From NCBI GenBank assembly GCA_025517465.1, contig JAOPKE010000001.1:496001-560000 (forward strand): 64,000 nt of DNA, in the 5' to 3' direction. Under the pieces are notes generated by a model. The model had not been told where the DNA came from. It worked only from the letters and a program-made list of their open reading frames with translations, and searched no databases. This document shows positions 1 to 64,000 of the stretch, in pieces. Source of the stretch: Halobacteria archaeon HArc-gm2. GTDB lineage: Archaea > Halobacteriota > Halobacteria > Halobacteriales > Haloarculaceae. The position numbers were made by a program, and so were the translations under genes. Position 1 is the stretch's first letter, and each line of letters begins with the position of its first letter.

Positions 1-59
1 GAGCGTGCGATGGCGTGTTCCCGGCCGCCGCCGCCGACGAGCAGCACTGTCTCTGTCAT
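1..59 (-). CDS. purD: Phosphoribosylamine-glycine ligase, N-terminus only (partial)
   Basis: Read on the minus strand, this edge encodes 19 residues beginning MTETVLLVGGGGREHAIAR from an ATG at 59. Seen: the glycine-rich VGGGGREHA motif that opens the ATP-grasp enzyme PurD. Known: PurD joins phosphoribosylamine and glycine in purine synthesis. The rest of the gene lies outside the window to the left. It is divergent from the aminotransferase at 299, so about 240 bases of shared intergenic DNA serve both. The identification rests on a short but distinctive motif. Confidence 0.8.
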   Translation of the reverse strand, partial: MTETVLLVGGGGREHAIAR

Positions 60-264
60 ACGCGCAACCCCACCCGGTGGACGCCTAAACCTTACCTTTC
101 GTCCGACTGGTTCGACCCCGCTGGCTCGTCGGCGGAGCGATGCATCCCGGCGTCGGCGGGTGGTCTCGGCCTCAGCCCGTCGTCTCTGGCTGCGCGCACG
201 GCAGGTACTGCTCGCGCAAATCCGTAATCACAATTCGTATATGGTCGATATGAAAATCGTGGAT

Positions 265-274
265 AAGTTATTTA
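265..274 (+). promoter_or_regulatory. TATA-like box of the class III aminotransferase gene
   Basis: AAGTTATTTA is centred about 29 bases before the ATG at 299 in otherwise GC-rich DNA. That spacing fits a haloarchaeal promoter giving a leaderless or near-leaderless transcript. No Shine-Dalgarno sequence precedes the ATG. Confidence 0.6.
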
Positions 275-298
275 CTCCTGTCCACCATCTTCGTCGAT

Positions 299-1681
299 AT
301 GACGGCAGGACCGCCGATCGAAGAGCTCCACTACGCCAGCGCCCCCGACGTCGACGACGTCCCGGGACCGAACACGCGGGCGCTGCTGAAGCGACAGCGC
401 GAGATCGACAGCAGCGCGGTCGCGTACCCGAACGACATCCCGATCGCGTTCGAAGAGGGCCGCGGCGCGACCGTCCGCGACGCCGACGGGAACACGTACA
501 TCGACCTGTTCGCCGGGATCGGCGTGCTCAACGTCGGTCACTCGAACCCGTACGTCCTGGAGGCCGTCCACGAGCAGGCGGACAAGTTCGTGCACACGGT
601 GGACTTCCCGACCGAGGCGCGACTCGAACTGATCGAGAAACTCGACGAGATAGCTCCCGAGGGTCTCCGGGGCCGCAACCGTGTGGTGTTCGGCGGCCCG
701 ACCGGGAGCGACGCCATCGAGGCCGCGATCAAGCTCGCGAAGTACAACACGGGCGGCGACGGGCTCATCGCCTTCCGCGGCGGGTACCACGGTGCGACTT
801 CGGGCGCGATGAGCGTCACGTCGAACAAGAAGTTCAAGGGCCACTACACGCCGCTGCTCCCGGACGTCGTCCACGCTCCTTACCCGTATCCCTTCCACCT
901 GAAGAAGTCGCCCGACGAGGCCGTCGACCACGCCCTGGAGGAGGTCCGTGCCATCGTCGAGGATCCCTACGGCGGTCTCGCTAACCCGGCCGGGATGATC
1001 GTCGAGCCGATGCTGGGCGAAGGCGGCGTCGTCGCGCCGCCCGAGGGGTTTTTGCAGGGGCTCCGCGACGTCGCGGACGACAACGACCTCCTGCTCGTAT
1101 TCGACGAGATCCAGAGCGGGCTGGGTCGGACCGGCGAGTGGTGGGCCTGTGACTGGGACGGCGTCGCCCCGGACGCGATGACCTCCGCGAAGGCCCTCGG
1201 CGGCACCGGCTTCCCGCTTTCAGCCACTATCTACCACGAGGACCTGGACACGTGGGGACCGGGCGACCACGCCGGCACGTACCGCGGCCACGTCGTCGGG
1301 ATGCGCGCAGGCACCCGTGCGATCGAGTACGTTCAGGAGCACGATCTCCTCGCACACGCCAGGGACCTGGGCGAGTACATCCAGGGACGCCTCCGGGACG
1401 TGGCCGCCGACAACGACCGACTGGCAGTGGTCCGTGGCAGGGGCCTGTTCGTCGGCGCGGAGTTCGTCGACGTCGAAGGGAACCCGGACGGCGACCTCGT
1501 CGACGCGATCCAGCAGTACTGTTTCGAGCGCGGCGTCCTCGTCTGGACGGCCGGACGGTACGGCAGCGTGCTCCGGTTCTTGCCGCCGCTCGTCCTGACC
1601 CGCGCCCTCGCCGAGACGGCGCTCGACGTCGTCGTCGACGCCATCGAGGCGACGACCGCCGAGGCGAAACGGACGGCCTGA
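299..1681 (+). CDS. Class III aminotransferase, EctB/DoeD (diaminobutyrate transaminase) type
   Basis: A 460-residue PLP aminotransferase of fold type I. Seen: the cofactor-site [12 protein letters not shown] at about 268-279 and the Schiff-base lysine K298 in TSAKALGG. Also seen are [16 protein letters not shown] (about 133-148) and a late GTYRGH motif. From memory of the family, the GPTG...EAA.KLA and G.(Y/F)RG patterns are typical of EctB-like 2,4-diaminobutyrate:2-oxoglutarate aminotransferases. Next to a DoeA-like ectoine hydrolase, the likely role (inference) is DoeD: conversion of diaminobutyrate to aspartate semialdehyde. RidA follows 12 bases after the stop, probably in one transcript. 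It could instead be another omega-aminotransferase, such as a GABA-type enzyme. Confidence 0.75.
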
Positions 1682-1693
1682 CCGGGTGAACCG

Positions 1694-2089
1694 ATGTCCG
1701 ATCCAGCGCAGATTTCAACGGCGGACGCCCCACGCAACGACAACCCCTACTCGCAGGGAGCCAGGGCCGGCGACACGCTGTACGTCTCCGGGTTCGGTCC
1801 AGTGGACCCGGACACGGGCGCGGACGTCGACGGCGACGTTCGGGCCCAGACCGACCAGGTGCTCGACAATATCGCCGCGGTCGTCGACGAGGCTGGCGGC
1901 GACGGGCTCTCGGACGTCGTCAGGGTCACCGTCTACCTGACCGACCTCGGCGACTACGAGCGCGTCAACGAGGCCTACGGGAAGCGATTCGGGGAACCGC
2001 TGCCGGCCAGAGCCTGCGTCGAGGTGTCGCGCCTGCCCGGGGACGTCCGCGTCGAACTGGACGCGGTCGCGTTTCTCGGTGAGGAGTGA
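1694..2089 (+). CDS. RidA family enamine/imine deaminase
   Basis: 131 residues, the usual RidA/YjgF length. Seen: the N-terminal NPYSQGARAGDTLYVSGFGP and the late ARACVEVSRLPGDVRVELDAVA, which carries the conserved arginine of the family. Known: RidA proteins hydrolyse reactive enamine/imine intermediates released by PLP enzymes such as threonine or serine dehydratases. A GGTGA stretch at 1685-1689 just before the ATG can act as Shine-Dalgarno site. Its position behind an aminotransferase, in a cluster with a threonine-dehydratase-like enzyme (7949-9256), suggests it cleans up imines made by those enzymes. Confidence 0.85.
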   Translation: MSDPAQISTADAPRNDNPYSQGARAGDTLYVSGFGPVDPDTGADVDGDVRAQTDQVLDNIAAVVDEAGGDGLSDVVRVTVYLTDLGDYERVNEAYGKRFGEPLPARACVEVSRLPGDVRVELDAVAFLGEE

Positions 2090-2173
2090 CGCAGTCGCGG
2101 TTCTCGGGTGACCATCGGTCTGACGATCCGGCCGGAACCCGCTGAGTGTGCAAACCCTGCCCGAAACGTGCGT

Positions 2174-2188
2174 AAACAGTACGTGTTT
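2174..2188 (+). promoter_or_regulatory. Inverted repeat upstream of the first M20 amidohydrolase
   Basis: AAACA-GTACG-TGTTT forms a 5+5 inverted repeat just upstream of a TATA-like CGTTAAG (2198-2204). That box lies about 30 bases before the ATG at 2233. The position, directly upstream of the promoter core, fits a regulator site. No regulator gene is adjacent, so the assignment is only positional. Confidence 0.35.
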
Positions 2189-2232
2189 GCTGCGTATCGT
2201 TAAGTGTCTCCGCGCCGTCTCTTCGGTAAACA

Positions 2233-3513
2233 ATGTCACACACGGGTGGAAACAGACTGAGCGAGTTGCGACGCGCGTTCCACCGCCACCCCGAGCCGGG
2301 GTGGCGCGAATTCTGGACGACGGCCCGGGTCGTGGAGGAACTCGAACGCATCGGCGTCGACGAGATAGCCGTCGGCCGCGAAGCCCTCGCGACGGACGAA
2401 CGCATGGCGGTTCCGCCGGACTCGGAACTGGCCGACTGGCGAGAGCGGGCCCGCGAGACGGGCGTCCGCTCGGACATCCTCGAACGGACCGACGACGGCC
2501 ACACGGGCGTCGTCGCGGTCCTCGACCAGGGCGACGGGCCGTGCCTCGGGCTGCGAGTCGACCTCGACGCCATCTCGATGGAGGAATCGACCGAGAGCGA
2601 CCACAGGCCCGCCGCGGAAGGGTTCCGGTCCGAACACGACGGCTACATGCACGCCTGCGGGCACGACGCTCACCTCGCCATCGCGCTGGGAACGATCGAG
2701 GCGGTCAGCGAGAGCGACTTCGAGGGGACGCTGAAAGTGTTCTTCCAGCCCGCCGAGGAGATATCCGGCGGTGGGAAGGCGATGGCCGAGAGCGGCTACC
2801 TCGACGACGTCGACTACCTGCTGGCGGTCCACGTGGGGCTGGACCACCCGACGGGGGAGGTCGTCGCGGGCAGCGACAAGCCGCTGGCGATGGCCCACGT
2901 GACGGCGACGTTCGAGGGGGCGAGCGCCCACGCCGGGAAAGCCCCGAACGAGGGGGCCAACGCCATGCAGGCGGCGGCGACCGCCATCCAGAACGCGTAC
3001 GCCATTCCCCGTCACAGCGACGGGATGACGCGCGTGAACGTCGGCCGGATCGAGGGTGGATGCGCGAGCAACGTCATCGCCGAGGAGGTGACGATCGAGG
3101 CCGAAGTCCGCGGCGAGACGACCGGGCTGATGGAGTACGCGCGCACGGAACTCGAGCGCGTGCTGTACGCCGCCGCCGAGATGCACGACTGCGACGTCTC
3201 GCCGCGGGTCATCAGCGCCTCGCCCAGCGTCGACAGCCACCCTGCGCTCCGTGACCTCATCGGCAACGTGGCCTGGACGGTGGAGGGCGTCGAGCGAGTC
3301 GTTCCGTCCTACGACCTCGGGGTCAGCGAGGACGCGACGTACCTGATGCAGCGGGTGCAAGACGACGGCGGGCTGGCATCGTACGTCCTCGTTGGCACGG
3401 ACCACCCGACGAATCACCACACGCCGACGTTCGACGTCGACGAACGCAGCCTCGACATCGGCGTGTCGCTGCTGACCGAGACCGCGCTCCAGCTCTCTCG
3501 CCAGCAGCCGTGA
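2233..3513 (+). CDS. M20 amidohydrolase, AbgA-like (copy 1); possible N-acetyl-diaminobutyrate deacetylase
   Basis: 426 residues, cytoplasmic dinuclear-metal peptidase fold. Seen: RRAFHRHPEPGWREFWTT near the start, a metal-site MHACGHDAH around 139-147, the catalytic PAEE at 173-176 and the late histidine in HHTPTFDVDE. From memory, the extended N-terminal region with WREF and the acidic ERARE segment match the p-aminobenzoyl-glutamate hydrolase AbgA branch. A second copy lies at 9253-10557. Inference: in this ectoine-type cluster one copy may remove acetate from N-acetyl-2,4-diaminobutyrate, the step done by DoeB/EutE elsewhere. Other N-acyl amino acids are possible substrates. The start gives a leaderless transcript from a TATA-like box near 2200. 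Confidence 0.8.
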   Translation: MSHTGGNRLSELRRAFHRHPEPGWREFWTTARVVEELERIGVDEIAVGREALATDERMAVPPDSELADWRERARETGVRSDILERTDDGHTGVVAVLDQGDGPCLGLRVDLDAISMEESTESDHRPAAEGFRSEHDGYMHACGHDAHLAIALGTIEAVSESDFEGTLKVFFQPAEEISGGGKAMAESGYLDDVDYLLAVHVGLDHPTGEVVAGSDKPLAMAHVTATFEGASAHAGKAPNEGANAMQAAATAIQNAYAIPRHSDGMTRVNVGRIEGGCASNVIAEEVTIEAEVRGETTGLMEYARTELERVLYAAAEMHDCDVSPRVISASPSVDSHPALRDLIGNVAWTVEGVERVVPSYDLGVSEDATYLMQRVQDDGGLASYVLVGTDHPTNHHTPTFDVDERSLDIGVSLLTETALQLSRQQP

Positions 3514-3658
3514 CGTGGTCGTGGCGTCCGCACCCCGTCGGCCCGGCAGTTCGGGCCTGTTCCGTTCGGGTCCGCCCGTCCCCGGGTCCGGAGCGTCCGG
3601 TTCCGGCCCGACTTGCCGAGGCAGAAGCGTTATTTCTCGGGCTTGCCGTACGTTCCCT

Positions 3659-4306
3659 ATGAGCCAGGACGACGTGCCGGAGTCGTTGCAGACTGCGGCG
3701 GATTCGGACCGTCCGCGCGGTATCCTCACGCCCTCCGACCGTGACTTCCTCATCGGCCGGAAGACGGACTACACCGAGCACTCGAAGAAACAGAAGCGCA
3801 ACCGTATCCGACGACGGGTCCGCAACGCGGTCCTCGATTTCAGTATCCTCTTCGAGTACATGGAAGACCGTGACCGGGAGACGGTTTTCGACCCCGACGA
3901 CGAGGATCGTGACGCCTACACCCAGGGCATCACGGACGTGCTCGCGTACCTCCACCTCGGCACGATGGGGTATCACACGCCGTTCAAGGACATGCTTTCC
4001 GAGGGCGTCGGCAAAGCCGAACAGCGCCTCGCGGGGTCGAACTACCGCATGGTCGACGTGGAGTTCAACGTCGAGCCGGTGGGCCAGATAGACGTCGACG
4101 ACGTCGTCGAGAAACTCGAAAACGAGGAGTTCGCACAGCTTACCGACGAGGAACTGCGCGCCTTCGTGCGGCTGTTGACGATGTCCGACGGGTTCTCACC
4201 GGAGGACACCCGCGAGGAGATCAAAGACCACGTCGAGGAGTTCGCCGAACTGGTCTCCGAGAGCGACGAGGCACGTGAACAGAAGCTAGAAGAGCTGACG
4301 GGCTAA
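3659..4306 (+). CDS. Conserved haloarchaeal protein of unknown function
   Basis: 215 residues. The ATG at 3659 was chosen over upstream in-frame codons because a TATA-like GTTATTT (3629-3635) sits about 27 bases before it. The protein is highly charged and has no membrane segment. Seen: a basic patch of lysines and arginines around residues 40-60 (KKQKRNRIRRRVRN), followed by acidic helices ending in a Glu/Lys-rich C-terminus. I do not recognise a catalytic motif. It interrupts the catabolic genes and may be unrelated to them. A strong hairpin follows the stop codon. Confidence 0.75.
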   Translation: MSQDDVPESLQTAADSDRPRGILTPSDRDFLIGRKTDYTEHSKKQKRNRIRRRVRNAVLDFSILFEYMEDRDRETVFDPDDEDRDAYTQGITDVLAYLHLGTMGYHTPFKDMLSEGVGKAEQRLAGSNYRMVDVEFNVEPVGQIDVDDVVEKLENEEFAQLTDEELRAFVRLLTMSDGFSPEDTREEIKDHVEEFAELVSESDEAREQKLEELTG

Positions 4307-4324
4307 GCTGACCGGTGAAACGTC

Positions 4325-4343
4325 CGGTAGTCGGTGACTACCG
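4325..4343 (+). terminator. Terminator-like hairpin
   Basis: CGGTAGTC-GGT-GACTACCG is a perfect 8-bp stem with a 3-base loop, 19 bases after the stop codon at 4306. No T-run follows, so it may be a 3'-end processing or stability hairpin rather than a classic terminator. Confidence 0.4.
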
Positions 4344-4655
4344 TCTGGGTCCCGGTTTCGTCGGTAGGGTTCGGTGCCTGCGCGACCGCCCGATTCGATT
4401 TTCGGTTACTGTTCACGAGAGCCATCGCTGACGGATCGAAGTCAGCACGTAGTCTGGGTCGATCGAACGACGTGGAACGCACGATCCGTTCCAGCGTAAA
4501 TTGCGTTTCTCACGTGTTAGTGGCTTCCTAACGGTGTCGTGGAATCGGCGACGAACAGAGAGGTGGGCCAGGACAGGGAATTACGAGCACCGCAATTCGC
4601 AGTTATCTGGCCAGTCTGGGAAACGTTTATTGTTTACGCCGTCAATGACATTGGT
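4344..4655. other. Intergenic stretch before the BCCT transporter
   Basis: I see no convincing gene here. A small inverted repeat GTTAG-N7-CTAAC lies at 4516-4532. A strong TATA-like TTTATT (4626-4631) stands 25-30 bases before the ATG at 4656 and probably starts the transporter transcript. Confidence 0.5.
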
Positions 4656-4745
4656 ATGCCATTACTCGCCATGGCAACGGGTCGGTGGTGTCACGCACGA
4701 CCAGTACGCAGTGGTCGGTCGACGGAGGTGCAACGCGATGAGTGA
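4656..4745 (+). CDS. Possible leaderless upstream ORF (29 aa) overlapping the transporter start
   Basis: An ATG at 4656 lies at the leaderless distance from the TATA-like box at 4626-4631. It opens a 29-residue frame (MPLLAMATGRWCHARPVRSG and on) that ends at 4745, eight bases inside the BCCT gene in another frame. The BCCT gene has its own Shine-Dalgarno GGAGGTG within this frame. The arrangement resembles a leader peptide whose translation could control or couple to transporter translation. It may equally be chance coding in a 5' leader. Confidence 0.35.
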   Translation: MPLLAMATGRWCHARPVRSGRSTEVQRDE

Positions 4746-6408
4746 CGCCGAGGAGGGGATGTTCGACAAGTTCCTCGACGAGATCGATCCGGCAGTGTTC
4801 CTGTTCGGCGCGGTGATTACGATCGGTGTCATCGTCGCGTTCTTCGTCAGCCCGACAGCCGTCGAGAACGGCATCTCGGCGCTGAACGACCAGATGCTCT
4901 CGTTGTTCAACTGGGCACTCTTGCTGATCGTGTTCGTCATCGTCGTGTTCCTCCTGTTCCTGATCGTGGGTCCGTGGGGGTCGATCAAACTGGGGGACGA
5001 ATCGCCAGAGTACAGCTTCCTGTCCTTCTTCGCGATGCTGTACTCGGCAGGGTTCGCCGCCGGCGTCGTCTTCTGGGGACCGACGGAGGCGCTGTTCTAC
5101 TACGACAGCGTGCCGCCGCTGTTCGGTGGCGTGGAGAGCGGTTCGGCCGGAGCGATGACTGTCGCCATCCAGCAGACGCTGTTCCACTGGGCGCTCCCAC
5201 AGCTCGCCGTGTTCACGATCATGGGTATCGCCATCGGCTACTTCGCCTACAATTACGAGAACGTCCCCCTCAGGGTGTCTTCGGCGCTGACGCCGATACT
5301 GGGGGCCGACAACCTCGACGGCCCGGCCGCGAAGGTCATCGACATCCTCGCCGTCTTCGCGACTATCGGCGGCGTCGCGACGTCGCTCGGCTTCATCGGG
5401 AGCCAGTTCATCACCGGCCTCGACTACCAGTGGGGCATCGAGATGGGGAACCTCGGTATCCTCCTCGTGGTGACGGTGATGACGCTGTTGTTCACGACCA
5501 CGATGGTCCTCGGGGTCGACAAGGGGATCCGCCGCCTGTCGAACTTCAACATGATCCTGTTCGTGATCCTCATGGTAGCGACCTTCGTCGTCGGTCCGAC
5601 GCTGTTCCTGATCCTGCTCGGGACCCAGGCGATCGGTGGCATGATGACCGACTTCGTCTCGATGAGCCTCTACACCGGTGCCGGCCTCTTCGGTTCAGGG
5701 AACCCCGACGCGACCGGCTGGATGAACGCCTGGACGGTATTCTACTGGGCGTGGGCCCTCTCGTGGTCCCCGTTCGCGGGCCTGTTCATCGCTCGAATCT
5801 CCAAGGGACGGACCGTCCGCGAAGTCGCGTTCACCGGTATCGTCGCGACGTCTGCCGCCACCATCCCGTGGTTCACCGTCGTCGGTGGGACCGCCGTCTG
5901 GTCCCAGCACAACGGTATCGCCGACTTCGGCGCGGTGATGGCCGGCGAGATGGGAGCGGAGGTCTCCGGCTTCATCCTGTTCGAGACCTTCCCCCTGGGT
6001 TCGGTGTTCATGCTGGCCTTCATGGTCCTGGTGACGACGTTCTTCGTCACGTCCGCGGACTCGTCGACGCTGGCGGTCTCGATGATGACGACCGGCGGGA
6101 AGGCCCGTCCGTCGACGTTCAATCGAATCTTCTGGGGCGTCGTGCTCGGGATGACTGCTGCTATCCTGATGATCCTCGGCGGTACCGGTAGCGCGAACAC
6201 GCTACAGCAGGCGGCCATCATCACCGGGACGCCCTTCGCCTTCGTCTGCTTCTTCGCCATGCTCTCGCTGATACGAGACTTCGGAAAGACGTCCGGCAAG
6301 GTGCTCCTCCAGGACGAGACAGTGCTGTACGGTCCGGGCCAGGAAACCGAGCGGGACTCCTCGTCCGGCCCCGGTCCCGGTGGGCCCATGGAGGCGGACG
6401 ACGACTAA
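4738..6408 (+). CDS. BCCT family transporter (betaine/carnitine/choline or ectoine type)
   Basis: 556 residues, polytopic inner-membrane protein with about 12 hydrophobic helices. Seen: the BCCT signature FYWAWALSWSPFAGLFIARI with ISKGRTVRE after it, the WGPTEALFYY segment, and an acidic, proline-rich C-terminal tail. Known: BCCT carriers import compatible solutes such as glycine betaine, carnitine or ectoine, usually with Na+ or H+. The start at 4738 is supported by GGAGGTG at 4724-4730, seven bases upstream. The surrounding ectoine-type catabolic genes suggest that the imported solute may be used as carbon and nitrogen source as well as osmolyte. Substrate cannot be fixed from the sequence. 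Confidence 0.9.
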   Translation: MSDAEEGMFDKFLDEIDPAVFLFGAVITIGVIVAFFVSPTAVENGISALNDQMLSLFNWALLLIVFVIVVFLLFLIVGPWGSIKLGDESPEYSFLSFFAMLYSAGFAAGVVFWGPTEALFYYDSVPPLFGGVESGSAGAMTVAIQQTLFHWALPQLAVFTIMGIAIGYFAYNYENVPLRVSSALTPILGADNLDGPAAKVIDILAVFATIGGVATSLGFIGSQFITGLDYQWGIEMGNLGILLVVTVMTLLFTTTMVLGVDKGIRRLSNFNMILFVILMVATFVVGPTLFLILLGTQAIGGMMTDFVSMSLYTGAGLFGSGNPDATGWMNAWTVFYWAWALSWSPFAGLFIARISKGRTVREVAFTGIVATSAATIPWFTVVGGTAVWSQHNGIADFGAVMAGEMGAEVSGFILFETFPLGSVFMLAFMVLVTTFFVTSADSSTLAVSMMTTGGKARPSTFNRIFWGVVLGMTAAILMILGGTGSANTLQQAAIITGTPFAFVCFFAMLSLIRDFGKTSGKVLLQDETVLYGPGQETERDSSSGPGPGGPMEADDD

Positions 6409-6525
6409 GTCACTCTGCGCTACCCCGAGGTGGAAACGACCCCCTCGATCGGTCCGCAGTCGTCCCGTTACGCAGCGCACCCTTCGCCCCGTTTTCGCCG
6501 CACTGCGCGCCAACCGACACCAAGA

Positions 6526-6553
6526 TTTAATGTACAATGTACACAAAAACTGT
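6526..6553 (+). promoter_or_regulatory. Promoter and operator-like site of the second aminotransferase gene
   Basis: TTTAA (6526-6530) is followed by TGTACA-A-TGTACA (6531-6543), two copies of the palindrome TGTACA. The 16-base pattern TGTACAC-AA-AAACTGT occupies 6538-6553, ending just before the ATG at 6556. The same pattern with two different middle bases occurs upstream of the second M20 gene (minus strand, 10592-10607). Here it lies between TATA and start codon, where a bound protein would block transcription. Confidence 0.45.
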
Positions 6554-6555
6554 TT

Positions 6556-7917
6556 ATGAATAGGGACACGGCGGAGCCCGACGTCGGCGCGTTTCCCGGC
6601 CCGAACGCCCGGAAGTGGGTGACCTTTCACCAGACGCACTCGGCACCCAGCGAGTACTCCCACGAGTTCGTCTGGGACGTGACGGAAGCGGCCGACGGCC
6701 CCTTCGTCACGGACGTCGACGGGAACGTCCTGCTCGATTTCACCTGCCACATCGGGGCCGCTCCGCTCGGATACGACAACGAGAAGGTCCTCTCGAAGGT
6801 CCGCGAGTTCGACCTGGTCGAGCCGATGAAGATCGCGGGCCAGGACCTCTACTTCGGCTTCGGTTCGGACCCCGCGACCTCGGAATTTCCCGGCTCCAGT
6901 CACCTGATGGAGCGACTCGTCGACGTCTCGGCTCACTACGGGATGGACACCGTCTTCCTCTCGAACTCCGGGGCTGAGGCCATGGAGAACGCGATGAAGA
7001 TAGCCCACGACCACCGCGCGCCCGCCAAGTACGGCGTCGTGTTCACCGGCAGCTTCCACGGCCGGACGCTCGGCACCCTCTCGCTGACGAAGTCCAAGGA
7101 GGTGTACACGCGCCACTACCCCGAGATCAGCGGGATCGAGACCGTGCCGTTCTGTGAGGACCGGCGCTGCGACGCCAGGAGTTGCGACTGCGGGTTCTTC
7201 ACCGGGGCGGGGTCCCAGCTCCGCGGCTCACTGTCACCCGAGGGCGGATACCTCGACCCCGACGAGATAGCCTTCGTCGCGCTCGAACCGATCCAGGGCG
7301 TCGGCGGCTATCGCTTCCCCAGCGAGGCGTTCATGCAGGAGATCGCCGACGTGACGAACGAGTACGACGTCCCGCTCATCGTCGACGAGATCCAGTCGGG
7401 CGTGGGTCGCACCGGCGAGATCTGGGCGTCGGACCACTACCCGATCGAACCGGACGTTATCGCCAGTGCGAAGGGACTCCGCGTCGGTGCGACCGTCTCG
7501 CGCTCGGAGATCTTCCCGGACGAGAAGAACCGCCTGGGGTCGACGTTCGGCGGCGGCGACCTGCTCGGGTCGATGATGGGCGCGTTCACGCTCGAAGCCA
7601 TCGACGAACACGACCTGCTCGACAACGCCACGGTCAGGGGCCAGCAGGCGAAGGAACTGCTTCGAGACGACGCACCCGGCCACGTCGAGGACGTCCGCGG
7701 CAAGGGCCTGATGCTGGCGGTGACGTTCGACACCGCCGACCGACGGGACGCCGTCGTCCGCGAGTCGCTGCAGCGCGGCCTGCTGACCCTCGGCTGCGGA
7801 AAGAAGACGATCCGACTCCTGCCGCCGCTGGACTCCACGCCCCGGGAGATCGACCTCGGGGTCGGCATCTTCGTCGACGCCGTCGAGGCCGCTGGCGCGG
7901 TCGCGAAAGGCGTCTAG
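6556..7917 (+). CDS. Class III aminotransferase with cysteine-rich insert
   Basis: 453 residues, PLP fold type I. Seen: FLSNSGAEAMENAMKIA (cofactor phosphate site), IVDEIQSGVGRTG and the lysine K306 in ASAKGL. The ATG at 6556 was preferred because the leaderless promoter lies directly upstream. A distinctive insert at about 200-212 holds four cysteines spaced C-x4-C-x4-C-x-C, which could bind a metal or form a structural site. It is only distantly similar to the EctB-like enzyme at 299-1681. Inference: a second transaminase of the same catabolic cluster, acting on an omega-amino acid or on hydroxylated diaminobutyrate. GABA or ornithine transamination are alternatives. Confidence 0.75.
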   Translation: MNRDTAEPDVGAFPGPNARKWVTFHQTHSAPSEYSHEFVWDVTEAADGPFVTDVDGNVLLDFTCHIGAAPLGYDNEKVLSKVREFDLVEPMKIAGQDLYFGFGSDPATSEFPGSSHLMERLVDVSAHYGMDTVFLSNSGAEAMENAMKIAHDHRAPAKYGVVFTGSFHGRTLGTLSLTKSKEVYTRHYPEISGIETVPFCEDRRCDARSCDCGFFTGAGSQLRGSLSPEGGYLDPDEIAFVALEPIQGVGGYRFPSEAFMQEIADVTNEYDVPLIVDEIQSGVGRTGEIWASDHYPIEPDVIASAKGLRVGATVSRSEIFPDEKNRLGSTFGGGDLLGSMMGAFTLEAIDEHDLLDNATVRGQQAKELLRDDAPGHVEDVRGKGLMLAVTFDTADRRDAVVRESLQRGLLTLGCGKKTIRLLPPLDSTPREIDLGVGIFVDAVEAAGAVAKGV

Positions 7918-7948
7918 CGCGCCCCCAGCTTTCGATCGTTCGGCCCGT

Positions 7949-9256
7949 CTATTCGAGCGAGTGTTCGACGACGGACACCCCGTCCAGGCTGGCGAGGTCC
8001 GCCAGCACGCCCCTGAGATGGTCGGCGCCGCTGCCCTCCACACCGACCGCGACCGGCGTTCGGTTCGGTCGGTCGCCCCCGCCGGGGCAGGCCCGGTTCA
8101 CGTGGTCGAGTTCGGCCCCCTGGGACTCGATGGCGTCGACGACGTCGGCGAGGGTCGCGGGCCACCGATCGAGTGCCAGCCTGGCGTCTGCGTAACGACC
8201 GAGTTCGTGGAGGCCGGTCCGGCAGAGTTCGCCGTGCTCGGTGAGGTCGACGTTCCCGCCCGAGACCACGACCCCGACGTCGTCGCCGGCGACGTCGGTC
8301 TTCGCCGACAGGAGGCCCGCGAGCGGCGCGGCGGCCGCGCTCTCGGCGACGGTCTTCGCACGCTCGGCTAGCAGCGTGACCGCCGTGGCTATCTCCCGGT
8401 CGGTGACGCGCACGACGTCGTCCACCACCTCGCGAGCGACCGAGAACGTGGTCTCGAGCATGCGCGTGTCGGCTATCCCGTCGGCGACTGTGTCGACGTC
8501 GTCGAGTTCGCGTATCTCGCCGGCGTCGAGCGAGGGCTTCGCGTGGAACGCGCCCTCGGGCTGGACGCCGACCACGCGGACGTCTGGGTCCTGGGCCTTC
8601 ACTGCGGTCCCGATACCGGAAATCAGCCCGCCGCCGCCGATAGCGACGAAGACCGCGTCGAGGTCGGGGTACTGGTCCAGTAGCTCCAGGCCGACGGTTC
8701 CCTGCCCGGCGACGACTGATTCGTCGTCGAACGGGTGGACGAACGTCTCGCCGGTCTCGCTTGCGCGCTCGCGGGCGTACTCGTAGGACCGTTCGTAGAT
8801 GTCGCCCTCGACGACGACCTCGGCGCCGTAGCCGCGGGTCGCCGCGATCTTCGCCGCCGGGGTTATCTCGGGGACGACGACGGTCGCGTCGATATCGAGC
8901 AGATCCCCCGCGAGCGCGACGCCCTGGGCGTGGTTGCCGGCGCTGGCCGTGACGACGCCGCGTTCCTGTTCCTCACCCGAGAGCTGGCTCATCGCGTTGT
9001 ACGCCCCGCGGATCTTGAACGACCCCGTCCGCTGGACGTTCTCTAGCTTGAGCCCGACCGAGGCTGCCCCTGACAGCTCGGCGAAGGTCCGGGACGTGTC
9101 GAGCGGCGTCCGGTGAACGACGCCGGCGAGGCGCTCCTGGGCGTCCTCGACGTCGGTGACTGTCACCGGTCGCTCACTCGGCGACTGGTCGCTCGCTGGC
9201 CGGTCGCTCTCCGGCCGGTCGCTCTCTGACGGCTCCCTTTCTGATCGGTCGCTCAC
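7949..9256 (-). CDS. Threonine ammonia-lyase family PLP enzyme with C-terminal ACT-like domain (EutB-like?)
   Basis: 435 residues from a GTG at 9256 that overlaps the stop of the upstream M20 gene in the four bases GTGA, so translation is probably coupled. Seen: PLP lysine K81 in GSFKIRGAYNA, SAGNHAQGVA and the glycine loop GGGGLISG. A regulatory ACT-like region follows at about 355-435. Known: threonine dehydratases release ammonia from threonine through an enamine. EutB of hydroxyectoine degradation belongs to the same family but, as I recall, usually lacks the ACT domain. The role here is therefore open: hydroxy-amino acid dehydration in hydroxyectoine use, or plain threonine catabolism. 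The first 30 residues are a low-complexity Ser/Asp/Arg/Glu/Pro stretch. Confidence 0.8.
   Translation of the reverse strand: MSDRSEREPSESDRPESDRPASDQSPSERPVTVTDVEDAQERLAGVVHRTPLDTSRTFAELSGAASVGLKLENVQRTGSFKIRGAYNAMSQLSGEEQERGVVTASAGNHAQGVALAGDLLDIDATVVVPEITPAAKIAATRGYGAEVVVEGDIYERSYEYARERASETGETFVHPFDDESVVAGQGTVGLELLDQYPDLDAVFVAIGGGGLISGIGTAVKAQDPDVRVVGVQPEGAFHAKPSLDAGEIRELDDVDTVADGIADTRMLETTFSVAREVVDDVVRVTDREIATAVTLLAERAKTVAESAAAAPLAGLLSAKTDVAGDDVGVVVSGGNVDLTEHGELCRTGLHELGRYADARLALDRWPATLADVVDAIESQGAELDHVNRACPGGGDRPNRTPVAVGVEGSGADHLRGVLADLASLDGVSVVEHSLE
9168..9254. repeat. Short tandem-like repeat with core GGTCGCTC
   Basis: The octamer GGTCGCTC occurs at 9168, 9187, 9202, 9217 and 9247, with spacings of 19, 15, 15 and 30 bases. 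It encodes the Ser-Asp-Arg / Ser-Glu-Arg repeats at the N-terminus of the dehydratase. It ends inside the overlap with the upstream gene. The multiples of 15 look like in-frame slippage. Confidence 0.6.
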
Positions 9257-10557
9257 TGGTCTCCGCCGTCCCGCGGCAGTGGGTGACGGCGCTCGAGTTC
9301 CCGAATCGACCCGACGAGGACGTCGACGCCGTGTTCGAGGCTCCGCTCGTCCACGTCGAACGTCGGCGTGTGATGGCTCGTCGGGTGGTCGGTGCCCACG
9401 ATAAGGTACGAGGCGAGCCCGCCGGATTCCTGGACGCGCTCCATCAGGAAGGTGGCGTCCTCGCTCGCGCCGAACTCCGCGGTGGGGACGACGCGGTCGA
9501 CGCCAGCAACGCCCTCTGCCACCGCCGAGACGACGTCCACGATCTCCGGGTCGCTGTCGGCCCGCGGACACTCGCTGATCACGTCGAACTCCATCTCACA
9601 GCCGTGCATCCGGGCGGCACTCCGGCTCACCCGTTCGAGTCTCGTCTTCACGTACTCCATCAGCTCCGTCGTTTCGCCGCGGACTTCGGCCTCCATCAGT
9701 GCCCGTTCGGCGATGACGTTGCTCGCCGTCCCCGCCTCGGCGCGGCCGACGTTCACGCGCGTCATCCCGTCGCCGTGGCGGGGGATGCCGTACGCGTTCT
9801 CGATGGCCGTGCCCATCGCGTGCATGGCGTTGTCGCCCTCGTTGGGCGCTTTGCCGGCGTGTGCCGAGGTGCCCTCGATGGTCACGTCGACGTGGGCCAT
9901 CGCCAGCGGCTTCTCGATGCCGGCGACCACCTCTCCCGTCGGGTGGTCGAGCCCGACGTGGGCCGCCAGCAGGTAGTCCAGGTCGGCGATATACTCGCTG
10001 CTGGCCATCGCGTGGGCGCCGCCACCGAGCTCCTCCGCGGGCTGGAAGAAGACGACGAGGCGGCCGGCGAAGTCGCTCGACGCGATGGCGTCGAGGACCG
10101 CCAGCCCCCAGGTCATGTGGGTGTCGTGCCCGCAGGCGTGCATCGTGCCGTCCCCCTCCGACCGAAACCCCTCGTCGGCAGGGACGTGGCTTTCCTCTGT
10201 CGACTCGTCGACGAACAGTCCGTCGATGTCGACCCTGAGGCCTATCGCCGGTCCGTCGCCGCTGTCGAGGACGGCCACCGCGCCCGTGTTGCCGCCGGCC
10301 ATCTGTTCGAGGAGGTCCGGGTCCGCGCCCCGCTCACGTGCCCGCTCGAACCACGGCTGGATGACGTCGTCGTCCAGAACGGCCATCCGGTCGGCCGGGT
10401 CGTACGCGTCGGGTCCGACGGCCAGTTCGTCGACGCCGATGGCCCGTATCTCCTCGACCAGCCGCGCGGTCGTGTGGAACTCTCGCCACCCCGGCTCGGG
10501 GTACCGGTGAAAGTTTCGCCGCACCGACGCCAGGCGGTCCCGTACGGGTTCGCTCAT
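9253..10557 (-). CDS. M20 amidohydrolase, AbgA-like (copy 2)
   Basis: 434 residues, paralogue of the protein at 2233-3513. Seen: MSEPVRDRLASVRRNFHRYP at the start, MHACGHDTHM metal site, PAEELGGGAHAM catalytic segment, and HHTPTFDVDERSLEHG near the end. The ATG at 10557 was chosen over an upstream GTG because it aligns exactly with copy 1 and lies about 29 bases after a TATA-like box. It forms an overlapping pair with the PLP dehydratase, which suggests that the two act in sequence on one substrate, for example deacylation followed by deamination. Which copy, if either, is the acetyl-diaminobutyrate deacetylase cannot be decided by eye. Confidence 0.8.
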   Translation of the reverse strand: MSEPVRDRLASVRRNFHRYPEPGWREFHTTARLVEEIRAIGVDELAVGPDAYDPADRMAVLDDDVIQPWFERARERGADPDLLEQMAGGNTGAVAVLDSGDGPAIGLRVDIDGLFVDESTEESHVPADEGFRSEGDGTMHACGHDTHMTWGLAVLDAIASSDFAGRLVVFFQPAEELGGGAHAMASSEYIADLDYLLAAHVGLDHPTGEVVAGIEKPLAMAHVDVTIEGTSAHAGKAPNEGDNAMHAMGTAIENAYGIPRHGDGMTRVNVGRAEAGTASNVIAERALMEAEVRGETTELMEYVKTRLERVSRSAARMHGCEMEFDVISECPRADSDPEIVDVVSAVAEGVAGVDRVVPTAEFGASEDATFLMERVQESGGLASYLIVGTDHPTSHHTPTFDVDERSLEHGVDVLVGSIRELERRHPLPRDGGDQ

Positions 10558-10582
10558 GTGGGAAGCTATCACGCCCCACTAC

Positions 10583-10608
10583 CATAAATACACAGTTTGC
10601 GTGTACAC
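10583..10608 (-). promoter_or_regulatory. Promoter of the M20-dehydratase pair with operator-like motif
   Basis: On the minus strand, TATTTATG (10590-10583) lies about 29 bases before the ATG at 10557. Directly upstream of it is TGTACAC-GC-AAACTGT (10607-10592), shared with the promoter at 6538-6553, and it contains the palindrome GTGTACAC (10601-10608). The position next to the TATA box is where haloarchaeal activators or repressors commonly act. Confidence 0.45.
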
Positions 10609-10660
10609 CGAGTACGCTAAAGGATAAGTCGGCGGCGGTCGATTATCTGCCAACGGTCAC

Positions 10661-11629
10661 ATGACTTCACCGGACGTCGTCGTCCTCCGCGAGGGGACGG
10701 AAGGCCTGTCGATGGAATCGTACGCCGAGACCCTCCGGGAGCGGCTTCCGGACCTCACCGTCGGACACGCGCGGACGCCACGCGAGGAGCGCGAACTCGT
10801 GCCACAGGCGAGGGTCGTGACCGGGATAACGATCGATGCGGACCTCCTCGACGCCGCCGAGCGCCTCGAACTGTTCGCCTGCACGTTCGCCGGGACGGAC
10901 CACGTGCCGATGGACGCCCTCGCCGACCACGGCGTCACGGTCACGAACGCTGGCGGTATCCACGCGCCAGGGATCGCCGAGCAGTCCATCGGGAACATGC
11001 TCGTGTTCGCGCGGAACCTCCACGAGGCGTGGCGTCGGAAGCAAAACAACGAGTGGCGCCACTTCCAGTCCCGCGAGTTCACCGGATCGACCGTGACCGT
11101 CGTCGGACTGGGATCCATCGGACAGGCGATAGCCGGCCGCCTCGACAGCTTCGAGGTGGAGACTATCGGCATCCGGTACACGCCGGGGAAGGGCGGCCCG
11201 ACCGACGTGGTCCTCGGCTTCGACGAGGACGATATCCACGAGGCGTTCGCCCGCAGCGACTACGTCGTGCTCGCGTGTCCGCTGAACGACCTCACTCGGG
11301 GACTCGTCGGCGAGTCCGAGTTCGCGACGCTGCCGCCGAACGCCGTCCTCGTCAACGCCGCCCGCGGCGGCATCGTCGACACCGACGCACTCGTCGCGGC
11401 CTTGGAGTCGAACGCGATCCGGGGCGCTGCCCTCGACGTCACCGACCCGGAACCGCTGCCGAACGACCATCCCCTCTGGGACCTGGAGAACTGTCTCATC
11501 ACGCCCCACACGGGCGGCCACACGCCGAAACACTGGGATCGGCTGGCGGACATCGTCGCCGAAAACGTCGCGGCGCTCGATAGCGGTGGAGCCCTCGAAA
11601 ACGTCGTCTTCGACCCGGCTGCGGACTGA
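10661..11629 (+). CDS. D-2-hydroxyacid dehydrogenase (NAD(P)-dependent)
   Basis: 322 residues. Seen: Rossmann motif VVGLGSIGQAIAGR with GLGSIG at 149-154, the substrate arginine in VNAARGGIVDTDAL, the acidic DVTDPEPLP, and the catalytic histidine in ITPHTGGHT. Known: this family interconverts 2-keto acids and D-2-hydroxy acids. It is divergent from the M20-dehydratase pair and shares its roughly 100-base promoter region. Inference: it could reduce the 2-keto acid produced by the neighbouring PLP dehydratase, or act on a hydroxylated intermediate. The precise substrate is unknown. Confidence 0.8.
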   Translation: MTSPDVVVLREGTEGLSMESYAETLRERLPDLTVGHARTPREERELVPQARVVTGITIDADLLDAAERLELFACTFAGTDHVPMDALADHGVTVTNAGGIHAPGIAEQSIGNMLVFARNLHEAWRRKQNNEWRHFQSREFTGSTVTVVGLGSIGQAIAGRLDSFEVETIGIRYTPGKGGPTDVVLGFDEDDIHEAFARSDYVVLACPLNDLTRGLVGESEFATLPPNAVLVNAARGGIVDTDALVAALESNAIRGAALDVTDPEPLPNDHPLWDLENCLITPHTGGHTPKHWDRLADIVAENVAALDSGGALENVVFDPAAD

Positions 11630-11682
11630 CTGGTCGCCCCCGAGCAGAGAATCCGGCGGGAAAATCGCCGCCGACCGCCGAA

Positions 11683-12861
11683 TCAGGCCGAGAAGAGTCG
11701 CCGGGGGAAGTCGGCCAGCGTCTCGGCGCCGTCACTGGTGACGTGGAACGTCTCGCTTATCTCGACGCCGACGTCGCCCGTCCAGATGCCCGGAATCATG
11801 TGGAACGTCATGTCCTCCTCTAGCACCGTCTCGTCGCCGGGGCGCAGGCTCGCGGTGTGTTCGCCCCAGTCCGGCGGGTAGCCCAGTCCCATCGAGTAGC
11901 CGATGCGGTCTTCCTTCTCGATGTCGTGTTCCGCTATCGTCTCACGCCAGGCTCTCTCGACGGCTTCGCAGGTGACGCCGGGTTCGGCGGCGTCGAGCGC
12001 GGCGTCGATCCCCTCGACGACGATTTCCGCAGTCTGCTGCATCTTCTCGGGCGGGTCGCCGACGAACGTCGTCCGGGCGAGCGGCGAGTGGTACCGGTGG
12101 CGACAGCCCGAGAGTTCGATGATGACTGGATCCCCCTCGGCGAACTCTCTGTCGGTCCAGGTGAGGTGTGGCGTGTCGGTGTGTTCGCCGGAGGGCATCA
12201 GCGGGACGATGGCCGGGTAGTCGCCGCCGTACTCGTCCGTGCCCCGGATCAGCGCGTCGTATATCTCGGCGGCCACCTCGTACTCCGGGACGCCCGCCTC
12301 GATGGCGTCCAGGCCGGCCCGCATGGCGTTCTCGGAGATCCGGGCGGCCTGGCGCATGTACTCGAGTTCGCGCTCGGACTTCTTCACCCGGACCCAGTTG
12401 ACCAGCAGGTCGGCATCGACAAGTTCGGCGTCTGGTAGCTGCTGTTCGAGACGGACGTAGGACTTTGCGGTGAAGTAGCTCGCGTCCATCTCGAGGCCGA
12501 CGCGGCCGTCGTCGACGTCGAGGTCAGCGAGGACGCCGGCGACGTAATCCATCGGGTGGAGGTCGTGAGGCGAGTGGACGTGGTCGTCGCTGTAGGACCG
12601 GATGCTCTCCTCGGAGAGGTACGCGGTGGCCCGGGCGCCGTTGGCGTCCATCGCGCGGCCGACCCAGACCGGTTCGTCCCGTCGCGTCGAGACGATCACG
12701 GCCTGGTGGACGTAGAACGACCACCCGTCGTAGCCCGTCAGGTAGTTCATGTTCGTGGGGTCGGCGACGACGACCGCGTCGAGGTCTTCGGCGCGCATCC
12801 GCTCTTTGGCTCGCTCGACCCGGCGCTCGTACTCCCGTTCGCTGAAGATTTCCTGTGGCAT
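11683..12861 (-). CDS. doeA: Ectoine hydrolase-like enzyme (DoeA/EutD), creatinase/aminopeptidase P fold
   Basis: 392 residues, close to the roughly 400 of known ectoine hydrolases. Seen: LTGYDGWSFYVHQAVIV at 41-57, GRAMDANGARATAYLS at 68-83, HPMDYVAGVL near 102, YGGDYPAIVPLMPSGEH near 211, GCRHRYHSPLARTTF near 252 and SMGLGYPPDWGEHTASLRPG near 323. From memory these blocks match DoeA/EutD almost motif for motif and are not general prolidase features. Known: DoeA opens the ring of ectoine to N-acetyl-2,4-diaminobutyrate. The ATG at 12861 was chosen over an upstream TTG. It is divergent from the dehydrogenase at 12985. A generic Xaa-Pro dipeptidase is the alternative, but fits the motifs less well. 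Confidence 0.8.
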   Translation of the reverse strand: MPQEIFSEREYERRVERAKERMRAEDLDAVVVADPTNMNYLTGYDGWSFYVHQAVIVSTRRDEPVWVGRAMDANGARATAYLSEESIRSYSDDHVHSPHDLHPMDYVAGVLADLDVDDGRVGLEMDASYFTAKSYVRLEQQLPDAELVDADLLVNWVRVKKSERELEYMRQAARISENAMRAGLDAIEAGVPEYEVAAEIYDALIRGTDEYGGDYPAIVPLMPSGEHTDTPHLTWTDREFAEGDPVIIELSGCRHRYHSPLARTTFVGDPPEKMQQTAEIVVEGIDAALDAAEPGVTCEAVERAWRETIAEHDIEKEDRIGYSMGLGYPPDWGEHTASLRPGDETVLEEDMTFHMIPGIWTGDVGVEISETFHVTSDGAETLADFPRRLFSA

Positions 12862-12984
12862 GATCCCGACACCGGTGTGTGGTACCTCGGCACGTGGTGT
12901 CAAAAAGTTTCTGTGGACGTTAGAAACGAATATTGTATACTAACGAGAAGACCTAAGTCCTCGGGCTCCGACATGTAGACCATT
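12862..12984. promoter_or_regulatory. Shared divergent promoter region of the ectoine-hydrolase-like and dehydrogenase genes
   Basis: An AT-rich core AATATTGTATAC (12929-12940) sits between the two genes and is flanked by the inverted repeat GTTAG (12919-12923) and CTAAC (12940-12944). A weak TATA-like CCTAAGT (about 12953-12959) precedes the rightward start at 12985. A shared control region suggests the two genes are switched together. Confidence 0.45.
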
Positions 12985-14346
12985 ATGGAGGCTGTCAACC
13001 CGGCCACTGGCGAACGCATCGACACGTACGAGGAGGCCGACCTGGCGGACGTCGAACGGTCGCTCGACGACGGCTGGGATGCCTTTCAGGACTGGCGCGA
13101 CCGGCCCCTCGCCGACCGCGAGGAACTGATCGAGGCAGCCGGCGAGGTGCTCCGGGAGAACAAGCGCGAGTACGCCGAACTGATGACCGAGGAGATGGGC
13201 AAACCCGTCACCCAGGCCATCGCAGAGGTCGAGAAGTGCGCCTGGGCGTGTGACCACTACGCCCAGAACGCGCACGCCTACCTCGAAGACGATCACTACC
13301 CGAGCCCGGCCGGCACCGAGGTGAAGACCGTCTACGAACCGCTGGGCATCGTCCTCGCCGTCATGCCGTGGAACTTCCCGTTCTGGCAGGTGTTCCGGTT
13401 CATCGCCCCGTACATCACTGCGGGCAACGTCGGCGTCCTGAAACACGCCTCGAACGTGCCCGGCTGTGCGGAGGCCATCGAGGACGTTCTCCGCGAGGCG
13501 GGCTACCCGGAGGGCGTCTTCCAGTCGCTGCTGGCGCCGTCGGACCTCGTCGACGACGTCATCGACGACGACCGCGTCAAGGCGGCGACGCTGACCGGGA
13601 GCGGTCCCGCGGGACGCGCCGTCGCCTCGGCCGCCGGTGACCGGCTGAAGAAGACCGTCCTCGAACTCGGCGGCAGCGACCCGTTCGTCGTCCTCGACGA
13701 CGCCGACCTGGACGCCGCCGCGGAGACGGGCGCCCTGGCCCGGAACCAGAACGGCGGCCAGTCCTGCATCGCCGCCAAGCGGTTCGTCGTCCACACCGAC
13801 GTGTACGACGAGTACACCGACCGGCTCGTCGACGAGTTCGAGTCGCTGACCATCGGCGACCCCTTCGACGAGGACACCGACGTCGGGCCCCAGGCGCGCC
13901 AGGACCTCATGGAGGACCTGCACGACCAGGTCCAGGCGAGCGTCGACGCCGGCGCGACCGTGGTCACCGGCGGCGAGCCCATGGACCGCGAGGGCGCCTA
14001 CTACCCGCCGACGGTCCTCACCGACGTGCCGGCCGGCTGCCCGGCGGACAGCGAGGAGCTGTTCGGCCCGGTCGCGACGCTGTACGAGGTCGAGGACGCC
14101 GACGCGGCAGTGGAGAAAGCGAACGAGACTGAGTTCGGGCTGGGCGCGAGTGTCTGGACGGAGGACCGGGACCGCGGCGAACGGATCGCCAGGCGCATCG
14201 ACGCCGGCTGCGTCTACGTCAACCAGCTCACCAAGTCCGACCCCCGCGTCCCCTTCGGCGGCGTCAAGGAGTCCGGCTACGGCCGGGAACTCTCCGAAAT
14301 CGGGATGAAGGAGTTCGTCAACCGGAAGACCGTCTGGATCGAGTGA
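12985..14346 (+). CDS. NAD(P)-dependent aldehyde dehydrogenase, succinate/aspartate-semialdehyde type
   Basis: 453 residues, soluble. Seen: MPWNFPFWQVFR with the oxyanion asparagine N130, the cofactor lysine in VLKHASNVPG (K153), the general-base E227 in ELGGSDP and the catalytic C261 in GGQSCIAAKR. The size and the PWNFPFW motif fit the short succinate-semialdehyde dehydrogenase (Sad/GabD-like) branch, which also contains DoeC. Inference: as the last step of ectoine breakdown it would oxidise aspartate semialdehyde to aspartate. Without that context it would be annotated as succinate-semialdehyde dehydrogenase. Confidence 0.85.
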   Translation: MEAVNPATGERIDTYEEADLADVERSLDDGWDAFQDWRDRPLADREELIEAAGEVLRENKREYAELMTEEMGKPVTQAIAEVEKCAWACDHYAQNAHAYLEDDHYPSPAGTEVKTVYEPLGIVLAVMPWNFPFWQVFRFIAPYITAGNVGVLKHASNVPGCAEAIEDVLREAGYPEGVFQSLLAPSDLVDDVIDDDRVKAATLTGSGPAGRAVASAAGDRLKKTVLELGGSDPFVVLDDADLDAAAETGALARNQNGGQSCIAAKRFVVHTDVYDEYTDRLVDEFESLTIGDPFDEDTDVGPQARQDLMEDLHDQVQASVDAGATVVTGGEPMDREGAYYPPTVLTDVPAGCPADSEELFGPVATLYEVEDADAAVEKANETEFGLGASVWTEDRDRGERIARRIDAGCVYVNQLTKSDPRVPFGGVKESGYGRELSEIGMKEFVNRKTVWIE

Positions 14347-14586
14347 GCGCAGGCCAAGGGTTCGACGGCTCTCGGGTGACTGTCGGTTTCGGACCGGAAC
14401 CTGATTACACCGCTTCGGCCATCTCCTCCCAACCTATCAGCGACAGTACATCCCCGATTCGCTACCTTCCGGAGGTGAGATGCCAAACGTCTAGAGAAGT
14501 ACTAAATAAAAGTTACCCACAGAGTGAAACTGGTCCGGGAACAGCGTGTCGCCGTCTTTTACCGCCCGCCGCGCGAATCGAAGGGT

Positions 14587-16734
14587 ATGACTGACGTCGA
14601 CACCGACCCGACGGCGCGGAACCGCCTCGACGAGGAGGAGAGCCCCTACCTCCGCCAGCACGCGGACAATCCCGTCAACTGGCAGCCGTGGGACGAGGCG
14701 GCCCTCGAAAAAGCCCGCGAGGAGGAGAAACCCATCTTCCTCTCCATCGGCTACTCGGCGTGTCACTGGTGTCACGTCATGGCCGACGAGAGCTTCGCCG
14801 ACGAGGACGTCGCCGAACTCCTCAACGAGCATTTCGTCCCCGTCAAGGTCGACCGGGAGGAGCGCCCGGACCTCGACTCGGTGTACATGAGCATCTGCCA
14901 GCAGGTGACCGGCCACGGCGGGTGGCCGCTGTCGGCCTGGCTCACGCCCGAGGGCAAGCCGTTCTACGTCGGGACCTACTTCCCGAACGAGGAGAAGCGC
15001 GGGATGCCGGCGTTCCCCGACCTCCTCGAACGAATCGCCCACTCCTGGGAGGAACAACGCGAGGACATGGAGGAGCGCGCCGAGCAGTGGACCGACGCTA
15101 TCGAGAACGACCTCGCGTCGACGCCCGACCAGCCCGGCGACGCGCCCGACGAGAGCGCGCTCGAACTCGCCGCCGACACCGCCGTCCGCGGCGCCGACCG
15201 GGAGTACGGCGGCTGGGGCGGGGGCGGCAACGGTCCCAAGTTCCCACAGCTGGGGCGGCTTCACGCGCTCATGCGTGCGTCCGATCGCCGTGGAACGGGC
15301 GACGGCACGGATCCCTATCGCGAGGTCGCGACCGAAACCCTGGACGCGATGGCCAGCGGCGGCCTGTTCGACCACGTCGGCGGCGGGTTCCACCGCTACT
15401 GCACCGACCGCGAGTGGGTGGTGCCCCACTTCGAGAAGATGCTGTACGACAACGCCGAGATCCCCCGCGCGTTCCTCGCCGGCTACCAGTTGACGGGCGA
15501 GGAGCGGTATGCGGACGTCTCCCGCCGGACACTGGAGTTCGTCGAACGCGAACTGACCCACGACGAGGGCGGTTTCTTCAGCACGCTCGACGCCCAGAGT
15601 GAGGGGGAGTCGGGCGAGGACGAGGAGGGCGCGTTCTTCGTCTGGACGCCCGAGGGGGTACGCGAGGCGGTCGAGGACGAGACGGCGGCGGACCTGTTCT
15701 GCGACCGCTACGGGGTCACCGACCGGGGTAACTTCGAAGGGTCGACGGTGCTGACGCTCGCGGCGTCCGTCGAGGACCTGGCCGAGGAGTACGGGATGAG
15801 CGGGAGTGAGGCCGAATCGATGCTGGAGACTGCCCGGGAGCAAGTCTTCGCCGCGCGCGAGGGGCGTCCCCGGCCGGCCAGGGACGAGAAGGTCCTCGCG
15901 GGCTGGAACGGGCTGATGATCTCCGCGTTCGCGGACGGGGCCATCGTTCTGGACGAGGCGTACGTCGAACCGGCCGCGGACGCGCTCGCCTTCGTTCGTG
16001 ATCGCCTCTGGGACGAAGGGAGTCGATCGCTCAGTCGGCGGTACAAAGACGACGACGTGAGCATCCGGGGCTACCTGGAGGACTACGCCTTCCTCGGCCG
16101 CGGCGCGCTGGACCTGTTTCAGGCGACCGGCGACGTCGACCACCTCGCGTTCGCGCTCGACCTGGCCCGGGCCATCGAGCGGGAGTTCTGGGACGAGGAC
16201 GCGGGGACGCTCTACTTCACGCCGTCCAGCGGCGAGTCGCTCGTGGCGCGGCCCCAGGAGCTCACCGACCGGTCCACGCCGTCGAGCGCGGGCGTCGCGG
16301 TGCAGTTACTGCTCTCGGCGGACCACTTCGTCGCCCACGACCGCTTCGAGACGGTGGCCGAGCGCGTACTGGAGACGCACTCGAACCGCATCGAGGCCAA
16401 TCCGATGGAGCACGCATCGCTCGTCCTCGCGGCGGACCAGTACTCGCGCGGCGCGCTTGAACTGACCCTTGCGGCGGACGAGACGCCCGAACCGTGGCGC
16501 GAGACGCTCGCCGAGACGTACCTCCCCGACCGGTTGCTGGCCTGGCGGCCCGCGACGGCCGACGGGCTCGAACGCTGGCTGGAGACGCTGGGGCTGGACG
16601 AGGCGCCCCCTATCTGGGCCGACCGGAGCCAGCGCGACGGCGAGCCGACCGTGTACGCGTGTCGGAACTTCGCCTGCTCGCCGCCGCGCCACGACCTGGG
16701 GGCGGCGCTGTCGTGGTCGCCGGGCGAGGAGTAG
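14587..16734 (+). CDS. DUF255 thioredoxin-domain protein (YyaL/SSP411 family)
   Basis: 715 residues. Seen: N-terminal thioredoxin-like domain with [11 protein letters not shown] (C59 and C62), then a long alpha/alpha-barrel region resembling N-acylglucosamine epimerase/glycosidase folds, with [25 protein letters not shown] and [13 protein letters not shown]. The length is typical of the family (about 650-750). Known: widespread in bacteria, archaea and animals (SPATA20), but the reaction is not settled. The ATG at 14587 is supported by the TATA-like CTTTTACC (14556-14563). The 240-base gap before it holds no gene that I can see. Confidence 0.85.
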
Positions 16735-16745
16735 CGGCGTTGCTC

Positions 16746-17042
16746 TCACTCGGCGCTGAGGACCCAGACGACGAGCCCGGCAGTGATCAGACCGATGCCG
16801 AGCATCGACGTCGCGGGTTCGGGAAACAGGAACAGGGCGAACCCGGCCAGGAGGAGCGCCCACGCGAGCCCGCGAGTGAGCCAGGAGTCGTCCGTCTCTC
16901 GGCCACCGGCGTACACCATCTCGTCGTCGGACTGGGCCGTCGCGCGCGCTACGTCGTCTCCAGCGCGCGCGTCGTCGAACGCTCCCTCGTTCACGTTGCT
17001 GCTGGCCGAGCGGTCGTCGGAGTACTCGTCGTTGCGAGCCAT
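16746..17042 (-). CDS. Small haloarchaeal membrane protein
   Basis: 98 residues. The first half is hydrophilic and acidic (MARNDEYSDDRSASS and on). The second half forms two adjacent hydrophobic helices, GLAWALLLAGFALFLFPEP and SMLGIGLITAGLVVWVLS. The start ATG at 17042 was chosen over a longer reading because the upstream extension is arginine-rich shadow sequence. It is convergent with the DUF255 gene. No function can be assigned. Confidence 0.65.
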   Translation of the reverse strand: MARNDEYSDDRSASSNVNEGAFDDARAGDDVARATAQSDDEMVYAGGRETDDSWLTRGLAWALLLAGFALFLFPEPATSMLGIGLITAGLVVWVLSAE

Positions 17043-17119
17043 GCCTGCAGAGACGGCCCGCGAAGAGTTAGGCGGTCGACTTGACAATGCAGGGACGACG
17101 GCCGTCCGGCGACAGCCGT

Positions 17120-17503
17120 TCAGGCGAGTGCCGCCTCGATCTCGTTGGCGAGGTAGATGGCGATGGCGACGGGTTCTTCCTCGACGAACCGGGCGATCTC
17201 CTGGCCGTCGTGTTCTACTACGACCGTCGGAATGAGTTCGACGTCGTACTCCTCGACCTTCGGCCCAACCTTGCTGCCGTCGTCTGCCTTCTCGACGGCG
17301 TAGTGTTCGACGTTCTCGTCGGGGACGTCGGCGGCGTCGAGCGCAGCCCCGAAGTCGGGAAGCTGTGATCGGCAGTCCTTGCACCAGTCGCCGCCCCAGA
17401 CTTTGTAGACGAGTTCGTCGGAATGTTCCGCGAGGGTGTCGACGGTGTCCGAGTAGGCGTCGGCCACCCACACGGGGTTCGGTTCCATGGTTTCGAGGGT
17501 CAT
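17120..17503 (-). CDS. Thioredoxin-like protein
   Basis: 127 residues. Seen: YKVWGGDWCKDCRSQLPDFG with a CxxC pair at C41 and C44, and the cis-proline region LIPTVVVEHDGQEIARF. These are thioredoxin-fold hallmarks, although the active site WCKDC differs from the classic WCGPC. The ATG at 17503 is about 27 bases downstream of a TATA-like sequence on the minus strand (CTTAATATC near 17530). It is divergent from cysteine synthase, which fits a role in thiol or redox chemistry. Confidence 0.8.
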   Translation of the reverse strand: MTLETMEPNPVWVADAYSDTVDTLAEHSDELVYKVWGGDWCKDCRSQLPDFGAALDAADVPDENVEHYAVEKADDGSKVGPKVEEYDVELIPTVVVEHDGQEIARFVEEEPVAIAIYLANEIEAALA

Positions 17504-17647
17504 GCCCCACGTTTTGGCACCCTCCGATATTAAGCTCCCGCCCGGATCGGTGCCGTTTCGCGACGAATGCTGGGCGACTGTCACCGCTCACGGCACACGC
17601 TGCCGGTGGCCGACATCGTATAGTGGGTGAGGGCGTATCCCGACGCA

Positions 17648-18559
17648 GTGAACTCCAGTATCCTCGAGACTATCGGTTCGCCCCTCGTCGAGGTCAACTC
17701 GCCAGCGGGCGCGACCGTCGCGGCGAAGGTGGAGTCGTTCAACCCAGGCGGGTCCGCGAAGGACCGACCGGCGCGGTTCATGGTCGAATCCGCTGAGGCC
17801 GAGGGCCGACTCGACCCGGACGACACCCTCGTCGAACCGACGAGCGGCAACACCGGCATCGGCCTGGCGATGGTCGGCGCCGCGAAGGGGTACGACGTCC
17901 GCCTGATCATGCCGTCCTCGAAGTCGCCCGAGCGACGCCAGATCATGAAGGCCTACGGGGCGGAGATAGACCTCGTCGATGGTGACATCTCCGACGCGCG
18001 CGAGCGTGCGGACGAACTCGAAGCGACCGGCGAGTTCGTCCAGCTGCGCCAGTTCGAGAACCCCGCCAACCCGGAGGCCCACTACGAGACGACCGGACCG
18101 GAAATCGTCGACCAGGTCGGCGACCGGACCGTCGACGCGTTCGTAGCGGGCGTCGGCACAGGCGGCACCGTCACCGGTATCGGCCGGCGACTCCGCGAGG
18201 TGTTCCCCGCCGTCGACATCGTCGCGGTCGAACCCGCCGACAACGCGGTCCTCTCGGGGATGGAGCCCGGCACTGGCGAGGATAGTTTCCAGGGGATGGG
18301 CCCCGGATTCGTCAGCGACAACCTCGACGTGGACCTGCTCGACGACGTGGCGACGGTGACGCTTCCCGACGCCGAGGACGAGTGCCGTCGCCTCGCCGAG
18401 GAAGAGGGGATTCTGGTCGGCCAGTCGTCGGGCGCGTCGAACCTCGCTGCCAGAGACGTGGCCGAGCGACTCGTCGACGACGACGTCGAGGACCCGCTCG
18501 TCGTGACGGTGTTCTGGGACAGCGGCGAACGGTACATGTCCACCGGCCTGTTCGACTGA
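17648..18559 (+). CDS. Cysteine synthase family PLP enzyme (O-acetylserine sulfhydrylase type)
   Basis: 303 residues. Seen: SILETIGSPLVEV at the start, the PLP lysine K38 in NPGGSAKDRPA, TSGNTGIGLA (phosphate and substrate loop, about 65-74), and the glycine loop GVGTGGTVTGIGRRL. Known: such enzymes make cysteine from O-acetyl- or O-phosphoserine and sulfide. The GTG at 17648 was preferred over 17627 because the family begins directly with the ILETIG segment and a TATA-like CGTATAGT (17617-17624) lies at the leaderless distance. Cystathionine beta-synthase is a less likely alternative. Confidence 0.85.
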   Translation: MNSSILETIGSPLVEVNSPAGATVAAKVESFNPGGSAKDRPARFMVESAEAEGRLDPDDTLVEPTSGNTGIGLAMVGAAKGYDVRLIMPSSKSPERRQIMKAYGAEIDLVDGDISDARERADELEATGEFVQLRQFENPANPEAHYETTGPEIVDQVGDRTVDAFVAGVGTGGTVTGIGRRLREVFPAVDIVAVEPADNAVLSGMEPGTGEDSFQGMGPGFVSDNLDVDLLDDVATVTLPDAEDECRRLAEEEGILVGQSSGASNLAARDVAERLVDDDVEDPLVVTVFWDSGERYMSTGLFD

Positions 18560-18611
18560 CGACCTCCCGGAGACAGCTGGACTTTCTGCTGAAACAGCGC
18601 GACCGCTCCGG

Positions 18612-19187
18612 TCAGAACTGCGCGGCCTGGTAGGCCATCTGGATTGTCTGGTACGGGTTCGACTCCACGCTCGGGCCGTGGCCGGTGTGCATCTCGCGGA
18701 GGTCCTCGTCGACGGCGTCGAGCACGCGCTCGATGCTCTCGATCAAAGTGGGTCGGTCACCCTCGTCCAGGTCGGTGCGGCCGAAACTGCCGCCGGCGAA
18801 GACGAGGTCTCCTGCGAAGAGCACGTCGGCGTCCTCACTGTACAGACAGAGGTGGTCGTCCTTGTGCCCAGGTGTGTGGAGCGCGACGTACTCGTGATCG
18901 CCGATCTGGACCGTCTCTCCGTCGCCGAGGGTCTGGGAGACACCGTTCGCCGACCCGTCGAAGGCCACGACGTCGAGGTCGAACGCGTCGAGGACGGACT
19001 CCAGGTTCGCGACGTGGTCGTAGTGGGTGTGGGTCAGGACGACGACGTCGAGATCGTCCACGTGGCTCCTGATAGCTTCGACGACGTCGAACTCGTTGCC
19101 CACGTCGACGAGCGCGGTCCGCTCGCCGGTCACGAGGAAGACGTTACTCGTGAAGGCGTCGCGGTCCAGCGCGAGGTTTGCGATCAT
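18612..19187 (-). CDS. MBL-fold metallo-hydrolase (glyoxalase II-like)
   Basis: 191 residues. Seen: the metal-binding THTHYDHVAN with H53, H55, D57 and H58, then HTPGHKDDHLCLY, FAGDLVFAGGSFGRTDL and the late HTGHGPS. These match the glyoxalase II / persulfide-dioxygenase-like branch, cytoplasmic with two metal ions. ATG 19187 was chosen as the start, giving MIANLALDRDAFTSNVFL. The gene is convergent with cysteine synthase. The substrate is unknown, perhaps a thioester. Confidence 0.8.
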   Translation of the reverse strand: MIANLALDRDAFTSNVFLVTGERTALVDVGNEFDVVEAIRSHVDDLDVVVLTHTHYDHVANLESVLDAFDLDVVAFDGSANGVSQTLGDGETVQIGDHEYVALHTPGHKDDHLCLYSEDADVLFAGDLVFAGGSFGRTDLDEGDRPTLIESIERVLDAVDEDLREMHTGHGPSVESNPYQTIQMAYQAAQF

Positions 19188-19278
19188 CGTCACATTCTGG
19201 TCGTGCCAGGCTATTGGCTATTGCCGTTCGCTGGCCGACGGATCGCCCGCCGCGACTACCCACAGGGCTATGTATGAT

Positions 19279-19293
19279 GCTGATTAAATCAGC
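19279..19293 (+). promoter_or_regulatory. Perfect palindrome over the HalX gene promoter
   Basis: GCTGATT-A-AATCAGC is a perfect 7+7 inverted repeat. Its AT-rich centre (GATTAAAT) sits about 20-26 bases before the ATG at 19308, where the TATA box should be. A protein bound here would block transcription factors. Confidence 0.5.
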
Positions 19294-19307
19294 CGATAGA
19301 GAATAGA

Positions 19308-19892
19308 ATGTCAGACTCGGACCGACCCGTGGTGCTCATCGTCGAGGACGAACCCGACGTAGCGGAGACTTACAGGCTCTGGCTACGCGAGGATTACGAG
19401 GTCGAGATGGCACACGATGGCGACGAGGGACTGTCGAAACTCGACGCCGACGTGGACGTCGTGTTGTTGGACCGAATGATGCCGGGACTTTCGGGTGACG
19501 AAGTCCTCGAACAGATCCGCGAGCGTGACCTTGACTGCCGCGTCTCGATGGTCACCGCGGTCGAACCCGACTTCGACATCCTGGAGATGGGCTTCGACGC
19601 CTACCTCTCGAAACCGATCAGGAGCGAGGAACTCCACGAGACGGTGGAGAATCTCCTCGACCGATCGGCGTACGACGGGCTCTTGCAGGACTACTACTCA
19701 CTGGTCGAGAAGCGCGCGACGCTCGAGGCGACCAAGAGCAACGCGGAACTCGCCGAGAGCGAGGAATACGACGAACTTAAGGAGGAGATTGCCGAACTTC
19801 AAGACGACCTGTCAGATAGCCTTGGAGGTATCGAAGATGACGCAGACTTTATCGCTACCCTTCGCGGGTTGAGCAATGACGAAGCGGAGTGA
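19308..19892 (+). CDS. HalX domain response regulator
   Basis: 194 residues. Seen: a receiver domain with VVLIVEDEPDVAETYRLWL, phospho-acceptor D55 in VVLLDRMMPGLSG, and K102 in YLSKPI. The C-terminal HalX region starts near residue 115 (YDGLLQDYYSLVEKRATLEATKSNAEL) and is predicted coiled coil. Known: HalX response regulators are a haloarchaeal family with an undefined output domain and no DNA-binding motif. The gene overlaps the start of a RecA-like partner, and a palindrome covers its promoter. No histidine kinase is adjacent. Confidence 0.9.
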   Translation: MSDSDRPVVLIVEDEPDVAETYRLWLREDYEVEMAHDGDEGLSKLDADVDVVLLDRMMPGLSGDEVLEQIRERDLDCRVSMVTAVEPDFDILEMGFDAYLSKPIRSEELHETVENLLDRSAYDGLLQDYYSLVEKRATLEATKSNAELAESEEYDELKEEIAELQDDLSDSLGGIEDDADFIATLRGLSNDEAE

Positions 19893-20562
19893 GCCCCAAG
19901 AGACAATGTACGATCTCTCACGAGTACTCGACTTCGACGCGCTCTCGTCGGTCCGGCCCGGCACCAGTCTCCTCGTCGCCGGACCCGCGATGACTGGCAA
20001 GGACGAACTCGCCCTGGAGCTGCTCAGGGACGGCGCCCGCGAGGGCGAAGGCGCCGTCGTCGTCACGACGAACGACGACGCCGCCGACATCGCCGCGGAC
20101 TTCCGCGAATCGGTGCCGGACCTGGAGGACTCCCAGCTGGGCGTCATCGACTGCCGGGGCGATTCCGGGGGCGACGGCGAAGGGACCGAGGGCGTCTACG
20201 TCCACCACGTCTCCTCGCCCGGCGACCTGACCGGCATCGGTATCGGCATCACGAAGGCGCTCGAAGGGCTCCACAACAGCGGCCGCGACCAGGGTCGACT
20301 CGCCCTGTTCTCGCTCTCGACGATGCTTACCTACACGGACAAGAAGACCGTCTTCAAACTCTGTCACATCCTCTCCTCGCGCCTGGACGCCGCAGGCTAC
20401 GTCGGCGTGTTCACCATCGACTCCGGGGCTCACGACGACCAGACGCTCCAGGTCATCAAGCAGGCCTTCGACGGCCTCGTCGAGGTCCGGGAAGACGACG
20501 GCACCCGACAGGCCCGCGTCCTCGGCCTCTCCAGCGACCCGAGCGACTGGCAGGACCTGTAG
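19876..20562 (+). CDS. RecA/KaiC-superfamily-like haloarchaeal signalling protein (HTR-like)
   Basis: 228 residues, soluble. Seen: a degenerate Walker A GPAMTGKDELALELL near 39, followed by alternating beta strands and helices, including LFSLSTMLTYTDKKTVFKLC. It resembles haloarchaeal proteins annotated as HTR-like or DUF7504, which sit beside response regulators. The ATG at 19876 overlaps the HalX gene by 17 bases; an ATG at 19906 is an equally good alternative. The tight linkage suggests a shared pathway, with the RecA-like domain as effector or sensor partner. Confidence 0.7.
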   Translation: MTKRSEPQETMYDLSRVLDFDALSSVRPGTSLLVAGPAMTGKDELALELLRDGAREGEGAVVVTTNDDAADIAADFRESVPDLEDSQLGVIDCRGDSGGDGEGTEGVYVHHVSSPGDLTGIGIGITKALEGLHNSGRDQGRLALFSLSTMLTYTDKKTVFKLCHILSSRLDAAGYVGVFTIDSGAHDDQTLQVIKQAFDGLVEVREDDGTRQARVLGLSSDPSDWQDL

Positions 20563-20659
20563 TCGAACACCGGCTCACTTCGTCCACTTTCCGTTCTAAC
20601 CGCTGATTGTCCCTTCTCCTATTGAGTAGAATTATCACGCTCCGCGTGGGTCAACAGAT

Positions 20660-21403
20660 ATGGAAGTCCGGCTACTCGAGGCGACCGAGGACCCCGAGGA
20701 ACTCATCTGCACCGGCGCGCGAAACGACTACAGCGAACCCTTCGTCGGCGACCAGACCTTCGAGGAGACGATGGAGACAGTCGAGGGTGACTCCCTCGAG
20801 GAGAAGAAGGAGACGCTCATCGGCCACCTGCTGAGCCACGGCCACTACGGCCCCTTCGAACACCCGCAGGTTACCTTCGCCGTCGAGGGCGTCAGCCGGT
20901 CCTGCATGGCCCAGATCACCCGCCATCGGCACGTCTCCTTCGACGTCCAGAGCATGCGCTACGTCTCCTTCGACGACGTCGACCCGGCGGACGTGCGCGA
21001 GGGCGAGATGGTCGTCGTCCCGCCGTCGGCCACCGACCCCGACTGGGTCGGGCGCAACCAGAAGACCGGCCAGGTCGACGAGGAGACGGTCGCCGAGCGC
21101 GACGAGATCTTCCGGGACGCCGTCGCCGACGCCGTCGAATCCTACCAGGATCTACTCGACCTGGGCATGCCGCCGGAGGACGCCCGGTTCGTCCTCCCCA
21201 TCGGGACGGAGGTCAACATGGTCATGTCGATGAATGTGAGAATGTTGATGCATATAGCAGATATGCGCGCGGCGGCGGACAGCCAGTGGGAGATCCGGCA
21301 TATGACGGAGGAGTTGCTCGACCTCGCAGCGGAGTGGTGCCCGATCACATTCAAATACTATGAGGAGAACATGAAGAACCGGAAGAACAGACTGGCTCCG
21401 TGA
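20660..21403 (+). CDS. thyX: FAD-dependent thymidylate synthase
   Basis: 247 residues. Seen: the ThyX signature RHRHVSFDVQSMR at 88-100, which follows the RHR-x2-S-x4-S-x-R pattern, plus GHYGPFEHPQVTF near 61 and the C-terminal WEIRHM. Known: ThyX makes dTMP from dUMP with methylene-tetrahydrofolate and reduced FAD, as a homotetramer. Complete and of normal length. Near residues 190-200 the codons become briefly AT-richer (ATGAATGTGAGAATG, 21231-21245), but the reading frame is intact. Confidence 0.95.
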   Translation: MEVRLLEATEDPEELICTGARNDYSEPFVGDQTFEETMETVEGDSLEEKKETLIGHLLSHGHYGPFEHPQVTFAVEGVSRSCMAQITRHRHVSFDVQSMRYVSFDDVDPADVREGEMVVVPPSATDPDWVGRNQKTGQVDEETVAERDEIFRDAVADAVESYQDLLDLGMPPEDARFVLPIGTEVNMVMSMNVRMLMHIADMRAAADSQWEIRHMTEELLDLAAEWCPITFKYYEENMKNRKNRLAP

Positions 21404-21511
21404 GACGGGTTCTCTGCTCACGACTGAACGCTTCGACTACTCCATCGAGTACTGAGCCACCAGCCCCCGAGCGCCGGTGTTTTAATCCACTCGCCCGCCG
21501 AACAGTGGGCT

Positions 21512-24500
21512 ATGGGAACGAGTACGGAGGGACCGGCCGGCGGCCCCGAGAACGACGAACGGGCCGACTACGACTACCAGGCCGGCCACGTCGAACGGCC
21601 CGGCTTCGTCAGGGACCTCCGGGAGCGAGTCGACGGCGACGTCCGGTTCGACGACCTCACGCGACAGCTGTACGCGACAGACGCCAGTGCCTACGAGGTG
21701 ACGCCCATCGGCGTCGTCTTCCCGCGGTCGACGGCTGACGTCTCGGCGGTCGTCTCCTACTGCGCCGAGCGCGGGACGCCGGTCCTCCCACGTGGCGGCG
21801 GGACGAGCCTCGCCGGACAGGCCGTCAACGAGGCCGTCGTCCTCGACTTCTCGCGGTACATGGACTCGGTCCAGGCAGTCGACTCCGAGGGCCGGACCGC
21901 TCGCGCGGAGCCAGGCGTCATCCTCGCGGACCTGAACCAGCGCCTCGCCGAGCACGACCTGAAGTTCGCGCCGGACCCCGCCTGGGGCGCAAAGAGCGTT
22001 CTCGGGGGCGCTATCGGCAACAACTCCACGGGCTCGCACTCGCTGAAGTACGGGAAGACCGACGCCTACGTCGAGGAGTGCGAGGTCGTCCTCGCCGACG
22101 GCACGGTCACCAGCTTCGGTGAGGTGACGCTCGACGAACTCCGGGAGCGTGCCGCGGACGTTCCCGGAGAGTCCGACGACTCCGTCGAATCCGACGATTC
22201 TGTGGAATCCACAGACCTGGAGGCGCGAATCTACGCCGAAATCGCCCGTATCGTCGACGAGGAAGCGGACGCCGTCGCCGAGGCGTTCCCCGACCTGAAG
22301 CGCAACGTCTCGGGCTACAACCTCGACCGCCTGGTCGAGGAGGCCGAGTCGGGCAGCGTCAACCTGGCGCGTTTGCTCGCGGGCAGCGAGGGGACGCTGG
22401 CCGTCGTCACCGAGGCGACCGTCTCGCTGGAACCCGTCCCCGAAACGAAGGCGCTCGCCCTGCTGGCCTACGAGGACCTCGTGGACGCCATGCGGGACGT
22501 ACCCCCGATCCTCGAACACGACCCGTCGGCACTCGAGGTGCTCGACGACGTCCTGCTCGACCTCGCTCGACCGACCGAGGAGTTCGGCAAGCTCGTCAAC
22601 GAAATCGTCCCCGAGCAGGCAGGCGCGCTACTCCTCGTCGAGTTCTACGCGGAGACCGACCTCGATGGGAAGGAGCACGTCGCCGACCTGCTCGCGGACC
22701 GCGTCGGCGACGTCTCGCCGGAGGCGGTTCCGCAGGAACGCGCCGAGGAACTGACGGCGGAGCCGCTGCACGCCTTCGCGGGACGTGAGGCCCACAGCGA
22801 CGCGGAACGGGGCCGGTTCTGGAAGCTCCGCAAGAGCGGCCTCCCCATCCTCCTGGGCCGGACCTCCGACGAGAAACACGTCAGCTTCATCGAGGATACC
22901 GCGGTGCCCCCGGAGAACCTCGCCGAGTACGTCGCCGACTTCCGGGCGGTCCTCGAGGAAAACGGCACGTTCGCGAGTTTCTACGCCCACGCCGGCCCGG
23001 GGTGTCTCCACATCCGCCCGCTCATCGATACGAAGTCCCTCGACGGCGTCGAGCAGATGGAAGCCATAGCCGACGCGGCCACGGACCTGGTCCTCGAGTA
23101 CGGCGGCAGCGTCTCCGGTGAACACGGCGACGGTCGCGCGCGAACGCAGTGGAACCGGAAGCTGTACGGCGACCACGTCTGGGAGCTCTTTGGCGACCTG
23201 AAGACAGCGTTCGACCCGGACTGGCTGCTGAATCCCGGACAGGTGTGTGGCGACGTGGACATGACCGAGAACCTGCGATACGACGCGGACTACGAGTTCG
23301 ACGCCGGCTTCGACCCGGAACTTCGATGGGACAACGACAACGGGTTCCAGGGCATGGTCGAACTCTGTCACGGCTGTGGCGGCTGTCGCGGGCACCAGGA
23401 GACGACCGGCGGCGTGATGTGTCCGACGTATCGCGCGAGTGAGGAGGAGTCGACGGCGACGCGCGGGCGAGCCAACGCCCTCCGGCAAGCGATGAGCGGC
23501 GACCTCCCGGAGGACCCGACCAGTGAGGCCTTCACGACCGAGATTATGGACCTGTGTATCGGCTGCAAGGGCTGTGCCCGCGACTGTCCGAGCGAGGTCG
23601 ACATGGCCAAACTCAAGGCGGAGGTGCAACACGCCGAGCACCAGGAGAACGGCGCCGGCCTGCGGGACCGGCTGTTCGCCGACGTCGAGCGACTCAGCAA
23701 GCTCGGGAGCGCGCTGGCGCCCGTCTCCAACTGGCTCGCCTCGCTCCCGGGGAGCGACGTCGTCGCCGAGAAGGTCGTCGGCATCGCCCGGGAACGAGAC
23801 CTGCCGACGTTCCAGCGGGAGTCCTTCGTCGAGTGGTACGCCGACCGCGGCCCAGCGGTTCCGGCCGACGAGGCGGCCCGGAAGGTCGTCCTGTTCCCCG
23901 ATACGTACCACAACTACAGCGACCCGGCGGTGTTGAAAGCAGCCGTGGACGTGCTGGAAGCGGCCGGCGTCCACGTTCGCGTGCCGGCGAACCTGCGAGC
24001 CAGCGGGCGCGCCGCCCACTCGAAAGGGTTCCTCGACACGTCCCGGGAGCGCGCACGGCACAACACGAACGCGCTCGCGCCACTCGTCGCGGAGGGGTGG
24101 GACGTCGTCGCCGTCGAGCCGTCCGACGCGGTGATGTTCCAGTCGGACTCCCTCGACCTGCTGGCCACGCCCGCGGCCGAGACGGTCGCTGCGAACGCCT
24201 ACGGGCTGTGTGAGTACCTCGGCTGGTTCGGCCTCGACGAGCACGTCGACTGGAACCCGCCCGCGGAGTCGCTGACGTATCACGGCCACTGTCATCAGAA
24301 GGCGACCAGGAAGGACCACTACGCCGTAGGGGTGCTCCGACGGGCCGGCTACGACGTCGACGCGCTCGATTCGGGCTGTTGCGGCATGGCCGGGAGCTTC
24401 GGCTACGAAGCCGAACACTACTCCATGAGCCAGTCTATCGCCCGGATACTCTTCGAGCAGGTCGACGACAGCGCCGGCGACCGCGTCGTCGCACCGGGCG

Positions 24501-24592
24501 CGTCCTGTCGGACGCAACTCGAGGGTCGACCCGGCGGGCAACCCTCGTCCCACCCGGTCGAACGACTCGCCGCTGCCGTGCCGGTGCGATGA
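21512..24592 (+). CDS. FAD-binding and Fe-S-binding oxidoreductase (GlcD-GlcF-type fusion)
   Basis: 1026 residues in three parts. Residues about 40-300 form an FAD_binding_4 domain (PRGGGTSLAGQAV, NNSTGSHSLKYGKT), and about 300-560 the FAD-linked oxidase C-terminal domain (GGSVSGEHGDGRARTQW). From about 610 comes a GlcF-like module with two 4Fe-4S motifs (CHGCGGCRG and CIGCKGCARDC) and a CCG-type region (GHCHQKA, DSGCCGMAGSFGYE). Known: such fusions oxidise D-lactate, glycolate or D-2-hydroxyglutarate and pass electrons to the membrane pool. In haloarchaea they are typical D-lactate dehydrogenase candidates. TATA-like GTTTTAAT at 21479-21486 suits the ATG. Confidence 0.9.
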   Translation: MGTSTEGPAGGPENDERADYDYQAGHVERPGFVRDLRERVDGDVRFDDLTRQLYATDASAYEVTPIGVVFPRSTADVSAVVSYCAERGTPVLPRGGGTSLAGQAVNEAVVLDFSRYMDSVQAVDSEGRTARAEPGVILADLNQRLAEHDLKFAPDPAWGAKSVLGGAIGNNSTGSHSLKYGKTDAYVEECEVVLADGTVTSFGEVTLDELRERAADVPGESDDSVESDDSVESTDLEARIYAEIARIVDEEADAVAEAFPDLKRNVSGYNLDRLVEEAESGSVNLARLLAGSEGTLAVVTEATVSLEPVPETKALALLAYEDLVDAMRDVPPILEHDPSALEVLDDVLLDLARPTEEFGKLVNEIVPEQAGALLLVEFYAETDLDGKEHVADLLADRVGDVSPEAVPQERAEELTAEPLHAFAGREAHSDAERGRFWKLRKSGLPILLGRTSDEKHVSFIEDTAVPPENLAEYVADFRAVLEENGTFASFYAHAGPGCLHIRPLIDTKSLDGVEQMEAIADAATDLVLEYGGSVSGEHGDGRARTQWNRKLYGDHVWELFGDLKTAFDPDWLLNPGQVCGDVDMTENLRYDADYEFDAGFDPELRWDNDNGFQGMVELCHGCGGCRGHQETTGGVMCPTYRASEEESTATRGRANALRQAMSGDLPEDPTSEAFTTEIMDLCIGCKGCARDCPSEVDMAKLKAEVQHAEHQENGAGLRDRLFADVERLSKLGSALAPVSNWLASLPGSDVVAEKVVGIARERDLPTFQRESFVEWYADRGPAVPADEAARKVVLFPDTYHNYSDPAVLKAAVDVLEAAGVHVRVPANLRASGRAAHSKGFLDTSRERARHNTNALAPLVAEGWDVVAVEPSDAVMFQSDSLDLLATPAAETVAANAYGLCEYLGWFGLDEHVDWNPPAESLTYHGHCHQKATRKDHYAVGVLRRAGYDVDALDSGCCGMAGSFGYEAEHYSMSQSIARILFEQVDDSAGDRVVAPGASCRTQLEGRPGGQPSSHPVERLAAAVPVR

Positions 24593-24651
24593 GTCTGTTC
24601 CCCTCTGTTAGTCATAGCGCTTTTATTCCATCCTCGGCTGATATACCCTAG

Positions 24652-25806
24652 ATGACTCGCTCGGTCGCCGTCGGTCTCGCCGTTCTCCTGTTTGCCAGCG
24701 TCGCTGTGGCTCCTGCACTCGGTGCGTCGGACGCGGGCCCCACGCGCCTCGGGGCGCCGGAGGGGTTCTCCCAGACCGTGTTCACCATCCAGATGTACGA
24801 AAACGGGAGCGCACAGTGGACGTTCGAGTACTCTCGCCCGCTTGCGAATCAGTCCGAACGCGAGCAGTTCGAGACCTTCGCCGCGGAGTTCGAGGCGAAC
24901 GAGTCCGGGATGTACCGTGACTTCGTCAACCGGTCGAGGAAACTGACGACGGCGGGCTCGGAGGTCACCGGTCGGGAGATGAACGCCTCGTCGTTCTCGC
25001 GGAGTGCGTCGGTGGACGAGACGACGCTGGCGGACGAGCGGGGCGTCGTGACGATGTCGTTCACGTGGTCGAACTTCGGCGTGACCGACGGTGACACCGT
25101 CCGGGCCGGCGACGTGTTCGAGGGTGGACTCTACATCGGACAGAACCAGCGGCTCGTGTTCGAGACGGGGCCGTCGCTCGCCTTCAGGAACGCCGACCCG
25201 GACTCCTACTCGCAGTCGGGCGACAACCTGGAATCGAGCGACACCGTCACCTGGGTCGGCGAGAAGCAGTTCACCGACAGGCGCCCGCGCGTGGAACTCG
25301 TCGACGAGTCCGCGCTCGGTGGCGGAAACGGTGACTCCGCTGGCGAGACGACCGATTCGTCGACGGATCCCGGCAACGCGAGCAGCGGCGATATGCTCGT
25401 CCTCGTCGGCGCGCTCGTCGTCGTCATCGGGCTGGCCGGCGCCGCGGTGTGGCAGTCCGGCGCGTTCTCCAGCCGGGACGACACACCCCCCGACGACGCG
25501 GCCGAGGCCGCCGGCGCCGCTGCCGAGCCTGCGACGACCGACACCGAACCGGCCGCGATTCCGGACGAGGAACTCCTCTCCGACAACGACCGCGTCCTCA
25601 AGCTACTGGAGGACAACGGCGGTCGGATGAAACAGGTCAACATCGTCGACGAGACCGAGTGGTCGAAGTCCAAGGTCAGCATGCTCCTCTCGGAGATGGA
25701 GGACGAGGGCGACATCAGCAAACTCCGCGTCGGCCGTGAGAACATCATCAGCCTCTCGGGTCACGAACCCGAGGCCGCCGGATCGCCGTTCGACGACGAG
25801 GAGTGA
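24652..25806 (+). CDS. Membrane-anchored protein with C-terminal winged-helix domain
   Basis: 384 residues. Seen: an N-terminal signal peptide (VGLAVLLFASVAVAPALGAS), an external beta-rich domain of about 200 residues, a Ser/Thr/Gly-rich linker, one membrane helix near 250-270 (MLVLVGALVVVIGLAGAAVW), an alanine-rich acidic linker, and a cytoplasmic winged helix (VLKLLEDNGGRMKQ, then DETEWSKSKVSMLLSEMEDE). The architecture suits a one-component surface-to-DNA sensor, known from several haloarchaeal families (DUF7345 plus DUF7343, as I recall). Its target is unknown. The TATA-like CTTTTATTC (24620-24628) gives a leaderless start. Confidence 0.8.
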   Translation: MTRSVAVGLAVLLFASVAVAPALGASDAGPTRLGAPEGFSQTVFTIQMYENGSAQWTFEYSRPLANQSEREQFETFAAEFEANESGMYRDFVNRSRKLTTAGSEVTGREMNASSFSRSASVDETTLADERGVVTMSFTWSNFGVTDGDTVRAGDVFEGGLYIGQNQRLVFETGPSLAFRNADPDSYSQSGDNLESSDTVTWVGEKQFTDRRPRVELVDESALGGGNGDSAGETTDSSTDPGNASSGDMLVLVGALVVVIGLAGAAVWQSGAFSSRDDTPPDDAAEAAGAAAEPATTDTEPAAIPDEELLSDNDRVLKLLEDNGGRMKQVNIVDETEWSKSKVSMLLSEMEDEGDISKLRVGRENIISLSGHEPEAAGSPFDDEE

Positions 25807-25871
25807 GAACCACACCCAGGGAGCCGCTAAAGCGCAACCGTTATACCTTACTCTGGGGTACAAATTAGTAC

Positions 25872-25946
25872 GCTCCGTTGGTGTAGTCCGGCCAATCATC
25901 TTGCCCTCTCACGGCAAGGACCAGGGTTCGAATCCCTGACGGAGCA
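25872..25946 (+). tRNA. tRNA-Glu (anticodon CTC)
   Basis: The cloverleaf is complete: acceptor GCTCCGT pairs with ACGGAGC, the anticodon stem is CTTGCC/GGCAAG around the loop CTCTCAC giving anticodon CTC, and the T-arm is CAGGGTTCGAATCCCTG. CCA is not encoded. A TATA-like TTATACC at 25841-25847 lies about 25-31 bases upstream. The 3' end is repeated downstream. Confidence 0.95.
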
Positions 25947-26215
25947 CTCTTCTGAGGAACGCAGTGACGAAGTAGGAAGCGCACGGAAGGGATTCGAGGT
26001 AGACGAGTCGCAGCGCCGTGCGTAGCGAGGCGACCGTCTCGGCGTGGTTCGAATCCCTGACGGAGCACTTCTCCCAACTCGAACCCGTGAGCGACAGCGA
26101 GCGGTGTTCGAACTACGCGAAGCGCGCACCGAGGGGATTCGAATGAGAGGAGTCGCAGGGGCCGAACGGAGTGAGGCCGTCGTCTCCGCGTCGTTCGAGT
26201 CCCTGGTAGAGCACT
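25925..26215 (+). repeat. Tandem degenerate copies of the tRNA-Glu 3' end
   Basis: The last 24 bases of the tRNA region (25925-25948) recur exactly at 26046-26069, and again in degenerate form at about 26192-26215. Each copy is preceded by about 75-85 bases of partly conserved filler, recognisable by GGGATTCGA, GAGTCGCAG and a GTCTC-GCGT stretch before the T-arm. Each unit is thus roughly 120-145 bases long. No open frame of interest lies within. The pattern resembles leftover attachment sites from repeated integration and excision at a tRNA gene. Confidence 0.75.
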
Positions 26216-26314
26216 CCCACCCTGCCGCCTCCTAGCAGTTTCTCTCGTGCACACAGATGAACTCAAACAATGTAGGAGGGCGAGCCGAGTCAGTCGGCCT
26301 GCGGAGCTAACGGG

Positions 26315-28252
26315 TTACGGGTGGAATATATCGAGCGTCCAGTTACCGTCTGCCTCGACGTTGATCCAGACGGGGCCGCCGGCCTTGTAAGACCGCGAAT
26401 TCGAGAACTTGCCGTTGCGGCGGACGATAATCTCGTGACTGCCATCAGCACCGTAGCCGTCGACGATGAACGTCCCGTCGCCGTCGTGTGTCCCGACGAT
26501 CCTGACGGTACCTTCCGTCCACAGCGGGCCGATGAATTCCGAGCCCGTGCCGGACGCCTCGACGGGGAGGTCTTCGAGGTCGTCGGCGTGGACTGCGGGC
26601 TGGGAGAGGTCGATCGACCACGCGCCGTCGGCCTCGACCTCGAGCCGGTAGGTGTCGTCGTCGACGGCCATGATCGATTCGCCGTTCGCGTTCCCGGACG
26701 TGGTCAGCAGGTTCTCGTTCCGTCCGAGTCCATCGGGTTTCGTCACGTCGACGGTGATCTCCTCGCCGTCGTGGGAGACGGTCGCGACGACGACGCCGTC
26801 GTCGAGATCGAACGTCGACGACTCGCCCGAGCCAGTCCCTTCGAACGTGTGGGACTGGCCCTCCTCGAGGATGGTTCCGCTCGGCCGGTTTCCGACCGGG
26901 GGTTCGTCGCCATCGAGGTCGAGCGTATCGTCGACGAGGTCGGAGGGGGTGACGACGTCGAGGTTGCGGTGTTCGATGTGATCGAGCAACAGTCCGAAGT
27001 CGTCGAGCGACATCCTGTTCCCACTCTCCACGTCGTCCGCGTCGACGATCCGCGGAATCCGCAACACGGTGAGCAGTTCGTACTGGTCGGAGTGGTTGAG
27101 GTAGCGGCGAACGCCGTCGTCGATCGCGGGCCCCCAGATGTACGGGATCATGTGCATATCGGTCGGTGGCACGCTGGTCGTCCCGGAACTGTAGAGGAAC
27201 GTCGACTCGTGGACGTCCCTGGCGACGTCGTAGGTCGTCGAATCCATTCCCCCGTCGGGAACGAACAGGTGGCGCGCCCCGTCCTCGAAGCCGTCGCTCG
27301 CGAGCGTGTCGCGGGCGGTCTCGAGGACCGATCGCTGCTGGTCTCCGGACTGCTCCGGCAAGGGTGTCGACACCGCCGGGAGCGAACAGACGTCCCAGCC
27401 GCGGTCGCTGACCTCGCGGAGTTCTTCGAGCCCCATGTGACCGCTGTCGCCGATTTGCTCGGGGCTGACCGGGACCGCCCCGCTCCAGTCGCGTTCCGCG
27501 AGCATCTCGGCGGCGATCTCGTAGTGCGAGTCGTGGCCTCCGTAGAACGCGAGGACCACCGCGCCGTTGCTTCCCGATTCGGTTCGCCGGAGGTCGTCGA
27601 CCAGCAGTTTGCTCGGCCCGCCCTCTGGCCCGTCCACGACGATGTTGATGCCGGTGACGTTCGAGAGATCCGGCTCGCCACCGGGTTTTTGCTGGTAGCC
27701 ACAGTCCAACCGGAACCAGCCGTCGTACTCGTCCGGCACCACACGTATGCTCGAGAGGCGCTCGTCCCGCGTCGGGGCGAGGAACTCCACTTTGATCCGA
27801 TCGGCAGACTCTGGCTTGACTGCCATCGAGACGTCCCACCCCTCGAGATCGAGCCCGTCCGGGAAGCGGAGCTCCACGCCGGCCGTTCCCTCGTCGCTCT
27901 CGATAACCGCCGCCTGCGATCCGAATCGCGCCTCGTCGGGGGCGGCCGAGATTTCGCCGGTCTGGGCGGTCAACTCCTCGAGCGACTCGAAGTCGAAGAG
28001 GACCTCGCCGGTCTCGATGGCAGGCCAGTTCGTGGGGCCAGTGGTCACGTCCTCCGTGGCGGTACCAGTTTCCGTGGCGGTACCAGTTTGGTTCTCGCCG
28101 GCTGCGCCGTCCGCAATTTCCTCCCCGCTGGGGTCGCCGTCCGAAAATACGCCCATACAGCCCGCGAGCGTAGTCGATACAGCGCCTGCACCGAGTGCGG
28201 CCAGTAGTTGTCGGCGAGACGAGCCGTCGTCCGAATCGCGTTCGGATACCAT
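26315..28252 (-). CDS. Tat lipoprotein with polysaccharide-deacetylase-like domain
   Basis: 645 residues. Seen: a twin-arginine signal with lipobox (SSRRQLLAALGAGAVSTTLAGC), then a Thr/Glu-rich spacer. A beta-sandwich, CBM-like region comes at about 80-230 and a NodB-like barrel at about 230-440 (AVVLAFYGGHDSHYEIAAEML, GRHLFVPDG-like and THLTV-like strands). Two repeats at the C-terminus, TFEGTGSGESSTFDL and IVGTHDGDGTFIVDGYG, may be surface-binding beta domains. The usual D-H-H metal triad of deacetylases is not obvious, so activity is uncertain. Exported and anchored on the outer face of the membrane. Alone in its operon. Confidence 0.75.
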   Translation of the reverse strand: MVSERDSDDGSSRRQLLAALGAGAVSTTLAGCMGVFSDGDPSGEEIADGAAGENQTGTATETGTATEDVTTGPTNWPAIETGEVLFDFESLEELTAQTGEISAAPDEARFGSQAAVIESDEGTAGVELRFPDGLDLEGWDVSMAVKPESADRIKVEFLAPTRDERLSSIRVVPDEYDGWFRLDCGYQQKPGGEPDLSNVTGINIVVDGPEGGPSKLLVDDLRRTESGSNGAVVLAFYGGHDSHYEIAAEMLAERDWSGAVPVSPEQIGDSGHMGLEELREVSDRGWDVCSLPAVSTPLPEQSGDQQRSVLETARDTLASDGFEDGARHLFVPDGGMDSTTYDVARDVHESTFLYSSGTTSVPPTDMHMIPYIWGPAIDDGVRRYLNHSDQYELLTVLRIPRIVDADDVESGNRMSLDDFGLLLDHIEHRNLDVVTPSDLVDDTLDLDGDEPPVGNRPSGTILEEGQSHTFEGTGSGESSTFDLDDGVVVATVSHDGEEITVDVTKPDGLGRNENLLTTSGNANGESIMAVDDDTYRLEVEADGAWSIDLSQPAVHADDLEDLPVEASGTGSEFIGPLWTEGTVRIVGTHDGDGTFIVDGYGADGSHEIIVRRNGKFSNSRSYKAGGPVWINVEADGNWTLDIFHP

Positions 28253-28315
28253 TCACCCGGACAGTGTCGAGGTAGGGCCCTCATTATTGAGTGGATAAAC
28301 GGGGCCAGAGATTTG

Positions 28316-28638
28316 CTGACTCGGCAAATCGGAGTCAGGCATTTCGACCATCACTGCAACTTTTCAGCCTGATGGTTCCGCGTGACGCGACCAGGAAGGA
28401 GTGCGACGCCTCCCTCACGACGGTCTATCGACGCGCCTCGACGCTTCAGAACCTCGACCTCCTCGAAGAACGGGATACAGTCGACGATGACGGTGCCCAC
28501 CGGAGCGAGTTCGAAACGACACTCGAGGGGCTCACGGTCGACCTCACTGATGACGAACTGCCGCTGACGCTCGAGACGCGCGACGAACTCGCTGACAATT
28601 TCACGTCGCTCTGGGACGATATTCGGGGTGAGGACTGA
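28316..28638 (+). pseudogene. Decayed winged-helix transcriptional regulator
   Basis: The 3' two thirds read as a winged-helix regulator: CDASLTTVYRRASTLQNLDL, then LEERDTVDDDGAHRSEFETT and a C-terminal LTDDELPLTLETRDELAD segment. The expected first helices are missing from this frame. A fragment resembling them (ISTITATFQPDGSA) appears in another frame around 28340-28385, ended by a stop, so at least one frameshift separates the parts. The membrane gene at 28638 overlaps its stop by one base, the usual arrangement for this HTH-membrane protein pair. Confidence 0.55.
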
Positions 28639-28901
28639 TGGAACCCTCGTTCGTCGTCGCCAAACTGATCACGCTCGTGTTGAGCCTCGTCGTGGCGTAT
28701 CTGGCGTATCACGGCTACCGGCGAGACGGCCAGACGACGATGCTGTACGTCGCCGCGGGCTTCGTATTTATCGGCGTCGGGGCGATCTGTGAGGGCCTGA
28801 TCTATCTCGTGTTTCGGACGACGATCGTGTCCGCCGCGCTCGTCCAGGCGGCAGTCGTCTCGAGTGGAATGGTGCTCATCCTCGTCTCGCTGACGAAGTG
28901 A
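28638..28901 (+). CDS. Small membrane protein paired with the HTH gene (DUF7521-like)
   Basis: 87 residues with three hydrophobic helices (AKLITLVLSLVVAYLAY, MLYVAAGFVFIGVGAI, and a C-terminal SAALVQAAVVSSGMVLILV). The ATG shares a base with the stop of the regulator upstream. Similar small haloarchaeal membrane proteins regularly accompany a winged-helix regulator. Function is unknown. The frame itself looks intact even though its partner seems broken. Confidence 0.7.
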   Translation: MEPSFVVAKLITLVLSLVVAYLAYHGYRRDGQTTMLYVAAGFVFIGVGAICEGLIYLVFRTTIVSAALVQAAVVSSGMVLILVSLTK

Positions 28902-28902
28902 G

Positions 28903-29112
28903 CTATTCCTGCCGAACTCGCTCTTTCACGTCCGAGATGGCGCTCCCGGCGCTGGCTCGCGTCTCGGCCACGACGGCGCCGGCCAGGCCGCCGATGGCGC
29001 CGCCGGTGCTCGCGGCGTTTCGGCTGAACAGGCCGCCGATGGCGGCGCCGACGGCGGCACCGATGGCTGCGTACTTCGCGCGGTTGACGAGGAAGAGGAT
29101 CCGTGATTTCAC
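28903..29112 (-). CDS. Small glycine-zipper membrane protein
   Basis: 69 residues from a GTG at 29112. Seen: a basic N-terminus (KSRILFLVNRAKYAAI) and a glycine/alanine-rich amphipathic stretch with GAAVGAAIGGLF and GGAIGGLAGAVVAE repeats, typical of glycine-zipper membrane or membrane-associated proteins. The C-terminus is charged. It is convergent with the gene ending at 28901. No function is known to me. Confidence 0.6.
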   Translation of the reverse strand: MKSRILFLVNRAKYAAIGAAVGAAIGGLFSRNAASTGGAIGGLAGAVVAETRASAGSAISDVKERVRQE

Positions 29113-29225
29113 GTGTAGGGAGACGCACAGAACGCCCATAAAAGTATGCGGTCGGTCCACCGACGAGCTCACGAGGAACGGCTGGCCGAGCACACGCCGC
29201 GACACGATGAAACTGAGTCGATTGG

Positions 29226-29237
29226 CGAACACGTTCG
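29226..29237 (+). promoter_or_regulatory. NarO-type operator upstream of norB
   Basis: CGAA-CACG-TTCG matches the CGAA-N4-TTCG inverted repeat reported for the haloarchaeal denitrification regulator NarO. It lies 65 bases before the norB ATG, a plausible activator distance. The regulator gene is not in the window. Confidence 0.55.
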
Positions 29238-29302
29238 GCCACGGACCCGGTGACTGAGAACTGGCCCCCGTTTCTTTTGTCAGGGTGTAGAATGGTTGGC
29301 TG

Positions 29303-31585
29303 ATGGAGTTACGACGCAAAACTATCGCGAAGGTGATCGCCGTCGCGTTCGTGTTCAACCTCGTCGTCATGGGCGCTGGTGCGTGGTTCGCCTACCAGGA
29401 AGCGCCGCCGATACCCGATCAGGTGGTCGGGCCCGACGGCGAGACGGTGGTCACCGACGAACAGATCAGGGACGGGAAGAAGGCGTTCCAGAAGAACGGG
29501 CTGATGAACCACGGGTCGATCCTGGGCAACGGCGCGTACTACGGTGCGGACTACACGGCCGACGCGCTGGAGTTGAAGACCCGGTACATGCGCTCGTACT
29601 ACGCCGAGGAGCGGTACGGCGGGGAGTACGATAGCCTGGCGTCCGAGGAGCGGGCGGCGGTGGACGACGTCGTGAAGCAGGACCTTGACGACCAGTACGA
29701 GGGCGGTGACATCGAGTACTCGGCGGCCGAACTGTACGCCCACCAGCAGGTGCGCGAGGAGTACGTCGAGCGGTACCACGAGGGAAGTCACGAGCGCGGC
29801 GTCCCCGAGGGGATGATCGGCTCCGAGGCCGAGGCCGAGGAGTTCGCCGACTTCGCCATGTGGACGGCGTGGTTCTCCCACACCGACCGACCCGACGGTG
29901 ACCACTCGTACACGAACGAGTGGCCGTACGCGCCGGGTGCGGGCAACGACGCCACTGGGGCGGCGATGACCTGGAGCGTCGTCGCGATGGTGTTGCTCGT
30001 CGCCGGTGCGGGCTTCGGCATCTGGCTCTACAGGTCCGTCGAACTGCCGGAGCCGTCCGCGGACGGACTCTCCGTGCCAGAACCTGGTGACGTGAGCGTG
30101 TTTCCGAGCCAGCGGTCGGCGTTGCGCTTCGTCCCGGTCGCGGCGGGACTGTTCCTCGCACAGGTGCTACTGGGGGGACTCCTGGCGCACTTCTACATCG
30201 AGCGTGCGGGCTTTTTCGGCATCGAAGAGATCTTCGGCGTCCACATCCTGCAAATCCTCCCCTTCGCGATGGCCAAGACCTGGCACATCGACCTGGGGAT
30301 CCTCTGGATCGCCGCGACGTGGCTGGGGGCTGGGCTCTTCCTCCCGCCGCTGCTGACCGGTCACGAACCGAAGCGCCAGTCGACGTACATCGACGGGCTG
30401 CTGGCCGCCATCGTCGTCGTCACCGTCGGCGGTCTGGGCGGCATCTGGCTCGGGTCCAACGGCTACTTCGGCGACCTCTGGTGGCTCGTCGGGAACGAGG
30501 GGCTGGAGTACCTCGAAGTCGGCAAGCTCTGGCAGTTCGGGCTGCTCGCCGGGTTCGGCCTGTGGGCCGTCCTCTCGATCCGCGGGCTGAAGCCGCTGCT
30601 CGACCGTGAGCCGGTGTACGGCCTCGCGCACATGATCCTGTACGCCGGCGGCTCTATCGCGCTGCTGTTCACCGCCGGCTTTTTCTTCACCCCGGAGACG
30701 AACATCGCCGTCACGGAGTTCTGGCGCTGGTGGGTCGTCCACATGTGGGTCGAGGGCGCCTTCGAGTTCTTCATCGTCGCCATCGTCGGGCTGACGCTGG
30801 TGTCGATGAACCTGCTCAAACGGCGAAGCGCGGAGAAGGCGGTCATGCTCCAGGCCTTGCTGGTGATGAGTACGGGCGTCATCGGCGTCTCGCACCACTA
30901 CTGGTGGGTCGGGATGCCGGATATGTGGATTCCCATCGGGAGCGTCTTCTCGACGCTGGAACTGATCCCGCTGGTGTTCATCCTCTACGAGGCGCTGGGC
31001 CAGTACACGGCGATGTCGGAGACGGAGGACTTCCCCTACAAACTCCCGTTCATGTTCATCGTGGCCAGCGGCGTCTGGAACTTCGTCGGCGCCGGCGTGC
31101 TCGGGTTCTTCATCAACCTGCCGCTGATCAACTACTACGAGCACGGCACCTACCTCACCGTCGGCCACGCTCACGCCGCGATGTTCGGCGCCTTCGGCTT
31201 CCTCGCGCTGGGGATGGTGACCTACATGCTCCAGATAGCCATCGAACCGGACCGCTGGGACGGTCGCTGGCTCCGGGCGGCGTTCTGGTGCTGGAACGTC
31301 GGCCTGGCGCTGATGGTGTTCGGTTCCGTCCTCCCGGTCGGGTTCCTCCAGCTGGAGGCGGCCTTCACCGAGAGCTACGCCGCGGCCCGGAGCGTGGCGT
31401 TCTACAACCAGCCGATTGTCCAGGACCTGTTCTGGGCGCGGCTCCCGGGTGACACGCTCATCATCCTTGGGACGGCCATCTACGCGGCCGACCTCGTCAG
31501 GAAGCGGTTCGTCCTCCGGGCGTCCGAGGAGGACCCCGGCGTCGACGACGTGGCGGTCGCCGAGGGCGTGCTGAGCGACGACTGA
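29303..31585 (+). CDS. norB: Quinol-dependent nitric oxide reductase (qNOR)
   Basis: 760 residues. Seen: an N-terminal membrane helix and a large external domain up to about 220, typical of the quinol-type enzyme with its fused NorC-like part. A 12-helix heme-copper-oxidase core follows. Histidine ligand motifs are FGVHILQILPFAMAKTWHID, HMWVEGAFEFF, GVSHHYWWVG and VGHAHAAMFGAFGF. Known: reduces two NO to N2O with electrons from quinol, at the membrane. The single-gene form without a separate cytochrome c subunit supports qNOR. It lies near nirK and has a NarO-type site upstream. Complete. Confidence 0.95.
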   Translation: MELRRKTIAKVIAVAFVFNLVVMGAGAWFAYQEAPPIPDQVVGPDGETVVTDEQIRDGKKAFQKNGLMNHGSILGNGAYYGADYTADALELKTRYMRSYYAEERYGGEYDSLASEERAAVDDVVKQDLDDQYEGGDIEYSAAELYAHQQVREEYVERYHEGSHERGVPEGMIGSEAEAEEFADFAMWTAWFSHTDRPDGDHSYTNEWPYAPGAGNDATGAAMTWSVVAMVLLVAGAGFGIWLYRSVELPEPSADGLSVPEPGDVSVFPSQRSALRFVPVAAGLFLAQVLLGGLLAHFYIERAGFFGIEEIFGVHILQILPFAMAKTWHIDLGILWIAATWLGAGLFLPPLLTGHEPKRQSTYIDGLLAAIVVVTVGGLGGIWLGSNGYFGDLWWLVGNEGLEYLEVGKLWQFGLLAGFGLWAVLSIRGLKPLLDREPVYGLAHMILYAGGSIALLFTAGFFFTPETNIAVTEFWRWWVVHMWVEGAFEFFIVAIVGLTLVSMNLLKRRSAEKAVMLQALLVMSTGVIGVSHHYWWVGMPDMWIPIGSVFSTLELIPLVFILYEALGQYTAMSETEDFPYKLPFMFIVASGVWNFVGAGVLGFFINLPLINYYEHGTYLTVGHAHAAMFGAFGFLALGMVTYMLQIAIEPDRWDGRWLRAAFWCWNVGLALMVFGSVLPVGFLQLEAAFTESYAAARSVAFYNQPIVQDLFWARLPGDTLIILGTAIYAADLVRKRFVLRASEEDPGVDDVAVAEGVLSDD

Positions 31586-31686
31586 CGGCCGTCGCCGTTT
31601 TTTGTTCGGACGGCGGATACCGTTCCGGTTCCGACCTCACCCGATGACCGGAACGTACACAACGCGGCCGGTTCTTTCTGCCGTCA

Positions 31687-31968
31687 ATGTCACCGACAGT
31701 CGACGCCCTCCGGAACGAAATCCGCGTCTCGGTCGGGCGGTACGAACGAGAATATTCCACTGCGTTCACGAAGGAGGCGCTGGCCGCAATTTGCGAGGCC
31801 GTGGGCTACGACGTCGACGCGAACCGCCTCCCGTCGAAGCCACGGATGCGGGCGGGAATCCTCTGGAAGATCGGTGAAATGGACGACGACGATCCGTCGG
31901 AGACGGAGAACGCGTTCAGAAAAGGCGAACTGCAGGCGGTCGCGGAGGCGCTTCGCGACGAAGCGTGA
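31687..31968 (+). CDS. Small conserved haloarchaeal protein
   Basis: 93 residues, soluble, with an acidic C-terminus. Seen: MSPTVDALRNEIRVSVGRYE at the start and a TKEALAAICEAVGYDVD helix, which gives a DNA-binding-like or SAP-like impression but no definite motif. It stands alone between norB and the Mrp gene, convergent with the latter. I do not recognise a function. Confidence 0.6.
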   Translation: MSPTVDALRNEIRVSVGRYEREYSTAFTKEALAAICEAVGYDVDANRLPSKPRMRAGILWKIGEMDDDDPSETENAFRKGELQAVAEALRDEA

Positions 31969-31996
31969 GCGTGGCAGACGGACGAGGCTCGTCGAT

Positions 31997-33103
31997 TCAG
32001 CGCGACTCGACCGCCGCGGGAACGTCGTCGCCCGCATGCTTGCCTGCCGCGTCGACGTGCTCGGCGACCTGCCGCCGGTTCTCCTCGCCGATGCGGTCGG
32101 CGACGGTGTCGACCATGTCGAACAGGTCCTCCTGAACTGGACTCTCGTCGTCGCGGACCGTCGGGCCGTCGCCGCCCTGGCTGTCGAAGTCGGGGTGGAT
32201 GGGCAGACGTGACAGGACCGGGACGTCGTAGTCATCGCGTATCTCGTCGCCGCCACCGTCGCCGAACACCGAGTGGTCGTCGCCGCAGCCGGGACACCGG
32301 AAGGTGCTCATGTTCTCGACGACGCCGAGGACGGGAGCGTCGTGGTCGGCGAACAGCCGAAGTCCCTTGCGAGCGTCCGCCACCGCCATCTCCTGGGGCG
32401 TCGTGACGATGACGACGCCGGCGACGGGCAGCGTCTGCAGGAGGTTCAGCGAGGCGTCGCCGGTCCCCGGCGGCAGGTCGACGACGAGGTAGTCGAGCCG
32501 GCCCCACTGGACCTCGTTGACGAACTTCATCATCACGTTGTTCACCATCGGCCCGCGCATGACCGCCGGCTCGTCCTCGTCGTCGGGCATCATGTGGTGG
32601 GTGCTCATCACCATGACGCCGTCCGACCGGGGCGGGACGATCTCCTCGTCGGGCGTGATGCCCGGTTCGTTCTCCGTGGGCAGGATTCGGGGGACGTTCG
32701 GCCCGTGCACGTCGGCGTCGAGGATGCCGACGCGGGCGCCCCTGTCGTTGAGCCCGGCCGCGAGGTTCGCCGCGACGGTGGTCTTGCCGACGCCGCCCTT
32801 GCCGGAGGCGACGGCGACGACGTTGCGGACGCCCAGCAGGACGTCCTCGTCGAAGCCGTGTTCCTCGCCGACGTTCGCCCGGAGGTCCGGTTCGAGGCCG
32901 GCCTCCTCGATTTCGTCGCGGATGGCGTTACCTATCTCTATCTCGGTGGGCGCGTAGGGCGCGTTGAACGCCAGCGACACCTCCGCAGTCCCGTCGCGGA
33001 CGGTGACGTCGTTCACCAGGCCCATCGAGACGATGTCCTCGTCGTTCGCCGGGTCCTGCACTGTCTCGAGTCGCTCGGTCAGTTCGCTTTCGGTTTCGGT
33101 CAT
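31997..33103 (-). CDS. Mrp/ApbC (NBP35) family Fe-S cluster carrier ATPase
   Basis: 368 residues. Seen: an N-terminal MIP18/DUF59-like domain (about 1-85), the deviant Walker A SGKGGVGKTTVA at about 100-111, Walker B VVDLPPGTGDASL, and a C-terminal pair in FRCPGCGDDHSVFG that can bind a bridging 4Fe-4S cluster. Known: such P-loop proteins deliver Fe-S clusters to apoproteins. Its place between norB and an Fe-S electron-transfer module suggests, without proof, a role in maturing that module. Confidence 0.9.
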   Translation of the reverse strand: MTETESELTERLETVQDPANDEDIVSMGLVNDVTVRDGTAEVSLAFNAPYAPTEIEIGNAIRDEIEEAGLEPDLRANVGEEHGFDEDVLLGVRNVVAVASGKGGVGKTTVAANLAAGLNDRGARVGILDADVHGPNVPRILPTENEPGITPDEEIVPPRSDGVMVMSTHHMMPDDEDEPAVMRGPMVNNVMMKFVNEVQWGRLDYLVVDLPPGTGDASLNLLQTLPVAGVVIVTTPQEMAVADARKGLRLFADHDAPVLGVVENMSTFRCPGCGDDHSVFGDGGGDEIRDDYDVPVLSRLPIHPDFDSQGGDGPTVRDDESPVQEDLFDMVDTVADRIGEENRRQVAEHVDAAGKHAGDDVPAAVESR

Positions 33104-33186
33104 GAGGTTCGTTGAGTTCGTAGTCGCGGGTCGCGGTCAGCGTCGGTTCGCCGGAAGCGGTCGGCGGGCGATACCGATGGGGCGGT

Positions 33187-33423
33187 TTAGAAGAACGCGA
33201 ACTTGATGACCATCGTCACCACGAACAGGCCGCCCCAGATGGCCGTCGTCAGCCCGGCGACGTAGCCGACGCCGAGCAGTGCCGACTGCCGGTCGCTCGG
33301 TTCGCCGAGGAACCACGCGACGAGCATCAGGTACACCGGCGCGAGGACGATGCCGAAGATGAGGTACGTCCCCGGCCCGACGAACGGCAGCGTGTGTGGC
33401 ACCGACGAGGCGAGCGGGATCAT
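33187..33423 (-). CDS. Small membrane protein of the NrfD operon
   Basis: 78 residues, two hydrophobic helices (YLIFGIVLAPVYLMLVAWFL and AIWGGLFVVTMVIKFAFF). Its ATG overlaps the NrfD stop by one base (TGATG), so it is translated with NrfD. It probably is a small accessory or anchoring subunit of that membrane complex. I do not recognise a family. Confidence 0.75.
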   Translation of the reverse strand: MIPLASSVPHTLPFVGPGTYLIFGIVLAPVYLMLVAWFLGEPSDRQSALLGVGYVAGLTTAIWGGLFVVTMVIKFAFF

Positions 33424-34748
33424 CAGTGGTCCACCTCCTCGTGGTCCGCCTCGATGGCGTGCAGTTCGACCACCGGGATCACCTTCGAGACGACCAGGAA
33501 GAACAGCACCGCGATGCCCGCCGTTCCGAGCACCGCCGACAGCTCGACCGCCGAGGGAACGTACGTGCCCGGGACCCCGTCGTAGAGCTGGAAGTGCGCG
33601 TGCTGGAGCCCCTCGACGACGAAGAGCGTCTTCTCGACGAGCGTTCCGACGAGCACCGCGAACGAAGCCACCACCATCGCGGGGATGCTGAACAGCGACG
33701 GCTTCAGCGCCGAGGCGAAGACGTACGCCAGCGTCACGCCGACGAGTCCGATGGCGACCCAGTACACCGGCGTCGAGAGCTTCACCTCGGTCGCGTGCTG
33801 GAGCGTCGTCGGCGCGGCGAAGATGCCGGTCACGACCTGCTGGAGCTGGAGCCAGAGGAAAAGCAGGCTGAAAAAGCCCAGCCAATTCGCCAGGCCCCGG
33901 AACACGACGTCCGGGATGAGTTCCTCCCAGTCGTAGGCCCACCGGAAGGCCGCGGCGATGATGATGATGCCGCTGACGGCCGAGGTGAGCGCGATGGAGA
34001 GGAAGGATGGGCCCTGGACGCCGCCGCTCCAGCCGGCCATCGACGGTAACAGCGCGAATAGCCACGGGATGACGCCCCCGTGGAGCAACAGCGGCGCCAT
34101 GATGATGATGGCGAAAGCCACCCACCAGACCATCCGCTCGACGACCGCGTCTTCCTTCTCTGTGTACCCGATCAGCAGGGCCTGGTACACCGGTTCCAGG
34201 ACGTCCGGGAGCTGGTCCCTCAGGCGATGGATGTCGTACCTGATGGTCAACATGAGGTACGTCGCCGTCAGGACGAAGTAGGCGGTGATGACGGTGACGT
34301 CCCACATCAGCGGCGACCACTGGACGCGCGTCGGCCACGCGGGCAGGACGCTCGTGACCAGCCTGTCCGGCCGGCCGACGTGGATCAGGATAAACAGGCC
34401 GGCACAGGTCAGCGCGGCGATGGTCAGCAGTTCCGCCATCCGCGCGACCGGCTGGTAGGTGTCGAGTCCGATGAGCCGGACGGCCGCCGACAGGATGATG
34501 CCGCCGTGGGCGATGCCGACCCACCAGATGAACGCGCCGATGTAGAGGCCCCACGGGACGCCGCCGCCGGAGCCCCAGTCGGCGAGGTTGGTGACGATCA
34601 TCCCGTGTTCGAGTTGCTGCGTGTAGAAGAACACCCAGACGCCGATGGCGCCCAGCGACGCCGCCAGCGCGAGGAGGTACCCCTTCGACCGGGACTGGAT
34701 CGGCCGGACGAGCACCTCGCGACTGACGCCCGAGACGTCGGCGCTCAC
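33423..34748 (-). CDS. NrfD/PsrC-type membrane quinol oxidoreductase subunit
   Basis: 441 residues, about ten membrane helices. Seen: WWVGIAHGGIILSAAVRLIG and FILIHVGRPDRLV, both typical of the NrfD fold that binds quinone. The GTG start at 34748 overlaps the stop of the Fe-S subunit gene as GTGA, showing translational coupling. Known: NrfD-type subunits exchange electrons between membrane quinones and a 4Fe-4S partner, in nitrite, polysulfide, DMSO or alternative complex III systems. Here the partner is the preceding gene. No molybdopterin subunit is encoded beside them. Confidence 0.85.
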   Translation of the reverse strand: MSADVSGVSREVLVRPIQSRSKGYLLALAASLGAIGVWVFFYTQQLEHGMIVTNLADWGSGGGVPWGLYIGAFIWWVGIAHGGIILSAAVRLIGLDTYQPVARMAELLTIAALTCAGLFILIHVGRPDRLVTSVLPAWPTRVQWSPLMWDVTVITAYFVLTATYLMLTIRYDIHRLRDQLPDVLEPVYQALLIGYTEKEDAVVERMVWWVAFAIIIMAPLLLHGGVIPWLFALLPSMAGWSGGVQGPSFLSIALTSAVSGIIIIAAAFRWAYDWEELIPDVVFRGLANWLGFFSLLFLWLQLQQVVTGIFAAPTTLQHATEVKLSTPVYWVAIGLVGVTLAYVFASALKPSLFSIPAMVVASFAVLVGTLVEKTLFVVEGLQHAHFQLYDGVPGTYVPSAVELSAVLGTAGIAVLFFLVVSKVIPVVELHAIEADHEEVDH

Positions 34749-35986
34749 GCCTCTTCACCTCCGTCGGTTGCCATGGCGCCGTTGTCCAGTACCTCCTGCT
34801 TGCGGTCGTCGACCAGGCCCATGTCCTCGTAGGCGACGGGCCCCTCGACCTGACGGGCGTGCTCGGACGGTTCGTTACCGATGTACTGGACGTTGGGGTT
34901 CGTGCCCCGTTCCTCCATCAGCTTGAACGTCGACACGATGTCGTCCGTGCGGTTCTCCCAGTCGGAGTGGTCGTTCTGGTGGGCCTGTTTGTACGCCTCA
35001 AGATGCTGGTTCGGCGCGCTCTCCTCGTCGTTGAGGTCGCCGAAGTGGATGGCGTCCATCGCACAGGCGTCCTCGCAAGAGGTGGTCCCGATCTTCTCCT
35101 CGCCCATCTGGCCGTCCTGGCGGTCGACGCAGAACGTGCACTTGCCCATCACGCCCTTCGGCGGGCGCGAGCCGACCCAGCGGCCGCGCTCGTCGATCTG
35201 GTGGTCGTCGTCGATCTCCGCGTCCGGCACGTCGGGTTCGCCCCACTGGAAGTAGTTGACCCCGTAGGGACAGGACACCTCGCAGTACCGGCAGCCGATG
35301 CAGATGTCGTAGTCCGTCAGCACGAGCCCGTCCTGCTCGCGGGTGTGGCGCGCGCCGATGGGGCACACCTTCGTACACGGCGAGTCAGTGCAGTGTTGGC
35401 AGGGTCGGACGAGGAAGTTCTCGCCGTCCTGGTTCTCGTCCTCGTACGTGAAGACGTACATCCAGTTAGCGCCCCGCGAGGTGCCGTGTTCCTGCTCGCA
35501 GGCCTTCACGCAGGCGAGGCAGCCGTCGCAGTTGTTCAGGTTGATGACCATCCCGTAGCGCGTTCCGTCGTAGGACTCGTCGTCTTCGCCGGTCGCCGCC
35601 GCGCCGCCGCCCCCGGCAAAGACGCTCAGGGCCATCGCGGCCGCGCCGCCCTTCTTCATCACCTCTCGCCGGGAGACGCCCTCGTCGTCGGCGATGGCCG
35701 CGAGACTCTCGCGGATCCCGTCGGGGTCGTCGGCGTCGGCGACGACCTCGCCGTCGACGTCGTCGCGGAGTTCCGGCAGTTCGCGCGCGTCCCGGCCGAA
35801 ATCGTCGAGGACGTCTTCGTGGTACCGGTCGAAGAAGGCGGCCTCGGACAGTTCGCCCGCCGCGACGCGCTGGGCGTCTTTCGCCATCTCCATGCCGAGT
35901 TCGGTGTCGTACCCGGCCTCCGCCAGCGCGCGTTCCATCCGGGCTTCCTCGTCGTCGTCGAACGAGACTGGCCCATCGTCGGTCAC
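34745..35986 (-). CDS. NrfC-like ferredoxin subunit with internal Tat signal
   Basis: 413 residues. Seen: an acidic N-terminal domain of about 100 residues, a twin-arginine-like stretch SRREVMKKGGAAAMALSVFA near 104-123, then four 4Fe-4S motifs: NNCDGCLACVKAC, CQHCTDSPCTKVCP, CIGCRYCEVSCPYG, and C-x2-C plus a late CEDAC. The set matches DmsB/NrfC/PsrB proteins that link quinone to a catalytic subunit. The twin-arginine stretch is far from the N-terminus, unlike normal Tat signals, though N-terminal extensions of this kind are annotated in haloarchaea. First gene of a three-gene operon with NrfD and a small membrane protein. Confidence 0.85.
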   Translation of the reverse strand: MTDDGPVSFDDDEEARMERALAEAGYDTELGMEMAKDAQRVAAGELSEAAFFDRYHEDVLDDFGRDARELPELRDDVDGEVVADADDPDGIRESLAAIADDEGVSRREVMKKGGAAAMALSVFAGGGGAAATGEDDESYDGTRYGMVINLNNCDGCLACVKACEQEHGTSRGANWMYVFTYEDENQDGENFLVRPCQHCTDSPCTKVCPIGARHTREQDGLVLTDYDICIGCRYCEVSCPYGVNYFQWGEPDVPDAEIDDDHQIDERGRWVGSRPPKGVMGKCTFCVDRQDGQMGEEKIGTTSCEDACAMDAIHFGDLNDEESAPNQHLEAYKQAHQNDHSDWENRTDDIVSTFKLMEERGTNPNVQYIGNEPSEHARQVEGPVAYEDMGLVDDRKQEVLDNGAMATDGGEEA

Positions 35987-36434
35987 GGACGATTCCCCTC
36001 CGTTACTACGGTGCGATTTCGCCGATAGCTATCCTCCATCATCGTCACGTTCGGGCGAAATTGCTGCTCACAACCCCTTCACTCGGTCACCCGCCTCTCA
36101 GGCCCTGAGAACGTGGGTGAAGATGTTCACTCGCCCTTTTAAGTGATCGAGGGCCGCATCTGCTCCGGCCAGGGGACTGTTCGAATCGTTGTTCTCCCGC
36201 ACATGCGCCCGTCACTGGATACACGCGAGCACCCTACACGCGAGGATCCCTCGATTCACGCTCGTCGAAACGCGAACAAAAGGACCGTCAAAATACGGGG
36301 ATCCGGCGCTGAAATATAAACGAACGACCGAACATCTGCGTCGGACGTCCCGGACCACGAGAACAGTTCTCACGAATCTGGAACCCGCTCGGCCATTGAA
36401 TGGAACCTCCATCGTTCTCTCGGTCTGTAGACAG
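35987..36434. other. Divergent intergenic region of the Fe-S/NrfD operon and nirK
   Basis: 448 bases with no convincing gene. AT-rich boxes such as CCTTTTAAGTG (about 36137-36147) and GAAATATAAACG (about 36311-36322) may be promoters. A perfect palindrome lies at 36361-36373. The CGAA-N4-TTCG motif seen before norB is not present. Confidence 0.5.
36361..36373 (+). promoter_or_regulatory. Palindrome upstream of nirK
   Basis: GAGAAC-A-GTTCTC is a perfect 6+6 inverted repeat, 61 bases before the nirK ATG. That is nearly the same distance as the NarO-type site before norB. It is a candidate operator. Confidence 0.4.
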
Positions 36435-37532
36435 ATGAAAGAAATACCATTCACGGACCGACGCGCGTTCCTCTCGACGATCGGTGTGGGCGGGGCGGCG
36501 TTCGTCGCTGGCTGTACCGGAGACGGTGAGGAGGAGGCGGCCACCAGCACGAACCAGGACGAGACCGAACCGGCAGCGGACGACGGACTCGACCCGGCCG
36601 AGGACGTGGACGTCGACCGCATCGCGGCGGACCCGCGAGACATTCCGGACCCAGTCGACTGGAACGAGCCGCGCCACCACGAGATCGAGATGACGACCCA
36701 GGAGGTGACGGCGGAGATAGAGCCCGGCGTCACCTTCGATTACATGACCTTCGACGGCCGGGTTCCGGGGCCGATGGTCCGCGTGCGCCGCGGCGACACA
36801 GTCACGTTCCAGTTGAACAATCCAGAGGACAGTCAGCTGCCTCACAACATCGACTTCCACGCCGTCTACGGGCCGGGCGGCGGTGCGAGCGACACGACCA
36901 TCGCACCTGGAGAGAGCGCCGAAATCGAGTACAGAGCGACGTACCCCGGCGTCTTCATCTACCACTGTGCGGTCCCGAACATGGACCACCACATCAGCGC
37001 GGGGATGTTCGGTGCCATTCTGGTCGAACCCGAGGAGGGGCTCCCGGAGGTGGACCACGAACTGTTCTTCGGCCAGCACGAGATCTACACGAACGGCGCG
37101 CCCGGCGAGAAAGGCCACCACGAGTTCGACCTCGGGGCGGCGAAGTCCCAGGACTCCACGTACGTCTGTCTCAACGGCGAGGCGTACGCGTTCACCGAGG
37201 ACGGCTACGGACCGGTCACGGTCGAGAAAGGGGACCGCGTCCGCATCTTCCACTCCAACGGCGGTCCGAACCACATCAGTTCCTGGCACGGCATCGGGAA
37301 CGTCTGGGAGACGTTCTACCGCGACGGTGATCTGGTCTCCGAGCCCGACCGGTTCGTCGAGACGGCACCGGTCGCCCCCGGGACCGTCGCCGCCGCGGAG
37401 ATAGACACGCCGGTTCCGGGGCCGATCAAACTCGTCGACCACGCGCTGACGCGGGTCGTCCGCAAGGGCATGCTGGGCGTCGTGCAGGTCGAGGGCGAGG
37501 ACGAACCGGATATCTACAACCCCAATCCGTAG
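36435..37532 (+). CDS. nirK: Copper-containing nitrite reductase
   Basis: 365 residues. Seen: a Tat lipoprotein start (DRRAFLSTIGVGGAAFVAGC), then two cupredoxin domains. Copper residues: LPHNIDFHAV (H137, D140, H142), YHCAVPNMDHHISAGM (H177, C178, H186, M191), the catalytic H280 in GGPNHISSWH, and a type 2 histidine in LVDHALTR. Known: reduces nitrite to NO outside the membrane. The ATG at 36435 was chosen over a long upstream reading because the signal peptide begins there. The loop between C178 and M191 is one residue shorter than in the classic bacterial enzymes. It is divergent from the NrfC/NrfD operon. Confidence 0.95.
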   Translation: MKEIPFTDRRAFLSTIGVGGAAFVAGCTGDGEEEAATSTNQDETEPAADDGLDPAEDVDVDRIAADPRDIPDPVDWNEPRHHEIEMTTQEVTAEIEPGVTFDYMTFDGRVPGPMVRVRRGDTVTFQLNNPEDSQLPHNIDFHAVYGPGGGASDTTIAPGESAEIEYRATYPGVFIYHCAVPNMDHHISAGMFGAILVEPEEGLPEVDHELFFGQHEIYTNGAPGEKGHHEFDLGAAKSQDSTYVCLNGEAYAFTEDGYGPVTVEKGDRVRIFHSNGGPNHISSWHGIGNVWETFYRDGDLVSEPDRFVETAPVAPGTVAAAEIDTPVPGPIKLVDHALTRVVRKGMLGVVQVEGEDEPDIYNPNP

Positions 37533-37666
37533 CGGTCCCGTCGTCGCGACGCGGGGGCCCAGCGCTCCCTTTTCTTGCGTTCCATCACGCGGGAACGCTC
37601 CGGACGTAACGACGCAACGGCTGGCCCGATCCGTCCCGGACTTCAGTCCGCGATACCGGACCGTCC

Positions 37667-38119
37667 TTACTCGTAGTACGCCTTGCGTTCGACGACTTCC
37701 GCGAACCCGAGGTTCTCCTTCACGTCGGTTATCTCGATGGTGACGCGTTCGCCCTGTTCCGTGTCGGGGACGATGACGACGTAGCCGCGTTCGACCCGGG
37801 CGATGCCGTCGCCCTTCTCGCCGATGTCCTCGATGTCGACAGTGCGCCGCTCGCCCTCGTCGACTGGCGGTCCCTGGTGAGCCCGCGACCCGTTCCGGGA
37901 CCTGGACTGGTCAGGTGACCCAGAGCGGGAGTTGGACTGCGAGGACGTCCCCTCGTCGTCTTCCGCCTCGTCGGTGGCGAGTAACGCGATACGATACACG
38001 TCCCCGGGCGCGACGTCGCCGACTGATACCTCGGTTTCAGGCACTTCGATGACGTAACTGCCGTCACGCCGCTCCACCTGTCCGCTGTAGAGACAGGCAA
38101 GATTGTCTGAAATCTCCAT
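37667..38119 (-). CDS. TRAM domain protein
   Basis: 150 residues. Seen: a C-terminal TRAM domain (VDIEDIGEKGDGIARVERGYVV then VTIEITDVKENLGFAEVVE) and a low-complexity Ser/Arg/Gln-rich linker near 60-85. The N-terminal part holds a short beta-rich segment. Known: TRAM is an RNA-binding beta-barrel; small archaeal TRAM proteins act as RNA chaperones or translation-related factors. The two-part structure with a flexible linker is slightly longer than the simple TRAM proteins (about 70 residues). Confidence 0.8.
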   Translation of the reverse strand: MEISDNLACLYSGQVERRDGSYVIEVPETEVSVGDVAPGDVYRIALLATDEAEDDEGTSSQSNSRSGSPDQSRSRNGSRAHQGPPVDEGERRTVDIEDIGEKGDGIARVERGYVVIVPDTEQGERVTIEITDVKENLGFAEVVERKAYYE

Positions 38120-38300
38120 GGTTTCGCTAGTCCCGACAAAATCGGGGGAACCGTACCATGAATCTACCGACTATCAGACCGCCAACGAGACAGTCCTACG
38201 ACAGGTGTGGACTGCGGTTTTCCCGAGCGGGGTCGAGTGCGCCGACGCGGCGGCGGACTCACCCGCGGAGTTTTGCGTGTCCGGCCGCTACGGTGGGGAC

Positions 38301-39308
38301 ATGATCGACCTGCGGAGCGACACAGTCACCCGGCCGAGCGAGGCGATGCGGGACGCCGCCCGGAACGCGAGCGTCGGCGACGACGTCTACGGGGAAGACC
38401 CTTCGGTCAACGAACTGCAGCAGCGCGCCGCCGAGATACTCGGTACCGAGGCGGCGCTCTTCGTCGCCTCGGGGACGATGGGCAATCAGGTGGCCGCCCG
38501 GACCCACACCGAACGGGGCCAGGAACTGCTCTGCGAGCGCGAGAGCCATATCTACAAGTGGGAACTCGCCGGCCTGGCCCAGCACGCAGCCCTCCAGCCA
38601 CGTACGCTCGACGGCGGCGAGCGGGGCGTGATAACCTCGACGCAGGTGCACGCCGGCTACGTCGAGGCCGACGGTCACCGGCCCGGGACGGGGCTCCTCT
38701 CGCTCGAGAACACCCACAACAGCAAGGGCGGGGCGGCCCACTCCCCCGAGGACGTCGCCGCGGCCGCCGCGGCCGCACACGACCTGGGGATCCCGGTCCA
38801 CCTCGACGGGGCGCGGCTGTTCAACGCGGCGACGGCCCACGACGTCGGGGCGTCGGCCTTCGTCGACCACGTCGACTCGGTGATGTGCTGTCTCTCGAAG
38901 GGCCTCGGCGCGCCCGTGGGATCGATTCTCGCCGGTTCGTCGTCGTTCGTCGACGCGGCACGACGGAACCGGAAACTCCTGGGCGGCGGGATGCGGCAGG
39001 CGGGGATGATAGCCGCGCCGGGACTGCGCGCGCTGGAGAATCGGGACCGACTCGACGAGGACCACCGGCGCGCGGCGCGACTCGCCGACGGTATCGACCG
39101 GGTCGACGGTCTCTCCGTCACCCCGCCAGAGACGAACATCGTCCTCGTCGAGACGGACCGGCCAGCCGAGGCGTTCCTCGACGACTGCGAGTCCGAGGGG
39201 CTCCTCGGCGTTCCCTTCGACGACCACGTCGTGCGCTTTTGCACCCACTGGGACGTCGACGACGGGGACGTCGACCGGGCCATCGACGCCGTGGCGCGCG
39301 CGACGTAG
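38301..39308 (+). CDS. Low-specificity L-threonine aldolase family
   Basis: 335 residues, PLP fold type I. Seen: MIDLRSDTVTRPSEAMRDA at the start, GDDVYGEDPSVNELQ, FVASGTMGNQVA, HLDGARLFNAA and the PLP lysine K200 in CLSKGLGAPVGS. Known: cleaves threonine or allo-threonine to glycine and acetaldehyde. The ATG at 38301 was chosen because the conserved N-terminus starts there. It stands alone on the plus strand. Confidence 0.9.
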   Translation: MIDLRSDTVTRPSEAMRDAARNASVGDDVYGEDPSVNELQQRAAEILGTEAALFVASGTMGNQVAARTHTERGQELLCERESHIYKWELAGLAQHAALQPRTLDGGERGVITSTQVHAGYVEADGHRPGTGLLSLENTHNSKGGAAHSPEDVAAAAAAAHDLGIPVHLDGARLFNAATAHDVGASAFVDHVDSVMCCLSKGLGAPVGSILAGSSSFVDAARRNRKLLGGGMRQAGMIAAPGLRALENRDRLDEDHRRAARLADGIDRVDGLSVTPPETNIVLVETDRPAEAFLDDCESEGLLGVPFDDHVVRFCTHWDVDDGDVDRAIDAVARAT

Positions 39309-39798
39309 CGACTCCCGGCTTGGACGAACCGCCGGCGCACGCGTGGCGACTATCGATGGGGTGACTCAATCGATTGCGTCGTCACACCGAACAGTCGGCC
39401 AGTTACTCCCGGGTGACCCGCCTGAACCGCTCCTGTTGCGATATGAGTCGGATTATGTCGACGTTATCGAGGAATCCGGCTTCATCTCAGTAACTCGGCG
39501 ACAGTAGGCCACTCGTGACAGCGGAGTACCCCCCGTAGATTACCGGTTGGGCGCGGGTGTGAGGGGTCGCCGCCCCCGAACAGGGGCGGGTCGACGTGAG
39601 AGTATGGCCGTTGTTACTCCGAGAAACCGTATCTATAGTCCAGTAAACCCACTCTTACTTGCGATTGCCCTTCTAGAACTGACGTGATAGTTATCCGGAG
39701 TTCGTCCCAAACGGTTGACAGGGACAGGGACCGAGCCCACCCCGACCGTTCGACGACGCGGCGGTCGGCCGGCTCGCCACCGCGTCCAGATCAAAACT
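39309..39798. other. Intergenic stretch before the HTH gene
   Basis: 490 bases without a gene that I can support. Some AT-rich segments, for example GATAGTTATCCGG near 39685-39697, could be promoters. I see no repeat or tRNA-like structure. Confidence 0.4.
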
Positions 39799-40077
39799 AT
39801 GGTTGCATCAGAATGGGACGACGTCAGCTACGTCATCAGTTCACGGTACAGGATCGCGACGCTCAAACGCCTCAGTGACAGCCCCGCCACGCCCTCACGG
39901 ATCGCCGAAGACACGGACCTGAGCGTGGCTCACGTCTCGCGCGCGCTGCAGGAACTCCGCGACCACGAACTCACGGAGCTCCTCGTATCGGAGGACCGGA
40001 AGAAGGGCCGCGTCTACGGTATCACAGACCACGGCGGGGCCGTCTGGGAGACGATCGAGGCGGAGAACATGATCTAG
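39799..40077 (+). CDS. Winged-helix transcriptional regulator
   Basis: 92 residues. Seen: ISSRYRIATLKRLSDSPATP, then SRIAEDTDLSVAHVSRALQE, the helix-turn-helix, and a wing with EDRKKGRVYGITDHGGAVWE. These are features of the small ArsR/MarR-like regulators of haloarchaea. The ATG at 39799 gives the compact form; an upstream TTG would add 28 basic residues of unlikely content. Its targets are unknown and no cofactor domain is present. Confidence 0.8.
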   Translation: MVASEWDDVSYVISSRYRIATLKRLSDSPATPSRIAEDTDLSVAHVSRALQELRDHELTELLVSEDRKKGRVYGITDHGGAVWETIEAENMI

Positions 40078-40266
40078 ACCGGGACGTTGGCCCTGCTGTA
40101 GGTCGACTGCCCGTCCGACTGCCGGGACACGTTCGCCTGGCGGTTCGCCACAGCCGGGTGGATCGAGAACCCATTCTGTCGGTCGAATCCGTCGATCGAT
40201 TCGCCGGTCGGTTCGTGGACCGAGTCGCCGACCGTCAGCCCGTGGACGGATCGAACGGTCCGTCGC

Positions 40267-41541
40267 TCACCCGTCGAGTTCCGCGAACAGGTTCGTGCCG
40301 GCGACGAGTTCGAGGACGGAGGCGGCGTCACCCTCGTCGAACAGCAGCTCGTCCGTCCTGATGACGTGGTCCAGGACGTCCCGTGAGGCGTGTTTGGGTG
40401 CCGCGGCGAGTCCCGCCTCCTGTTCTTCGAGCCACCGCATCACGCGAAGGTCGCTCTTGCTGTCGCCCATAACCAGCGCGAAGGGGTCCTCGACGCCGAG
40501 CACGTCGAACGCCGCCTCGACGCCCGCGGCCTTGTCGAGTTCGAGACTGACGATCTCGGCGGCGTCGGCCTCGTAGTACGCGACGTCGATCCGTTCGAGG
40601 ATCGCGGCCAGGTCCGCCGGCGCGTCGTCCAGATCGACGTCGGGGAGCGCGTCCCGGGACCGCAGGACCTGCTCTATCTCTGGGTCCCTGCTGTAGAGCG
40701 CTCTCGCCCACGACGCGGGGTCAGTCTCCGCCTCACTCGACTCGCCCGACTCGCCGCCGTGCCCGATCTGTTCGCCGACGGCGTCGGCCAGCAAGTCGAT
40801 GACGTACACCAGCGCGTGGTCGATGACGTCCCGTGCGGCCGGCGTCCCGGTCTCGGCGTTGGGCTTCAGCGTCACGTTGAACTCGTTGCCCTGGAGGTGA
40901 CAGCCCCGGCGGATCTCGTCGGGGGCCTCGGTGACGATACGCGAGCGCACGGCCGCGAACACGTCGGTGATCTCGTCGTCGAGGTCCTCGTAGAGGAGTC
41001 GCTTGGTGTCCGGGCCGTGGCCTGGCGTGAACACGCCGTTGCCCGACTCGTAGACGATGCTCAGATCGCCGGAGTGGACGAGTTCGTTCCCCAGCCCCTG
41101 GATGAGGAAGCCCTTGACGTTCTCCAGCGTCTGGCCCGTACAGACGACGATGGGCACGCCGTCCTCGTGTAACTGGTGGAGGCGGTGGAGGACGTCCCGT
41201 GGAATCTCGTTGTCCGTCCGGCCGGCGGTCCGCAACGTCTCGTCGACGTCGAGGACGAGCGCGTTGACCGGTCGCTCGTACTCGGTGGCCAGGTCGAGCG
41301 CCGTAAAGGCCTGGTCGCGACTCAGCGTGGCCGCGAGTTCGGCGTACACGTCCCCTTCCTCGTCGAACCCGTCACGAATCTCCGCCTTGCGCCGCTCACG
41401 TTCGTCGGTCGCCTCCTCCCAGTGGTCCAGCGCTACCCGCGAATCGACGGGGGGAAACAGGTCGACGAAGTCCTGGTACGCCTCCAGGGTCTCCGTGTCG
41501 TAGTCCCGGTAGAGCCGGTAGATCTGGTCGTACCGTTCCAT
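40267..41541 (-). CDS. HAD-superfamily hydrolase
   Basis: 424 residues. Seen: the HAD motif I LVLDVDETLRT with D98 and D100, motif II-like VVCTGQTLENV, and motif IV-like MGDSKSDLRVMRWL near 360. An insert of about 190 residues between motifs II and IV (cap region) resembles Cof/trehalose-phosphatase-type caps. The first 90 residues form an extra helical domain. A phosphatase acting on a sugar phosphate is likely, but substrate is unknown. It precedes the P-type ATPase in the same orientation, but a run of 37 bases separates them. Confidence 0.7.
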   Translation of the reverse strand: MERYDQIYRLYRDYDTETLEAYQDFVDLFPPVDSRVALDHWEEATDERERRKAEIRDGFDEEGDVYAELAATLSRDQAFTALDLATEYERPVNALVLDVDETLRTAGRTDNEIPRDVLHRLHQLHEDGVPIVVCTGQTLENVKGFLIQGLGNELVHSGDLSIVYESGNGVFTPGHGPDTKRLLYEDLDDEITDVFAAVRSRIVTEAPDEIRRGCHLQGNEFNVTLKPNAETGTPAARDVIDHALVYVIDLLADAVGEQIGHGGESGESSEAETDPASWARALYSRDPEIEQVLRSRDALPDVDLDDAPADLAAILERIDVAYYEADAAEIVSLELDKAAGVEAAFDVLGVEDPFALVMGDSKSDLRVMRWLEEQEAGLAAAPKHASRDVLDHVIRTDELLFDEGDAASVLELVAGTNLFAELDG

Positions 41542-41578
41542 ACCTGCCGCGTAGGGACGCTGGGTGATAACGGTGGGG

Positions 41579-44011
41579 TCACGCGGCCGCGTCCGTCTCG
41601 TCCGCGTCGGGCGTCTCCGGCGTCACGCGCGAGAGCCGCATCGCGTTGCCCGTCACGCCCAGCGTCATTCCGGCGTCGCCGAGCAGCACGGCGATGGCGA
41701 GGTTCACCACGCCGAGTGGGACGCCGACGGCCAGCATCGCCTTCAGGCCGAGGCTGGCCCAGATGTTCTGGCGGATGACGCCGTTGGCCTGGTGAGCCAC
41801 GTCGTAGAGGTAGGGAAGCTTCGAGAGGTCGTCGCTCATCAGCGCGACGTCGGCCGTCTCGATAGCGGTGTCGGTCCCCGCGGCACCCATCGCCACGCCC
41901 ACCGTCGCCGTCGCGAGCGCGGGCGCGTCGTTGATGCCGTCACCCACCATGGCGACGCCCCCCTCGTACTCGGCGTCGAGTTCCTCGATGGCTTCGACTT
42001 TCTCCTCGGGGAGCAGTCCCGCCCTGACGTCGTCGACGCCGACGCGGTCGCCGATGGCGCGTGCCGTCCGCTCGTTGTCGCCGGTGAGCATCACCACCTC
42101 GACGCCCAGATTCTGGAGGCGTTCGACGGTCCAGGCGGCCTCGGGCCGGACGTCGTCGGCGACGGCGACGACCCCTTCCAGGTCGTCCTCCGTTCCGACG
42201 AGGACGACGGTCTTCCCTTCGCTCTGGAGTCGCGGGATGGTGTCCTCGGCGAGGTTGAGACAGCCCTGGCGGTCACAGAGGTCGCGGACCTCGTCCGCGA
42301 CGCCGTCGTCGCTCTCGACGACGTGGACGTGTTCGAGGTCGAAGCCCAGCGAGTCGAACAGGCCGGGCTTGCCGGCGTAGTGGGCCTCTCCGCCGAGGGT
42401 CGCCTGGACGCCCTTGCCGGTGAGGCTCTCGAACTCGCTGACCTCGACGGTTTCGACGCCGGCGTCGCTCGCGTGGGCGACGATGGCCTCGCCGATGGGG
42501 TGCTCGGAGCGCTGTTCGAGCCCGCGTGCGCACGCGAGGACGTCGTCTTCGGTGCGGTCGCCGATGGGGACGACGTCGGTGACGGCCAGTTCGCCCCGCG
42601 TGATCGTGCCGGTCTTGTCCATCGCGACGGCGTCGACCTGGCCCATCGATTCGAGGTACCTTCCGCCCTTGATGAGGACGCCGTTTTTGGCGGCGCTGGT
42701 GATACCCGAGACCACAGTCACCGGCGTCGAGATGACGAACGCGCAGGGGCAGGCCAGCACGAGCAAGGTGATGCCGTTGACGAACCAGGGCATCCACCCT
42801 GCCGGGAACGTGACTGCGTAACCGGCGACGCCGGCGGTCACCGGCCCCTCCAGCACCAGCGGCGGGACTGTCGCGACCAGAATCGCGAGTGCGACCATCA
42901 CGGGCGTGTAGTAGCCGGCGAAGCGGTCGACGAACTGCTCGCGCTCTGTCCTGTTGGCCTGGGCGTCCTCGACGAGCTCGACGATGCGCGAGAGGGTGTC
43001 CTCGCCCGCCGCGGCGGTGACCTCGACTTCCAGGAAGCCGGCCTGGTTGATCGTGCCGGCGTACACCTCGTCGCCGTCTGCCTTGTCGACGGGGACGCTC
43101 TCGCCGGTGATCGGCGCCTCGTTGACGGCGCTTTCTCCCTCCAGGACGACGCCGTCGAGGGGAATCTTCTCGCCCGGCTGGACGAGCACGCTGTCGCCGA
43201 CGCGGACCTCCTCGACCGGGACGGTCACCTCCGCACCGTCGCGACGGACGGTCGCCTCGTCGGGCGAGAGGTCCATCAGTTCGCGCAAGGAGGACCTGGC
43301 CTGGTCCATCGAGTACCGCTCCAGCAGCTCTGCGACGCTAAAGAGCACCGCGAGCGTCGCCGCCTCGAAGTAGAAGTTAGCCGAAGCCGAGATGACCGAC
43401 GCGGCGACGGCGCTCACCATCGCGACGCTCATCAGGAAGTCGATGTCGAGCGCGGTGTTCTTGGCCGAGTAGTAGCCGCCCCGCAGGATCTCCTGTCCCG
43501 CCGTGGCGACGGCGCCGAGGAAGAGAACGTCCGCGAGCGAGAACTCGGTCACGAGGACGGTCGCGACGACGGGGTCGTCGGCGAGTCCGAGGAGTGCGGG
43601 CTCGAAGACGATGCCCACGGCGAGGAGCACCGCACCGACCCAGGTCTTGATCGCGCGCGGACTCGTCCAGACGTTCCGGGTTCCGTCCCCATCCTGCGCG
43701 TCTTCGTCGGCGCCGTCACCGCTCGTGCCGGTCACCTCGTAGCCGGCCGACTCGACGGCCCGCGTGAGGTCGTCACCGCCGGCCCGCCCGTCGTCGTACG
43801 CGACGCTGACGGTGCCGGTGGCTGGGCGGGCGTCGATGCCCTCCACACCCTCGGTCCCTTCGAGGGCGCTCGTCACCTTGCCCGCACAGGACGCACAGTC
43901 CATGTCGGGCACGTCCATGTCGAAGACCGCCTCGTCGGACGATCCGGTCGCTTCGACGGTATCGTCCGGTGGGACGGCGTCACCCGTTCCGTCGGCGTTC
44001 GCATCTGTCAT
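41579..44011 (-). CDS. Heavy-metal P1B-type ATPase, Zn/Cd-like
   Basis: 810 residues. Seen: an N-terminal heavy-metal-associated domain with MDCASCA (C39 and C42), about eight membrane helices, the membrane CPC motif in LACPCAFVISTPVTVVSG, the phosphorylation site DKTGTITRG, SEHPIGEAI and GDGINDAPALA. From memory, CPC followed by ISTP and the late VAMGAAGTDTAIETADVALM fit the Zn/Cd/Pb (ZntA/CadA) branch rather than copper. Known: exports divalent metal ions. ATG at 44011 was chosen over an upstream reading. Confidence 0.9.
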   Translation of the reverse strand: MTDANADGTGDAVPPDDTVEATGSSDEAVFDMDVPDMDCASCAGKVTSALEGTEGVEGIDARPATGTVSVAYDDGRAGGDDLTRAVESAGYEVTGTSGDGADEDAQDGDGTRNVWTSPRAIKTWVGAVLLAVGIVFEPALLGLADDPVVATVLVTEFSLADVLFLGAVATAGQEILRGGYYSAKNTALDIDFLMSVAMVSAVAASVISASANFYFEAATLAVLFSVAELLERYSMDQARSSLRELMDLSPDEATVRRDGAEVTVPVEEVRVGDSVLVQPGEKIPLDGVVLEGESAVNEAPITGESVPVDKADGDEVYAGTINQAGFLEVEVTAAAGEDTLSRIVELVEDAQANRTEREQFVDRFAGYYTPVMVALAILVATVPPLVLEGPVTAGVAGYAVTFPAGWMPWFVNGITLLVLACPCAFVISTPVTVVSGITSAAKNGVLIKGGRYLESMGQVDAVAMDKTGTITRGELAVTDVVPIGDRTEDDVLACARGLEQRSEHPIGEAIVAHASDAGVETVEVSEFESLTGKGVQATLGGEAHYAGKPGLFDSLGFDLEHVHVVESDDGVADEVRDLCDRQGCLNLAEDTIPRLQSEGKTVVLVGTEDDLEGVVAVADDVRPEAAWTVERLQNLGVEVVMLTGDNERTARAIGDRVGVDDVRAGLLPEEKVEAIEELDAEYEGGVAMVGDGINDAPALATATVGVAMGAAGTDTAIETADVALMSDDLSKLPYLYDVAHQANGVIRQNIWASLGLKAMLAVGVPLGVVNLAIAVLLGDAGMTLGVTGNAMRLSRVTPETPDADETDAAA

Positions 44012-44151
44012 TGTCGGGACTAGGCAGCCACGGGTTATTAATTCAGCTGTTAGCGAAAGCGGCCCAAACAACAGTAATTGGCATTGTTACTATGATGGAT
44101 TATTAACTCGAAGGTAACTCGGCGCGATCGGTCCGGTTCCGAACGGCACCC

Positions 44152-44562
44152 TCACACGTCGAAGACGACGTAGGCCTGCCAGCCGTCGGCCGTCTCCGAG
44201 AGGTTCATCTCGGAGTACGTCACCGCCTTCACCTCGCGCGCCGTGACGGCGGAGAGCGGGACGCCGCGAGCGCTCGCGTCGACGCGCCAGCGGTCACCCT
44301 CACGCTCCACCGTGGCCTCGTGGTCGGTCGGCAGGACGCTCTCGACGTCGCGAACGTAGATGAGTTCGTCGAGGAAGTCGAACAGGAGCGCCTCGCGGTT
44401 CTCCGCGTCGACGGACAGGTCGAACCGCTCCCCGCGATCGGGCACGTCCTCACACATTGCGGCCGTCAGGCCGTCGGCGACGGCGGCGAAGACGTCACCG
44501 AGGGTCTCGCCCGTCGCCGCGACAGCGACGTCCGCGGTGTGGTCACGGAGTTCGTAACCCAC
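44152..44562 (-). CDS. Archease
   Basis: 136 residues from a GTG at 44562, the normal size. Seen: GYELRDHTADVAVAATG at the start, FLDELIYVRDVESVL and AVTARE-VKAVTYSEMNLSE near the end. These are archease features, including the conserved acidic residues near the ends that bind calcium. Known: archease activates the RNA ligase RtcB in tRNA splicing. RtcB is not within the window. The start codon GTG follows the family's opening GYE-DHTAD. Confidence 0.9.
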   Translation of the reverse strand: MGYELRDHTADVAVAATGETLGDVFAAVADGLTAAMCEDVPDRGERFDLSVDAENREALLFDFLDELIYVRDVESVLPTDHEATVEREGDRWRVDASARGVPLSAVTAREVKAVTYSEMNLSETADGWQAYVVFDV

Positions 44563-44741
44563 GTTCTTCCTCCGTTCCCGTCGGTGTGTCCATATCCAGA
44601 CCTGCGTGGACGAACGCCAAAAGGCTGCGTCATCTCCGTCGCGGCCGAGCAGGTGAACCGAAGCGTGTGGTACGTTCACATTCGTGAAAAAGGTTTAATA
44701 TATTGCCACCTGTCGACCTGTGTAACGAGGTGCTCCACGAA

Positions 44742-44906
44742 ATGATCATGACAGTTCCGTCACCGACGGCCATTCGCCACGCGATCGGCGGAGGGCCCGC
44801 GGCACGCCACGGTATTCTCGACACCGTGGCGGGTCGCGCACTCGGTGACGGCTGGAATGGTCTGGTGGACACCAGCTATCGCCGGTTCGCGTCCCTCGCC
44901 GCGTAG
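44742..44906 (+). CDS. Possible small protein, 54 aa
   Basis: A frame from ATG 44742 (MIMTVPSPTAIRHAIGGG and on) to 44906. GAGGTG (44727-44732) is a fair Shine-Dalgarno site and an AT-rich TTTAATATATT (44694-44704) is a promoter candidate with a short leader. No motif or family is recognised, so this is a candidate only. It is divergent from archease. Confidence 0.4.
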   Translation: MIMTVPSPTAIRHAIGGGPAARHGILDTVAGRALGDGWNGLVDTSYRRFASLAA

Positions 44907-45058
44907 ACAGCTTCGGGACGCGGGCCGCCGGCGATTTCTCACGTCGTCTCCCACTGGTGGCCACGGTGCGGTCCGTCCGTCACCGGGTCGCTCACGTCAC
45001 GACGCGCCAGCATTCGGCGCGTGCGTGGCGTGACCTGTCCAGGCCCGTTCTCCCGAAC

Positions 45059-45130
45059 AGTCCCACGGTGTAACTGGCTAGCACGCGGGGCGTCCGCCCC
45101 GAGGCCCGGGTTCGATTCCCGGTGGGACGG
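45059..45130 (+). pseudogene. tRNA-like sequence with a 6-base anticodon loop
   Basis: A nearly complete cloverleaf. Acceptor AGTCCCA pairs with TGGGACG except for the first A-G pair. The D-arm GTGT/GCAC carries A14, G18-G19 and A21. The anticodon stem CGGGG/CCCCG closes a loop of only six bases (CGTCCG) and there is no U33. The T-arm is CCGGG-TTCGATT-CCCGG. Position 8 is C rather than the normal U. The conserved tertiary bases argue for a tRNA origin, while the loop and the mismatch argue against a working tRNA. GTC (Asp) or CCG (Arg) could be read, depending on where the lost base was. Confidence 0.6.
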
Positions 45131-45136
45131 TCGAAT

Positions 45137-45290
45137 CCACGGCACCGAGCCGTGGTGGCACCCCTTCGGGTGTCCGCAGCGCCCGGTCGTCGGGCATCTA
45201 CCGCGGTCCAGCCGGACTGCGGCGCTGACAGCCGCGGGTCTCCCGCTCGCCAGAGGCATCACTGGCGCTCGCGGGGGACTCGCGGCGGCA
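45137..45290 (+). other. Cluster of perfect hairpins
   Basis: Successive stems: CCACGGC/GCCGTGG (45137-45155), CACCC/GGGTG (45159-45172), GCCCG/CGGGC (45181-45195), CCGCGGTCC/GGACTGCGG (45201-45222, one G-T pair), and CGCCAG/CTGGCG (about 45248-45267). All have short loops. This density is unusual even in GC-rich DNA. It may be a structured RNA, decayed tRNA arms, or an attachment region. Confidence 0.45.
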
Positions 45291-45291
45291 C

Positions 45292-45357
45292 ACTCCCGCG
45301 TGACAGGCACGACGCGGCCTCGCAGGCCGCGCCCGCGTTCGACTCGCGGCGGGAACC
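45292..45357 (+). pseudogene. Second tRNA-like sequence (Ala CGC-like)
   Basis: Seen: anticodon stem GCGGC/GCCGC (45314-45318 with 45326-45330), a correct 7-base loop CTCGCAG with anticodon CGC, T-arm CCGCG-TTCGACT-CGCGG (45333-45349), a shrunken D-arm GTG-ACAGG-CAC, a 2-base variable region and an acceptor that pairs only in part (ACTCCCG with CGGGAAC). It ends one base before the ATG at 45359. Probably a degraded tRNA-Ala copy. Confidence 0.4.
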
Positions 45358-45358
45358 T

Positions 45359-45673
45359 ATGTCGCTACAAGCGACAACCCCTGTCGACGCATCGGTCGAC
45401 GTCTCGCTGCGCGTCCCGCGCGGCGAGGCCGGCAACCTCGAATCGGGCGTCGCCGACGTCCTCGCGAACGTCGACGGCGTCACCGCGGTGACCGTCGAGC
45501 GCGTCACGTCGGTCCGGCCGACGTGGACGGACATCCGCGTCGACGCCGACGCCCGACTCACGGCCGAGGTCTCCGCCGACGCGGACGACCGGCCGGCCAC
45601 CGTCGAGGCCCGTCTGGAAGACGGCTTCGGCGTCACCGACGTGAACGGCCTCGTCGTCGACGGGGGCGAATGA
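45359..45673 (+). CDS. Small conserved haloarchaeal protein, 104 aa
   Basis: The ATG is the first in a frame whose codon use looks like normal haloarchaeal coding. Seen: acidic, beta-rich sequence with SLRVPRGEAGNLESGVADVL and VTSVRPTWTDIRVDADARLT, no membrane segment and no catalytic motif. It may be a protein of ferredoxin-like alpha/beta fold. It lies between tRNA-like sequences, so either it rode in with an integrated element or the element grew around it. Unrecognised family. Confidence 0.55.
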   Translation: MSLQATTPVDASVDVSLRVPRGEAGNLESGVADVLANVDGVTAVTVERVTSVRPTWTDIRVDADARLTAEVSADADDRPATVEARLEDGFGVTDVNGLVVDGGE

Positions 45674-45726
45674 CCGGCGCATCGCTCGCAAACTCCCACC
45701 ATCCGTTATCGACTCCGCGCCGTCTT

Positions 45727-45751
45727 CCGGGTTCGACTCCCGGCGTGGAGC
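45727..45751 (+). repeat. Isolated T-arm and acceptor-like fragment
   Basis: CCGGG-TTCGACT-CCCGG (45727-45743) followed by CGTGGAGC reads like the 3' end of a tRNA. No matching 5' half is clear, although CTCCCAC at about 45693-45699 could partly pair. It is the third tRNA-like remnant within 700 bases. Confidence 0.4.
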
Positions 45752-46261
45752 ATCCACTCTCGACTCAGGGACTGCCTTCCGGGAGCAGAGAGCGCGCAGG
45801 CATCGCCTTCGAGCCGACTGGCGGGCAGTAGCGACCGCTGACAGTGCCGGTATCGAGGGAGTAACAATACCCACGTCGCGCCTCTCCCGAACTGGAGCGG
45901 ACGTGCATCCGACGCGGAATCGTGCCCGCCCGTCGACACCGCGTCCCGTCGACGAGCGGAACGGATGCCGTCCGGTCCGAGTGTCCGAACCCCACCCGCT
46001 CCCGCGGCCGGTCCCCCCGGCCGTTCACAAGCAAGTCAACCCGTATCGGCGGATACCACTCACACCGGACCCGGCGGGCGCGTGACGACCCGCGCCGTTC
46101 CCCAGCAATCGTCCAGTCGTGGTATCCGCGGACCGTCGCGCTTGCCACGCGACGGACCGTCTGTCCTCTTTCGGCGCCGCGTGCCACGCGACGCCGAAAA
46201 CCCCTTTCCTGGGCCAAGCGAACGATAGCAACTGAGAGTTACCTCGACGCGAGAAAACCGC
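45752..46261. other. Non-coding stretch with two strong hairpins
   Basis: No supported gene. At 46133-46155 CCGTCGCG pairs with CGCGACGG across a 7-base loop. At 46169-46199 TTTCGGCG pairs with CGCCGAAA around an inner GCG/CGC. Both hairpins carry the same GCCACGCGACG sequence. They lie just beyond the 3' end of the minus-strand MutS-like gene. Confidence 0.4.
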
Positions 46262-48016
46262 TCACTCGCCGGTCCAGCGCGCGTCCGAGAGCGTCCGCTG
46301 GACGGCCTCCTCGCCGACGGCCTGGGCCAGCGTCTCGAAGCCGGACCGCTCGGTCGGGTCCGCGGCGTTGGCGACCAGCCGCGAGACGATGAACTCCGGC
46401 GTCGACTTGCCGACGGTCCGAAAGCGCGGCTGGTAGTCCACCTGTAGTTCCAGGTCCTGGCTCAGCCCCTCGGCGAAGATGCCGTCGGTGCGGGCCGCCT
46501 CGGGAAGGGGCTCCAGGTCGTCGGCGAGGTGCGTGACGAACACGCCCAGCGCGTCGCGTTCGACCGTGAGCGTGACGAGGCCGTGGAGCAGATTCGCGGC
46601 GCTGCCGGGCTCGGTGATGGCCTCGAACTCGTCGACGAGCATCAGCGTGCGCCCGCCGCTGGTCACCGGCGGGACGACCGATCGGAGCGTCGACTCCAGG
46701 ACCCCCGCGTTGAAACTCGCGTGGCGGCGGTGGAAGACGACGGTGTCGACGACGCTAACCTCTGCCTGGTCGGCCGGCACGGGCAGCCCCATCTGGGCGA
46801 GCAACTGGACCTGGCAGAGCGTCTCCAGCAGCGTCGTCTTCCCGCCGGAGTTGGCCCCGGTGAGGACGGCGACGCGGTCGCCCGAGGGCAGGTCCCGGCC
46901 CGCGTCGAGCCGGTGGTCGCCGACGGCGTAGCTGATCGGCTGCACCGACAGGCCGCCGTCGACGAGGAAGAGGTTCGTCGCGTTCTGGATGGCGACGACC
47001 TGTCGGTCCGCGACGAACGTCGGCCGCGTGAGGTCGAAGGCGACGGCGAAGCGCGCCAGCGAGACGTACAGCGCGACGTCGTCGACCGCCGTCACAGCGG
47101 CGTCGACCGATTTGCGCGCGTCGGCGAGGTCGTCCTCCAGCGTCGCGGCGACCGTCTCCTCGCGCTCCTCGACGGCCGAGCGGAGGTTCTGGACGAGCGA
47201 GCGAAGCGCGGCGTCGACGAAGTCCTGCGCGTCGGTCGCTTCCGTCGGTGTGGCCTCACGGACGCGGCCGACGTCCACCTCGCTCTCGTCGGTGACGTGG
47301 CGGACGAACGCGTCCTGGAACTCGTCGGGTCGGCGCGCGCTCTCCTGGAGTTCCTCGACCACGGTCATCGAGTCCGCCGCCAGGTCTTCGACGCGGCCCA
47401 GTTGCTCCCGGAGCCGGTCCAGTTCGTCGTCGGCGCCCTCGCCCACTCGGTCGCTCTCGCCACGCAGTCCGGCGAGCGCGCGGGCTGCGTCCGCCAGCGC
47501 CTCGGCGTCAAGTTCGGCCAGTGGCGCGAACACGCCCGACTCGACGCCCGTTTCCTTCAGCGCGATGGCGGTCCGGACGGCGGCGAGTTCGCCGCCACCG
47601 CTGTCGTACTTCGTGAAGGCCGCCAGCACCGTCCGCTGAGTCTCGTCGCCGAGTGCAGTCCACGCCTCGCAGGCCGTCTCGACCTCGTCCAGGCGCTCCT
47701 CCATCGCTTCCTGCGTCGGGAGCGGCGTGAGGACGCGGATGTCGTCCGCGGCCCGTTCGGTGACGGCGTGTTCCTCGGCCATCTGGAGCAACTCCTTGTA
47801 CACGTCGCGGGTGTCACGCGTCGCCAGCAGGTCCATCGCCTCCTTCCCCGTCGCCCGCCGGAGGATCCTGGTCGCCCGCCCGCGTGAGAGGCCGGCCTCG
47901 GTCAGCGCGCGCGTGTCCGTCGACTCGATGGCGTCGACGGCCCGCTCTATCCCCAGCTCCTCGGTCAGCAGATCGGACGTCTTCGGGCCGATGCCCCAGT
48001 ACTCCTCCAGTCGCAT
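46262..48016 (-). CDS. MutS-like ATPase (archaeal MutS2-related)
   Basis: 584 residues. Seen: an N-terminal helix-hairpin-helix region (YWGIGPKTSDLLTEELG, GLSRGRATRIL), a long helical middle, and a C-terminal ABC-type ATPase with Walker A LTGANSGGKTTLLE, the signature region SFNAGVLESTLRSVV, Walker B LMLVDEFEAIT and the switch histidine in VFVTHLAD. The mismatch-recognition domain and the MutS2 Smr nuclease tail are absent. Known: such short MutS paralogues bind unusual DNA structures, perhaps in recombination. Stands alone. Confidence 0.8.
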   Translation of the reverse strand: MRLEEYWGIGPKTSDLLTEELGIERAVDAIESTDTRALTEAGLSRGRATRILRRATGKEAMDLLATRDTRDVYKELLQMAEEHAVTERAADDIRVLTPLPTQEAMEERLDEVETACEAWTALGDETQRTVLAAFTKYDSGGGELAAVRTAIALKETGVESGVFAPLAELDAEALADAARALAGLRGESDRVGEGADDELDRLREQLGRVEDLAADSMTVVEELQESARRPDEFQDAFVRHVTDESEVDVGRVREATPTEATDAQDFVDAALRSLVQNLRSAVEEREETVAATLEDDLADARKSVDAAVTAVDDVALYVSLARFAVAFDLTRPTFVADRQVVAIQNATNLFLVDGGLSVQPISYAVGDHRLDAGRDLPSGDRVAVLTGANSGGKTTLLETLCQVQLLAQMGLPVPADQAEVSVVDTVVFHRRHASFNAGVLESTLRSVVPPVTSGGRTLMLVDEFEAITEPGSAANLLHGLVTLTVERDALGVFVTHLADDLEPLPEAARTDGIFAEGLSQDLELQVDYQPRFRTVGKSTPEFIVSRLVANAADPTERSGFETLAQAVGEEAVQRTLSDARWTGE

Positions 48017-48117
48017 GTACGCACCCTGACCGTCGGCCGGTTTAGGCGTTTCTCAACCGCTGTCGGGGCGCCGCTGGTCATCGTCAACTTAATTACAGTC
48101 CATCGAAATTCGGAGAT

Positions 48118-48858
48118 ATGCGCCGCCGGTCGTTCATTCGCGCTAGCGCTGGTGGGATAGTGGCACTCGGGTTCCTCGCGGGCTGTTCGAGCGGTCAACA
48201 GCAGTCGCCGCCGCGACAGTCGAAAGTCTTCGGTGAACTGACCGTCTCCGGCGAGGCCATCGAGATTCCCCTCGTCGCGGACCCGACGGTCGAATCCCGG
48301 GCCGACATCTCACCGAACCAGGCACAGATCAGTGCGAGCCAGGCGGACACGAGTCCGTCGGTCGGACTCGACGACGTCGCACCGGTCGGTAACGCCCGTG
48401 CCGGCGGCCGCGGCGGCCGCGGCGGGCGGGGAGCCGGTGCGCAAGGCCGAGGGGCCGGCGGCTACAGTTCGGCGCCGAAGGGCCGACACGGCCGCGCCAT
48501 CTATCACGGCCACCCCGACGATGACGACGACGAGTGGCGCGCGGACCACGTTGACGACCTCGACAGATACCAGGCCACCCACCGGACGGCCGCCATCGCG
48601 TTCCTCGGGCCGACGGCGTCGTACTCGGAGGACCCGCCCGGCCCCGGGCCCGTCGAGTGGGACGAGACCTGGGAGAATCCCGACCCGAAGACGTTGACGT
48701 ACAGTAACCTCCAGAGAGGCTGGTATCGCGCCGGTTCGCACCTGACGGCCGAGAACGCGTCGCACGACTTCGGGTGGGAGGTCGTAGACTTCGAGGTCAC
48801 CGGGTCCGAGGGGAACTACCGGATAGAGAACCCCTGGAAGGTCTCCCCGCGCCTGTAA
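48118..48858 (+). CDS. Tat lipoprotein, Gly/Arg-rich
   Basis: 246 residues. Seen: a short twin-arginine signal with lipobox (RRRSFIRASAGGIVALGFLAGC), a region of glycine-arginine repeats at about 95-120 (GGRGGRGGRGAGAQGRG), a histidine/aspartate-rich stretch (YHGHPDDDDDEW) and an aromatic C-terminal half. Its stop at 48858 is directly followed by the GTG of the next gene, so they share an operon. The His/Asp stretch could bind metal ions. Its function is unknown; by position it may be the lipoprotein of the envelope cluster. Confidence 0.7.
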   Translation: MRRRSFIRASAGGIVALGFLAGCSSGQQQSPPRQSKVFGELTVSGEAIEIPLVADPTVESRADISPNQAQISASQADTSPSVGLDDVAPVGNARAGGRGGRGGRGAGAQGRGAGGYSSAPKGRHGRAIYHGHPDDDDDEWRADHVDDLDRYQATHRTAAIAFLGPTASYSEDPPGPGPVEWDETWENPDPKTLTYSNLQRGWYRAGSHLTAENASHDFGWEVVDFEVTGSEGNYRIENPWKVSPRL

Positions 48859-50457
48859 GTGGCCGTGTCCGATCTTCGCGTCCCGTCGCTGCGGTCAGAC
48901 CGGATGCTCCTGCTGGGGCTGACGCTCGTCGTCGCCTTCTGTAGCATCGTCTACGAACTCATCTACTCGGAGATGCTGCGGGTCATCTTCGGCGGGACGG
49001 TGCTCCGGTATTCGATCACGATCGGACTGTTCCTGTTCTCGCTGGGTATCGGCGCCTTCCTCTACAACTACGTCGACGACGTGGCGCCGAACTTCTTCCG
49101 TATCGAGGTTCTGCTGGCGCTCGCGGGACCGTTCGGGCTCGTCGGGATGATACTCGTCAACAGCGCGCCCGGCGTCGAGTTCCCGTTCAAATCGTCCATT
49201 CTGCTGGTGGCCTCGCACCTCCCGATCGTCGTCGTCGGCGTGCTGTCCGGCCTGGAGATACCGTTCCTCTCCGAACTCGTCGAGACCGAGCGCTCGGCGT
49301 TCAGCGAGGTCCTCGGCGTCGATTACTTCGGGAGTCTCGTCGGGACGGTGGTGTACGCGCTCGTCCTCTATCCGACCCTCGGACTCGTCTCGGCCATCTT
49401 CACGCTGGGATTACTGAACGCCGTGGCGGCGCTGGCGTTCTCGGTCAAATTTCCGAGCGGGAGTCGGGCGCTGTTCGCGGTGGCGCTCCTCGTGACGGGT
49501 CTCTACGGCGGCGTCCTCGTCCAGGCGGACGCGGTCGAACGTGAACTGACGACGACGTACGTCGAGGCCCAGATCGAGAGCGAATATCCGCCGGGCGCCG
49601 CCTCGGCCACGGTGACCGACCAGTTCACGACCCGACACCAGGACGCCGTCGTGTACGAACGCCGCCTCGACGACGTTCCCGGCCAGGAGACGTGCCTCCG
49701 GCTCGACATGGCGCTCCAGCTGTGCGACCGGTGGGTGGACTCGTACCACGAGGGGCTCGTCGACGTGCCGATGACGATGTATCCCAACGGGTCGAAGACG
49801 AAGGTGCTCCTGATCGGTGGCGGCGACTGGATAGCGGTCGACCACCTCCGGAAGTACGACGTGACAGTGGACCAGGTCGACGTGGACCGGGAGTTCATGA
49901 ACCGGACGAAGAACCACTCGTTCTTCGAGCAGTACCACGACGACGCCTACGAGTACGACCGCCTCGACACGACGGTCGGCGACGCCGCGTCCTACCTCCG
50001 CACGACGGACGAACGGTACGACCTCGTGCTGGTCGACCTGCCGGGCGCCCGGTCCGACGAGATGCTGCCGCTGTACTCGACGGAGTTCTACTCGCAGTTG
50101 CGCCAGCACCTGACCGACGACGGCGTCGTCGTCGCCTGGTCGTACTCGAAGTACGCGTTCCCCGACCACCACAAGGCCTACCTCAGCACCGTCCGTGCGG
50201 CCGGCTTCGAGAGCTACGTCCCCTACCACTCGTACGACGACCTGGACGGTGATTCCGACCTCGAGCGAGCCGAGGGGTTCTACGTCCTCGCACCGGAGCC
50301 GACTCGCCCGGTCCAGTTCGAGAGCGCCCCTGTCGTCGACAGCCAGCGCGAACGGACGGCCTACGAGTCCCGTGAGTGGCGCCCGATCCCCGAGTACCGC
50401 GGCGTCGAACCGAACAGCGTCTTCGACCCGAACTACGACGTCATCGTCGACTTCTGA
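48859..50457 (+). CDS. Membrane-bound spermidine-synthase homologue with altered active site
   Basis: 532 residues from a GTG right after the upstream stop. Seen: about seven membrane helices in the first 220 residues (MLLLGLTLVVAFCSIVYELI and on), then a spermine/spermidine-synthase-like Rossmann domain with LLIGGGDWIAVDHLRKY, VDQVDVDREF and LVLVDLPGARSDEMLPLYS. Relatives usually read GGGDG and DLPDP; here a tryptophan replaces the glycine and the second aspartate (the expected base) is missing. It therefore may not transfer aminopropyl groups. Bacterial relatives sit in envelope-stress clusters with DUF2617, DUF350 and PspA-type proteins. GTG 48865 is a possible alternative start. Confidence 0.75.
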   Translation: MAVSDLRVPSLRSDRMLLLGLTLVVAFCSIVYELIYSEMLRVIFGGTVLRYSITIGLFLFSLGIGAFLYNYVDDVAPNFFRIEVLLALAGPFGLVGMILVNSAPGVEFPFKSSILLVASHLPIVVVGVLSGLEIPFLSELVETERSAFSEVLGVDYFGSLVGTVVYALVLYPTLGLVSAIFTLGLLNAVAALAFSVKFPSGSRALFAVALLVTGLYGGVLVQADAVERELTTTYVEAQIESEYPPGAASATVTDQFTTRHQDAVVYERRLDDVPGQETCLRLDMALQLCDRWVDSYHEGLVDVPMTMYPNGSKTKVLLIGGGDWIAVDHLRKYDVTVDQVDVDREFMNRTKNHSFFEQYHDDAYEYDRLDTTVGDAASYLRTTDERYDLVLVDLPGARSDEMLPLYSTEFYSQLRQHLTDDGVVVAWSYSKYAFPDHHKAYLSTVRAAGFESYVPYHSYDDLDGDSDLERAEGFYVLAPEPTRPVQFESAPVVDSQRERTAYESREWRPIPEYRGVEPNSVFDPNYDVIVDF

Positions 50458-50458
50458 C

Positions 50459-50905
50459 ATGAACTACGACGTACTCTGCTTCGGCCACGACGTCCCGGAC
50501 CCCGACGCGCTACAGGTCTACGCTCGCGGGACGGTCCCGATTGCGGGCCACGAGTTCCGGTTCCGGATAATCGGCAGTTCACACTACGTCCGTGCGCCGA
50601 GTCTCGGCTTCGAGGAGATCGCCTCCTGCGAGGAAGCGACCGTCGCCGACGCCCGGACCGTCGCGCTCGACGAGTTCGGATCGACGGCGTTCGACTACGA
50701 ATCGGACGCCGTTTCCTGCAGGACGGAGATAGACGTCCGACCGATCGACGCGTTCCCGGACGCCTCGTACGACCTCGAACACGCGTTCGAACCGGGTGCC
50801 GTCACGGCCATCGACGTCGGCGACCGGTCCTTCGAGACCTGGCACACCTACACCGAGCACGACTGCGCCGTCTACACGGTGACCGAGTTCGACCGACTCG
50901 GCTGA
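50459..50905 (+). CDS. DUF2617-like protein
   Basis: 148 residues. Seen: ALQVYARGTVPIAGHEFRFRIIGSSHYV at about 17-44, FEEIASCEEA, and a late FETWHTYTEHDCAVYTVTEF. From memory these match DUF2617, where a hydrophobic strand, an I/LGxSH pattern and a W-H-x-Y box recur, usually next to the membrane spermidine-synthase homologue. It starts two bases after that gene's stop, so the two are co-transcribed. Biochemical role unknown. Its stop is shared tail to tail with the opposite gene. Confidence 0.65.
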   Translation: MNYDVLCFGHDVPDPDALQVYARGTVPIAGHEFRFRIIGSSHYVRAPSLGFEEIASCEEATVADARTVALDEFGSTAFDYESDAVSCRTEIDVRPIDAFPDASYDLEHAFEPGAVTAIDVGDRSFETWHTYTEHDCAVYTVTEFDRLG

Positions 50906-51514
50906 TCACCCGTAGATGTCGCGTCGCTCGGCGTCGGAGAGAGCGACGTCAGCGTCGGGGACCTGGAGGGTGCAGTACTCGCACTCGTCGGCTGTCGTCG
51001 ACTCGCCGACGGACACCGAGAGGCCGAGCACCGTGAGCACGCGCTCGCTGTGTCGCCGGACGACGGCGTCGGTCTCCCGGCCGCAGTTCTGGCAGAACTC
51101 CTGCTCTGTGGCCTTCGTCTGGTAGGAGACCAGCGAGTACCCGAACCAGCCCAGCGACGCGTACGCTTCCTCCCGGTCCTGACGGATCAGTTCAGCGGCG
51201 GCGCCGTCCTCGTCGGTTTCGAACGACTGCCGTGCGATGGAGTTCGCCGAGCCGTCGTCCCGCTCGACGACGAGTTCCAGCGTGTCTGCCACGGTGATAG
51301 AGTTCCGCTGGCCGTCGATGCGGAGTCGAACCGTGCCGTCGGACCCACCGACGACGACGGAGTTCCGGTCGCCTTCCACGGCGACCACGAGGCCGTCGGA
51401 GGCGTCGGTGACGTCGACCGATCCGCGCGTGCTCGCGACGGCAACGCTCTCGATGGGTTCGTCGATAGTCCTCGACTTCCGCTCGCCGACGACGCGGACG
51501 TCGTACTCGTCCAT
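50906..51514 (-). CDS. Beta-solenoid-like protein with C-terminal zinc ribbon
   Basis: 202 residues. Seen: an N-terminal half of short beta repeats (SVAVASTRGSVDVTDASDGL, GDRNSVVVGGSDGTVRLRIDG) like the DUF3060-type solenoid, then a C-terminal segment with FCQNCGRETDAVV and DECEYCTLQV, four cysteines that could bind zinc. No membrane helix or signal peptide. Three bases separate it from the upstream gene (51518-51787), so they form an operon. Converges exactly on the DUF2617-like gene. Confidence 0.65.
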   Translation of the reverse strand: MDEYDVRVVGERKSRTIDEPIESVAVASTRGSVDVTDASDGLVVAVEGDRNSVVVGGSDGTVRLRIDGQRNSITVADTLELVVERDDGSANSIARQSFETDEDGAAAELIRQDREEAYASLGWFGYSLVSYQTKATEQEFCQNCGRETDAVVRRHSERVLTVLGLSVSVGESTTADECEYCTLQVPDADVALSDAERRDIYG

Positions 51515-51517
51515 CGC

Positions 51518-51787
51518 TCAGAGCAGACTACCGTCGTCCTCGACGACGTCCTGTGCGTTCTCGACGGTGACGTCACCGCTCTCGACGGCGCTGGACTCGA
51601 CGTTGACGTCTTCGGATTGCTCGACGGTGACGGCGCCGCCCTTCACCACGACGTCCTGGGCGCTCTCGATGACGAGTTTTCCACCGACTGCGTCCGCCTC
51701 GACGACCACGTCCTCCGCTCCCTCGACGACGACGTCCTCGGTCGCGTTCTCGACGTACACGTCTCCACCGCTGACACGTTCGGTCAT
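51518..51787 (-). CDS. Small beta-repeat protein
   Basis: 89 residues built almost completely of short valine-rich repeats (DVYVENATEDVVVEG, AEDVVVEADAVG, AQDVVVKGGAVTVEQ), a pattern that suggests a beta-solenoid. It precedes a protein with a similar N-terminal part. The ATG at 51787 was preferred over a GTG at 51805. It has no signal peptide or membrane segment and is strongly acidic. Function unknown; perhaps a partner or substrate of the downstream zinc-ribbon protein. Confidence 0.55.
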   Translation of the reverse strand: MTERVSGGDVYVENATEDVVVEGAEDVVVEADAVGGKLVIESAQDVVVKGGAVTVEQSEDVNVESSAVESGDVTVENAQDVVEDDGSLL

Positions 51788-51944
51788 GCTGGTGACGTGT
51801 TCCACCGGGTGAATAGGCGTTTCGGGTCTGCGGTCTCATAGTGGGTTTGTAATTCTTTTTCGGTGGTTCTCCGTCGACGGTCGGTTCAGCCCGGATACAC
51901 GCTCGATAGCGTGTGCCCGACGAAAATGGTTCCAACCACCACTA

Positions 51945-54059
51945 TCAGATCTCCGAGCGCTTGATCAGGCAGTAGAGCACCAGGCCGGAGAGGACGACGC
52001 TGCCGTACACCTCCAGGCCAGCGAGCATGCGTGCGAGCGCGCCCTGGGGCCCGATACCGCCGTAGCCGATGGTGAGGAAGGTGATGTAGCTGAAGTGCAG
52101 GTTCTCGTAGAAGATGGCCTGTCCCGCCGGCGTCGCCAGCGCGGCAACCGATTCGGGTTGACCGGCGCCGGTGAGAAACCGCTGGCCACCGAACGAGTAG
52201 AGGAGTGCCGGGATCAGCGGCGCGAGCAGGAAGACGACGGCGATGCGATAGAGCCGCATCCCGTAGCCGCAGGTGACGCCGAGGAAGGCGTTCTCGGCGG
52301 CGCGGCCGAGGTTTTTCAGCCGCGTGCGAAGGTCGGTCGACCCGTCGCGCGCGATGTCGACGTACTTCTTCCGGGCGAACTGCTGGCGCTTCACCCGGAA
52401 CTCCCCGGCCGCCTTCATCTGGCCGGCGGCCGACGCCGCGGTCTTGGCCTTGAGATAGGTCCGTTCGATGGTCTCCGGCGTCATCGCCGTCGCGTGCGAC
52501 GCGTCGGCGAAGTTCTCGTCGAACTCGTGGAGGTTCCAGTCGTTGCGGTCCAGGTAGTCGGTGTGGGCCGAGAAGTCGAACTTGTAGCCGTCGAACTCGT
52601 TGAACTCCGTGTTACAGAACCGGAAGTAGTCGAGCAACTGGCGGTGGTCGTCCTCGACGTCCGCGTCCAGGGTCACGTCGCCGACGCTCGCCGTCGTGAG
52701 GTCGTACCGGACCCAGCCCGAATCCGGCTGGCGGACGCGACCCGATTTGAGGACGGCGTCGGTCAGGTCTACGTACGTCTCGTTCGTCACCGGGAGCACG
52801 TAGAAGGTGACGTGGTCGAACGACGCCCCCGAGAAGTCGGCGCGTGTCGCGAACTCGCTCCCGTCGAACGACGCGGACGTGAAGGTGGCGTCGTCGAAGT
52901 CGACTTCGTTCTCGAACCGGACGTTTGCGAACGAGGCCGCCTCACCGAGGTGGTTGGAGTCACCGCTGAACTCCGCGCCCCGGAACACCGCGGCCGATTC
53001 GAACCGGGCGTCGGCGAAGGTCGAATCGCCGACGAAGCGCGCCTCGTCGAAGTCGGCCTCCCCGCCGAACGTGACGGCCGTGAACGCGCTGTCCCCGGTG
53101 AACTGCACGCGTTCGAACATCGCCCGGCCGTCGATCTCGGCCTCCTCGAAGTTGGCGTCCCTGAACTTCGCGTCCCGGAAGTTCACGTCGTCGCGGAACT
53201 GGACGGCCGCGAACCGCGCGTCGTCCTCTAGCGACCTGGCGCCACCCTCGAACTCCGCACCCCGGAACACGGCGACGGCTTCGAAAGTGGCGCCGTCGAA
53301 CGCGACGTCCCGCAGGAAATCGGCCTCGTCGAAGACAGCCTCGCCGGCGAACTGCGCGCCGTCGAACGCGGCATCTCGTTCGAACGCGGTGGACTGGAAT
53401 CGGACCTGGCTCTCGAACGCGACGTTCGTGAACGCCGCGCTCTGGAAGGTCGACTGACGAAAGTCAGTCTCGCCGGCGAATGTCGTATCAGTGAAACTCG
53501 CGTTGTCGTCGAGCTCGTTCGACGTGCCCGCGAAGGTCGCCCCGCGAACCGACACGGTCGATTCGAACTTCGCGTCGTCGAAGTACGTGTCGTCACCGAA
53601 CGCCGTCTCGTCGAACCGGACCGGTGCGTCCACGGTCGTCCCCGTGAAGTCGACGTCGCTGTCGAACTGGGCCTCGAAGGTGTCCACGTCGCCAGTTATC
53701 TCGGAGTCGCTGACGGTCAGGTTCGTCTCGAACCAGCACTCCTCCAGGTCGAGGCCCGCGATCGTACACTCCTCGAAACGCAGCGGCAGCTTCACGTGGG
53801 CGTGGACGGCGCTGATACCGCCTTCGAACGTGCAGTTCCGGAAGACAACCGGATGATTGTTCTCGCTCGACAGGGTTTCGTAATCGAACTCGAGAGTGGG
53901 GAACTCACACCCCTCGAGGACTTTCTCGTCGGCGTCGCCGCGCTCGACGACCGCCACGAGCGCCGCCGTCACGTCGTCGTCGGACACTCCCGCTTCCTCG
54001 CGTTCCCGCCGCGTCAACTCGAGTATCGACCCGTCGCTCGACACCACCGAATCTGACAT
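51945..54059 (-). CDS. Pentapeptide-repeat protein fused to a K+-channel pore
   Basis: 704 residues. Seen: residues about 50-430 hold dozens of pentapeptide-like repeats with F or A/V at regular places (ADFDEARF, STFADARFESAAVFRGAEFS, and so on), which fold as a right-handed quadrilateral beta-helix. A helical linker follows, and the C-terminus has two membrane helices flanking a pore segment with the selectivity filter TIGYGGIGPQG. Known: TxGYG filters conduct potassium. A large cytoplasmic pentapeptide sensor on a two-helix pore is an unusual design. ATG at 54059 was chosen over a TTG. Perhaps the electrical partner of the envelope cluster. Confidence 0.8.
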   Translation of the reverse strand: MSDSVVSSDGSILELTRREREEAGVSDDDVTAALVAVVERGDADEKVLEGCEFPTLEFDYETLSSENNHPVVFRNCTFEGGISAVHAHVKLPLRFEECTIAGLDLEECWFETNLTVSDSEITGDVDTFEAQFDSDVDFTGTTVDAPVRFDETAFGDDTYFDDAKFESTVSVRGATFAGTSNELDDNASFTDTTFAGETDFRQSTFQSAAFTNVAFESQVRFQSTAFERDAAFDGAQFAGEAVFDEADFLRDVAFDGATFEAVAVFRGAEFEGGARSLEDDARFAAVQFRDDVNFRDAKFRDANFEEAEIDGRAMFERVQFTGDSAFTAVTFGGEADFDEARFVGDSTFADARFESAAVFRGAEFSGDSNHLGEAASFANVRFENEVDFDDATFTSASFDGSEFATRADFSGASFDHVTFYVLPVTNETYVDLTDAVLKSGRVRQPDSGWVRYDLTTASVGDVTLDADVEDDHRQLLDYFRFCNTEFNEFDGYKFDFSAHTDYLDRNDWNLHEFDENFADASHATAMTPETIERTYLKAKTAASAAGQMKAAGEFRVKRQQFARKKYVDIARDGSTDLRTRLKNLGRAAENAFLGVTCGYGMRLYRIAVVFLLAPLIPALLYSFGGQRFLTGAGQPESVAALATPAGQAIFYENLHFSYITFLTIGYGGIGPQGALARMLAGLEVYGSVVLSGLVLYCLIKRSEI

Positions 54060-54129
54060 AGACTGGTCTGTTCGGGACGAGAACAAAAAATTTCGGACTT
54101 CCGGCCCGTACGATTATCTGGGCGTGCGC

Positions 54130-54948
54130 TCACTCCATCTGTTCAGTCATCGCGACGACGTCGCTGCGGAGCGCCCCCGGATCGATGCCGAGATCCACTC
54201 TGACGACCAGGTCGATGCCGTCACCGGCCTCGCTGGTGATCGAGATGGTGTCCTCCTGCTGGTAGTTCGCCGCCGGGAAGGCCCCGCCACCGACGTAGGC
54301 GACGCCGTTGCTGGGCTTCCAGACGCTGACGAGACCGGCAACCGGGAGGGTGTCGGCCGGGATGACGAGTTCCCGCGTCCCGACGTCGGGGACGTCGACC
54401 GTCCGACTGATCTCCGGTGTCTCGTACTCGCCGCGGTACTCGTACACTTCGCCGCCGACGTCCGGCGTCGCTCCGCTGGGTTCGACTTCCCTGACGTTCC
54501 CCAGGTTCTGGTTGTCGAGTTCGCCCTCGAACCGGTCCTTCGCGAACTCGGATATGCGGTCGACGCCGGCCGCCGCGGTCGCCTCGCCGGTGAGGTTGAT
54601 CTTCGTCGCGAAGAAGGTCGCCAGGCGCCCGTCGAACTGTCCGCGCGTCTTCTTCGACACCGCGTCGCGGAGCGCGGTCTCCTCGTACACCTTCGTCGAC
54701 GCGTATCCCTTCACGCCCAGGCCGTACTTCTCGCGCTCGAAGGTCGCTCGCCGGGTGTCGGTCACCTCCCAGCCGTCGGGGCGCTCGTCCAGCGACGGCG
54801 CGTGATAGCCGTCGCCGAGGTTCTGACTATCGCCGCCCCCAGACGCGTCCGAGTCGCTCGATCCGAACTCGAACGGCGACGAACAGCCCGCGAGCGCGGC
54901 CAGTCCGCCGGCGGTCCCCACCAGTAGCCGTCGTCTCTCCCCGTCCAT
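54130..54948 (-). CDS. Tat lipoprotein, DUF6517-like
   Basis: 272 residues. Seen: a twin-arginine-like signal with lipobox (ERRRLLVGTAGGLAALAGC), a Ser/Asp-rich spacer and a mixed alpha/beta domain with YASTKVYEETALRDAVSK and FFATKINLTGEATAAAG. This resembles haloarchaeal lipoproteins of DUF6517 (low certainty). It is oriented like the channel gene downstream and separated from it by 70 bases. Outer-membrane-face anchor through a lipidated cysteine. Function unknown. Confidence 0.6.
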   Translation of the reverse strand: MDGERRRLLVGTAGGLAALAGCSSPFEFGSSDSDASGGGDSQNLGDGYHAPSLDERPDGWEVTDTRRATFEREKYGLGVKGYASTKVYEETALRDAVSKKTRGQFDGRLATFFATKINLTGEATAAAGVDRISEFAKDRFEGELDNQNLGNVREVEPSGATPDVGGEVYEYRGEYETPEISRTVDVPDVGTRELVIPADTLPVAGLVSVWKPSNGVAYVGGGAFPAANYQQEDTISITSEAGDGIDLVVRVDLGIDPGALRSDVVAMTEQME

Positions 54949-55044
54949 GGCCGCTCCTCTCTCGACCCCCGGGATAACGTCTCGGGCCGGATCAGCGGTC
55001 GATACCGACCGCCTCGCGGTCGGGCCCTGCGAGTCAGGGCCCAG

Positions 55045-57876
55045 TCAGCCCCAGAAGGACTTCGTCCGCGCGTACTCGCGCTCCTGAGCGAGGATGTCGC
55101 GGTAGAACTCGTCCTCGTCCTCGCGGAGCTTGTTGATGATCCGGGCTGCGTTGTGCGGCCCGACCCCGCGGGCGGCCAGTGCGATGACTGCCTTCTTCCC
55201 GTGAGTCTGGACGAGGGACGCCGAGCGGTACGCCCGCCGAGTCATCTTCTCCTGCTCTTCGTCTTTGTCACCCGACTTGACGGCCGAGACCACTTCGTCG
55301 GCCCAGGGATTCAGTGCGGCGATGCGGGTCGACCCGCAGTCTGGACAGTCCGGCTGGTCGCGCACTCGGCTGACCTTCGTCGTGCGCTGCCAGTCCTGGC
55401 AGTGGAGACAGAACAGGATGACGCGGTCGTCCTGAATGCGCTCGCGAACGGTCTGGATGACGCTGGCGTCGGCGTGTTCCGGCGAGAGGAGTTCCCGGCT
55501 GGCGGATTTCCCGCCCAGTCCGATGGGCGTCCGGTCGCCGACGGTCTCCAGCCCGATAGTGCCGTCCTGGATATCCCGGAGCACGTCCTTCGTCGCCTCG
55601 ACGGCCAGGTCCTCGTGGAACACCTCGCGGACGGCCTCGTCGTAGATGGGCGTGTCTTCGAGCGCCGAGGCCAGCCTGTCGCGACCGAAGCTCGTCGACC
55701 CCTTGCCGCGCCAGCGCTTGAGCGTCCCGAACTTGGCGGCGACCTGCGCCAGCTTGAACTTCAGCGCGTCGGAGTTCTTGAGGCTGAGTTCGATGATCGC
55801 CTCGACGTGGTCGGGGTCCGTAGTTTCGAGAATCTCGACGGCGTCGGCACCGCTGAGGCCCTTCGGGAGTTCGAGTTCGATGCGGTACGGGTCGACCTCC
55901 ATCGCGACGGTCGACCCGGCGCGTTGACCGAGCAGCGCCGATAGCATCCGGCCGAGCGTCTCGTTGATCTTGTGGCCGAAGCATGCGTTGACCACCGCTT
56001 CCCGGCCGCGCATCTCGACGACGACGTCCTCGTCCGTGGGGAGCGCGTCTTCGTGTTTTTCGAGCTGTTCGAGCCCCGCGGTGATCGTCGGCGCTTCGGC
56101 GTCGTACCGGCTCTCCAGGTCCTTCGCGACGCGTTCCGTCGACGCGCCGCCCTGCAACTGGCTGCCCGCGACCCGACGAAGTTCACCGACTTCGCGTGCG
56201 ACGTCGGGCGGCACGGGAATCTCCTGGCCGACCCAGGATGGGACCTCGCCGGCGGGGTCCTCGATGGGCGAGACCGTCACCGTCTCCTCCTCTTCGTCGA
56301 TTTCGGTGATGCGCCACATCTCGCCGCGCTGGATGAACACCTCGCCCGGCGTGGCGAAGTTGACGACGAACTTCTCGTCGAGGGTACCGATCTGGTTGCC
56401 CGACGCTACGTCCTCGACGTCGTAGGTGGCCTCGTCGGGGATCATCGAGAGGTTCTGGTAGAAGTACTGCCAGGTCCCCTGGCGCTTCTCCAGGGTGTCC
56501 TCCTCCTCGTCGATCCAGATAACGCGATTCGATCCCATCTCCCGCACCACCTGTTCGAACTGGTCGACGGAGAGGTCGCGGAAGGGGTAGGCCCGCGTGA
56601 TTATCTCGTAGGCCTCCATCGCGGGAATCTCGCCGTTGTCCATGATCAGCCCCGCGACCTGATTGGCGACGGTGTCGAGGCTCCCGTCGTGGATGCCCGC
56701 GGGCTCGACGTCGCCGTCCATCGCCTGTCGAGTTATCGCCAGTCCCTCCAGCGTGTCGTCGGCGTGGGTCGTCACGACCGTCCCAGAGGAGACGAGGTCG
56801 CGCCGGTGGCCCGCGCGGCCCACTCGCTGGAGCAGGCGCGACACCTGTCGGGGGCTGCCGTACTGGATCACGTGGTCGACGTGGCCGACGTCGATGCCCA
56901 GTTCCATCGAGGAGGTACAGAGCAGCCCGTCCAGTTCTCCGTCCTTGAACGCGTCCTCGACGTCGATTCGGGCTTCTTTCGAGAGCGAGCCGTGGTGGAC
57001 GCCGATGTTCGTCCCGAGTTCCTTGAACCGCGAGCCGAGTGCTTCGGCTGTCTGTCGCGTGTTGACGAACAGCAGGACGGACTCGTTGGCCTCGATGAGG
57101 TCCGCGATGTAGCGGACGTGGCTCGCCACCTCGGCGTCGGTCACGAGTTCGCTCGCCAGTCGCTGGTCCGCCTCGGTGACGCTGGGCTGGACGACGTCGA
57201 CGTCCAGTCGACTCCCCACGTCCACCTCGATTATCTCGCAGACATCGCCGCCGGTGAGGAACTTACCGACTTGCTTCGGGTCGCCGACCGTCGCCGAGAG
57301 TCCGATGCGCTGGAAGGGGCCACTGAGTTCCTGCACCCGCTCCATCGCGACGGTCAACTGCGCGCCGCGCTTGGACGCGGCCAGTTCGTGGACCTCGTCG
57401 ATTATCACGTGTTCGACGTCTTCCAGCGCGGTCCGGAGCTTCGACCCGGTCAGCATTGCCTGGATGGTCTCCGGCGTCGTCACGAGCACGTCCGGCGGAT
57501 TATTGGCCTGTTTCTGGCGCTGGTAGTCCGTCGTGTCGCCGTGGCGTACGTCGATGCGCAGGTCGAGCGTCTCGCCCCACCAGTCCAGCCGCTGGCGCAT
57601 GTCGCGGTTGAGCGCCCGCAGCGGCGTGACGTACAGCGCGCCGATGCCGAACCGCTCCTCCCGGGCCAGTTGATCGAACACCGGCAACATCGCTGTCTCC
57701 GTCTTCCCAGTCCCCGTGGGGGCGATGACGAGGCCGTCCTTCCCCGCGGCCAGCGGCGGAATCGCCAGGCGCTGTGGCTCGGTCGGCGTCGAGAAGCCCC
57801 GCTCGGACAGCGCCGACCGGACGTCCTCGCCGAGCGCGGTGAAGGCTGCCTCCCCCGCCGTCACCCCGTCAGTCAT
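55045..57876 (-). CDS. lhr: Lhr-type superfamily 2 DNA helicase
   Basis: 943 residues, the usual size of an Lhr core. Seen: Q-motif TEPQRLAIPPL, Walker A APTGTGKTE, DEVH box IIDEVHELAASKRGAQL, motif III SATVGDP, motif VI QRVGRAGHRRD, a winged-helix and Lhr-specific beta domain after about 440, and a C-terminal region with a cysteine quartet (FCLHCQDWQ... CPDCGST) that could bind zinc. Known: 3'-5' translocase acting on branched or RNA-DNA structures in repair. Stands alone; the following small genes run in the opposite direction. Confidence 0.9.
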   Translation of the reverse strand: MTDGVTAGEAAFTALGEDVRSALSERGFSTPTEPQRLAIPPLAAGKDGLVIAPTGTGKTETAMLPVFDQLAREERFGIGALYVTPLRALNRDMRQRLDWWGETLDLRIDVRHGDTTDYQRQKQANNPPDVLVTTPETIQAMLTGSKLRTALEDVEHVIIDEVHELAASKRGAQLTVAMERVQELSGPFQRIGLSATVGDPKQVGKFLTGGDVCEIIEVDVGSRLDVDVVQPSVTEADQRLASELVTDAEVASHVRYIADLIEANESVLLFVNTRQTAEALGSRFKELGTNIGVHHGSLSKEARIDVEDAFKDGELDGLLCTSSMELGIDVGHVDHVIQYGSPRQVSRLLQRVGRAGHRRDLVSSGTVVTTHADDTLEGLAITRQAMDGDVEPAGIHDGSLDTVANQVAGLIMDNGEIPAMEAYEIITRAYPFRDLSVDQFEQVVREMGSNRVIWIDEEEDTLEKRQGTWQYFYQNLSMIPDEATYDVEDVASGNQIGTLDEKFVVNFATPGEVFIQRGEMWRITEIDEEEETVTVSPIEDPAGEVPSWVGQEIPVPPDVAREVGELRRVAGSQLQGGASTERVAKDLESRYDAEAPTITAGLEQLEKHEDALPTDEDVVVEMRGREAVVNACFGHKINETLGRMLSALLGQRAGSTVAMEVDPYRIELELPKGLSGADAVEILETTDPDHVEAIIELSLKNSDALKFKLAQVAAKFGTLKRWRGKGSTSFGRDRLASALEDTPIYDEAVREVFHEDLAVEATKDVLRDIQDGTIGLETVGDRTPIGLGGKSASRELLSPEHADASVIQTVRERIQDDRVILFCLHCQDWQRTTKVSRVRDQPDCPDCGSTRIAALNPWADEVVSAVKSGDKDEEQEKMTRRAYRSASLVQTHGKKAVIALAARGVGPHNAARIINKLREDEDEFYRDILAQEREYARTKSFWG

Positions 57877-57952
57877 CAGCAGGAGTATGGGCTTGATCGG
57901 ATTAAGCGGCGTGGTTCACCACCTTTTTGTCAACTGTCCTGCCACTCCCGCT

Positions 57953-58210
57953 ATGGACGTTCGCCGAGTAAACGCGGGTCTCCTCGCGGCGGCCGGGGCG
58001 CTCTGGCTTCTCACTCTGGTCGACGACGTCGGTCCGGACACGGGCCTCGTGACCTGGGTCCTCGTTCTCACCGGCGTCGGGATGCTCTTGCCGGGCCTCG
58101 TCGCGATGGTTCGACCGACGACTATCTCCGACGACCGGGCGTCCCCGGTACTCTCCGGCCTCCTCGCGCTGTTCTGTCTGACGCTGATCGTGGTCGTGCT
58201 CCTCGCGTGA
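57953..58210 (+). CDS. Small two-to-three-helix membrane protein
   Basis: 85 residues with helices GLLAAAGALWLLTLVDD, LVTWVLVLTGVGMLLPGLVA and SPVLSGLLALFCLTLIVVVLL. It resembles the next gene product (58276-58539), so the pair may be old duplicates. The ATG at 57953 follows the lhr 5' end on the opposite strand. Function unknown. Confidence 0.6.
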   Translation: MDVRRVNAGLLAAAGALWLLTLVDDVGPDTGLVTWVLVLTGVGMLLPGLVAMVRPTTISDDRASPVLSGLLALFCLTLIVVVLLA

Positions 58211-58275
58211 CCGCCGACGCGACGTCGTCAGACCCCATTCACAGCCCTTTTCGTCCTCACACGTCTCCCGTTCGC

Positions 58276-58539
58276 ATGGACAAGACGCAGCTCTATCACG
58301 CGCTCTCTGCGACCTTCGGCGCCCTGGCCCTGGTCCTCGGCGTGAACGAACTCGCGTCGTCGCTCACGCTGACGGCCGGCCTGTTCGTCGTCGTCGGTCT
58401 GGGTATGCTGGTCACGGGCGCTGCCGCGCTGCTCCGGCCCGATCTGGTCTCCACTGACGAACCGGCGACCTGGAAGATCGTCTTGCTCGGTATCGGCGTC
58501 GTGCTGTTCGGGATCGGTGTCGCCGTATCGCTGACGTGA
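58276..58539 (+). CDS. Small membrane protein
   Basis: 87 residues. Hydrophobic segments: ALSATFGALALVLGVNEL, LFVVVGLGMLVTGAAALL and WKIVLLGIGVVLFGIGVAVSL. Similar in layout to the preceding protein. No known domain is recognised. A GTG at 58536 overlaps its stop as GTGA, but a better start for the following gene exists. Confidence 0.6.
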   Translation: MDKTQLYHALSATFGALALVLGVNELASSLTLTAGLFVVVGLGMLVTGAAALLRPDLVSTDEPATWKIVLLGIGVVLFGIGVAVSLT

Positions 58540-58592
58540 CGGAATCACACTATCCAGAAACTGTTATACGGTCGTCACGAAATCGTTCGGTC

Positions 58593-58856
58593 GTGAACCG
58601 CGCACGGCTGGTCTCACTGGTCTGGGTTCTCTACGGAGCGACGCAACTGTACTGGGCGTGGGTGAAGTCGGTCGACTACACCGACGGGCAGGGCGCTTTA
58701 TACCTAGCCTGTTGCGCGCTCGCGATGGCTGGCGGACTCGTCGGCGTCGTCGACCCTGACCGGTTCATGCCGGACGACGTCCCCGACTGGCTGCTGGTCT
58801 CACAGTTACTCGCGCTCGCCGGCACTGTGGTTTTTGGATACCTCATGTGGGGCTAG
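58593..58856 (+). CDS. Small membrane protein
   Basis: 87 residues with three hydrophobic helices (RLVSLVWVLYGATQLYWAW, LYLACCALAMAGGLVGV, WLLVSQLLALAGTVVFGYL). The GTG at 58593 was chosen because the TATA-like GTTATACG (58563-58570) lies at the leaderless distance; an overlapping GTG at 58536 is the alternative. Its stop shares the four bases CTAG with the stop of the opposite rpe-like gene. Function unknown. Confidence 0.6.
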   Translation: MNRARLVSLVWVLYGATQLYWAWVKSVDYTDGQGALYLACCALAMAGGLVGVVDPDRFMPDDVPDWLLVSQLLALAGTVVFGYLMWG

Positions 58857-59614
58857 ACCAGGTCGTACGGTCCCAGTCGCGTCCCGTCGAGCATGTACGC
58901 CTCGCCGCCGGTCAGGCCCTCGGGGAGGAACGGCGAGAGGAACTCCTGGCCTTCGACGTTGACCCACGTCCCGCTGGAGAGGTCGTTGAACGCGGGGAAG
59001 ACGACGAGATCGCCGTCGATGGCCGGCGCCTCGTCCAGATCCCAGTCGTAGTGAGCTTCGAAGGTTATCGGATCGAGTTCGCCGCGGAGCCAGACGCGCT
59101 CGACGCGGCGACCACCCACCTCGTCTTCCAGGCGAACGACGGGATGCTCGTGGCCGACGCAGACCACGTCGGCCGAAAGGACGTCCTCGCTCGGCCAGGT
59201 GTGGCCGTGGACGACGCCCACGTCGCCGATGCGGGCGCCGTCGGTCGGCGTTATCGTCACGTCGGCGTCCACCTCTGGAACGAGTTCCTCGACGTCGCCG
59301 TCGTGGTTCCCCTTGGCGACGGTGACGGGGACGTCCAGCGCCGCGAAGAGGTCGGTCAGTTCCTCGCGCTCGACGCCCTTCGACTGACCGATCTTGTGCC
59401 CCAGGTCCCCCAGAACGACGAGTCGATCAGGGCCAGTCTCGCCGACGAGGCCGAGCAAGCGGTCGCGTCGGCTTTCGGCCTGACTCGCGAGTTCGACGCC
59501 GTCGCGCCGGAGTTCCCACTCGATACCGGCGTGGAAATCCGCCACCAGAAGTACTCGCTCGTCGCCCCCGTCCGCGACGGCTGCGGGCACGTCGGGGACC
59601 GGTTCGACGCCCAT
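58853..59614 (-). CDS. rpe: Calcineurin-like phosphoesterase of the RPA operon
   Basis: 253 residues. Seen: the metallophosphoesterase motifs LLVADFHAG, VVLGDLGH, VAKGNHDG, GVVHGHTWP and CVGHEHP in the order typical of the fold. Known: in Haloferax the rpa1 operon has this third gene (RPA-associated phosphoesterase, rpe). Its ATG overlaps the stop of rpap1 by one base. It probably acts on a phosphodiester of nucleic acid or of a nucleotide, with no confirmed substrate. Confidence 0.85.
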   Translation of the reverse strand: MGVEPVPDVPAAVADGGDERVLLVADFHAGIEWELRRDGVELASQAESRRDRLLGLVGETGPDRLVVLGDLGHKIGQSKGVEREELTDLFAALDVPVTVAKGNHDGDVEELVPEVDADVTITPTDGARIGDVGVVHGHTWPSEDVLSADVVCVGHEHPVVRLEDEVGGRRVERVWLRGELDPITFEAHYDWDLDEAPAIDGDLVVFPAFNDLSSGTWVNVEGQEFLSPFLPEGLTGGEAYMLDGTRLGPYDLV

Positions 59615-61365
59615 CAGATCGGCTTGAGGGTGGCGTCGTCGGGTTCGTAACACCGTCCGCCCATCAGCGCGTCCTGGATTGCGTCCTCGACGTCGCCGGG
59701 GTCGGCGCCGGTGCGGTCGACGACCGCCGCGAGGACGTCGTCGCGCTGGGCGCCGTCGCCGTCGTCGAGGTCCGCCATCGCGTCCATGACGGCATCTTCG
59801 AGTTCGACTTCGTCCAGGTCGACGTCCTCGGTGGACTCGTCGCCTTCGGCGGCTTCCGCTTCGGTCGCCTCCTCGTCTTCGATTGCGTCGTCGTCCGCAG
59901 GTTCCGTCTCCTCGACGTCGTCGATCTCCGTCGTCGGCTCGGCACCGGTCGCCTCCGCGGTCCCCGAGGCTTGCTCGTCGGCGTCGTCGTCGGCTTGGGC
60001 AGCGTCGGCCTCGACCTCGTCGGGGTCGGGGGTCTCGATCCCTGCCTCGCCTGGCTCTGAGACCTCGGTCCCGCTCTGGAACTCGGTGCCGAACTCCTCT
60101 TCGAGTTCCTCGCGTTCGTCCTCGTCGAGGTCGAACTCCGGTTCGAAGTCTTCCAGGTCGTCGTCGCCCGAGGAGGCGGTGTCGGGGTCCGCCGTCGCGT
60201 CAGGCGAGTCCGTCGTCGACTCTGCCGACGCCTCGTCCCCAGCAGTTGCCGCGTCTGCGGGTTCGTTCGTGACCATGTCTCCGCCTGTCGACGTGCCCCC
60301 GGTTTCGGGCGCGGTGTCGGCCGGCTCGTCGGCCGGTTCCGATGCGGCCGCGTCCGTGGACTCCGTGGTCGGTTCGTCTACCGAGTCGGTGATGGCTTCG
60401 TCCGTCGAGTCCGCGGTCGACGCGTCCGCGGCTTCGTCGGCCGATTCGTCAGTGGTCGTCTCGGCCGTCTCGCTCTCGGATGTGGAGCCGGCCTGGCTAC
60501 TGGACTCCGCCGTTCCGATGGCTGACCCGTTGCCGGCGCCCGCCTCGGCGGCGTTCTCCCCGGATTCCGAGGTGGTCGGTTCCGCGTCGACGGCCTCGTC
60601 TCCCGCGTCGCCGACGCCCAGGGCGCCGACGTCGATGGGCCGTTCGACCAGGTCGGCGATGGCGTCGTCACCGCCCTGGCCCGGCATCACGTCCAGCGAT
60701 TCGGCCTCGTCGACCTCGTCGGCGACGACGCGGGCCGAGTCCAGCGCCGTCTGGCGGACGGCGGCCAGGTAATCGCCGGTGGTCCCGTAGTGGTCGAGCG
60801 CGAGTGGGATGCCCGCTGCGAGGCCCTCCTCGACGCCGTGGGCTTCGAGGGCGCTTCGCAGTTCGTCGCCGGCGAGGCCGGACTGTTTGGCCTCGGCCAT
60901 CCGCGCGACGCGGTTCGACGTCTGCTCGGCGGTCTGGACGACCCAGCGGTCGCGCGTCTCCCCTTCGACTTCGCTGATCGACTCCGGCCGGACGGAGGTG
61001 AACACCTGGTCTGAGTCGTCTGGCTGGTAGGTCCGGGCCTTGCCCGTGACGGCGACGAACGTCGGCGGTTCGGCGCGTTCGAGGAACGCCAGCGCGTCCG
61101 GCTGGTACTGTCCGGCGTAGATGACGAAGGGGCCGGTCGGATCGACGACGCGGGCGCGCAGGTAGTCCTCGCTGACGGTCTCGATCTCGGTCAGCACGCC
61201 CACGACGAAGAGGCGATTGACGCGCGCGCCGGTCGGCGTCACGACGTAGTTCGGGGCGCGCTCCTCGTCGCTCTGGGAGTACGAGAAATCGGCGTCGTCG
61301 AACTCCGCGGCGAACAGGCGCCATGCGACCTCGCGACGTCCCGCACCGCCTTGCGATTCGCTCAT
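59614..61365 (-). CDS. rpap1: RPA-associated protein with long acidic linker
   Basis: 583 residues. The first 150 residues contain an OB-fold-like domain (APNYVVTPTGARVNRLFVVG, then LRARVVDPTGPFVIYAGQYQ), followed by about 350 residues of extreme low complexity rich in Asp, Glu, Ser, Thr and Ala, and a C-terminal domain of about 60 residues (AVVDRTGADPGDVEDAIQDAL). The length exceeds what is usual for the family because of the linker. Known: RPAP partners assist the single-strand DNA-binding protein RPA. Its ATG overlaps the rpa1 stop (ATGA). Confidence 0.85.
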   Translation of the reverse strand: MSESQGGAGRREVAWRLFAAEFDDADFSYSQSDEERAPNYVVTPTGARVNRLFVVGVLTEIETVSEDYLRARVVDPTGPFVIYAGQYQPDALAFLERAEPPTFVAVTGKARTYQPDDSDQVFTSVRPESISEVEGETRDRWVVQTAEQTSNRVARMAEAKQSGLAGDELRSALEAHGVEEGLAAGIPLALDHYGTTGDYLAAVRQTALDSARVVADEVDEAESLDVMPGQGGDDAIADLVERPIDVGALGVGDAGDEAVDAEPTTSESGENAAEAGAGNGSAIGTAESSSQAGSTSESETAETTTDESADEAADASTADSTDEAITDSVDEPTTESTDAAASEPADEPADTAPETGGTSTGGDMVTNEPADAATAGDEASAESTTDSPDATADPDTASSGDDDLEDFEPEFDLDEDEREELEEEFGTEFQSGTEVSEPGEAGIETPDPDEVEADAAQADDDADEQASGTAEATGAEPTTEIDDVEETEPADDDAIEDEEATEAEAAEGDESTEDVDLDEVELEDAVMDAMADLDDGDGAQRDDVLAAVVDRTGADPGDVEDAIQDALMGGRCYEPDDATLKPI

Positions 61366-62633
61366 GCGCCCACCTCCGCGAGGAAGGCCTTCGCACGCTC
61401 TGCCGGGTCGTCGTCGGTGACAGCGAACTCCGTCGCGTCGAGGTTCGCGCCATAGTCGTCGACGGACAGCGACCCGCGGACCGTGTACTCCAGGCCGACG
61501 ATACGGTCGGCGATGCGCTCGGCGACGACCTCCTTGTTCATCGCGTCGCGGGCGTGTTCGGTCGCGTCCTCGAGGTCGCCACCGTACACTTCGGCGGTGA
61601 GTTCGTCGTCGAGGACGACGGTCACGGTCCCGGTGCCGTCGTCGAGGATGGCCTTGGTCCGCAGGTCGTCGACGCCGTCGACGGCGCCGTGGCTGCGACA
61701 CTGGCCGTTCTGGACGACGCGGCCGCAGTCGGGGCATCGCTCGATGAGCCCCGAGCCGTCACGCACGTCGATGATATTGCCCGTCAGTTCGACGTCGAAC
61801 AGGCCGCCCGATTCGACGGCCTCGCGGACGCGCATCGACTGGGCGCTCTCGCTGGCTTCGACGGTGCGGTCGAGCAGTCGGACGGTCGAGAACTCCGAGA
61901 CGTTGACCGAGGGCGCGCCGCGGAACTCGCGGACGAAGACGTCCTCGATGCGGATCGACGCGCCTTCCTCGATTTCGGGATGGGGATCCCAGTCGGTGAA
62001 GGGCAGGCGGCCGCTCTCGTCGCCGAAGACGCCGCTGAGGATGTCCGTCTCGCCGTTGCGGCCGTCGATGGTCTTCTCCTCCATCTCGAGGACGGTGACC
62101 TCGACGTTGATGCCGCGGTCGCCGGGAACGAGGTCGGTGAGTTCACTGTCGCCGCCGATCTCGTAAGGAACGTCGAGGGCCTCGTCCTGAATCGACAGCG
62201 ACGTCGACTCGCCGAGGTTGAGTTCGGGGCGGCCGTCCCACTCCCGGACGCCGGCGTTGCCGGCCTCGATGGTGTCGCCCGGCGAGAGGCCGAAGTCTTC
62301 CCAGGCCGTGTAGGATATCTTCCCGGACTCGTCGGCCAGTTCACCTTCGAATATCACGTGTTCGTCGCCCTGGTACTGGATGGAGCGCTGGCCGACGGTG
62401 AGCACTCGCGCCGTGACGGTCACGTTGCCGTCGTCGGGCGAGACGTCGGCGATGTCCTTGCTCGTCGGGCCGCCGCCACCACCCCCGCCGTCGCCGTACT
62501 TGCGGCGGAGGCTCTGCTTCGCTTCGTCCATCGGCACCGAGTAATTCACCAGGTTCTCCAGGTCGCGTGTGACCTCCGCTTTGTCAACGCCGAGGTCGGA
62601 GGCGAGCTCCTCGGCATGGTCTTCGAGCGTCAT
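61362..62633 (-). CDS. rpa1: Single-stranded DNA-binding protein RPA (multi-OB, zinc finger)
   Basis: 423 residues. Seen: an N-terminal helix-rich segment (MTLEDHAEELASDLGVDKAE), glycine run GDGGGGGGG near 70, at least three OB-fold-like units (VTARVLTVGQRSIQYQGDEH, VEVTVLEMEEKTIDGRNGE, VELTGNIIDVRDGSGLI), and a zinc finger CPDCGRVVQNGQCRSH. Known: coats ssDNA in replication and repair. Gene order rpa1-rpap1-rpe agrees with the Haloferax operon. The ATG at 62633 was preferred to a much longer upstream reading. Confidence 0.9.
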   Translation of the reverse strand: MTLEDHAEELASDLGVDKAEVTRDLENLVNYSVPMDEAKQSLRRKYGDGGGGGGGPTSKDIADVSPDDGNVTVTARVLTVGQRSIQYQGDEHVIFEGELADESGKISYTAWEDFGLSPGDTIEAGNAGVREWDGRPELNLGESTSLSIQDEALDVPYEIGGDSELTDLVPGDRGINVEVTVLEMEEKTIDGRNGETDILSGVFGDESGRLPFTDWDPHPEIEEGASIRIEDVFVREFRGAPSVNVSEFSTVRLLDRTVEASESAQSMRVREAVESGGLFDVELTGNIIDVRDGSGLIERCPDCGRVVQNGQCRSHGAVDGVDDLRTKAILDDGTGTVTVVLDDELTAEVYGGDLEDATEHARDAMNKEVVAERIADRIVGLEYTVRGSLSVDDYGANLDATEFAVTDDDPAERAKAFLAEVGA

Positions 62634-62906
62634 CGCTTGGTGGTTCGGAGTGGGTGCTGAAAAGGGTTCTGTGGCGGATTGGACGGTCGTGAAATCCGCC
62701 GGGGGGTATAAGAATAACGGCCGATCACGGGCGTATATTTTTATTAGTGATAGCCACACTACTCTGGACATCGTGAATGTACGTCGGCCCGGCACCGAGG
62801 ACGGACGGCCGAACGGACGAGCAGGCGCTGGATCCGGCCAGGCTGGGCACGGCGACGGCGGCCACGGTCGATCGCCCGGAACGGCCGGACAGGAGGGGTG
62901 ATACAC
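62634..62906. other. Intergenic leader with AT-rich promoter
   Basis: An AT-rich CGTATATTTTTATTAG (62732-62747) probably drives the plus-strand gene below. A tiny GTG frame (62773-62901, 42 residues, Gly/Arg-rich) ends in an overlap GTGA with the GTG at 62898. It is too biased to call a gene with confidence. Confidence 0.4.
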
Positions 62907-63392
62907 GTGGTTGGAACGTTCGGACAGAAGCCGACGAATTCGCACGTCGTCTGGACCAACAGAGCCGGCGAGGGGAAAGGGAAGAAACGGTTCGACTTCG
63001 AGTACCTGGAGCTGTGGGCGGCCCACTTCGGTATCGATTACGAGACTCGGACCAGGGTCGACCACGACCGCGGGGACGAACCACGCGAGCAGCATCTAGT
63101 CGTCTTCGAGTGGTCGACGGCGAAACGCGAAACCGTCGAGATGGGCGATACGACGTGGGAACTCGGCGGCAACGAGACGCCCAGAACGTTCGTCGAGATC
63201 GACGAGACGGGCCGAGCCAGACTGAAGAGCTGGAAGCACGAGGCCGTCCTCGACGTCCGGGAACTGTGGATAGACGGGCCCGAGTTGCGAATCAGGACGG
63301 CAAATCACGGGAACAAGACGTTCGACACGCGCAAGTTACTCGCGAAGAACCAGCCGTCGGACGGCGCGAACGACGCGCAGTCGGGCGCGTAG
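62907..63392 (+). CDS. Hypothetical haloarchaeal protein
   Basis: 161 residues from a GTG at 62907 (AGGAGG at 62891-62896 is a good Shine-Dalgarno site); the GTG at 62898 would be too close to it. Seen: a lysine-rich patch GEGKGKKRFDFEYLELW, an acidic middle, and a C-terminal RTANHGNKTFDTRKLLAKNQ. No domain is recognised; the mixed charge and lack of membrane segments suggest a soluble protein. Confidence 0.6.
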   Translation: MVGTFGQKPTNSHVVWTNRAGEGKGKKRFDFEYLELWAAHFGIDYETRTRVDHDRGDEPREQHLVVFEWSTAKRETVEMGDTTWELGGNETPRTFVEIDETGRARLKSWKHEAVLDVRELWIDGPELRIRTANHGNKTFDTRKLLAKNQPSDGANDAQSGA

Positions 63393-63470
63393 TCGCCGGG
63401 ACCGTCGAAACGTAGCGCGGGGGCGGCCGGGACCGTAAGCGGTTTTCGAGACAGCGCCGTCCGGACTGAC

Positions 63471-64000
63471 ATGCACGTCGTCGTCAACGCCGCGATGAGC
63501 GCGGACGGGAAGCTCTCCACGCGCGAACGCGAGCAGGTGGCCATCTCCGGCCCCGACGACTTCGACCGGGTGGACCGACTGCGAGCCGAGAGCGACGCCG
63601 TCATGGTCGGCGTCGGCACTGTCATCGCCGACGACCCGTCGTTGACGGTCGACGACGCAGACAGGCGCGCCGAACGCGAGGAGCGCGGCCTCCCGGCCAA
63701 CCCCGCCCGCGTCGTCGCCGACTCCCGCGTCCGGACGCCGCCGGACGCCACCGTCCTCGACGACCGGGCGCACACCTACCTCCTCGTCAGTCAGGCCGCG
63801 CCGCCGGACTTCGTCGAGCAGATGGAGGACGCGGGCGCGACGGTCATCGCAACGGGCGAGGACCAGGTCGAACTCGTGACGGCGCTGGCCAAACTCGAGG
63901 GCGACGGCATCGACCAGTTGATGGTCGAGGGCGGCGGCGAACTCATCTTCTCGCTGTTCGAGGCCGGCCTCGTCGACGAACTGTCCGTGTACGTGGGCGC
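63471..64000 (+). CDS. Riboflavin-pathway reductase, RibD C-terminal-like (partial)
   Basis: The first 176 residues are present; the gene runs off the right edge. Seen: MHVVVNAAMSADGKLSTRER, VMVGVGTVIADDPSLTV, ARVVADSRVRTP and MVEGGGELIFSLFEAGLVDE. This fits the archaeal 2,5-diamino-6-ribosylamino-pyrimidinone 5'-phosphate reductase (ArfC) or the related RibD C-terminal domain. Known: reduces the ribose of the intermediate in riboflavin and F420 synthesis, using NAD(P)H. Confidence 0.85.
   Translation, partial: MHVVVNAAMSADGKLSTREREQVAISGPDDFDRVDRLRAESDAVMVGVGTVIADDPSLTVDDADRRAEREERGLPANPARVVADSRVRTPPDATVLDDRAHTYLLVSQAAPPDFVEQMEDAGATVIATGEDQVELVTALAKLEGDGIDQLMVEGGGELIFSLFEAGLVDELSVYVG

Follow-up and report, generated by a model that had tools for sequence, protein, structure and literature searches.

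Operons that join a membrane-bound homologue of spermidine synthase (SpeE) to stress-related partners have been described in bacteria. Ravi et al. reported operons in which a seven-transmembrane (7-TM) SpeE occurs with PspA, DUF350, DUF4178 and lipoproteins, a further variant that contains DUF2617 together with DUF4247, and a separate group that includes a K+ channel (PMC11237479). In haloarchaea, SpeE homologues have a different setting: the polyamines of Haloferax volcanii are agmatine and cadaverine, with no spermidine; AdoMet decarboxylase was stated by Prunetti et al. to be absent from this species and other halophiles; putrescine-site residues were reported lost; and the role of the halophile proteins was left open in 2016 (PMC5178350). 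The papers on the H. volcanii genes HVO_B0357 and HVO_0255 treated each gene alone, without a cassette (PMC5178350, PMC6267482), and we found no paper in the open-access literature that describes the cassette reported here. For the SpeE homologue of spermidine-free halophiles, the cassette supplies four constant partners, including a predicted K+ channel; for DUF2617, which occurs in mycobacteria and other actinobacteria and is uncharacterised, it supplies a nearly obligate one. A K+ channel partner matters because the salt-in physiology of haloarchaea depends on K+.

The locus lies in a 64,000-nucleotide stretch of a haloarchaeal genome (the window), in which ORF and profile analysis recovered every gene that an earlier, sequence-only note had listed (Table 1). 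The SpeE gene starts directly after the stop codon of lipoA, and the DUF2617 start codon lies one base past the SpeE stop; the plus-strand and minus-strand genes are convergent. The two beta-solenoid proteins of that note are both present as ORFs, but correspond to a single protein of ~315 aa in most other haloarchaea, which is split in this genus. The second lipoprotein, lipoB, had been counted as a member and was dropped, as it is missing at the same site in three congeners and in all cassette loci examined. Conservation of lipoB and of the MutS-like and Lhr genes is confined to the genus, where the flanking genes mark a stable chromosomal site.

Table 1 Features of the cassette locus and its flanks, with positions in the window.
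Feature	Position	Strand	Remarks
lipoA, Tat lipoprotein	48118..48858	+	RR motif, LAGC lipobox; cassette gene
SpeE homologue, 7-TM + spermidine-synthase fold	48859..50457	+	Spermine_synth 68.6 bits, cut-off 22.9; core cassette gene
CLRLDMALQLC hairpin of SpeE homologue	49693..49725	+	C279 and C289; includes Q287
DLPGA of SpeE homologue	50035..50049	+	Asp393 and Gly396
DUF2617 protein	50459..50905	+	24.7 bits, cut-off 22.3
Solenoid/zinc-ribbon protein, C-terminal part	50906..51514	-	CxxC at 141/144 and 178/181
Small beta-solenoid ORF, N-terminal part	51518..51805	-	start GTG 51805 or ATG 51787
Pentapeptide-repeat protein with predicted C-terminal two-TM K+ channel	51945..54059	-	Pentapeptide_3 166.7 bits, Ion_trans_2 23.6 bits; ORF open from TTG 54086
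TIGYG, predicted K+ selectivity filter of channel	52059..52073	-	
lipoB, second lipoprotein	54130..54948	-	outside cassette
MutS-like ATPase	46262..48016	-	flank
Lhr-type helicase	55045..57876	-	flank

That relatives of SpeE and DUF2617 sit in bacterial membrane-stress operons, as the earlier note had stated, agrees with the published survey (PMC11237479) and with bacterial examples found here. Actinobacterial DUF2617/DUF4247–DUF350–SpeE operons (PMC11237479; e.g. CCP45394-CCP45395) share with the haloarchaeal locus a membrane SpeE with an N-terminal TM region, DUF2617 and a small secreted or lipoprotein partner. In contrast to them, the haloarchaeal carriers lack DUF350, DUF4178 and AdoMet decarboxylase genome-wide, their lipoA is not recognised as DUF4247, and a solenoid/zinc-ribbon protein and the pentapeptide-repeat protein with its predicted K+ channel are added. 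Proteobacterial DUF4178–DUF350–7-TM SpeE–SpeD operons (L136, Novosphingobium; L146, Alteromonas) encode the same 7-TM SpeE type at about 25-30% identity, whereas their SpeE keeps the DxxDP motif and adjoins speD, and neither locus has an annotated DUF2617. A third group, the PspA–AdoMetDC–ATP-grasp–K+ channel operons, likewise combines a polyamine-type gene, a K+ channel and a lipoprotein, but with another channel ('intracellular ligand sensing'), other enzymes and other partners, so that the parallel is one of composition only (PMC11237479). Weak actinobacterial SpeE matches, confined to the C-terminal domain and outside any cassette, were left out of the comparison.

The absence of the named bacterial partners held in part: DUF350, DUF4178 and AdoMet decarboxylase are missing from all 22 carrier genomes (0 of 22 for both DUF350 and DUF4178 in genome-wide searches), but PspA is encoded in 22 of 22, outside the cassette. 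Neither PspA, DUF350 nor DUF4178 thus stands in the operon, as it would in a PSP envelope-stress operon. Since SpeE and DUF2617 are shared, DUF350 and DUF4178 are absent and PspA lies elsewhere, we regard the locus as a variant in its own right, separate from the PSP operons. The role in membrane integrity suggested by the earlier note is conjectural. The cassette does have a channel where bacteria have other partners, but this is not unique to archaea, given that one bacterial operon group has one (PMC11237479).

A five-gene cassette is conserved across haloarchaea

The conserved haloarchaeal cassette consists of lipoA, the 7-TM SpeE, DUF2617, the solenoid/zinc-ribbon protein and the pentapeptide-repeat protein with the predicted K+ channel. 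Of the 195 genomes sampled from the order, 22 carry full-length SpeE orthologues (roughly 41-70% identity), and an independent search for DUF2617 returned 22 of 195 genomes, the identical set. Searched for in its own right, full-length lipoA was found in all 22 SpeE genomes and in one more, G142, and the zinc-ribbon protein in 21 of the 22 and in G190; the channel protein was present in 20 of the 22. In G142, lipoA is followed by a SpeE stump of the first ~40 residues, and in G190 a frame-broken zinc-ribbon gene alone remains; both genomes therefore appear to hold decayed cassettes. The identity of the SpeE and DUF2617 genome sets would arise by chance once in 10^28.8 if genomes were independent, or once in 10^11.3 at the genus level, figures that overstate the surprise because the genomes are related. 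The association nevertheless lies far beyond chance.

We also compared 50 named haloarchaeal loci from GTDB genomes (Haloferax, Haloarcula, Halosimplex, Natrinema, Natrialba, Haloquadratum, Halorhabdus, Halorussus and others, together with Actinarchaeum), which overlap with the 22 genomes and, having been picked by SpeE, are evidence of linkage and not of co-occurrence. The lipoA–SpeE pair was found in 50 of 50 loci, and DUF2617 in all but one, which ends at a contig boundary. The gap between SpeE and DUF2617 had a median of 2 bp and was ≤20 bp in 46 of 49 loci. Complete cassettes numbered 38 of the 50, with all genes on one strand in 26 of these 38, and were arranged in at least four different ways, each of which retained lipoA–SpeE–DUF2617. 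Nothing points more strongly to a functional unit than such reordering with linkage retained. The earlier note would have abandoned the grouping had the genes failed to co-occur in other haloarchaea and been transcribed independently; the neighbourhood survey of the 22 carriers found the other four cassette genes next to SpeE in nearly all of them, and because their linkage persists through the different orders, this test does not refute the grouping. Between the five families, distance matrices show correlations of 0.85-0.94, much of which common descent alone could yield.

Enzymatic status of the SpeE homologue

The SpeE homologue aligns to solved spermidine synthases (E = 3.5e-17) and scores well above the cut-off of the Spermine_synth family (PF01564), whereas it falls far short of the NCBIfam equivalog cut-offs for aminopropyltransferases (275 versus 472 for NF002956; 69 versus 250 for speE). 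Residues aligned with the donor site (Q261, Q287, Y296, H297, GGGD and D341) are invariant in 69 of 69 haloarchaeal sequences. Equally invariant (69/69) is D393, aligned to human Asp173, the catalytic Asp of spermidine synthase (PMC12812037). The DxxDP motif, on the other hand, is incomplete: Gly396 replaces the second Asp in all 69 haloarchaeal copies, whereas that Asp is kept in five of the six bacterial relatives compared; the remaining sequence is partial. Two cysteines, C279 and C289, flank Q287 in 69 of 69 haloarchaeal copies and are absent from the bacterial relatives compared; a disulfide between them is conceivable, depending on the register of the hairpin. The Gly substitution and the two haloarchaea-specific cysteines make spermidine synthesis unlikely.

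Nor could a source of decarboxylated AdoMet be detected in the carrier genomes. AdoMet decarboxylase of family PF02675 was found in 0 of 195 genomes of the order, in a search whose control was positive in 8 of 14 genomes, and PF01536 in 0 of 22 carrier genomes, in a search without a positive control. Taken together, these results strongly indicate that the SpeE homologue is no conventional spermidine synthase.

Charge distribution suggests that the SpeE domain faces outwards. Mean K+R counts in haloarchaeal copies were 2.0 for the N-terminus and 0.1, 1.5, 0.4, 5.3, 0.35 and 3.0 for loops 1-2, 2-3, 3-4, 4-5, 5-6 and 6-7, an alternation that fits an inside N-terminus and, given seven TM helices, places the catalytic domain outside, in haloarchaea as well as in bacteria; this topology was derived from hydropathy and charge counts alone, and one re-entrant helix would flip it. 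An outward-facing domain would favour sensing over synthesis.

Partner proteins and the probable Haloferax volcanii counterpart

The Tat motif and lipobox of lipoA are invariant, and its predicted structure is a confident beta-rich domain interrupted by a disordered, conserved Gly/Arg-rich 'GRGATGRG...SSAP' stretch, with a C-terminal WKVSPR motif. None of 18 members belongs to a Pfam family, and a fold search of the predicted model gave no match. A possible identity as a DUF4247 lipoprotein was rejected, with 0 of 18 members matching Pfam at E ≤ 1. In three genomes of one genus, a longer lipoA paralogue adjoins the gene for S-adenosylhomocysteine (AdoHcy) hydrolase, which is a small hint of AdoMet metabolism and may be a single event.

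The DUF2617 protein exceeds the Pfam gathering score, its Haloarcula hispanica orthologue carries the DUF2617 annotation, and G-x-SH, SC and TxH motifs are common to the cassette protein and a mycobacterial member. H42, E53, C57 and H129 are invariant. It has no signal peptide and is therefore probably cytosolic. The predicted model is compact and beta-rich (pLDDT 94.6); a fold search of it against the PDB returned nothing at E ≤ 0.001, the best matches, MucB/RseB, having a TM-score of about 0.23 and not being usable. In the zinc-ribbon protein, DUF3060-like repeats occur together with two CxxC pairs. The pentapeptide-repeat protein is predicted to be a K+ channel from its two-TM pore, which matches Ion_trans_2, and its TxGYG filter, present in 20 of 20 copies aligned. 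Two of the 22 genomes and some named loci lack the channel, which may therefore be an output that cells can do without.

In H. volcanii, HVO_B0357 has a GGGD(W/Y) motif, as does the cassette SpeE, and was modelled as an aminopropyltransferase (PMC6267482); HVO_0255 belongs to a different SpeE-like family and is the one found in a hypochlorite screen (PMC5178350, PMC6267482). The cassette SpeE is probably the orthologue of HVO_B0357, judging from this motif, the gene numbers given in the papers and the DUF2617 that H. volcanii also encodes (a control match). A cassette that extends from B0358 (lipoA) to B0354 (channel) would be consistent with the gene numbering, and COG1357 is the pentapeptide COG. 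A deletion entry listed with COG1357 first appeared under the name HVO_B0354, which a later correction changed to HVO_B0357 (PMC3017900, PMC3254005). Neither the HVO_B0357 deletion nor that of the corrected entry had a growth phenotype (PMC5178350, PMC3017900, PMC3254005). This lack of a phenotype, the two carrier genomes without a channel and a topology taken from composition only speak against the membrane unit proposed below. The cassette is present in genetically tractable Haloferax species, so that questions about SpeE and DUF2617 are testable by ordinary knock-outs.

A candidate membrane unit and its alternatives

We tentatively propose, at slightly less than even confidence, that the cassette encodes a membrane sensor or transferase unit coupled to a K+ channel. 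Its products would form one membrane-associated functional unit, in which the SpeE-fold domain would no longer make spermidine; its ligand may be AdoMet or a different adenosyl/sulfonium or polyamine-like molecule, and it may act either as a ligand sensor or as a transferase for a target other than a polyamine. LipoA would lie on the outer face beside SpeE, with DUF2617 as an obligate cytosolic partner of SpeE, and the solenoid/zinc-ribbon protein might be a scaffold or relay. The pentapeptide K+ channel would be the output, tuning K+ conductance under envelope or ionic stress. More specifically, and here we are doubtful, an outward SpeE-fold ligand sensor (or surface transferase), with the lipoprotein and DUF2617, could gate the K+ channel in spermidine-free cells; if true, this would be a new kind of ion-conductance control system.

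The alternative that survives best, less probable than the proposed unit and still a serious contender, is that SpeE is an active, cytosol-facing AdoMet-dependent methyl- or aminocarboxypropyl-transferase acting on a lipid, lipoA or a small amine, with DUF2617 processing the product and the channel a mere stress-related neighbour. Invariance of the donor-site residues and the catalytic Asp would be expected of such an enzyme, for which AdoMet is on hand and decarboxylated AdoMet is not; the lipoA paralogue beside AdoHcy hydrolase and the invariant His and Cys of DUF2617, a family predicted to be enzymatic (PMC11237479), point the same way. The charge distribution, however, places the domain outside, given seven TM helices, the putrescine-site residues are reported lost (PMC5178350), and no product is known.

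That SpeE is instead a true aminopropyltransferase, making a polyamine from imported or unconventional decarboxylated AdoMet, seems improbable: family membership, the retained general base and the modelling of HVO_B0357 as such an enzyme (PMC6267482) are countered by the lack of AdoMet decarboxylase, in line with PMC5178350, and of PF01536 in the searches described above, by the uniform replacement of the second DxxDP Asp, and by unconserved putrescine residues and the lack of spermidine in H. volcanii (PMC5178350).

Just as improbable, in our view, is a mobile accessory unit carried on plasmids, for example an anti-virus defence system whose effector is a membrane channel. The distribution of the cassette is patchy (one congener lacks it), several haloarchaeal plasmids carry copies, the K+ channel could act as effector, and the pentapeptide part weakly resembles HalA (NCBIfam); yet the HalA score is 19 against a cut-off of 250, the site beside the MutS-like and Lhr genes is stable in this genus, and the bacterial relatives are located in polyamine/PspA operons (PMC11237479). 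A known anti-phage defence system was rejected, as PADLOC gave 0 matches for 7 proteins.

Adjacency by chance or genome-order inertia, to which conserved flanks within the genus might point, is so improbable as to be negligible, being contradicted by the survey: independent searches returned identical genome sets, and from family to family the flanking genes differ and the internal order shifts while the linkage stays.

Genes flanking the cassette

The second lipoprotein, lipoB, had no match in Pfam or NCBIfam and was missing from the interval between the channel and Lhr-type helicase genes in three congeners; it is apparently a genome-specific insertion. On the other side, a MutS-domain-V ATPase gene lies divergent from lipoA, the cassette Tat lipoprotein gene, and its product resembles the lysine 5,6-aminomutase reactivase KamC at 83 bits, below the cut-off of 300.

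Coordinates of the features discussed
Feature	Sequence	Position
MutS-domain-V ATPase	window	46262-48016
lipoB	window	54130-54948
Second SpeE-like protein (L002)	G000:C14	107209-107559
S-adenosylhomocysteine hydrolase and lipoA paralogue	L139	4749-7245
As above	L140	4962-7570
As above	L142	6563-9965

Duplicated and decayed cassettes

Two loci are decayed cassettes: L137 (G142) retains lipoA and a SpeE stump, and L138 (G190) carries a zinc-ribbon gene with a broken reading frame. Separately, one replicon (G114:C2) harbors two near-identical cassette copies (L041, L042), in one of which SpeE is interrupted by a frameshift/stop.

Cassette relatives elsewhere

Genome G000 encodes a second membrane SpeE-like protein (602 aa), different from the first and probably similar to Haloferax volcanii HVO_0255; distant matches of this kind are common across the order. 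In three genomes of one genus, a longer lipoA paralogue (~370 aa) lies immediately 3′ of S-adenosylhomocysteine hydrolase on the same strand. DUF2617 is solitary in two mycobacteria (L150, L151), where ruvC and yebC flank it and neither SpeE nor DUF350 accompanies it; it is therefore able to persist alone in bacteria.
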